Assembly: GCA_013695685.1 (NCBI GenBank)
Contig: JACCZY010000097.1
Location: 1 to 35,108, forward strand
Length of the DNA: 35,108 nt
Reading direction: 5' to 3'
Origin: Geodermatophilaceae bacterium
Lineage (GTDB): Bacteria; Actinomycetota; Actinomycetes; Mycobacteriales; Geodermatophilaceae
A model generated the notes under the pieces. It had not been told where the DNA came from, made no database searches, and saw only the letters and a list, made by a program, of their open reading frames with translations. Below, in pieces: positions 1 to 35,108 of the stretch. Position 1 is the stretch's first letter. Every line of letters begins with the position of its first letter. Made by a program: the position numbers and the translations under genes.

Positions 1-60
1 CGGCGGGCAGGTTCGCCACCGCCGCGGGGCGTGCGTGTCGGCGAGGACGATCACCCGCAA
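1..60 (-). CDS. metallophosphoesterase family protein, N-terminal fragment running off the window edge
   Basis: Minus-strand reading from TTG(60) or GTG(54) gives (L R) V I V L A D T H A P R R W R T C P P; the hydrophobic-A-D-T-H start matches the DxH motif of YfcE/MJ0936-like calcineurin-type phosphoesterases. Only about 20 codons visible. Confidence 0.5.
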   Translation of the reverse strand, partial: MRVIVLADTHAPRRWRTCPP

Positions 61-89
61 GCGACCCTCACCCGACCCTCCGACGAACC

Positions 90-3000
90 TCAGGCGCCGA
101 TCGACTTCGGGCCGAGCAGCGCCTTGAGGTCACCCATCAGCGCCGGGGTGGCGCTCACCCGTAGTCCGTCGTCCAGCCGCAGAAGCGTCGTCCGGTTGCC
201 GTTGAGCAGCCGCAGGTGCACCTCCGTCGTCCCCGGGTGGCTGCCAAGTACCTCGCGCAGCCGGTCGACGACAGGCGGAGTGCACCGAGCCGCCGGGAGC
301 TGGACGACGACCGGGCCGCGCGGCCCCACGGACAGGTCGGGGAGCGTCACGTCGCTGACGAAGAGGCTCAGCGAGTCATCGCGCAGGGACAGCCGGCCCT
401 TGACGGTGACTATCGCGTCCTCGGCGATGTGGATCCCGACCTGGGCGTAGGCAGCCGGGAAGACCAGCACCTCGATGCTGCCCTCGAGATCCTCCAAGGT
501 CGCCGACGCCCATGCAGCTCCGGTCTTGGTCACCTTGCGGGCGACGTTGCACAGGATGCCGGCGACGGTGACCTGCTCGCCCTCCTCCATGGCCTCGCCG
601 TGCAAGGCAGCGATGGAGCAGTCCGCGTGACCGGCCAGCACGTGCTCCAGCCCGAGCAGCGGGTGGTCGGAGACGTACAGCCCCAGCATGTCCCGCTCGT
701 AGCTCAGCAGGTCGCGCTTGTCCCACTCCCCCGGCGGGACCGCCAGATCGAAGGGCAGGTCGGCCCCGGGGTCGGTGCCGGTGCCGGTGACGGCGCCGAA
801 GAGGTCGAACTGGCCGACCGCCTCCTGCCGCTTGAGCCCCACGACTGCATCCACCGCCTGGGTGTGGATGGCGGTCAACCCGCGGCGGGACTGCCCCAGG
901 GAGTCAAAGGCGCCGGCCTTGATCAGCGACTCGATCACCTTCTTGTTGCAGGCAACCTGCTCGGCCTTGCGGAGGAAGTCGGAGAAGTCGGTGAAGCGAC
1001 CCCGGTCGATGCGGCTGCGGGCGATCGACGCGACCACGTTGCGCCCGACGTTGCGCACCGCGCCCAACCCGAACCGGATGTCGGTCCCGGTCGGCGTGAA
1101 GTCGGCGGCGGACTCGTTGACATCCGGCGGGAGCACCTTGATGCCCATCCGCCGGCACTCGGCCAGGTACACCGCCATCTTGTCCTTGTCGTCCTTCATC
1201 GACGTCAGGAGAGCCGCCATGTACTCGGCCGGGTAGTTCGCCTTGAGGTAGGCCGTCCAGTACGACACCAGCGCGTAGCCGGCGCCGTGTGACTTGTTGA
1301 AGCCGTAGTCGCAGAACGGGACCAGGGTGTTCCATAACTTGTCGATCGCGGCGTCGGAGTACCCGCGCGAGCGCATGCCGTCGGAGAACGGCACGAACTC
1401 CTTGTCCAGGATCTCCTTCTTCTTCTTGCCCATCGCACGCCGGAGCAGGTCGGCCTGGCCCATCGAGTAGCCGGCCACCCGCTGGGCAATGGCCATGACC
1501 TGCTCCTGGTAGACGATCAACCCGTGCGTCTCGTCCAGGATCACGGCCAGCGGCTCGGCGAACTCAGGGTGGATGGAGTCCGCCGGCTTGCGCTGGTTCT
1601 TCCTGTCGGCGTAGTCGTTGTGCGCGTTGGTGCCCATCGGCCCGGGCCGGTAGAGCGCCAGTACGGCGGTGATGTCGTCGAAGCAGTCCGGCCGCAGCGA
1701 TCGGAGCAGATTGCGCACCGGCCCGCCGTCGAGCTGGAAGACTCCCAGCGTGTCGCCCCGGGCGAGGAGTTCGTACGTCGAGGCGTCGGTGAAACCCACC
1801 GTGTCCAGGTCGACCGTCTCACCGCGATTGGCCGCGATGTTCAGCAGCGAGTCGTCGAGGATCGTCAGGTTGCGCAGGCCGAGAAAGTCCATCTTGAGCA
1901 GGCCGAGCGCTTCGCAGGTCGGGAAGTCGAACTGCGTGATCACCGCGCCGTCGGCCTCGCGCCGCATCACCGGGATCACCTCTGACAGGGGTGTGCTCCC
2001 GAGGATCACGCCGGCCGCGTGAACGCCCCACTGCCGCTTCAGACCCTCCAGGTCACGCGCGGTGTCGACCACCAGCTTCGCGTCGGCGTCGGACTCGCAC
2101 CGCGCCCGGAGCTCCCCGGCCTCCTTGTACCGCGGGTGCTCGGGCGTGAACACCCCTGCCAGGGACATATCCTTGCCCATGACCGCCGCCGGCATCAGTT
2201 TGGTGAGCTGGTCGCCGAGCGCGTAGGGGCGGTCGAGCACCCGCGCAGCGTCCTTGATCGCCGCCTTGGCCTTGATCGTGCCGAAGGTGACGATCTGCGC
2301 GACGCGCTCCTCGCCGTACTTCGCGGTGACGTAGCGGATGACATCGCCGCGGCGACGTTCGTCGAAGTCGATGTCGATGTCGGGCATCGAGACCCGCTCC
2401 GGGTTGAGGAAGCGCTCGAAGAGCAGGCCGTGCTGGATCGGGTCGAGGTCGGTGATGCCGAGGACATAGGAGATCATCGAGCCCGAGGCCGACCCGCGGC
2501 CGGGTCCGACCCGGATGCCGTTGTCCTTGGCGTAGCGGACGAAGTCGGCGACGACGAGGAAGTACGCCGGAAAGCCCATCTGGACGATCACTGTGACTTC
2601 GAAGTCGGCCCGCTCGCGCACCTCGCTCGGGATCCCTGCCGGGTAACGCCGGTTCAGGCCGAGCTCGACCTCCTTGACGAACCAGGACTCCTGGGACTCC
2701 CCCGCCGGCACGTCGAAGCGCGGCATCAGGTCCGCGCCCTCGGTGAAGGCGACCTCGCAACGCTCGGCGACAGCCAAGGTGTTGTCGCAGGCGTCGGGGT
2801 GCTCGCCGAAGAGCTCGCGCATCTGCTCCGGCGACTTGAGGTAGTAGCCGTCGCCGTTGAACCGGAACCGCTTGGTGTCGCTGAGCTTGGCGCCGGTCTG
2901 GATGCACAGGAGGGCGTCGTGCGCGGTGGATTCCTGCTGGTGGGTGTAGTGCAGATCGTTCGTGGCCAGCAGCGGCATCTGCAACTCCCGGGCGATCCGC

Positions 3001-3644
3001 AGCAGGTCAGAGCGGGTACGCCGCTCGACGTCCAGCCCGTGGTCCATCAGCTCGCAGAAGAAGTTGGCTTTGCCCAAGATGTCCTGGAAGTCCGCCGCGG
3101 CGGCCCTGGCCCGGTCGAAGCGCCCAGCCCGCAGCCACATGTTGACCTCACCGGAGGGGCATCCGGTGGTGGCGATCAGCCCGGTGCCATAGCGCTCCAG
3201 CAGCTCCCGGTCGAAGCGCGGCTTGCGGTACTGCCCCTCGAGCGAGGCCAGCGACGACAGCCGGAAGAGGTTGTGCATCCCCTCGGTGGACTCCGCGAGC
3301 AGTGTCATGTGCGTGTAAGCGGCCTTGCCCTTGCTCGAGGCGCCTTCGCCGCCGTCCTCGTCCTGCACCGCGCCGCCGAAGTCGTACGGCGAGCGGTCGA
3401 ACCGGCTACCCGGCGTGTAGTAGCCCTCCATGCCGATGATCGGCTTGACGCCGGCGGCCCGAGCCTGCTTGTAGAAGTCGTAGGCGCCGAAGACGTTGCC
3501 GTGCTCGGTCATCGCCAGCGCCGGCATGCCCAGCCGCGCGGTCTCGGCCATCAACGACGGCAGTTTCGCCGCCCCGTCGAGCATGGAGTACTCGGTATGC
3601 ACGTGCAGGTGGGCGAACTGCTCGCCCCGCGCCGTGCTGGCCAC
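90..3644 (-). CDS. dnaE: DNA polymerase III subunit alpha (DnaE1 type, PHP domain at N-terminus)
   Basis: ORF contains FAHLHVHTEYSMLDGAAK (PHP), GPGRGSASGSMISYVLGITDLDP, PDIDIDFDERRRGDVIRYV and GFNKSHGAGYALVSYWTAYLKANYPAEYMAALLTS. GTG at 3644 preferred over the upstream ATG at 3725. Confidence 0.97.
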   Translation of the reverse strand: MASTARGEQFAHLHVHTEYSMLDGAAKLPSLMAETARLGMPALAMTEHGNVFGAYDFYKQARAAGVKPIIGMEGYYTPGSRFDRSPYDFGGAVQDEDGGEGASSKGKAAYTHMTLLAESTEGMHNLFRLSSLASLEGQYRKPRFDRELLERYGTGLIATTGCPSGEVNMWLRAGRFDRARAAAADFQDILGKANFFCELMDHGLDVERRTRSDLLRIARELQMPLLATNDLHYTHQQESTAHDALLCIQTGAKLSDTKRFRFNGDGYYLKSPEQMRELFGEHPDACDNTLAVAERCEVAFTEGADLMPRFDVPAGESQESWFVKEVELGLNRRYPAGIPSEVRERADFEVTVIVQMGFPAYFLVVADFVRYAKDNGIRVGPGRGSASGSMISYVLGITDLDPIQHGLLFERFLNPERVSMPDIDIDFDERRRGDVIRYVTAKYGEERVAQIVTFGTIKAKAAIKDAARVLDRPYALGDQLTKLMPAAVMGKDMSLAGVFTPEHPRYKEAGELRARCESDADAKLVVDTARDLEGLKRQWGVHAAGVILGSTPLSEVIPVMRREADGAVITQFDFPTCEALGLLKMDFLGLRNLTILDDSLLNIAANRGETVDLDTVGFTDASTYELLARGDTLGVFQLDGGPVRNLLRSLRPDCFDDITAVLALYRPGPMGTNAHNDYADRKNQRKPADSIHPEFAEPLAVILDETHGLIVYQEQVMAIAQRVAGYSMGQADLLRRAMGKKKKEILDKEFVPFSDGMRSRGYSDAAIDKLWNTLVPFCDYGFNKSHGAGYALVSYWTAYLKANYPAEYMAALLTSMKDDKDKMAVYLAECRRMGIKVLPPDVNESAADFTPTGTDIRFGLGAVRNVGRNVVASIARSRIDRGRFTDFSDFLRKAEQVACNKKVIESLIKAGAFDSLGQSRRGLTAIHTQAVDAVVGLKRQEAVGQFDLFGAVTGTGTDPGADLPFDLAVPPGEWDKRDLLSYERDMLGLYVSDHPLLGLEHVLAGHADCSIAALHGEAMEEGEQVTVAGILCNVARKVTKTGAAWASATLEDLEGSIEVLVFPAAYAQVGIHIAEDAIVTVKGRLSLRDDSLSLFVSDVTLPDLSVGPRGPVVVQLPAARCTPPVVDRLREVLGSHPGTTEVHLRLLNGNRTTLLRLDDGLRVSATPALMGDLKALLGPKSIGA

Positions 3645-3749
3645 TGCGGCAGCGCCTCCTCTGATCCACGTTCGGAACTGACGACCGCGGCTGGGGAAGG
3701 GCGCGCGATGACCGGTGCCCATCATGCAACACCACGGCGCCGACGTTCC

Positions 3750-4229
3750 TCAGGCCAGCGGCTTGTCGAAGAAGTACTCCGTGGTACCGGACGGATCGTG
3801 CAGCTGCCTGGTCTGGCTGCCGCGGATGTACCCCAGCCGCTCGTACAACCGGTGCGCGTCGGCGAATCGGCTGTCGCTCCACAGCTCGACGAGGCTCGCT
3901 CCGCCCGCCCTCGCCGCGTCCTCGACCAGGGCCACGAGCCGGGCACCCAGGCCGGCGCGCCGGGCCGCAGCCCCGACGTACAGGCTCTTCAACTCGACCC
4001 GACCCGGCCCGGCCGGCTTGTATCCCACGCATGCCACCACGGCCCCGTCGGCTTCGACCACCCGCAGCCCCCCACCGGTTCCGGCGTACGCCGTAGCGGG
4101 GGCAAGCATCCATGCGTCGAGGCCGGGCAGGTCGAGGACGCAACCCGGGTACTCGGCGAAGCAGCAGCCGATCAGCGTCACGATCGCCGCGCTGTCCTCA
4201 TCGGTGGCCGGACGCATCCCCGCGGTCAC
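3750..4229 (-). CDS. GNAT family N-acetyltransferase
   Basis: 159 aa with ARRAGLGARLVALVEDAARAGGASLVELWSDSRFADAHRLYERLGY, typical acetyl-CoA binding motif A and C-terminal YxxLGF-like motif; GTG start overlaps the upstream stop. Confidence 0.88.
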   Translation of the reverse strand: MTAGMRPATDEDSAAIVTLIGCCFAEYPGCVLDLPGLDAWMLAPATAYAGTGGGLRVVEADGAVVACVGYKPAGPGRVELKSLYVGAAARRAGLGARLVALVEDAARAGGASLVELWSDSRFADAHRLYERLGYIRGSQTRQLHDPSGTTEYFFDKPLA

Positions 4230-4990
4230 CGGTCAGGTCCGTCCGCGGGCAGCACGCTCACCGGGATCCACAGGATGCGCAGATCGATCGCTGCGTGCAC
4301 GAGCATCGGCAGCAGCAGGGTGCCGGATCCGAGGTACAGGAGCGTCAGCAGCGCGCCGAGCACGGACGTGGCGACCACGCCGCCGGCCCCCTGGTACAGG
4401 TGGGCCAGGCCGAAGACCACACCACCGAGGGCCACGAGGGCGAGGTCGGGCAGGCCGGGTGCGATCGCCACCACGACGGCCAGCAGGAATCCGCGGTAGA
4501 GCAGTTCCTCGCAGACCCCCGCGGTCACCGCGACCAACCCGAACCAGCGGCGTTCGACCGGCGAACGCGGCACGAGTGCGGTGATGGCCTGTGGCGCGCC
4601 CGCGGTCAGCGTTGCGGTGTCGCCCGTACGCCGTACGGACGCCCGCAGCGCCCGGGTGGACCCGATCAGGAACGCGAGAACGAGCACCGTCAGCACGAGC
4701 GCCACCACGTCGGGAGCCCGATCGGGCAGCCGCAGGCCGAGCTGAGCCCAGCCCACCGCCGGCGCGAGCAGTACGACGCCGGCCACGAGCGCGACGAGCC
4801 CCCACTCCAGGACGAGCAACCGCTGGTAGAGCCAGATCCGAGCGTTCGGGTCGCTGCCGAGGCCGGCTTCGAATCGGCGGTGCAAAACGGTGCCCACCAC
4901 CGGCTCGCCGACGATCAGATACGCAGCGAGCAGGCAGGCTGCCACGGTCGCGGGGCCGAACGCCGCCAGCCCGTCCACGGCCGGGATCAC
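4226..4990 (-). CDS. CPBP family intramembrane metalloprotease (CAAX protease/bacteriocin-processing type)
   Basis: Multi-TM protein with EELLYRGF (EExxxR) and LHAAIDLR-like motifs; GTG at 4990 overlaps the stop of the preceding gene (GTGA). Confidence 0.87.
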
Positions 4991-5904
4991 TCGCTGACCC
5001 GCGACAGCGCCAACGCGAGGTCGGCCGGGTAGGGGCTTTCGAAGACCACTGGCCGCTGGTCCTCGGGATGCTCGAACCCCAGCCGGCGGGCGTGCAGCCA
5101 CTGCCGCGACAGCCCCAACCGCTTCGCCAGCGTGGGGTCGGCGCCGTAGGTCAGGTCACCGACGCAAGGGTGCCGCACCGCCGCCATGTGCACCCGGATC
5201 TGGTGCGTGCGACCGGTTTCCAGCCGGATGTCGAGCAGGCTCGCCGCCCGGAACGCCTCCAGCGTCTCGTAGTGGGTGACGCTGGCCCGGCCCGCGGCCA
5301 CGACGGCGAAGCGCCAATCCGCGCTCGGGTGCCGGTCGATGGGCGCGTCGATCGTCCCGCTGCTCGGGTCCGGGTGTCCCTGGACGAGGGCGTGATAGCC
5401 CTTGTCCACCCGGCGCTCGCGGAAAGCGTCCTTGAGCACGGTGTACGCCCGCTCGGACTTCGCCAGCACCATCAGCCCCGTCGTACCGGCATCCAGGCGG
5501 TGTACGACGCCCTGACGCTCGGCCGCCCCGCTCGTGGCCAGCAGATACCCCATCGCTGCGACCCCCTGCACGACGGTCGGTCCGGTCCAGCCAGGACTCG
5601 GGTGCGCCGCGACCCCCACCGGCTTGTCCACGACCACCAGGTCGGCGTCGTCGTACACCACACGCAGGCCGTCGACCGGGACCGGCTCGATCGTCTGCGG
5701 CACGGGAGGTTGCGGCAGGGTCACCTCCAGCCAGCCGCCCGCGCTGACGCGGTCGGACTTGATCGGCACGCGGCCGTCCACGCGGACGTCGCCATTGTCG
5801 ATCAGCCCCACAGCCGTCGTCCGGGACACACCGAACAGGCGGGCCAGCGCAGCATCGACCCGCAACCCGTCCAGGCCGTCCGGTACCGGCAATGACCGCG
5901 TCAC
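4987..5904 (-). CDS. rluD: RluA/RluD family 23S rRNA pseudouridine synthase
   Basis: N-terminal S4-like domain and catalytic [20 protein letters not shown], plus [14 protein letters not shown]. Confidence 0.93.
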
Positions 5905-5926
5905 GGCTGCACCGCGGATCGCCGCG

Positions 5927-6475
5927 TCACGGCTTCGATCGGGCGCCGCGCTCGCTCCGGGTGCCGTCCAGATCCACGCCCCGCACCGCCATCACTACGG
6001 CTAGCGCGCCGCCGCAGACGACTGCGGAGTCCGCGAGGTTGAAGATCGGCCAGACCCGGCCGTAGGGATCGAACACGCTGAGGAAGTCGACGACCCCGCC
6101 ACGGAACGGACCGGGCGAGCGCAGCAACCGGTCGACGAGGTTTCCGGCGGCGCCGCCGAGTACCAACGCCAGCGCGATCGCCCAGCCTGTCGACCGGATC
6201 CGGAACGCCGTCCGCACGATGATGGCGACCACCACCATCGCGATGGCGGTGAAGACGACAGTCGCTCCCTCGGCCAGGGAGAACGCCGCGCCGGTGTTGC
6301 GTGCCTCGGTGAGGTACAGCATGCCTCCGAGCAGGCGCAACGGCTCGCGGTCGGACAGGGTCGCGACCACGACGACCTTGCTGAGCACGTCGAGGACCAG
6401 CACGGCGAACGCGACCGACAGGAGCAGATGCGTCCGGTGCTGGCCGACGACCTGTGCGTCGGCCGGCTCACCCAT
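5927..6475 (-). CDS. lspA: lipoprotein signal peptidase (signal peptidase II)
   Basis: Multi-TM with [26 protein letters not shown] and [11 protein letters not shown] (catalytic Asp motifs). Confidence 0.95.
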
Positions 6476-6521
6476 CCGGGCATTGTCTCACCGGCGGTAC
6501 CGGCGCAGCGCCGGCATGAGG

Positions 6522-7220
6522 TCAGCGACGCTCCTCACGCTGCTTGCACGCGAGGCACAGGGTCGCCCCGGGGAATGCCTGCAGCCGCGCCTTGGCGATC
6601 GGCTTGCCGCAGCTCTCACACAGCCCGTACCGGCCTTCGTCGACGCGCTCCATCGCGCGCTCGAGCTGGCTGATCAGGTCCCGCCGGTTCTTCGCCAGCG
6701 ACATCTCGTGCTCACGCTCGAACGTCTTACTGCCGGCATCGGCCTGGTCGTCGCCGGCGCTGTCGCTGGCCTGGGACTGCAGCTCGTCGATGGCCCGCAG
6801 GGTCTGCTCGTAGTCCGCCCGCATCTGGGTGAGCTGACCGTCCAGGTCCTTTCGTACGGCGGCCAGCTCGCGCGCTGACCATCCCTCCGGGGGACCGCCC
6901 GGTGTCTGCCCCGATTTGTTCGCGGACGCTGACTTCGGGGCCGGAGCCTTCGCGGCCGGAGCCTTCGGGTTCGGCGCCGACTTCTTCGCCGGCGCCGACT
7001 TCACCGGGGCAGACTTCTTGGCCGGAGCCTTCTTCGCGGGCGTCGACTTGCCGGCGGGGGCCGCCTTCCTCGCGGGCGCAGCCTGCTTCGCCGGGGCAGA
7101 CTTCGCCGACGTCGACTTCTTCGCCCCGGCAGACTTCGCCCCGGCAGACTTAGTGGCGGCGGACTTCCTCGCCGCGAGGGCGGCTTTCGTCCCGGTGGCC
7201 GCAGCCGAACTCTTCGCCAC
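6522..7220 (-). CDS. DksA/TraR family C4-type zinc-finger protein with long Lys/Ala/Ser/Pro-rich N-terminal tail
   Basis: C-terminal RYGLCESCGKPIAKARLQAFPGATLCLACKQRE (C4 zinc finger); about 103-aa low-complexity tail from GTG at 7220 (VAKSSAAATGTKAAL...). Confidence 0.9.
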   Translation of the reverse strand: MAKSSAAATGTKAALAARKSAATKSAGAKSAGAKKSTSAKSAPAKQAAPARKAAPAGKSTPAKKAPAKKSAPVKSAPAKKSAPNPKAPAAKAPAPKSASANKSGQTPGGPPEGWSARELAAVRKDLDGQLTQMRADYEQTLRAIDELQSQASDSAGDDQADAGSKTFEREHEMSLAKNRRDLISQLERAMERVDEGRYGLCESCGKPIAKARLQAFPGATLCLACKQREERR

Positions 7221-7344
7221 TCTCGCCGTCCTATTCTGCGCACCACCAGGGATGGGCGCCCTGCGCTTCTCGGAAGGCGCCCACCATACGTATGCCCGCC
7301 ACCCTGCACAACGCAACCCAAGGCTCACCGGCGCCAGAGAACGC

Positions 7345-8838
7345 TCAGGCGCGTGCCTGGCCGTCCTCCCCGCGCCAGCTGGCCAGCCGCCCGGCCCGGC
7401 TGACCGCGCGCAACCGCAGCTCGGTGCGTTCCCGAACGGCGCTCGCGGTGACCACCAGCAACTGGTCACCGCGCAGGATGCGGGTGGTGGGGGTGGGAAC
7501 GAAGGACCTGCCGTCGCGTACGACGAGGGTCACGGCCGCATCCTCGGGCAACCGCAGCTCGGACACGTACACGCCGTGCAGCCGCGACGCATCGGGCACG
7601 CGCACCTGCAGCAGATCCGCGCCGAGCTCCTCCAGGGGCGCGGACTCCACCTCCACCTCCCGGGTCTCGGTGGTCCCCGCGACGCCGAGCAGCCGCGCCA
7701 CCGCGGGCAACGTGGTGCCTTGAACGATGGTGAAGACGACAACGAGCACAAAGACGATGTCGAAGATCTGCAGCGCCCCCGGCACCGCCTCGGTCACCGG
7801 GATGGTGGCGAACACGATCGGCACGGCGCCGCGCAGACCCGCCCAGGACACAAAGGCCTGCTCCCGGAGCGGCACCCGGAACGGCAGCATCGAGACGAGC
7901 ACCGACAGGGGGCGCGCCAGCAGCAGCAGTCCCAGCCCGATCACGACGGCGGGGACCAGGACCTGGGGCAGCCGCGAGGGGCTGACGAGCAGCCCGAGCA
8001 GCACGAACAGCCCGATCTGGGAGAGCCACGCCAGCCCTTCGGCGAACCCGAGGGTGGCCCGCCGGTGCGGCAGCCGGGCGTTGCCCAGCACCAGTCCGGC
8101 GACGTACACCGCCAGGAAGCCGGAGGCATGCGCGACGTCCGCGCCGGCGTAGGCCATCACGCAGAACGCGACGGTCGCGAGCGGGTACAGACCGGAGGCC
8201 GGCAACGCGCTGCGGCGCAATACCCACATGCCCAACAACCCCGCGGCGATCCCGATGACGGCACCGGCCACCAATTCGTACAACAGCAGCCCACCAGCCC
8301 CGGGCAGCGACATCAGCGCGTCGCTGGACAGCAGCACGACGACGATCACCACCGGCGCATCGTTGAAACCCGACTCGAGCTCGAGTGTGGCGGTCACCCG
8401 TCGCGGCAGGCCGAGACCGCGCAGCGTGGAGAACACCGCGGCGGCGTCGGTCGAGCTCACGATGGCCCCGAGCAGAAGACCGGTCTGCCATGAGATGTCG
8501 AGGGCCAGTACGGCGACGGCGCCGGTCACGCCGATGCTTACGGCGACGCCGAGAGTGGACAGCACGATGCTGCGCGGCACCGCGTCTCGGACGGCGACCC
8601 AGCGGGTGGTCAACCCTCCCTCGGCCAGGATGATCACCAGAGCGCTGATGCCCAGCGTTCGAGTCAGCTCGGCGTCGTCGAAGTCGAGTCCGATGACGGA
8701 CTCACCCAGCAGGATGCCGAGGCCCAGGTAGAGCAGCAGGCTCGGCAGGCCCAGGCGGGTCGAGACCCGAACCGCCAGCGCACCCGCGAGCACCACTACG
8801 GCGCCGACGAGCAGGAAGAGGCCGAGGTTCTCGCTCAC
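7345..8838 (-). CDS. CPA1-type Na+/H+ or K+/H+ antiporter (NhaP2/CvrA-like) with C-terminal RCK_C-like domain
   Basis: 497 aa; GLGILLGE, LLGAIVSSTDAAAVFSTLRGLGLPRRVTATLELESGFNDAPVVIVVV; C-terminal DLLQVRVPDASRLHGVYVSELRLPEDAAVTLVVRDGRSFVPTPTTRILRGDQLLVVT resembles TrkA_C. Confidence 0.92.
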   Translation of the reverse strand: MSENLGLFLLVGAVVVLAGALAVRVSTRLGLPSLLLYLGLGILLGESVIGLDFDDAELTRTLGISALVIILAEGGLTTRWVAVRDAVPRSIVLSTLGVAVSIGVTGAVAVLALDISWQTGLLLGAIVSSTDAAAVFSTLRGLGLPRRVTATLELESGFNDAPVVIVVVLLSSDALMSLPGAGGLLLYELVAGAVIGIAAGLLGMWVLRRSALPASGLYPLATVAFCVMAYAGADVAHASGFLAVYVAGLVLGNARLPHRRATLGFAEGLAWLSQIGLFVLLGLLVSPSRLPQVLVPAVVIGLGLLLLARPLSVLVSMLPFRVPLREQAFVSWAGLRGAVPIVFATIPVTEAVPGALQIFDIVFVLVVVFTIVQGTTLPAVARLLGVAGTTETREVEVESAPLEELGADLLQVRVPDASRLHGVYVSELRLPEDAAVTLVVRDGRSFVPTPTTRILRGDQLLVVTASAVRERTELRLRAVSRAGRLASWRGEDGQARA

Positions 8839-8971
8839 TCGCGGCCTCCCATGTGCCGGGATTGTTCCCTATCTCGGTCGCCGCCCCGAGCGCGTGGCGG
8901 CTACCATCGCTGTCTGCGCTGACGGGACACCGACCGAAGATCACCTGAGACGAGACGATGGAGCGGCACTG

Positions 8972-11900
8972 ATGTCGGGACAGTCGCCGTTCACCCCGTT
9001 ACCCCCCCAGGTCGACCTGCCGGCACTCGAGCACGAGGTGCTGCAGCGCTGGCACGAGGGCAAGGTCTTCCAGCGGTCCCTGGAGGCCTCGGCCGGCCGG
9101 CCACCCTGGGTCTTCTACGAGGGCCCGCCGACCGCGAACGGCAGGCCGGGCGTCCACCACATCGAGGCGCGGACCTTCAAGGACGTCTTCCCGCGCTACC
9201 GGACGATGAAGGGGTACCACGTCCCGCGCCGGGCCGGCTGGGACTGCCACGGGCTGCCGGTCGAGCTGGCGGTGGAGACCGAACTCGGCTTCACCGGCAA
9301 GAAGGACATCGAGGCCCACGGCGTCGCCGCGTTCAACGCCAAGTGCCGGGAGTCGGTGCACCGCCACGTCGACGAGTGGGAGTCGTTGACCGAGCGGATG
9401 GGCTTCTGGGTCGACATGTCCGAGGCCTACTGGACGATGGACCCGGCCTACATCGAGAGCGTGTGGTGGTCGCTCAAGGTCATCTTCGACAAGGGGCTGC
9501 TGGTCGAGGACTACCGGGTGGCGCCGTACTGTCCGCGGTGCGGAACCGGACTGTCCGACCACGAGGTGGCGCAGGGCTACGAGACGGTGGTCGACCCGTC
9601 GGTCTACGTCCGCTTCCCTGTCACCAGCGGCGAGTGGGCCGGCCGCGCCGACCTCCTGGTCTGGACCACGACACCGTGGACCCTGGTGTCCAACACCGCG
9701 GTCGCCGTACACCCCGAGGTGACGTACGTCGTAGCGCGCACCGGTGACAGCACTTTCGTGGTGGCCGAGCCGCTGTTCGAGCGGGTGCTCGGCACCGACG
9801 TCGAGGTGCTCGCCCGGATGGGCGGCACAGAACTGGAGCGGACGTCGTACGCCCGGCCGTTCGACCTGGTCGACATCCCGGACGCGCACTACGTCATCAC
9901 CGCGCCGTACGTCACCACCAGCGACGGCACCGGACTCGTGCACCAGTCCCCCGCCTTCGGTGCCGACGACCTCGCCGCCACCCGCGGTTACGGGATGCCG
10001 GTGGTCAACCCGGTCGGCCGGGACGGCCGGTTCGCCGACGGGCTGGACCTCGTCGGCGGCGTGTTCTTCAAGACCGCTGACGCCGCCCTCGTGGCGGACC
10101 TGCGCGCCCGCGGGCTGCTCTTCCGGTCGGAGGACTACGAGCACTCCTACCCGCACTGCTGGCGCTGCCACACGCCGCTCATGTACTACGCCCTGCCGTC
10201 CTGGTACATCAGGACCACCGCGGTCAAGGACAAGCTGCTGGCCGAGAACGAGCGGACCGACTGGCACCCGGCGAACATCAAGTACGGCCGGTACGGCGAC
10301 TGGCTCCGGAACAACGTGGACTGGGCGCTGTCCCGCGACCGGTACTGGGGTACGCCGCTGCCGATCTGGCGCTGCCCCGACGGGCACGACACCTGCGTCG
10401 GGTCGCTCGCCGAGCTGTCCACCTTGGTCGGCTCCGACGTGTCCACTGTGGACCCGCACCGGCCGTACGTCGACGCGATCACGCTGCCGTGTCCGGTGTG
10501 CGCTCAGACCGCGGGCCGGGTGCCGCAGGTGATCGACGCGTGGTACGACGCCGGCTCCATGTCCTTCGCCCAGTGGGGGGCCCCGCACCGCAACAACGAG
10601 CTGTTCGAGGCCGCCTTTCCCGGGCAGTTCATCTGCGAGGCCATCGACCAGACCCGCGGTTGGTTCTACACGATGATGGTCGTACCCACCGTTGTGTTCG
10701 GTCGGTCGTCGTACGAGACCGTGCTCTGCCTCGGCCACATCCTGGCCGAAGACGGCCGCAAGATGAGCAAACACCTCGGCAACATCCTCGAGCCGCTGCC
10801 GCTGATGGATCGACACGGGGCAGACGCTGTGCGCTGGTTCATGGCCACGAGCGGCTCCCCGTGGTCCGGACGACGGATCGGGCACGCCGCGTTGGACGAC
10901 GTCGTCCGCAAGGTGCTCCTGACGTACTGGAACACCGCGTCGTTCTTCACCCTCTACGCGGCGGCCGCCGATTACGACCCTTCGGCGGCAGACTCACCCC
11001 CGCTCGGAGAACGGCCGCTGCTGGACCGGTGGCTGGCCGCTGAGGTGGCAGCCCTCGTGTCGGACGTGGACGACGCGATGTCGTCGTTCGACACCGTGCT
11101 GGCCGGCCGGCGGCTGGCCGGCTTCATCGACGACCTGTCCAACTGGTACGTGCGGCGGTCCAGGCGTCGGTTCTGGGACGGCGATCCGGCCGCGTTCGCG
11201 ACCCTGCGGGACGCGCTGGACGTGCTGACCAGGCTGCTCGCCCCGCTGGTGCCGTTCATCACCGAGCGGGTCTGGTCGGCGGTGAGTGCCGGCGTCGTTC
11301 CGGGAGCGCCCGATTCGGTCCACCTGGCGGACTGGCCGGTCCCCGGCCACGACGACACCGAACTGCGCGGGCGGATGGCGCTGGTGCGGCGGCTGGTGGA
11401 GTTGGGCCGGGCCGCCCGGACCCAGTCCAAGGTGCGGACCCGGCAGCCCCTCGGCCGGGCGCTCGTGGCGGCGCCCGGCTGGGCGGCGCTGCCCGAGGAG
11501 TTGCGCGCGCAGGTGGCCGACGAACTCAACGTGCAGGCCGTCGAATCGCTGGAGCGGGACGGTGACGAACTCATCGACGTCGGCATCAAGGCCAACTTCC
11601 GCGTCCTGGGCCGTCGCTTCGGCAAGGATGTCCAGGCAGTCGCCGCAGCCATCGCCGGCGCCAATCCGGCGGCGGCGGCGGCGGCGCTGCGCGCCGGGAC
11701 CGCGACTGTCACCGTCGGCGGCGAACGGGTCACGCTCGACGCCGACGAGGTGATCGTGACCGAGACGCCGCGCGCCGGATGGGCGGTAGCCAGCGAGCAC
11801 GGGGAAAGTCTCGCCCTCGACCTCACCCTCACCCCACAGCTGCGCCGCGCCGGTCTGGCCCGTGAGGTCGTCCGCGCGGTGCAGGAGGCACGTAAGAGCA

Positions 11901-12100
11901 GCGGCCTGTCGATCAGCGACCGGATCGCGCTGTGGTGGCTGGCCGACGGCGAGGCTGCCACGGCGCTGACCGAGCACGAGGCGACGGTGACCGCCGAGGT
12001 GCTGGCGACGTCGTACACCAACGCCGAGCCGCCCGACGCCGACCTGCCCGGTTTCAGCGTCGAGCCGGGGATCTCGTTCTGGCTTACCCGCGCCGGCTGA
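8972..12100 (+). CDS. ileS: isoleucyl-tRNA synthetase, IleRS2-like with altered HIGH motif (GVHH)
   Basis: FYEGPPTANGRPGVHHIEARTFKDVFPRYRTMKGYHVPRRAGWDCHGLPVE, VAPYCPRCGTGLSDHEVAQGY, WVDMSEAYWTMDPAYIESVWWSL, GRKMSKHLGNILEP. ATG at 8972 preceded by GGAG. Confidence 0.96.
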   Translation: MSGQSPFTPLPPQVDLPALEHEVLQRWHEGKVFQRSLEASAGRPPWVFYEGPPTANGRPGVHHIEARTFKDVFPRYRTMKGYHVPRRAGWDCHGLPVELAVETELGFTGKKDIEAHGVAAFNAKCRESVHRHVDEWESLTERMGFWVDMSEAYWTMDPAYIESVWWSLKVIFDKGLLVEDYRVAPYCPRCGTGLSDHEVAQGYETVVDPSVYVRFPVTSGEWAGRADLLVWTTTPWTLVSNTAVAVHPEVTYVVARTGDSTFVVAEPLFERVLGTDVEVLARMGGTELERTSYARPFDLVDIPDAHYVITAPYVTTSDGTGLVHQSPAFGADDLAATRGYGMPVVNPVGRDGRFADGLDLVGGVFFKTADAALVADLRARGLLFRSEDYEHSYPHCWRCHTPLMYYALPSWYIRTTAVKDKLLAENERTDWHPANIKYGRYGDWLRNNVDWALSRDRYWGTPLPIWRCPDGHDTCVGSLAELSTLVGSDVSTVDPHRPYVDAITLPCPVCAQTAGRVPQVIDAWYDAGSMSFAQWGAPHRNNELFEAAFPGQFICEAIDQTRGWFYTMMVVPTVVFGRSSYETVLCLGHILAEDGRKMSKHLGNILEPLPLMDRHGADAVRWFMATSGSPWSGRRIGHAALDDVVRKVLLTYWNTASFFTLYAAAADYDPSAADSPPLGERPLLDRWLAAEVAALVSDVDDAMSSFDTVLAGRRLAGFIDDLSNWYVRRSRRRFWDGDPAAFATLRDALDVLTRLLAPLVPFITERVWSAVSAGVVPGAPDSVHLADWPVPGHDDTELRGRMALVRRLVELGRAARTQSKVRTRQPLGRALVAAPGWAALPEELRAQVADELNVQAVESLERDGDELIDVGIKANFRVLGRRFGKDVQAVAAAIAGANPAAAAAALRAGTATVTVGGERVTLDADEVIVTETPRAGWAVASEHGESLALDLTLTPQLRRAGLAREVVRAVQEARKSSGLSISDRIALWWLADGEAATALTEHEATVTAEVLATSYTNAEPPDADLPGFSVEPGISFWLTRAG

Positions 12101-12111
12101 TCGGCTCCGGT

Positions 12112-12843
12112 TCAGTCCTCGGGCGGGTTGGCGCTGTTCTGCGCCGGGCCGGCCGACTGCCCGGCGCCGACAGGGCGCTGCTCACCGGTCGGCTCCCCGG
12201 AAGCACTGACGTCCAGCTCTCGCAGCTGCGACTCCAGGTAGGACTTGAGCCGGGTTCGGTACTCCCGCTCGAACGTGCGTAGGTCCTCGATCTGCTGCTC
12301 CAAGGAGGTCCTGCGCTGCTCCAAGGCCCCGATGACCTCCGTCCGCTTGCGCTCGGCGTCCTCGGCCACCGTCTGGGCACGAGTCTCGGCCTCGCTCAGC
12401 ATCTCCTCGGACTTCGACGTCGAGTCGGAGATCATCTGCTCGCTGGACGTGCGCGCGTCGGCCAGCAGCCGGTCGGCCTGCGCCTTGGCCTCGCCCACGT
12501 GCCGGTCGGCGGTCTCGGTGGCCAGCGCCAGCATCCGGGTGGCCTGGCTCAGTTCGTCGCCGTCGCCGACGACGGCGCGCTCCTCGGGTACCTGCTCCTT
12601 GGTGATGCTCACGCCCGACGTGGCATCCGGCGGCGGCGCTGCCTGGTCCTCTTCGGTCGAAACGGGGCGATCAGGGGTCTCGGCGGTCCGGGAGCGCAGT
12701 TCGTTGTTCTCCTCGATCAGCCGGGCGAACTCGGTCTCGACGAGATCCAAGAAGGCGTCCACCTCGTCCTCGTCGTAGCCCCGCTTGCCGATCGGTGGCT
12801 TCTTGAAGGCGACGTTGTGGACGTCGGCGGGGGTCAGCGGCAT
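12112..12843 (-). CDS. divIVA: DivIVA/Wag31 family polar growth/cell division protein
   Basis: MPLTPADVHNVAFKKPPIGKRGYDEDEVDAFLDLVETEFARLIEENNELR, then long coiled coil. Confidence 0.96.
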   Translation of the reverse strand: MPLTPADVHNVAFKKPPIGKRGYDEDEVDAFLDLVETEFARLIEENNELRSRTAETPDRPVSTEEDQAAPPPDATSGVSITKEQVPEERAVVGDGDELSQATRMLALATETADRHVGEAKAQADRLLADARTSSEQMISDSTSKSEEMLSEAETRAQTVAEDAERKRTEVIGALEQRRTSLEQQIEDLRTFEREYRTRLKSYLESQLRELDVSASGEPTGEQRPVGAGQSAGPAQNSANPPED

Positions 12844-12925
12844 GCCATCACCTCGAAGGATTGGTCGGGTACAGCAGCGTACGGAGGGCAGTCGCCCATG
12901 CACTCATTGCACGCAAGGTACTCGG

Positions 12926-13222
12926 TCAGCTTGTCACGGCCAGATTCCCGGCCACGTCGCGCAGCACGAACACGATGATCAGGAGCACCATAAACCCGAG
13001 GTCCAGGCGCACCGTGCCCAGATTCAGCGGCGGGATGACCCGCTGTAGGGCTTTCAGCGGCGGGTCAGTCGCTGCGTACACGACCTCAAGGCCCGCCGCG
13101 ACGAGACCGGAGGGCCGCCAGTTGCGCGCGAAAACCATCACCCAGCCGACGATGAGGCGAGCGAGCAGGAAGAGAAAATAGACGTAGAGCGCGAAGTAGA
13201 CGATCGTCCAGAAGGTGGCCAT
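12926..13222 (-). CDS. YggT family membrane protein
   Basis: 98 aa with two TM segments; FLLARLIVGWVMVFA...YAATDPPLKALQRVIPPLNLGTVRLDLGFMVLLI; syntenic between sepF and divIVA. Confidence 0.93.
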   Translation of the reverse strand: MATFWTIVYFALYVYFLFLLARLIVGWVMVFARNWRPSGLVAAGLEVVYAATDPPLKALQRVIPPLNLGTVRLDLGFMVLLIIVFVLRDVAGNLAVTS

Positions 13223-13231
13223 TCAGCTCCG

Positions 13232-13783
13232 TCAGCTCTGATTGAAGAAGCCGCCCTCGACGATTCTGGCCTTGTCCTCGGCCGTGACTGAGACATTCTG
13301 CGGCGACAGCAGGAACACCTTGTTCGTCACACGCTCGATGCTACCGCGCAGGCCGAAGGACAGGCCGGCGGCGAAGTCCACCAGCCGCTTGGCGTCGGCG
13401 TCGTCCATCTCCGTCAGGTTCATGATCACCGGTACACCGTCGCGGAAGTGCTCCCCGATGGTGCGTGCCTCGTTGTACGTGCGCGGGTGCAGCGTCGTGA
13501 TCCGGTAGGTGCCTTGCTCGCTGTGGCCCATCACGGCGACCGGATGCTTCGGCTCGTATCCGGCGGGATTCGGGGGCTCCGGCGCACCGGCCCAGACCCG
13601 AGCCGCCCGCTCCGCGCGGGGCCGTCTCGCCGGCGCGGCCGGCTCGCCGGCGTAGGAGTCCGCGGCGTAGGGGTCCGCGCCGTGGGTGTTGCTCGCGGCG
13701 TAAGCCCGGTCGTCGTCGGAGTGGCGGTCGTCTTCCTCGACGAGACCGAGGTAGACACCCATCTTGCGCATGGCACCGGCCAT
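13232..13783 (-). CDS. sepF: cell division protein SepF
   Basis: [82 protein letters not shown]. Confidence 0.96.
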
Positions 13784-13807
13784 CGAATCGGCCCCTTATC
13801 GGCTAGG

Positions 13808-14569
13808 TCAGCGGACGTGATCGGACATTAGTGCGCGGTCACCGAACAGGGCGGCACCGACACGCACGTACGTGGCTCCGTGCCCGATGGCGGTCTCGAG
13901 GTCCGCGCTCATCCCGGCCGAGATGGCCACGGCATCGGCAGCGACGCCCCGCACGCCCTCGGCGAGCACGGCCAGCCGGGCGAACGCGGCGCCGGGATCG
14001 CCGCCCAGCGGGCCGAGCGCCATCACGCCGGCCAGCCGGAGCCCGGTGGTGGCGGCAACGTGCTCGGCGAGCGCGACTACGTTCCTCGGGCGCACACCGC
14101 CACGCGCCTCGCCGGCGGCATCGGGGCCCCGGCCGTCGAGCTCGTCAAGGTTGACCTGCACCAATGCGTCCAAGCGGCGGCCGGTCCGCGCCGCGGCACG
14201 TCCGAGCGCATCGGCCAGCTCTACCCGGTCGACGGAGTGCACGACGTCGGCGTACGACGCGACCGAACGGGCCTTGTTACGCTGGATCTGGCCGACGAAA
14301 TGCCAGCGCACCAAGTGCCCGGGCGCGAGCCGGCTGATCTGCGCGGCCTTGCTTGCCGCCTCCTGGTCGCGGTTCTCGCCGAAGTCGGTGACGCCCAGAT
14401 CCAGCAGGTGCGCGACGTCGGTAGCGGGGAACGTCTTGCTCACGGCGACGAGCGTGACGTCGCCGGGCGCCCGTCCGGCAGCCCGCGCCGCGGCGTCGAT
14501 CCGGGCACGCAGCGCGGTCAGGTTGGCTGCCAGCTCACCCGCGCGCTCGGGAGCGCTCATGCGAGCCAC
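13808..14569 (-). CDS. YggS family pyridoxal-phosphate homeostasis protein
   Basis: VTLVAVSKTFPATDVAHLLDLGVTDFGENRDQEA, WHFVGQIQRNKARSVASYADVVHSVDR, SAGMSADLETAIGHGATYVRVGAALFG. Confidence 0.95.
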   Translation of the reverse strand: MARMSAPERAGELAANLTALRARIDAAARAAGRAPGDVTLVAVSKTFPATDVAHLLDLGVTDFGENRDQEAASKAAQISRLAPGHLVRWHFVGQIQRNKARSVASYADVVHSVDRVELADALGRAAARTGRRLDALVQVNLDELDGRGPDAAGEARGGVRPRNVVALAEHVAATTGLRLAGVMALGPLGGDPGAAFARLAVLAEGVRGVAADAVAISAGMSADLETAIGHGATYVRVGAALFGDRALMSDHVR

Positions 14570-15252
14570 ACCATACCGGCCTGGCGACCGGTGACCCCGT
14601 CCCGGCGATGGCTGAAGAGCGTCGGCTCCTCTAGGGTGCAGCGCGGGTCACAGACCACCTCACCGACTCCGGCGGCCAGCAACTGCCCACGGATCCCGGC
14701 GCGCAGATCCAGCCCCGGACTTCCCCTGGTGGTGCGGCTGGCGCTGCCGGGCGCTGCTCCCTCGACGTCGCGCTGCATGTCCTCGGGAACCTCGTAGCAG
14801 CTGCCGCAGATCGCCGGCCCGAGCAGTGCGTCGATCCGATCTGCGCTCGCACCGGCGGCGACCATCGCCGCCACCGCGTGCCCCGCGACGTCCAGCCGCA
14901 CGCCGACCCGACCGGCGTGCACCGCCGCGATCACGCCGGCCGCGGCATCGGCGAGCAGGATCGGCACGCAGTCGGCAGACAGCGCGGTGAGCACCAGCCC
15001 GGGCGTCGTCGTGACCAGGCCATCGCACGCCGGTACGGCGTGCTCCCGCGGTGAGTCGATCCGGCGGATGGTCCGACCGTGGATCGGCTCCATCCAGACC
15101 AGATCACCGACCGGCACGCCGGTCGAGCGCGCCAGCCGAGACCGGTTCAACTCGACCGCTGCCGGATCGTCACCGACGTGGTCGGCCAGATTGAAGGTGT
15201 CGTACGGCGAGGCGCTGGCGCCGCCGCACCGGTCGGTGACGACCCGGCGCAC
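14557..15252 (-). CDS. pgeF: peptidoglycan editing factor PgeF / YlmD-type (DUF152, polyphenol oxidase fold)
   Basis: VTDRCGGASASPYDTFNLADHVGDD, LTALSADCVPILLADAAAGVIAAVHAGRVG, LGPAICGSCYEVP, FSHRRDGVTGRQAGMVWL; syntenic downstream of ftsZ. Exact start uncertain. Confidence 0.9.
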   Translation of the reverse strand: MRRVVTDRCGGASASPYDTFNLADHVGDDPAAVELNRSRLARSTGVPVGDLVWMEPIHGRTIRRIDSPREHAVPACDGLVTTTPGLVLTALSADCVPILLADAAAGVIAAVHAGRVGVRLDVAGHAVAAMVAAGASADRIDALLGPAICGSCYEVPEDMQRDVEGAAPGSASRTTRGSPGLDLRAGIRGQLLAAGVGEVVCDPRCTLEEPTLFSHRRDGVTGRQAGMVWLA

Positions 15253-15269
15253 CCGGCGAGGAGACGCGG

Positions 15270-16397
15270 TCAGGATCTCAGAAACTCGGGGATGTCGAGG
15301 TCGTCGTCCAGCTCGTCCACGGTGTAGGCGCCGTGTGCGGCGGCCGGCCGCGGCAGCGGCGGATAGCCATTCGTCGTGGTGACCGGACGCGCCACGGCCG
15401 CCGGCTCCTGTTCGGCGGCAGGTCTCACCTCGGTCTTTCGGAAGGTCGGCTTGCCGGTGTCGAAGCCGGCCGCGATGACCGTGACGCGGACCTCGTCGCC
15501 CAGCGCATCGTCGATCACCGCACCGAAGATGATGTTGGCCTCGGGGTGAGCGGAGTCGGCCACCAGCGATGCTGCCTCGTTGATCTCGAACAGGCCGAGG
15601 TCCGAACCGCCCTGGATCGACAGCAGCACGCCGTGGGCACCCTCCATCGACGCCTCCAGCAGTGGACTGGCCACTGCCTGCTCGGCGGCGGTGATCGCGC
15701 GGTTCTCTCCCCGCGCACTACCGATTCCCATCAGCGCGCTGCCGGCGCCGGACATCACCGACTTCACGTCGGCGAAGTCGAGGTTGATCAGCCCCGGCGT
15801 GGTGATCAGGTCGGTGATGCCCTGGACACCGGAGAGCAGCACCTGGTCGGCGGTCCGGAACGCATCCATCACGCTGACGTTGCGGTCACCGAGCTGCAGC
15901 AGCCGGTCGTTCGGGATCACGATGAGGGTGTCGCACTCGTCGCGCAGCTCGCCGATGCCGGTCTCAGCCTGGGTGGCCCGGCGCTTGCCCTCGAACGCGA
16001 ACGGCCGGGTCACCACGCCGATGGTCAGCGCACCCAGCTTGCGCGAGATGCCCGCCACGACCGGTGCCCCGCCGGTGCCGGTACCGCCGCCCTCACCGGC
16101 GGTCACGAACACCATGTCGGCGCCCTTGAGGACCTCCTCGATCTCCTCGCGGTGATCCTCGGCGGCCTTGCGGCCGACCTCGGGCTGCGCCCCGGCGCCG
16201 AGACCGCGGGTGAGTTCCCTGCCGATGTCGAGCTTGACGTCGGCGTCGCTCATCAACAGCGCCTGGGCGTCGGTGTTGATAGCGATGAACTCGACCCCCT
16301 TGAGGCCGACCTCGATCATCCGGTTGACGGCATTGACGCCGCCCCCGCCGATCCCGACGACCTTGATGACCGCCAGGTAGTTGTGCGGAGCTGTCAT
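15270..16397 (-). CDS. ftsZ: cell division protein FtsZ
   Basis: [74 protein letters not shown]-terminal [11 protein letters not shown]. Confidence 0.99.
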
Positions 16398-16420
16398 CGA
16401 ATCGGACCCCTTCTGCAGTG

Positions 16421-16437
16421 ACCCTCAAGTTGAGGGT
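16421..16437. promoter_or_regulatory. perfect inverted repeat ACCCTCAA-G-TTGAGGGT upstream of ftsZ; candidate operator for a MerR-type regulator (FtsR-like)
   Basis: 8+1+8 perfect palindrome read directly, 24 nt upstream of the ftsZ ATG; TTGACA hexamer on the minus strand at 16451-16446. Confidence 0.6.
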
Positions 16438-16548
16438 TAGAGTTATGTCAACCTGCGAAAACGGTAGGTAGCCCCGGCGGGGGAGTCAAAGACGTTCCCC
16501 GGCGTGTCGCCCGCGGATTCTGCGGCGGCCGTGCACGAGGGTCGGAGC

Positions 16549-17124
16549 TCAGCCCTTGGGCAGGCGGCCCATCAGGTAGAACTCGTCGTTGGGCGGTACG
16601 GCGGCGAGGTGCACGAGCCGGTTGGACATCGCGAAGAAGGAGACGATCGAGCCGATGTCCCAGATGTCGTCCTCGGTGAAGCCGTGCTCCCGCAGCGGAT
16701 CCAGATGTTCGGGCACGACACTGGCCGGGTCCCGGGCGAGCCGCAGGGCGAACTCGAGCATCGCCTTTTGGGCGTCGGTGATCTCGGCCTTGCGCCAATC
16801 GGTCGCCACCTGGTCGGCGATCCGCGGGTTCCGGGCCCGAATCCGGGCGATCGCGCCGTGGGCCACGACGCAGTACAGGCATCCGTTCGCCGCGCTGGTC
16901 GCCACCACGATCAGCTCCCGGTCGGCCTTGGGCAGCATGGTGCTCTCGGTGTCCATCAGGGCGTCGTGATAGGCGAAGAACGCCCGCCACTCCGCCGGCC
17001 GGTGCGCCAGTGCCAGAAACACGTTCGGCACGAAGCCGGACTTGTCCTCCACCTCGGCCAGCCGGGCGGCGATATCCTCCGGCAGGTCCGCCCGGTCCGG
17101 CACCGGAAACCGGCTGATCACCAT
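16549..17124 (-). CDS. AhpD-like / carboxymuconolactone decarboxylase family protein (peroxidase-related enzyme)
   Basis: MVISRFPVPDRADLPEDIAARLAEVEDKSGFVPNVFLALAHRPAEWRAFFAYHDALM...ELIVVATSAANGCLYCVVAHGAIAR: CxxCxxxH motif of the AhpD/CMD fold. Confidence 0.9.
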   Translation of the reverse strand: MVISRFPVPDRADLPEDIAARLAEVEDKSGFVPNVFLALAHRPAEWRAFFAYHDALMDTESTMLPKADRELIVVATSAANGCLYCVVAHGAIARIRARNPRIADQVATDWRKAEITDAQKAMLEFALRLARDPASVVPEHLDPLREHGFTEDDIWDIGSIVSFFAMSNRLVHLAAVPPNDEFYLMGRLPKG

Positions 17125-17145
17125 GGCAGCTAGCCTAACCACGGC

Positions 17146-17937
17146 TCAGCGGATGACCACGGCCGTCGGACTGCTGACGTCGATGGTCCGGCCGGGCTGG
17201 CCGAACACTCCTGCCAGGACAAGGGCCTTGCGCTCGCTGTCCTCGGCGCTGCCCCAGATCACCGTTCGCCCGCTGACAAGGTGCAGTACGACGGAATCCG
17301 GGGTGGTGGCCGAAACGCGGGCCACCCGGGCCAGTACGTCGGCCGGCAGGGCGCCGATCACCTCCAGCGCGGCCATCGTCGCCCGGTCGTCCGCAGCGGC
17401 TCGCGCCACTTCCAGTGGCGGAACGCCGGCCGGTGGCTCGGTCACCTGGGCGAAGAGCACCCCGTGCCGGTCGATGAGCCACTGCGCCCCCTCGGAGTCC
17501 ACAACTGCGACAGGTGCCCGCTCGATCACCTCGATCAGCACCGTCGATGGCCAGGACCGCGCCACCGTCACCGACTCGATCTGCGGCAGGGCCCGCAGCC
17601 GCTCGGTGACCGCGTCGGTGTCCAATCGCAGCAGGGGCAAACCCGCCGGGATCCCCGCGACCTCACGCACAGCCGCGGCGCTGACATCCTGGCTGCCCGC
17701 TACCTCGACACTGCGCACGGCGAGGACCGGTGAGAAGTACAGCAGCCAGGTGAGCAAACCCGCGAGGACCATGACACCGGCGAGCACGCCGAGGACTGCG
17801 ACGCGGGGCAGCCGGGGCAGCCGCGGCAACCGGCGCCTGCCTGCCGGCCGGACCCGGCGTCGGCGTCGGCGTTCGTGCCTGTGCGGCGGGACTTGCAGCC
17901 GCACCTGCGGCCTCGCCGGCGTGCGAACGGCGGTCAT
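17146..17937 (-). CDS. ftsQ: cell division protein FtsQ/DivIB
   Basis: Basic N-terminus, one TM, POTRA-like VLAVRSVEVAGSQDVSAAAVREVAGIPAGLPLLRLDTDAVTERLRALPQIESVTVARSWPSTVLIEVIERAPVAVV; position next to murC. Confidence 0.94.
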   Translation of the reverse strand: MTAVRTPARPQVRLQVPPHRHERRRRRRVRPAGRRRLPRLPRLPRVAVLGVLAGVMVLAGLLTWLLYFSPVLAVRSVEVAGSQDVSAAAVREVAGIPAGLPLLRLDTDAVTERLRALPQIESVTVARSWPSTVLIEVIERAPVAVVDSEGAQWLIDRHGVLFAQVTEPPAGVPPLEVARAAADDRATMAALEVIGALPADVLARVARVSATTPDSVVLHLVSGRTVIWGSAEDSERKALVLAGVFGQPGRTIDVSSPTAVVIR

Positions 17938-19358
17938 CGCGCCCGCTCCGCGAGCAGTTCGAGAATCTCCGGTGCGAGTTTGTACACCGGCCCGGAGCCA
18001 AGCAGCACGATGACATCCCCCGGCCCTGCCCGCTCGACTACCGCCTGCGCCGTACCGGACCAGGTCGGGGCGTACGCGACCCGCTCGGCCGGCAGCGGAA
18101 CCCGCTCGGCGATCAGCCGGCCCGTCACCCCCGGAATCGGGTCCTCACGATTCACCGCGATCTCCATCACCACCGCCTCGTCTGCGAGTCCGAGTGCCGC
18201 ACCGAACTCGGCGGCGAAGGTCTGCGTGCGCGTGTACAGGTAAGGCTGGAATACAGCGACCAGCCGGCCCGGTTGCGCCACCGATCTGGCAGCGCGCAGC
18301 TGGGCCGCGATCTCGGTCGGGTGGTGCGCGTAGTCGTCGTAGACCCGCACCCCGTCCGCGGTCCCGGTGAGCTCGAACCGCCGGTGCACGCCGGCGTACC
18401 GCTCCAAGCCGGTGGTCAGCTGCTCCGGCGCGAAGCCGAGTTCGAGACCGGTCAGCAGGACGGCAGCAGAGTTCAGGGCCATGTGCACCCCGAGGGCGCC
18501 GACCCGTACCCGGCCCAGCGGCGACCCGTCCAGTTCCGCGTCGTACGACGTCGCGCCGTCCTCGAGGAACAGCCCGGACAACCGCAGATCCGCCGGCCCT
18601 TCGCCGTAGGTCCGGACCCGCAGCCCCCGGGCGAGGGCATCCGCGCGCAGGGCCAGCGTGTCGCGATCATCGGCGCAGAGCACCAGAAAGCCGCCGGGCT
18701 CGACTGTGTCCACGAAACTCCGGTACGCGCTGCGGATGCCGTCGAGGTCGCCGTGCCGATCGAGGTGGTCGGCCTCGATGTTGGTGATGATCGCACCGGC
18801 CGGCCAGAGCAGCAGGAACGACCCGTCGCTCTCATCCGCCTCGGCCACGAAGATGTCTCCGCCGCCCAGCCGCGCGTTGGAGCCGGTGTCGGCCAGCTCG
18901 GCCCCGATGGCGTACGACGGGTCCGCGCCGCAGTACTGCAGGGTCGTTGCCAGCATCGAGGTGGTGGAGGTCTTGCCGTGCGCACCGGCCACCGCGACGA
19001 CCCGCCGGCCGGCCGCGACGCTGGCCAGGGCGAGCGACCGGTGCAGCACCGGCAGCCCACGTCGCCGCGCCTCCACGACCTCGGGGTTGCTCTCCCGGAT
19101 CGCCGTGGACACGACGACGGTGTCGGCGTCACGGACGTGTGCCGGGTCGTGACCGATCTCGATCCGCGCGCCGGTTAGTCCTTGGGCATGGTCGGTGGCC
19201 ACCGCATCGCTACCGGAGACGGGGATCCCGGCGGCCAGCAGCAACCGGGCGATCGCGCTCATTCCGCTGCCGCCGATCCCCACGATGTGTACCCGGCCGA
19301 GGGATTCCAGCGCCGGCGGAAGCTGGTCGGGATCGACGTACGGCGGGTAGACCGTCAT
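17934..19358 (-). CDS. murC: UDP-N-acetylmuramate--L-alanine ligase
   Basis: [72 protein letters not shown] at 19358 overlaps the murG stop (ATGA). Confidence 0.97.
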
Positions 19359-20437
19359 GGTCGCACCGCCTCCATCGTCAGGCGGGCCATCACGTCGTCG
19401 GCGTCGGGGCGGCCGGCCGACTTGGCGTTCGACGTCATCCTCGCCAGGGACTGCGGATCGGCCAGGACCGGTACGACGTTGTCGACTATCCACTGTGGAC
19501 TGAGGGCGGCATCCTCGACCAGTAGTCCGCCGCCGGCCGCCACGATCGGCTGTGCGTTGAGCCGCTGCTCGCCGTTGCCGACCGGATAGGGGACGTACGC
19601 CGCGGGCAGCCCCACCGCGGCGAGTTCCGCGCACGTCACCGCGCCGGCCCGGCAGAGCAGCATGTCGGACGCGGCGTACGCGAGATCCATCCGGTCGGCG
19701 TACGGGACCACCACGTACGCCGCACCACCGGGGGCGGATTGCACGTCGACGGCGTTCTTGGGACCGGTGAGGTGCAGGACCTGGATGCCGGCCCCGAGCA
19801 GCGCAGGTGCGGCCCCGGTGGCAGCGGCGTTCAGCGAACGGGCGCCCTGCGAACCGCCGGTGACGAGCAGGGTCGGGCGCTCCGGGTCCAGCCCGAAGTA
19901 GGCGGCCGCGGACGGCCGCAGCGCGGGGCGGTCCAGCGTCGTGATCGACCGGCGCAGCGGCATCCCGACGACCTGCGCGCGGGGCAGCGGCGTCCCTTCG
20001 GTGGTCACCGCCACCACGTGGGCGAACCGCGCCGCCACCCGGTTCGCCAGGCCCGGCAACGGGTTCTGCTCGTGCACCACGATCGGCGTCCGGCGCAGCC
20101 GAGCGGCAAGATAGGCGGGGAAGGCGACGTACCCGCCGAAACCCACGACGACGTCGGCGTCCACGCGATCCAGGATCTCGCGGGTGCGGCTGACCGCGCG
20201 AGTCAGCCGGAACGGCAGCCGGGCGAGGTCGAGCGTGGGCTTGCGGGGCATGGGGACCGGGGGGATGAGTTCCAGGTCGTAGCCGCGGGACGGGATCAGC
20301 GTGCTCTCCAGTCCGCGAGCGGTCCCCAGCGCCGTGATTCGCACGCCGGGGTCCAACCGCCGCAGCGCGTCACCGACCGCCAACGCCGGTTCGATGTGCC
20401 CGGCCGTGCCACCGCCGGCCAGTACGACGCTGCTCAC
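19355..20437 (-). CDS. murG: undecaprenyldiphospho-muramoylpentapeptide beta-N-acetylglucosaminyltransferase
   Basis: [79 protein letters not shown]. Confidence 0.97.
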
Positions 20438-21711
20438 CGACGGCGGCGGGGCAGGCCGTCCACCGCCGAACGCGGGATGGGCAGCCGCAGCAGCCGCGCC
20501 GTCCGGCCCTGGCCATGGCGGCGCAGATGGGCCACGGCGTCGGGCTCATGGCGGGCGAAGCCGGCCAGCATGCCGACGATGAACATGGTCACCACCAGGG
20601 AGGTCCCGCCGGAGGAGATCAGCGGCAGCGGTACCCCGGTGACGGGCAGCAGACCGACTACATAGCCGATGTTGATGATCGCCTGCCCGACCAGCCAGAT
20701 AATGACCGCGGCGCTGACCAGCCGGATGAACGGATCGGAGGTGCGGCGCGCGATCCGCAGGCCGGCGTAGGCCAGGGTCCCGAACAGCGCGAGCAGGATC
20801 AGGCAGCCGACGAAGCCGAGTTCCTCGCCGACGATCGCGAAGATGTAGTCACTGTGCCCGTTCGGCAGCAACCCCCACTTCATCCGGCTGTTGCCGAGTC
20901 CGACGCCCCACCAGCCCCCGGTGGCCAAGGCGTACATGCCGCGGATGGACTGCAGCCCGGCACCCTCGGGGTCGGAGAACGGATCGAGGTAGGTGACGAT
21001 GCGCTGCATCCGGTAGGGCTCCACGGCAATCAGGGCGACCACACCGGCGATCATGGCGGCGAAGAGGGCCATGAACATGCGTAACGGTGCTCCGACTGTC
21101 CACAGTAGAGCGAACAGGATGAGAACGAAGCAGAGCGTGGTGCCAAGGTCGGGCTCGAGCATGACGAGCCCTCCGAGCAGCATGCCCACGGGCACGAGCG
21201 GAATCAGCAGGTGCCGCCACTCCCCCAGCATCTTCTGCTTGCGCACCAGCAGATCCGCGCCCCAGAGCACGAACGCGACCTTGGCGAGTTCCGACGGCTG
21301 CAGCTGGAACAGGCCGACGTCCAGCCAGCGGCGTGCGCCGTACATCTCCTGACCGATGGCCGGGACCAGCACGACGGCGAGCAGTACCACCGCGGCCAAC
21401 AGGGCCGGGTAGGCCAGCCGCCGGTACATCGAGGGCCGCAACCGCAGTCCCAGCCACACCGCCACCAGACCCACCAGCAGGTAGATCGCCTGCCGATCGA
21501 AGATGCCGAACGGCGAGCGCGACGTCGGGTCGGAGAACAGCAGCGATTCCACGCTGGAGGCCGAGAACACCATGGCCAGGCCGAACACCGCGAGCGCTCC
21601 ACCCGCGCCGAGGACGAGGTGGAACGAAGCCAGCGGCTTGTCCAGAAACGTCGCCACGGCGTTTCCCGATGATGGCGAGGTGGCTTCGACGCGGCTGGTT
21701 GTCGAGCTCAC
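20434..21711 (-). CDS. ftsW: SEDS-family peptidoglycan glycosyltransferase FtsW
   Basis: About 10 [73 protein letters not shown]. Confidence 0.96.
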
Positions 21712-23066
21712 CGGTCGGCCAGCTTGGCTACGGCGGTCGCGAAGGCCCGCCCGCGTTCGGAATAGTCACCAAACATGTCCCACGAAGCCGCCGCCGGAGC
21801 CAGCAGCACAGTCTGCCCCGGTGAGGCCAGACCCGCCGCGCGCGCCACGACCTCGTCCATGGCGCCATTGTCGGTTCTCGTCACTTCCGTCACAGGGACA
21901 TCGGGAGCGTGTCGCGCCAACGCTTCGGCGAGAAGGTGACGATCGGCTCCCAGCAGAACCACCGCCGCCAGCCGGCCGCTGACCGAGGCCACGAAATCGT
22001 CCACCGCAACGCCTTTGAGCAGTCCACCGGCGATCCAGACGACCCGTCCGTACGCCGACAGGGAGGCCGCCGCGGCATGCGGGTTCGTCGCCTTGCTGTC
22101 GTCCACGTAGGCGACACCATCCACAGTAGACACGAGCGCGTTGCGGTGCGGCGCCGGCCGGAAATCCCGCAGTCCCGCGGACACCGCGGCCGGGGTGACA
22201 CCGTACGCCCGCGCGAGTGCCGCCGCGGCCAGTGCATTGGCGACGTTGTGCGACCCGGGCACCGGGATGTCCGCGGCAGCCACGAGAGCGACGTCGGTAC
22301 CGAAGGCGCGGTCCACCAGCACGCCGTCCACGACGCCGAGGCCGCCCGGCGGAGGTTCGGACAGGGTGAAGCCGACAATCCGCTCGCTGCCGGCGGCCAG
22401 TCGGACCGACCATTCGTCATCCGCATTGACCACGGCTGCGACGTTTCCGGCGTAGACGCGGCCTTTCGCCGCGGCGTACGCGGCGAAGGACCCGTGCCAG
22501 TCGATGTGGTCCGGGGCCAGGTTGAGCACGGTGCCCGCCAGCGGCCGCAGGGACGGGGTGGCATGCAGCTGCGGGCTCCCGAGTTCGACCGCTAGCACGT
22601 CGTACTGCTTCCCCACCACCTCGGCGAGCGGCAGGCCCACGTTGCCGGCCGCCACGGTCCGCAGTCCCGCCGCGCGCAGGATCGACTCCAGCATCAGCAC
22701 TGTCGTGGTCTTGCCGTTCGTGCCCGTGACCGCGAGCCACGGGACGGCCGGATCGCGCAGCCGCCAGGCGAACTCCACCTCGCCGATGACCTCGAGTCCG
22801 GCAGCAGCGGCGGCGGCCAGCAGCGGGTGGGTGGGACGCCAACCCGGGGACACGACGACCATGTCGACACCACGCGGGACGCTCGAGGGCATGCCGACGA
22901 AACGCGCCCCCAGCGCTTCCAACTCGGCCGTGCGCTCGCTCTCGCGTTGGTCGGCAACCAGGACCTGTGCACCACCGGCGAGCAGTACCCGGGCGACCGC
23001 CGCACCCGCCACGGCGGCGCCGGCCACGAGCACGGTGTGGCCCCGGTACGCCGCCGCCCGCCTCAC
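21708..23066 (-). CDS. murD: UDP-N-acetylmuramoylalanine--D-glutamate ligase
   Basis: [85 protein letters not shown] at 23066 overlaps the mraY stop (GTGA). Confidence 0.96.
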
Positions 23067-24142
23067 TGGATGTCGGCGCTGGCGAGCCAGTCGGCGTAGA
23101 AGAGTCCGAGGCCGAAGGCGACGGCCAGCCCGGTGATGATCCAGAACCGCACGACGACGGTCATCTCGGTCCACCCGGCCAACTCGAAGTGGTGATGGAT
23201 CGGGGCCATCCGGAACACTCGCTTGCGGGTCGCCTTGAAGACCAGGATCTGGGTGGCCACCGAGAGTGTCTCGACCACGAACAGCCCGCCGAGCACGACG
23301 AGCAGCAACTCGGTCTTGGTGAGCACCGCCATGCCGGCCATCAGCCCGCCGAGTGCGAGCGAACCGGTGTCACCCATGATGATCCGGGCCGGATTGGCGT
23401 TCCACCAGAGGAATCCGAAGCAGGCGCCGAGCGCCGAGGCCGCCACCAGGGCGATGTCGAGCGGATCGCGGACCTCGTAGCAACCGGACAGTTCCTGGCG
23501 AGCGCACAGATGCCCGAACTGCCAGAACGAGATGACGACGTACGACCCGAACACCATCACCGACGAGCCGGCAGCCAGCCCGTCCAGTCCGTCGGTCAGG
23601 TTCACGGCGTTGGAGAAGCCGGCGACCATGAGATAGGCGAATACCACGAACAGCACGGCGCCGAACGTGATCTCGGGGATGTCCCTGACGAAGGACAGGC
23701 TGGTCGAGGCGGGGGCCAGACCGTCGCGCTCGAACTGCAGCGCCAGTACGGCGAAGCTCACCCCTACGACGAGCTGACCGACGAGCTTGGCGGTCTTGCT
23801 CAGCCCCAGATTGCGCTTCTGCCGGATCTTGATGTAGTCGTCCAGGAACCCGACGAAGCCGAGGCCCACCATCAGGTAAAGCAGCAGGAATCCGGTGGCG
23901 GTAGGTCCCCGGTCGGGCTGGGTGAGCAGGTAGAGCTGCGCGCCGGCGTACCCGAGGACGGTCGCCAGCACGACTACTGCGCCGCCCATCGTCGGGGTGC
24001 CCTGCTTGGACAGGTGGGTCTGCGGGCCGTCGACGCGGATCTCCTGACCGATGCCGCGGCGGCGCAGCAGCCTGATCGCGACCGGCGTGAAAATGATCGA
24101 CACGACGAGGGAGACGATCGCCGCCAGCAGGACCGACGTCAT
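23063..24142 (-). CDS. mraY: phospho-N-acetylmuramoyl-pentapeptide transferase
   Basis: [97 protein letters not shown]. Confidence 0.98.
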
Positions 24143-25542
24143 GGGAGGACCCCAGCGGCAGCCGGCTGCTCGGATGCCAGCAGGTCCGAGGCGACCCGCT
24201 CCAGCCCGGCCGAGCGGGAGGCCTTGACCAGGACGACATCCCCGGGGCGGACCTCGCGCCGCAGCAACTCCACCGCCGCCGCCACATCGGCAACAGGCTC
24301 ACCCGCCAGGCCGCTCGCCCCCTCGAGGATGGCGCGCGCAATCGGACCGACAGCTACCAGCCGATCGACCCCCAACTCGGCGGTGAGCCGCCCGATTTCA
24401 ACGTGGGCGGCCGGGCCGTGCTCACCGAGTTCGGCCATCTCCCCGAGGACCGCCCACGACCGGCGCCCGGCCGCCATGGCCGCGAGCGCCCGCAGCGCGG
24501 CGGCCATCGATTCCGGGTTGGCGTTGTAGGCGTCGTTTACCACCCGTACGCCGTCGTCGGTGTCGGTGACCTCCATCCGCCACCGGCTCGCCGGCCGGGC
24601 GGTACCCAGCGCCGCGGCCACCTCCGCCACCCCCATCCCCACCTCGAGGGCGACTGCGGCGGCGGCGAGGGAGTTGCCGACGTGATGCGCGCCGTACAGG
24701 CCGAGGCGGACGGCTGACCGTCCGCCGGGACAGACCAGGGTGTACGACGGCCGCCCGGCGTCGTCGAGCTCGATGTTCTCGGCCCGCACGATGGCATCGT
24801 CAGCCCGCCCGACGGTGAGCACCCGCGCGGCCGTGGCCTGAGCCATGGCCGCCACGATCGGGTCGTCGGCGTTGAGCACGGCCACACCGTCACCAGCGGG
24901 CAGCGCCTGGACCAGTTCGGCCTTGCTGGCCGCGATGGCGGCCCGGCTGCCGAACTCGCCCAGGTGCGCGGTTCCGACGTTGAGGACGACGCCGATCCGC
25001 GGCGGTGCGATGGCGCACAGGGCGGCGATGTGTCCGGGGGCCCGCGCCGAGCACTCGAGCACCAGGTACCGGGTGTCGGGTCCGGCCCGCAGGACCGTGT
25101 GCGGATGCCCGATCTCGTTGTTGAACGAGCCCGGCGGAGCGACGGTCCTGCCGTGGTGTCCGAGGACGTGCGCGAGCAGATCCTTCGTGGAGGTCTTTCC
25201 CGACGAGCCGGTCAGGCCGACCACGGTGATCCGGGGCAACCGGTGCAGTACCTCGTGTGCCAGCCGCCCGAGAGCAACCTGTACGTCGGGCACGACCACC
25301 GCAGGCACCCCGACCCCGACCGAACGGGCGGCGAGGACGCCCACGGCGCCCGCGGTCACCGCCGCGGCGGCGAAGTCATGGCCGTCGGCGCGCTCCCCGC
25401 CCAGCGCCACGAACAGGCCGCCCGGGCCGACCTCGCGGGAGTCGAACTCCACAGTTCCCGTCACCGCGGCGTACGGCGTGGCGACGCCGGCGAGCCGGCC
25501 GTCCACGGCCTCGGCGACCTCGGCGAGGGTCAGCGCGATCAC
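24139..25542 (-). CDS. murF: UDP-N-acetylmuramoyl-tripeptide--D-alanyl-D-alanine ligase
   Basis: [57 protein letters not shown]. Confidence 0.97.
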
Positions 25543-27044
25543 CGGACGAGCGACCCGATCAACTCGGCGAGGACACTGCGGTCGTCGAAGGGCCGCACGA
25601 CGCCGTGGTCCTCCTGCCCCTGCTCGTGTCCCTTCCCGGCCACGACGACAGTGTCGCCGGGACCGGCGGCGGCCACCGCGGCCGCGATGGCGTCCCGCCG
25701 GTCGGCTACCTCCACCACCTCAGCCCGGTCGACGGTAGTCACGCCCTCGACCCCGCGCAGCATCGCCGCACGGATCTCACCCGGCTCCTCCGAGCGGGGG
25801 TTGTCGTCGGTAACGACGAGCAGGTTCGCCCCTCTGGCGGCTGCGGCACCCATCGGCCCCCGCTTGCCCTGGTCGCGGTCGCCGCCACAGCCGAGCACCA
25901 CGATCAGCCGGCCCGCAGTGGCCGGGCGGAGCGCCGCGAGCAGCGTGCTCACCGCCTCGGGGGTGTGTGCGTAGTCGACCAGCGCACTGAACGGTTGACC
26001 GGCCGCGACCGGTTCCATCCGGCCGGGAACCGTCGTCGTGGCGATCCCGGCCGCCGCCCGCACCGGGTCGACGTCGGCCGAAGCCAGGACAGCGAGCGCG
26101 AGCAGGGCGTTGGCGACGTTGAACCGCCCCGGCAGCCGCACACCGGCTTCGAACCGCAGTCCATCGGGACCGGTCACGATGAAGCTGCTGCCGCCCGAGG
26201 CGTCCGTGCTGACGTCGCCGGCCCGCCAGTCCGCCGCCGGATCACCGTCGGCGGACACCGTGATCGTCGCCGGTCCCACGAGCCGCCTGCCGTACGCGTC
26301 GTCGACGTTGACCACTTCGTGCTCGCACCGACCGTCGAAGAGCAGCGCCTTGGCACCGAAGTAGCTCTCCATGTCCCCGTGGAAGTCCAGGTGGTCCTGC
26401 GAAAGGTTCGTGAACGCCCCGACGGTGAACCGCGTGCCGCCCACGCGGTGCTGCGCCAGCGCGTGGCTGGACACCTCCATGGCCATCGCCTGCACACCAC
26501 GCTCGGCCATGACGGCGAGCAGCGCATGCAGGTCCGGCGCCTCGGGCGTCGTACGCACGCTCGGCACCGCCACGCCGGCGATCCGGGTCTCGACGGTACC
26601 GATCAGCCCCGTCACCAGGCCGGCCGCGGCGAGCCCCGCCTCCAGCAGGTAGGCCACGGTGGTCTTGCCGTTCGTGCCGGTGATGCCGAGGACCGTAATG
26701 CTCGTCTCGCCGTACACGCCGACCGCGATTTCGCCCAGCCGGGCCCGCGGGTCCTCGACCACGAGGACCGGTATGCCGCCGGCACTCGCGACCGGTTCGC
26801 CGCCCGGATCGGTGAGTACGGCGGCCGCACCGGCCTGCACCGCCTGCGGCACGAACTGCGCTCCATGCGCGTTGGCCCCGGGCAGTGCGGCGTACAGGTC
26901 ACCGGCCCGCACCGCGCGGCTGTCCAGCGTTACCCCGGTCACCACGGTCTCCTCGCCGCCGGGTGGCACCGGCAGGCCGAGTACGCCGGCCAGGTCGGCC
27001 AGCCGCCGCGGGACCGGCCGGGCCGGCCGCGGGTGGACGATCAT
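25539..27044 (-). CDS. murE: UDP-N-acetylmuramoyl-L-alanyl-D-glutamate--diaminopimelate ligase
   Basis: [95 protein letters not shown]. Start 27044 preferred; alternative ATG at 27155. Confidence 0.96.
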   Translation of the reverse strand: MIVHPRPARPVPRRLADLAGVLGLPVPPGGEETVVTGVTLDSRAVRAGDLYAALPGANAHGAQFVPQAVQAGAAAVLTDPGGEPVASAGGIPVLVVEDPRARLGEIAVGVYGETSITVLGITGTNGKTTVAYLLEAGLAAAGLVTGLIGTVETRIAGVAVPSVRTTPEAPDLHALLAVMAERGVQAMAMEVSSHALAQHRVGGTRFTVGAFTNLSQDHLDFHGDMESYFGAKALLFDGRCEHEVVNVDDAYGRRLVGPATITVSADGDPAADWRAGDVSTDASGGSSFIVTGPDGLRFEAGVRLPGRFNVANALLALAVLASADVDPVRAAAGIATTTVPGRMEPVAAGQPFSALVDYAHTPEAVSTLLAALRPATAGRLIVVLGCGGDRDQGKRGPMGAAAARGANLLVVTDDNPRSEEPGEIRAAMLRGVEGVTTVDRAEVVEVADRRDAIAAAVAAAGPGDTVVVAGKGHEQGQEDHGVVRPFDDRSVLAELIGSLVR

Positions 27045-27144
27045 CCCGCCCGCCACCGACCGCTGCGCTCCTGCTGTGTGCTCGCGATCGGCGGCGTGCT
27101 CATGCACAACGGCGAGGGTACCCACCCGGATCACAGACCACCGG

Positions 27145-28899
27145 CTAGTCCTCATCGGTGGTCAGCCGGAACTCCGGGCTGGGAGTACCGGTCGGAGCAA
27201 CACCGTTGTCCCCCAACGCGAAGGACATGATCGAGGTGAACACCGGCGCGGCGATCACACCGCCGCCGCCGCTGCCGCCGGGCTGCTCGACGCTGATCGC
27301 GATCACGTACCGCGGGTCGTCGGCGGGAGCGAACCCGGCGAACGTCGCCCAATAGCCGCCGCCGGCGTAGCAGCGGCACTCGGGGTTGGGCCGCTGGGCG
27401 GTGCCGGTCTTCCCCGCTACCCGGTAGCCGTCGATGCGGGCCAGCGGCGCCGTACCGCCCTCGTTCGTCACCGACTCGAGCATGTACCGCAGGTCCGCGG
27501 AGGTGTCGGGTTCCAGCACCCGCCGTGGCTCTGATCCCGGCTGGTCGATGACTGTCCCGTCCGGGCCGATCACCTGGTCGACGATGCGCGGCGGGACCAG
27601 TACGCCGTCGTTCGCGACTGCCTGGAACATCGAGGCCATCTGCAGCACGGTCATCGAGACGCCCTGCCCGAACGGGATGGTTCCGGCCTGGCTGCCCGAC
27701 CACTCCTCGTGGGGCAGGAGGATGCCGTTGCTCTCCGCCGGCAGCTCGATGCCGGTCGCCGTTCCCAGCCCGAACCGGCGCAGGTACTCCTCCAGCCGGG
27801 CGTTCCCCAGCTGCTGCGCGAGCATCACGGTGCCCACGTTGCTGGACTTGCCGAGGATGCCGGTGGCGGTGAAGTGGATCGGGGCGTGGCCCCACGCGTC
27901 GTTGATGACGATGTCGGACACCGCGATGTTGTCGGGGACGGTCAGCTCCGTCTCCGGGGTGATGAGGCCCTCCTCGAGTGCCCCGGCGAACGTGATCATC
28001 TTGTTCACCGAGCCGGGCTCGATCACGTGTGACACCGTGGGGTTGGCCAACTGGTCACCGCGCACCCCGCCCGGGTCCGCGGCGTTGTAGCCGGGGCTGC
28101 CGCCCATCGCCAGTACCTGGCCGGTGGCCACATCCAGGACGACAGCTTGCGCGCTGCTGACGCCCGCGTTCTCGTTGGCGACGGCGAGCGCCTGTTCCAG
28201 GGTGAACTGCAGGTCCTGGTCCAGGGTCAGCTGCACGTCGCTTCCGGGTACCGCCTCCTCCAGGGAGTGCGTGGCCGCCGGGATGGGCAGCCCGAATCGA
28301 CCCTGTTCGTAGACGAGCTGCCCCGGCGTACCCGTTAGCACGTCGTCGTACTGGTCCTCGATCCCGGCCAGGCCGGTGTCGTCCTGGCCGACGAAGCCGA
28401 CCACCTGCGCGGCGGTCCACTCGGCCGGGTATTCGCGGCGCTGCTCGACGAGTTCGCCGATCCCGGCCAGCTGCAGGTCCATGATCGCCTGCGCACCGGC
28501 CGGGTCCAGCCCGCGGGCGAGGTAGACGAACCGCCCGTCGGCCGTCAGCTCGCCCATCAGGGCGTCGGCGCTGGTGGCGAGCAGCGGGGCCAGCGCCAGC
28601 GCCGTCCGGCCCGGTGCCACGATCATGCCCGGGTCGGCGAAGATCGCGCGCGCCTCGACGGAGTACGCCAGCGCATTGCCGTCCCGGTCGAGGATCTGGC
28701 CACGGGCGGCGGGCAGGTCCAGCCTGGTCAGCCGCAGCTCCTCGGCCGCCGCTGCGTACTTCATCCCATCGAGGCCTTGGAGCTGGACCAGCCGGCCGCC
28801 GATGATGGTGAGGACCGTCAGTACGACGGCCAGCCCGAAGCGCACCCGACGGTGTGGATCGGACAGGCGCAGCCGGCGGGTCCCGCGTCGTGGACTCAT
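27145..28899 (-). CDS. ftsI: peptidoglycan D,D-transpeptidase FtsI / class B PBP
   Basis: One N-terminal TM; EPGSVNKMITFAGALEEG (SxxK), GKSSNVGTVMLAQQLG (SxN), VAGKTGTAQRPNPECRCYAGGGYWATFAGFAP (KTG). Confidence 0.96.
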   Translation of the reverse strand: MSPRRGTRRLRLSDPHRRVRFGLAVVLTVLTIIGGRLVQLQGLDGMKYAAAAEELRLTRLDLPAARGQILDRDGNALAYSVEARAIFADPGMIVAPGRTALALAPLLATSADALMGELTADGRFVYLARGLDPAGAQAIMDLQLAGIGELVEQRREYPAEWTAAQVVGFVGQDDTGLAGIEDQYDDVLTGTPGQLVYEQGRFGLPIPAATHSLEEAVPGSDVQLTLDQDLQFTLEQALAVANENAGVSSAQAVVLDVATGQVLAMGGSPGYNAADPGGVRGDQLANPTVSHVIEPGSVNKMITFAGALEEGLITPETELTVPDNIAVSDIVINDAWGHAPIHFTATGILGKSSNVGTVMLAQQLGNARLEEYLRRFGLGTATGIELPAESNGILLPHEEWSGSQAGTIPFGQGVSMTVLQMASMFQAVANDGVLVPPRIVDQVIGPDGTVIDQPGSEPRRVLEPDTSADLRYMLESVTNEGGTAPLARIDGYRVAGKTGTAQRPNPECRCYAGGGYWATFAGFAPADDPRYVIAISVEQPGGSGGGGVIAAPVFTSIMSFALGDNGVAPTGTPSPEFRLTTDED

Positions 28900-29333
28900 C
28901 AGTTCCTCCGGGCCGGCGGTGGCGGACGGGTTGCCGGCTTGGCCTCGCCGACCACCTGCGTCGTTCCGTCCGGATGCACGATCAGGAAGCCGGGGGGCCC
29001 GGCCGGGACCATCCCCTGCTCGACGGCTGCCCGGGCCAGCGCCGCCGGCGCCTGGGCTGCACCGATCTCCTGTTGCAGCTCCTGCTCCTGCAGCCGCAAC
29101 TGCTCGATCTGCTGGCTCAGCGACCGCTCGGTGAAGGAGTCGGCCGCGATCGCGGTATTGAGAACGAGCAAGGCGATGAGTCCAGCACCGATGACGAAGA
29201 GGATCAGAGCCACGAACGGCGCCCGGCCGGCGGGGGCGGGGGCGGCCACGGGCCGCTGCAGCGACACCCGCGTCGGCTCGGTACGGCGACCCGCCACCCG
29301 CTGGGGGCGGTCGTAGGCCGGAAGGGCACTCAT
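28899..29333 (-). CDS. ftsL: FtsL-like septum formation protein (small bitopic, coiled coil)
   Basis: 144 aa, one TM ([23 protein letters not shown]), then [24 protein letters not shown]; position between rsmH and ftsI. Confidence 0.8.
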
Positions 29334-30304
29334 GCCGCCACCCCGAGCCGCTCGGCTGCCCGCAACCGCACCGAGGCCGCGCGGGGATTCACCGCCACCT
29401 CGCCGGCACCGGCGGTCTCCGCGCCACGGGTCAGCAGCCGTAGCGTCGGTGCCGCGGACGGGAGAGCTACCGGCAGGTCCAGTGGGGTTCGGTCGGCCGA
29501 CTCCGCGGCGAAGGCACGCTTGACGATCCGGTCCTCCAGGGAGTGGTAGCTCAGTACGACGATGCGTCCGCCCACGGCGAGCGCGTCCAGCGCCGCGGGG
29601 ATCGCGGCACCAAGTGCCTCCAGCTCGGCGTTGACCTCGATCCGCAGCGCCTGGAAGGTCCGCTTCGCGGGGTGGCCACCGGTGCGGCGGGTAGCAGCGG
29701 GGATGGCGGCGCGGACCAGCTCGGCCAGCTTCGCGGTGGATTCCAGCGGCGCGGCAGCCCGCTCCCGCACGATGGCTGCAGCGACGCGGCCGGCGAACCG
29801 CTCCTCGCCGTACTCGCGCAGGATCCTGGCCAGCTGGGCGGCGGAGTAGCCGTTGACGATCTCACCGGCGGTACGGCCGCTGGTCTGATCCATCCGCATG
29901 TCCAGCGGCGCGTCGCGGGAGTAGGCGAAGCCCCGTTCGGCACTGTCCAGCTGCATGGAGGACACACCGAGGTCGAAGAGCACCCCCTCGACCTCCGACA
30001 GGCCCAGCTCGGCGAGTACGTCGGGCAGCGAGTCATAGACCGCGTGGATGAGCTGCAGCCGCTCGGCGTACGGCGACAACCGCCTCCGGCTGTGCTCCAG
30101 CGCGGCCGGGTCGCGGTCCAGACCGACCAGCCGCACCTGCGGGAAGGCTCGCAACAGCGCCTCGGCGTGCCCGCCCAGCCCCAGCGTGGCGTCCACCACC
30201 ACTGCCGGCCGATCGGCCTGGGGACGCAGCGCCGGGGCGAGCAGCGCCACACAACGCTCGAGCAGGACCGGTACATGCTCGCCCCGCTGCGTACCACTGT
30301 CCAT
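29330..30304 (-). CDS. rsmH: 16S rRNA (cytosine(1402)-N(4))-methyltransferase
   Basis: [98 protein letters not shown]. Confidence 0.98.
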
Positions 30305-30384
30305 CGGGCGCCTTTCGGGTGCTGTGATGCTTCGGTGGTGGCTTCTCGTGGTCTTCGTGGTGACCTGTCGCGGCCGTATCGATC

Positions 30385-30451
30385 GGTCCCCGCCCGAGGC
30401 ACCACCTGGCGCCGGGGAAGGTGCGTCAGGGGGCGCCCTCGGGGGGAGACC
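30385..30451 (-). ncRNA. structured RNA leader between mraZ and rsmH; candidate mraW RNA motif
   Basis: Minus strand GGTCTCCCCCCGAGG (30451-30437) pairs with CCTCGGGCGGGGACC (30399-30385): 15-bp helix with one U.G wobble and one C.C mismatch, enclosing an inner CACCU/AGGUG hairpin and a CUUCCCC sequence; located in the rsmH (mraW) leader. Confidence 0.5.
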
Positions 30452-30496
30452 GACGGCTACGGACGGGGTGGATCCGCCTCGCCGTCCACTGGCTCG

Positions 30497-30928
30497 TCAC
30501 ACGAGTCCGGGCACCACCTCCGAGTCCATCCGGGCGAAGAGCGGCTCGTGCTCGTCGAGGAACCGTCGCCAGGCCTCGCCGTCCCAGATCTCGAAGTGGG
30601 TGTTGGAGCCGATCGCCACGCAGTCGCGCTCCAGTGCGGCGTACCGGCGAAGCTCGAGGTTGATCACGATTCGGCCCTGCTTGTCCGGAGTGGGGGCGTC
30701 GGCGGCGGAGTAGAGCAACCGCGCGTAGTCGCGCACGCGGGGAGCGGTGTTCGGCACCTGACTGAGGGCAACGCTTCGCCGGGTGAACTCGGCGAGGGGA
30801 AAGACCGACACGCAGTTCTCCTGTCCCCTCGTGATCACCAAGCCGTCGGCCAACCGCTCGCGAAACTTTGCCGGGAGGGCGACCCGGCCCTTCTCGTCCA
30901 TGCGCAGGGTGTGGGTGCCCAGGAACAC
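30497..30928 (-). CDS. mraZ: transcriptional regulator MraZ
   Basis: VFLGTHTLRMDEKGRVALPAKFRERLADGLVITRGQENCVSVFPLAEF and second SpoVT/AbrB-like repeat DKQGRIVINLELRRYAALERDCVAIGSNTHFEIWD. GTG at 30928 preferred over ORF start 30994. Confidence 0.95.
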   Translation of the reverse strand: MFLGTHTLRMDEKGRVALPAKFRERLADGLVITRGQENCVSVFPLAEFTRRSVALSQVPNTAPRVRDYARLLYSAADAPTPDKQGRIVINLELRRYAALERDCVAIGSNTHFEIWDGEAWRRFLDEHEPLFARMDSEVVPGLV

Positions 30929-30978
30929 CGCAGCCACCTCCACACCCACCACGCCGGCCCCAGTTGACGCCCTGCTCT

Positions 30979-31015
30979 CCCCACTGATCACCACGCTACC
31001 CCACTGGTCCCCACT
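30979..31015 (-). promoter_or_regulatory. candidate MraZ-binding repeats upstream of mraZ
   Basis: Minus strand AGTGGGGacc AGTGGGGtag CGTGGTGatc AGTGGGG: four boxes with exact 10-bp spacing (plus-strand box starts 30979, 30989, 30999, 31009). Confidence 0.7.
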
Positions 31016-31187
31016 CGTACACCATCAGCGCGGGTCGGCGCACCACTTCCTGGGCGGAGGGCCTCAGTGGCGTGCCGAAGACCACGATTTGGAGACGGAC
31101 ATGGGGGAATCCAGCTGCTCGACATAGAGTGCCCAGGGTGCGGGTCGCCCGAGAACGTGCGGCCATCAACGGCGAGGAGGACCGCGC

Positions 31188-32192
31188 GTGCTCTCACGCA
31201 GCGCCCTAGGTGATCTCGACGATCCTGCGATCGAGCCGCTCGGGCTGGACGACGTCCGGGAGGCGACGGTCCGCATCGCCGGCAACATCGAGCGGGTGAT
31301 CGAGGGCAAGCCGGAGGTCGTCCGCCTGGCGATCGTCGTCATGCTGGCAGAGGGACACCTGCTGATCGAGGACGTCCCCGGGGTGGGGAAGACCAAACTC
31401 GCCAAGGCGCTGGCCCGCTCCATCGACTCCTCGGTACGCCGGATCCAGTTCACGCCGGACCTGCTGCCCAGCGACGTCACCGGGGTGAGCGTCTACAACC
31501 AGGAGACGCACGACTTCGAGTTCAAGCCGGGAGCGGTCTTCGCCAACCTGGTGGTCGGCGACGAGATCAACCGCGCCTCGCCCAAGACCCAGTCGGCGCT
31601 GCTGGAGTGCATGGAGGAGCAGCAGGTCACCGTCGACGGGACGACGTACCGGCTGGAAACGCCGTTCATGGTGCTGGCGACGCAGAATCCGATCGAGATG
31701 GAGGGCACCTACCCGTTGCCCGAGGCGCAGCGGGACCGCTTCACCGCCCGCGTGTCGATGGGCTACCCCGATGTGTACGCCGAGGTCGCCATGCTCAGCG
31801 GGCACGCCGGCAGCGACCCCCTCGACGACCTCAAGCCGGTATCGAGCGCGCGCGAGGTGCGCGCGTTGATCCATGCGGTGCATGCCGTCCACGTCTCCGA
31901 CGCGGTGCGCAAGTACCTCGTCGACGTGATCAACGCGACCCGCCGCTCCCCGGAGCTGCGCCTGGGCGGCTCACCGCGAGCCTCGCTGCAACTGCTGCGG
32001 ACCGCCAAGGCGCAGGCTGCCCTGGCCGGCCGCAGCTACGTCCTGCCCGATGACATCCAGCAGCTGGCCGGCTCGGTGTTGCCGCACCGCGTCATCATGA
32101 CCCCCGAGGCGCAGATCGCCCGCCGTACGGCGGAGCAGGTGATCGCCGACGTGATCCGGACCGTCCCGGTGCCTCGTGGGACGGACGACTGA
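31188..32192 (+). CDS. MoxR family AAA+ ATPase
   Basis: GHLLIEDVPGVGKTKLAKALARSI (Walker A), FANLVVGDEINRASPKTQSALLECMEEQQVTVDG (Walker B), ATQNPIEMEGTYPLPEAQRDRF. Confidence 0.96.
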   Translation: MLSRSALGDLDDPAIEPLGLDDVREATVRIAGNIERVIEGKPEVVRLAIVVMLAEGHLLIEDVPGVGKTKLAKALARSIDSSVRRIQFTPDLLPSDVTGVSVYNQETHDFEFKPGAVFANLVVGDEINRASPKTQSALLECMEEQQVTVDGTTYRLETPFMVLATQNPIEMEGTYPLPEAQRDRFTARVSMGYPDVYAEVAMLSGHAGSDPLDDLKPVSSAREVRALIHAVHAVHVSDAVRKYLVDVINATRRSPELRLGGSPRASLQLLRTAKAQAALAGRSYVLPDDIQQLAGSVLPHRVIMTPEAQIARRTAEQVIADVIRTVPVPRGTDD

Positions 32193-33497
32193 GTGCGCCA
32201 GGCACTCACCGGTTTGACCACCCGCGGTCGCTGCTTCGTTGCGGCCGGCTTCTCCGCCGCGCTCAGCGCGCTGATCCTCGGCGAGAAGGACCTGCTCAGG
32301 GTCGCGGTCTTCCTTGTCGCGCTGCCTTTGATCGCGGCATTTCTGGTAGCCCGCACCCAGTTCCGGCTGTCCTGCCAGCGGGTCATCTCCCCTGCGAGGG
32401 TGCCGGCCGGTGAGCCGGCCACCGTCCGGCTCACTCTCGACAACATCTCGCGGATCCCGACCGGTCTGCTGCTGCTCGAGGACAACCTGCCCTACATTCT
32501 CGGTGGCCGACCGCGGTTCGTCATCGACCGGGTTCCCGCCGGCGACTCTCGCACCGTGCACTACGAGGCCAAGGGTGAGCTGCGCGGCCGGTACCGGATC
32601 GGGCCACTGCGGCTGCGGCTTGCCGACCCGTTCGGGCTGGTCGAACTCACGAGGGGCTTCTCCGGCACCGACCTGCTGACAGTGGTGCCGACGGTGCACC
32701 CGCTGCCGACGCTCGGCCTCGGCGGGGCGTGGTCCACCGGCGGGGACAGCTCGTCGCGCTCGGTGGCGGTCCAGGGCGACGACGACGCGGCCACCCGCGA
32801 GTACCGCGACGGGGATGATCTGCGCAAGGTGCACTGGCGCTCCACCGCCCGGATCGGAAAGCTCATGGTTCGCCGGGAAGAGCAACCCTGGCAGACCCGT
32901 GCGGCGCTGCTCCTGGACGCCCGGCTGTCGCGACACCGCGGCGAAGGTGCCGGGTCCAGCTTCGAATGGTCGGTGAGTTCGACGGCGAGCGTCGGCATGC
33001 ACCTCGGCCGGCTCGGCTACTCGCTGCGGCTGTTCTCCGACAGCGGTGAGCTGCACACCGGCACCGATGAGGACTTCAGCGCCGGCCACCAACTGCTCGA
33101 CCAGCTGGCGATCTTCGCCTCCTCGTCGAACCTGGAGATGGACCGCGGCGTCCAGGCCCTGCGGCACGCCAACGAGGACGGGCTGCTGGTCGCGGTCCTG
33201 GGTGACATCGGTCCCGACGAAGCGCAGGCGCTGGCGACCGGCCGGGGCGGCACCGCGCGCAGCATCGCCGTGCTCTGCGACGTGTCCAGCTGGATGAGCG
33301 GGGCCGGCGCCGACCGCGCTGCGGTCTTCGCGCGGCACGGGGCGTCGGTGAGCGTGCTACGACGTAGCGGGTGGCGGGTGGTGATCGGCGGCCGCGACCG
33401 GACGATCACCGAGGCATGGGCGCAGGTCGGCGTCTCCGCCTTTGCCAGCGCCGGCGGCAGCATGACCTTCGGCGTCGAGCCGGCGGCGGTCTCATGA
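32193..33497 (+). CDS. DUF58 domain-containing protein
   Basis: GTG start immediately after the MoxR stop; two N-terminal TM segments, LRGRYRIGPLRLRLADPFGLVEL and DGDDLRKVHWRSTARIGKLMVRREE typical of DUF58. Confidence 0.93.
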   Translation: MRQALTGLTTRGRCFVAAGFSAALSALILGEKDLLRVAVFLVALPLIAAFLVARTQFRLSCQRVISPARVPAGEPATVRLTLDNISRIPTGLLLLEDNLPYILGGRPRFVIDRVPAGDSRTVHYEAKGELRGRYRIGPLRLRLADPFGLVELTRGFSGTDLLTVVPTVHPLPTLGLGGAWSTGGDSSSRSVAVQGDDDAATREYRDGDDLRKVHWRSTARIGKLMVRREEQPWQTRAALLLDARLSRHRGEGAGSSFEWSVSSTASVGMHLGRLGYSLRLFSDSGELHTGTDEDFSAGHQLLDQLAIFASSSNLEMDRGVQALRHANEDGLLVAVLGDIGPDEAQALATGRGGTARSIAVLCDVSSWMSGAGADRAAVFARHGASVSVLRRSGWRVVIGGRDRTITEAWAQVGVSAFASAGGSMTFGVEPAAVS

Positions 33498-35108
33498 GTG
33501 TGATGACGACCAGCACCAGGCTGGCGCTCGCCGGGGGCGTCGGCGTACTGCTCGGCGCGCTGTCCCTCGAGCCGGTCTTCGTCAACCTGGACTGGGTGCT
33601 CCCGGTCGTGCTCGTCCTGGCGGCGATCCTGGCAGTCAGCGTCGGTGCCCGCCTGGTCCCCGGGCTGGCGCCCTGGGCACCGCTACTCGAGTTGGCCGGC
33701 GGGTTGTTCGTCCTCACTGCCCTGTTCGTTCCGTCCAACGCGTTCTTCGGCGTCCTGCCGACGTGGACCAGCCTGGCCGACATGCGGGTGCTGCTGGGTG
33801 AGGCCGGGTACGCCGTCCGTACCCAGGTCTCCCCTGCCCAGACCCTGGAGGAACTGCTCTTCCTGGCGGCTATCGGCGTCGGTGTCGTCGCGGTCGCCGT
33901 CGACATCCTTGCGGTGGCCCTGCGCCGGCCGGCGGTCGCCGGCCTGGCCCTGCTCGTCCTGTATGCGATCCCCACCGCCGCTCTGGTCGAGGGGATCCCG
34001 TGGTGGCCGTTCGTCGGCGCGGCCGTGGGTTACCTGCTGCTGCTCTTCGTCGATGGCCGGGAGGCCGTGATGCGCTGGGGCCGCCCAGCCGACGACGGCC
34101 CTCGTACGCCGACGTTCGGCTTGCCCGCCTCGCAGCGGATCGGGGCACTGGCGATCGCGGTGGGCCTGGCGGTGCCGCTGCTGGTCCCGTCGCTGCCCAC
34201 CGGCATCCTGCGCACGGCCGGCAACGGCATCGGGGACGGACCCGGCACCTCGTTGAACCCGCTGGCCACCCTCGCCGGCGAGCTGACCCTTCCCGAGCCG
34301 CTGGATCTGCTCCGGGTGGAGACCAACGTCGATCAGCCGTACTACCTCCGGGTGGTGTCCCTCGAGACGTACACCGACCAGGGTTGGGCGCCGGGCGACC
34401 TCGACGGGACGTTCGATGCCAACGCAGGCGACCTGCCGGGCCCTCCGAGCGGCAGCCCCACCCGGCGGGTCGAGGCGCAGATCGAGGTGCTCGACCAGAA
34501 CGACCGGTTCCTGTCGACCTACTACGCCACCAGTGACGTGGACACCGGGGCAGACTGGCGCTTCGACGAGATCAGCGGCACGGTGTGGAGCCCGAACGAT
34601 CGCACCGGCGGGCTCACCTACACGGTCGTGGCGAACGAGCCGGTCCCGTCGGTGGCCGACCTCGAAGCCGCCGACGATCTGGACTCCCAGGAGCAGATCC
34701 AGCGCCGGTTCACCGCCCTCCCCCGCGTCGTCCGCCCGGAGATCTCGAATCTGGTGCGGGACGTCGTGGCCGGCGCCGAGGGCCCCTACGCGCGGACACT
34801 GGCGATCAACGACTTCTTCACCGATCCGGCTAACGGATTCCTCTACAGCCTCAGCACCGAACCCGGCACCAGCGGGAGCGATCTCGTCGACTTCCTGACC
34901 AATCGGCGCGGGTACTGCGAGCAGTACGCCGCGGCGATGGCGGTGATGATGCGCTTCGCCAACATCCCGGCCCGGGTCGTCATCGGCTACACGCCCGGCA
35001 CCCGCAACGCCGGGCTGTGGACGGTGACCACGGACGACGCGCATGCGTGGGTGGAGGCGTACTTCGAGGGCATCGGCTGGGTACCGTTCGACCCGACGCC
35101 GCTGGGCG
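33494..35108 (+). CDS. TgpA-like transmembrane transglutaminase-domain protein (3' end truncated by window)
   Basis: ATG at 33494 overlaps the DUF58 stop (ATGA); multiple N-terminal TM, then RRGYCEQYAAAMAVMMRFANIPARVVIGYTPG...DDAHAWVEAYFEGIGWVPFDPTPLG with Cys/His/Asp transglutaminase motif; no stop before 35108. Confidence 0.92.
   Translation, partial: MSVMTTSTRLALAGGVGVLLGALSLEPVFVNLDWVLPVVLVLAAILAVSVGARLVPGLAPWAPLLELAGGLFVLTALFVPSNAFFGVLPTWTSLADMRVLLGEAGYAVRTQVSPAQTLEELLFLAAIGVGVVAVAVDILAVALRRPAVAGLALLVLYAIPTAALVEGIPWWPFVGAAVGYLLLLFVDGREAVMRWGRPADDGPRTPTFGLPASQRIGALAIAVGLAVPLLVPSLPTGILRTAGNGIGDGPGTSLNPLATLAGELTLPEPLDLLRVETNVDQPYYLRVVSLETYTDQGWAPGDLDGTFDANAGDLPGPPSGSPTRRVEAQIEVLDQNDRFLSTYYATSDVDTGADWRFDEISGTVWSPNDRTGGLTYTVVANEPVPSVADLEAADDLDSQEQIQRRFTALPRVVRPEISNLVRDVVAGAEGPYARTLAINDFFTDPANGFLYSLSTEPGTSGSDLVDFLTNRRGYCEQYAAAMAVMMRFANIPARVVIGYTPGTRNAGLWTVTTDDAHAWVEAYFEGIGWVPFDPTPLG

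Follow-up and report, generated by a model that had tools for sequence, protein, structure and literature searches.

An isoleucyl-tRNA synthetase (IleRS) with a rearranged class I signature, GVHH in place of HxGH, is encoded in the window (the whole stretch of DNA that was analysed, 35,108 nucleotides of contig JACCZY010000097.1 from a Geodermatophilaceae bacterium). The locus raises the question of whether this enzyme came to the strain as a mupirocin resistance form or belongs to its lineage, and what the motif implies for the response to the drug. In our assessment, with a probability of about 0.94, it is an ordinary housekeeping type-2 IleRS (IleRS2) with a natural GxHH motif, which was inherited in one actinobacterial clade including Streptomyces and would confer hyper-resistance through a clash between the motif and the drug.

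The ileS gene and its GVHH motif

The gene and its motif region are as follows.

8972..12100, + strand: ileS, type-2 isoleucyl-tRNA synthetase, 1042 aa (TIGR00392, 854.9 bits; best PDB match 8c8w)
9119..9166, + strand: EGPPTANGRPGVHHIE, a strand and the tip of helix alpha-1 in the catalytic core (ORF translation, alignment and predicted structure)
9149..9160, + strand: non-canonical class I signature GVHH (G60-V61-H62-H63) replacing HxGH (in-frame codons and alignment)

The mechanical ORF that contains ileS spans 8894-12100 on the + strand (1068 codons) and begins with GTG 8894, but translation probably starts at ATG 8972, which is preceded by GGAG and agrees with the starts of the homologs. 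The encoded protein is an ileS equivalog (NCBIfam: isoleucine--tRNA ligase), its TIGR00392 score exceeding the cut-off of 621.4 bits over residues 12-832. Neither a sigma-70-like promoter nor a terminator was called near the ileS start, and no T-box or other RNA control was found upstream by Rfam, whose sole match in the window was an mraW RNA.

The codons at 9149-9160 read GGC GTC CAC CAC, so residues 60-63 have the pattern that defines G/AxHH IleRS2 (Gly or Ala at position 1, His at positions 3 and 4). The phmmer alignment placed EGPPTANGRP-GVHH-IE of the window enzyme without gaps on EGPPTANGLP-GVHH-AL of 8c8w, and GVHH sits, again without a gap, on HVGH of the wild-type P. megaterium IleRS2 (EGPPTANGLP-HVGH-AL). 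A canonical HIGH motif shifted to another place is therefore absent, and alignment to IleRS2 references showed no HxGH elsewhere in the IleRS fold. In the AlphaFold2 model (mean pLDDT 84.7), helix alpha-1 starts at residue 61, so that the motif occupies the tip of the helix, its usual place in class I synthetases. The exchange of glycine and histidine at the HIGH position, claimed in the initial annotation, was thus confirmed by alignment, and its coordinates were exact.

In principle, GVHH could stem from an error in the reads or their assembly, or the gene could be a decayed or non-catalytic paralog, and the assembly is indeed a fragmented draft. Against this, the reading frame is intact over its full length with zero stops, the invariant family columns and conserved IleRS2 landmarks are kept, and the gene is the sole ileS in the genome. 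The same motif type also occurs in independent assemblies; those of same-genus relatives show GVHH (L005) and GTHH (L006), and the read-level error named at the outset as a possible refutation did not materialize. We regard the probability of error or decay as negligible.

IleRS type and comparison with known enzymes

The type-2 assignment made in the initial annotation agrees with both the PDB scores and the tree. PDB matches of the window IleRS scored 893-909 bits for IleRS2 vs 239-327 for IleRS1; the best by phmmer was 8c8w (E 3.4e-272, 909 bits), the other P. megaterium IleRS2 entries scored 893-899 bits, and 8c8w was also the top fold match of Foldseek against PDB. In the tree, the enzyme was split from 11 IleRS1 rows at a support of 100.

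The entry 8c8w is the hyper-resistant GVHH mutant of Priestia megaterium IleRS2 (PMC10485003), which has an identical GVHH, the same EGPPTANGxP context and about 41% identity to the window enzyme. It differs in being an engineered mutant; the wild type there has HVGH and coexists with IleRS1. Streptomyces griseus SgIleRS2 (PMC4861432, PMC10485003) is, like the window enzyme, a type-2 actinobacterial IleRS with a natural GxHH. Streptomyces orthologs are 64-68% identical to the window enzyme and have the gene order and the second signature KMSKH in common with it, whereas its GxHH has Val as the x residue where the sampled Streptomyces have Ala. Measurements on SgIleRS showed no tRNA-dependent pre-transfer editing. 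Deinococcus radiodurans IleRS2 also has a natural non-canonical motif, ALHH (PMC10485003), but its first motif residue is Ala and it belongs to another phylum.

The mupirocin-resistance enzymes MupA and MupB are type-2 IleRS relatives of the window enzyme, which is, in contrast, encoded by a chromosomal gene at a housekeeping locus. Identity with acquired MupA/MupB was rejected, as the scores were 729 and 704 bits against 1900-bit cut-offs (NF000257/NF000258).

Distribution and ancestry of the GxHH enzyme

The DNA pattern for G/AxHH (GPPxANGxx-[G/A]xHH) and its canonical equivalent are exact and strict, so their matches in at least 189 and at least 106 of the 398 Actinomycetota genomes, respectively, are lower bounds. 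A reversed control pattern gave none among the matches listed for these genomes. Some genomes match neither pattern, for example those with the odd IleRS variants described below. The nearest named relative was a Geodermatophilaceae MAG (82% identity), followed by Modestobacter, Blastococcus and Streptomyces (64-69%). At the relatives' loci, every IleRS with a readable motif had GxHH; the x residue was A in Streptomyces, and T or V in most of the others.

A maximum-likelihood tree was built from 78 sequences with the motif columns excluded. All 44 sampled GxHH enzymes of the window's type formed one clade (SH-aLRT 99), and canonical HYGH-type IleRS2 from other actinobacteria formed a separate one (support 99). 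Of the two origins first proposed, natural mupirocin-like exposure or a lineage trait, the latter is borne out by the phylum pattern and the tree.

The strain could instead have gained the resistance form recently, by horizontal transfer or by mutation under mupirocin, in place of a canonical housekeeping ileS. Two genomes of the same family (G018 and G025) carry a canonical-type HYGx IleRS2 instead of GxHH, and both IleRS2 types occur together, with one gene each, in three others (G060, G221 and G317), indicating that exchange between the types happens in the phylum. However, GxHH enzymes with 67-86% identity to that of the window occur in genomes of the same genus and in most genomes of the same family, the window IleRS groups with its own genus at a support of 100, and the flanking gene order is conserved even with distant GxHH relatives. 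Recent acquisition is thus considered very improbable. Under the preferred reading, the motif is inherited, with the enzyme lying within the single actinobacterial GxHH clade and at that clade's usual ileS locus.

Gene order around ileS

The flanking features in the window are listed below; the dcw cluster continues to about 28899 with murC, murG, ftsW, murD, mraY, murF, murE and a PBP gene.

6522..7469, - strand: TraR/DksA-type zinc-finger protein, conserved upstream neighbour of ileS (PF01258, 1.5e-14)
12112..12903, - strand: divIVA, convergent neighbour of ileS, conserved in relatives (PF05103, 1.2e-18)
13232..13783, - strand: sepF (PF04472, 4.3e-26)
15270..16397, - strand: ftsZ, near the dcw cluster end (PF00091/PF12327)
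30364-30468, - strand: mraW RNA, cis-regulatory element at the dcw cluster (Rfam, 54.8 bits)

Actinomadura keeps the order dnaE, traR-like, ileS, divIVA, sepF, yggS, yfiH, ftsZ, and Streptomyces and a Nocardioidaceae MAG share with it the segment from traR to ftsZ. The Nanopelagicales loci keep the same segment, and divIVA was not detected in them. Members of the family to which the window belongs have a Na+/H+ antiporter gene directly upstream of ileS. Where enough downstream sequence was available, divIVA was detectable in 60 of 84 loci, invariably on the other strand from ileS; with the shared gene order, this makes the divIVA side the normal home of GxHH ileS. The housekeeping position, initially regarded as the standout feature, is therefore not exceptional, as the same enzyme occupies the same locus in Streptomyces, Geodermatophilaceae and other relatives.

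Copy number in the genome

The genome assembly comprises 2.98 Mb in 289 contigs (98.8% complete, 2.9% contamination), and a profile search of this draft found one ileS over the cut-off. The two next ileS-profile matches score better as valS (542 and 460 bits), and the remaining ones are short and fall on other class I synthetases. By itself, the HxGH DNA pattern, with 145 matches, is too short to inform on a second ileS. These data support a single IleRS in the organism, as had been claimed, although gaps of the fragmented draft might hide a second ileS.

Two partial valS genes were observed on separate contigs (G000:C81 and G000:C92; L129 and L130), 61% identical over 647 aa and each cut by a contig end. 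This pair suggests either two real ValRS genes, a true duplicate, or contamination or mixing in the bin.

Relation of the motif to mupirocin hyper-resistance

The link between the motif and hyper-resistance, which the initial annotation had drawn, agrees with published mutagenesis. Among 163 IleRS2 sequences, Brkic et al. 2023 (PMC10485003) counted 86 with G/AxHH, and their mutagenesis in both directions showed that this motif causes mupirocin hyper-resistance. Changing ALHH of the D. radiodurans enzyme to HVGH lowered the Ki from 6.6 mM to 8.1 uM; conversely, HVGH to GVHH raised it from 0.20 to 35 uM in T. thermophilus (~175-fold) and from 1.08 to 460 uM in P. megaterium (~430-fold). Swapping the motif thus shifted Ki values by two to three orders of magnitude, and catalysis was affected moderately at most. 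A Ki of 10 mM was reported for S. griseus IleRS (Cvetesic et al. 2016, PMC4861432), which has the same non-canonical motif according to Brkic et al. (PMC10485003). A mupirocin Ki from high-micromolar to millimolar is expected of G/AxHH IleRS2 and is known for relatives of the window enzyme (PMC10485003, PMC4861432).

Mechanistically, the motif would shift back upon mupirocin binding and a motif histidine would clash with the drug, raising the Ki up to the millimolar range. Judging from the biochemistry of its relatives, the window enzyme is very likely mupirocin hyper-resistant; we infer that it is catalytically active and that the cell is resistant. As a caveat to this reading, the closest measured relative is a Streptomyces enzyme, and Streptomyces orthologs have the 64-68% identity given above. 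No relevant report turned up in a search for mupirocin literature on Geodermatophilaceae.

Retention of the motif might have nothing to do with mupirocin and instead reflect, for example, a change in editing or kinetics, in which case resistance would be a by-product. Such a cause bears on the reason for the motif's existence and is compatible with the main explanation, and the clade is widespread in the phylum, probably more widely than mupirocin exposure. However, motif swaps move the Ki by orders of magnitude while affecting catalysis at most moderately; we consider such a reason possible but rather unlikely.

Both the mechanism and its occurrence in actinobacteria have been published, including the case of a sole IleRS2 giving resistance (PMC10485003, citing PMC4861432), and the GxHH found here is a known, widespread lineage trait. 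The present case adds evidence that hyper-resistance by an altered HIGH motif is built into the housekeeping IleRS across a large part of Actinomycetota and is neither rare nor acquired, which is useful for interpreting mupirocin resistome calls.

The KMSKH and EA sites

Two further sites of the enzyme were located by alignment.

10637..10642, + strand: EA, residues 556-557, where IleRS1 has EG
10760..10774, + strand: second signature KMSKH, residues 597-601, where most other IleRS have KMSKS (a region of uncertainty in the structure model)

GxHH is paired with KMSKH in 109 aligned sequences, the window enzyme included, and the other GxHH enzymes have KMSKS or, once, RMSKS. The 28 GxHH/KMSKH sequences placed in the tree form one subclade (support 100), in which the window enzyme lies with those of Geodermatophilaceae, Jatrophihabitans, Streptomyces and other families; L168 has KMSKH outside this subclade. 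Within the KMSKS motif, constraint is generally lowest at the fifth position, so no functional claim is drawn for KMSKH. A functional coupling of the two changes in the subclade, which would give the enzyme catalytic or editing properties of its own in addition to mupirocin hyper-resistance, seems quite doubtful. KMSKH is not mentioned in the main text of PMC10485003.

The glycine of the IleRS1 EG contacts mupirocin in S. aureus IleRS1, and loss of this contact has been proposed for S. griseus (PMC4861432); the EA of the window enzyme matches that proposal.

Other IleRS variants in the phylum

Five sequences (L148, L193, L194, L196 and L197, from genomes G041, G162, G266, G236 and G170) formed a separate IleRS clade at a support of 100, with [G/A]VH[T/H] for HIGH, [E/P]MH[G/Y/K]S for KMSKS and FDxQGLW for WDxHGLP. 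The loss of the KMSKS lysines is striking. A pattern for this clade matched 13 of the 398 phylum genomes, and in G170 and G236 the altered-signature IleRS was the only ileS-type match among the matches listed. The clade possibly corresponds to the 'minor IleRS2 clade' described in PMC10485003.

A further set of sequences (L169, L171-L178, L180, L182, L183, L190 and L195) is of the IleRS1 type and mostly has HxGT, with the fourth His replaced by Thr, in several IleRS1 branches. Other fourth residues were also seen in HYGH-type IleRS2, namely in L185 and L191 (HYGN and HFGN) and in L135 (HYGA), where an error is possible, its draft genome being only partly complete.
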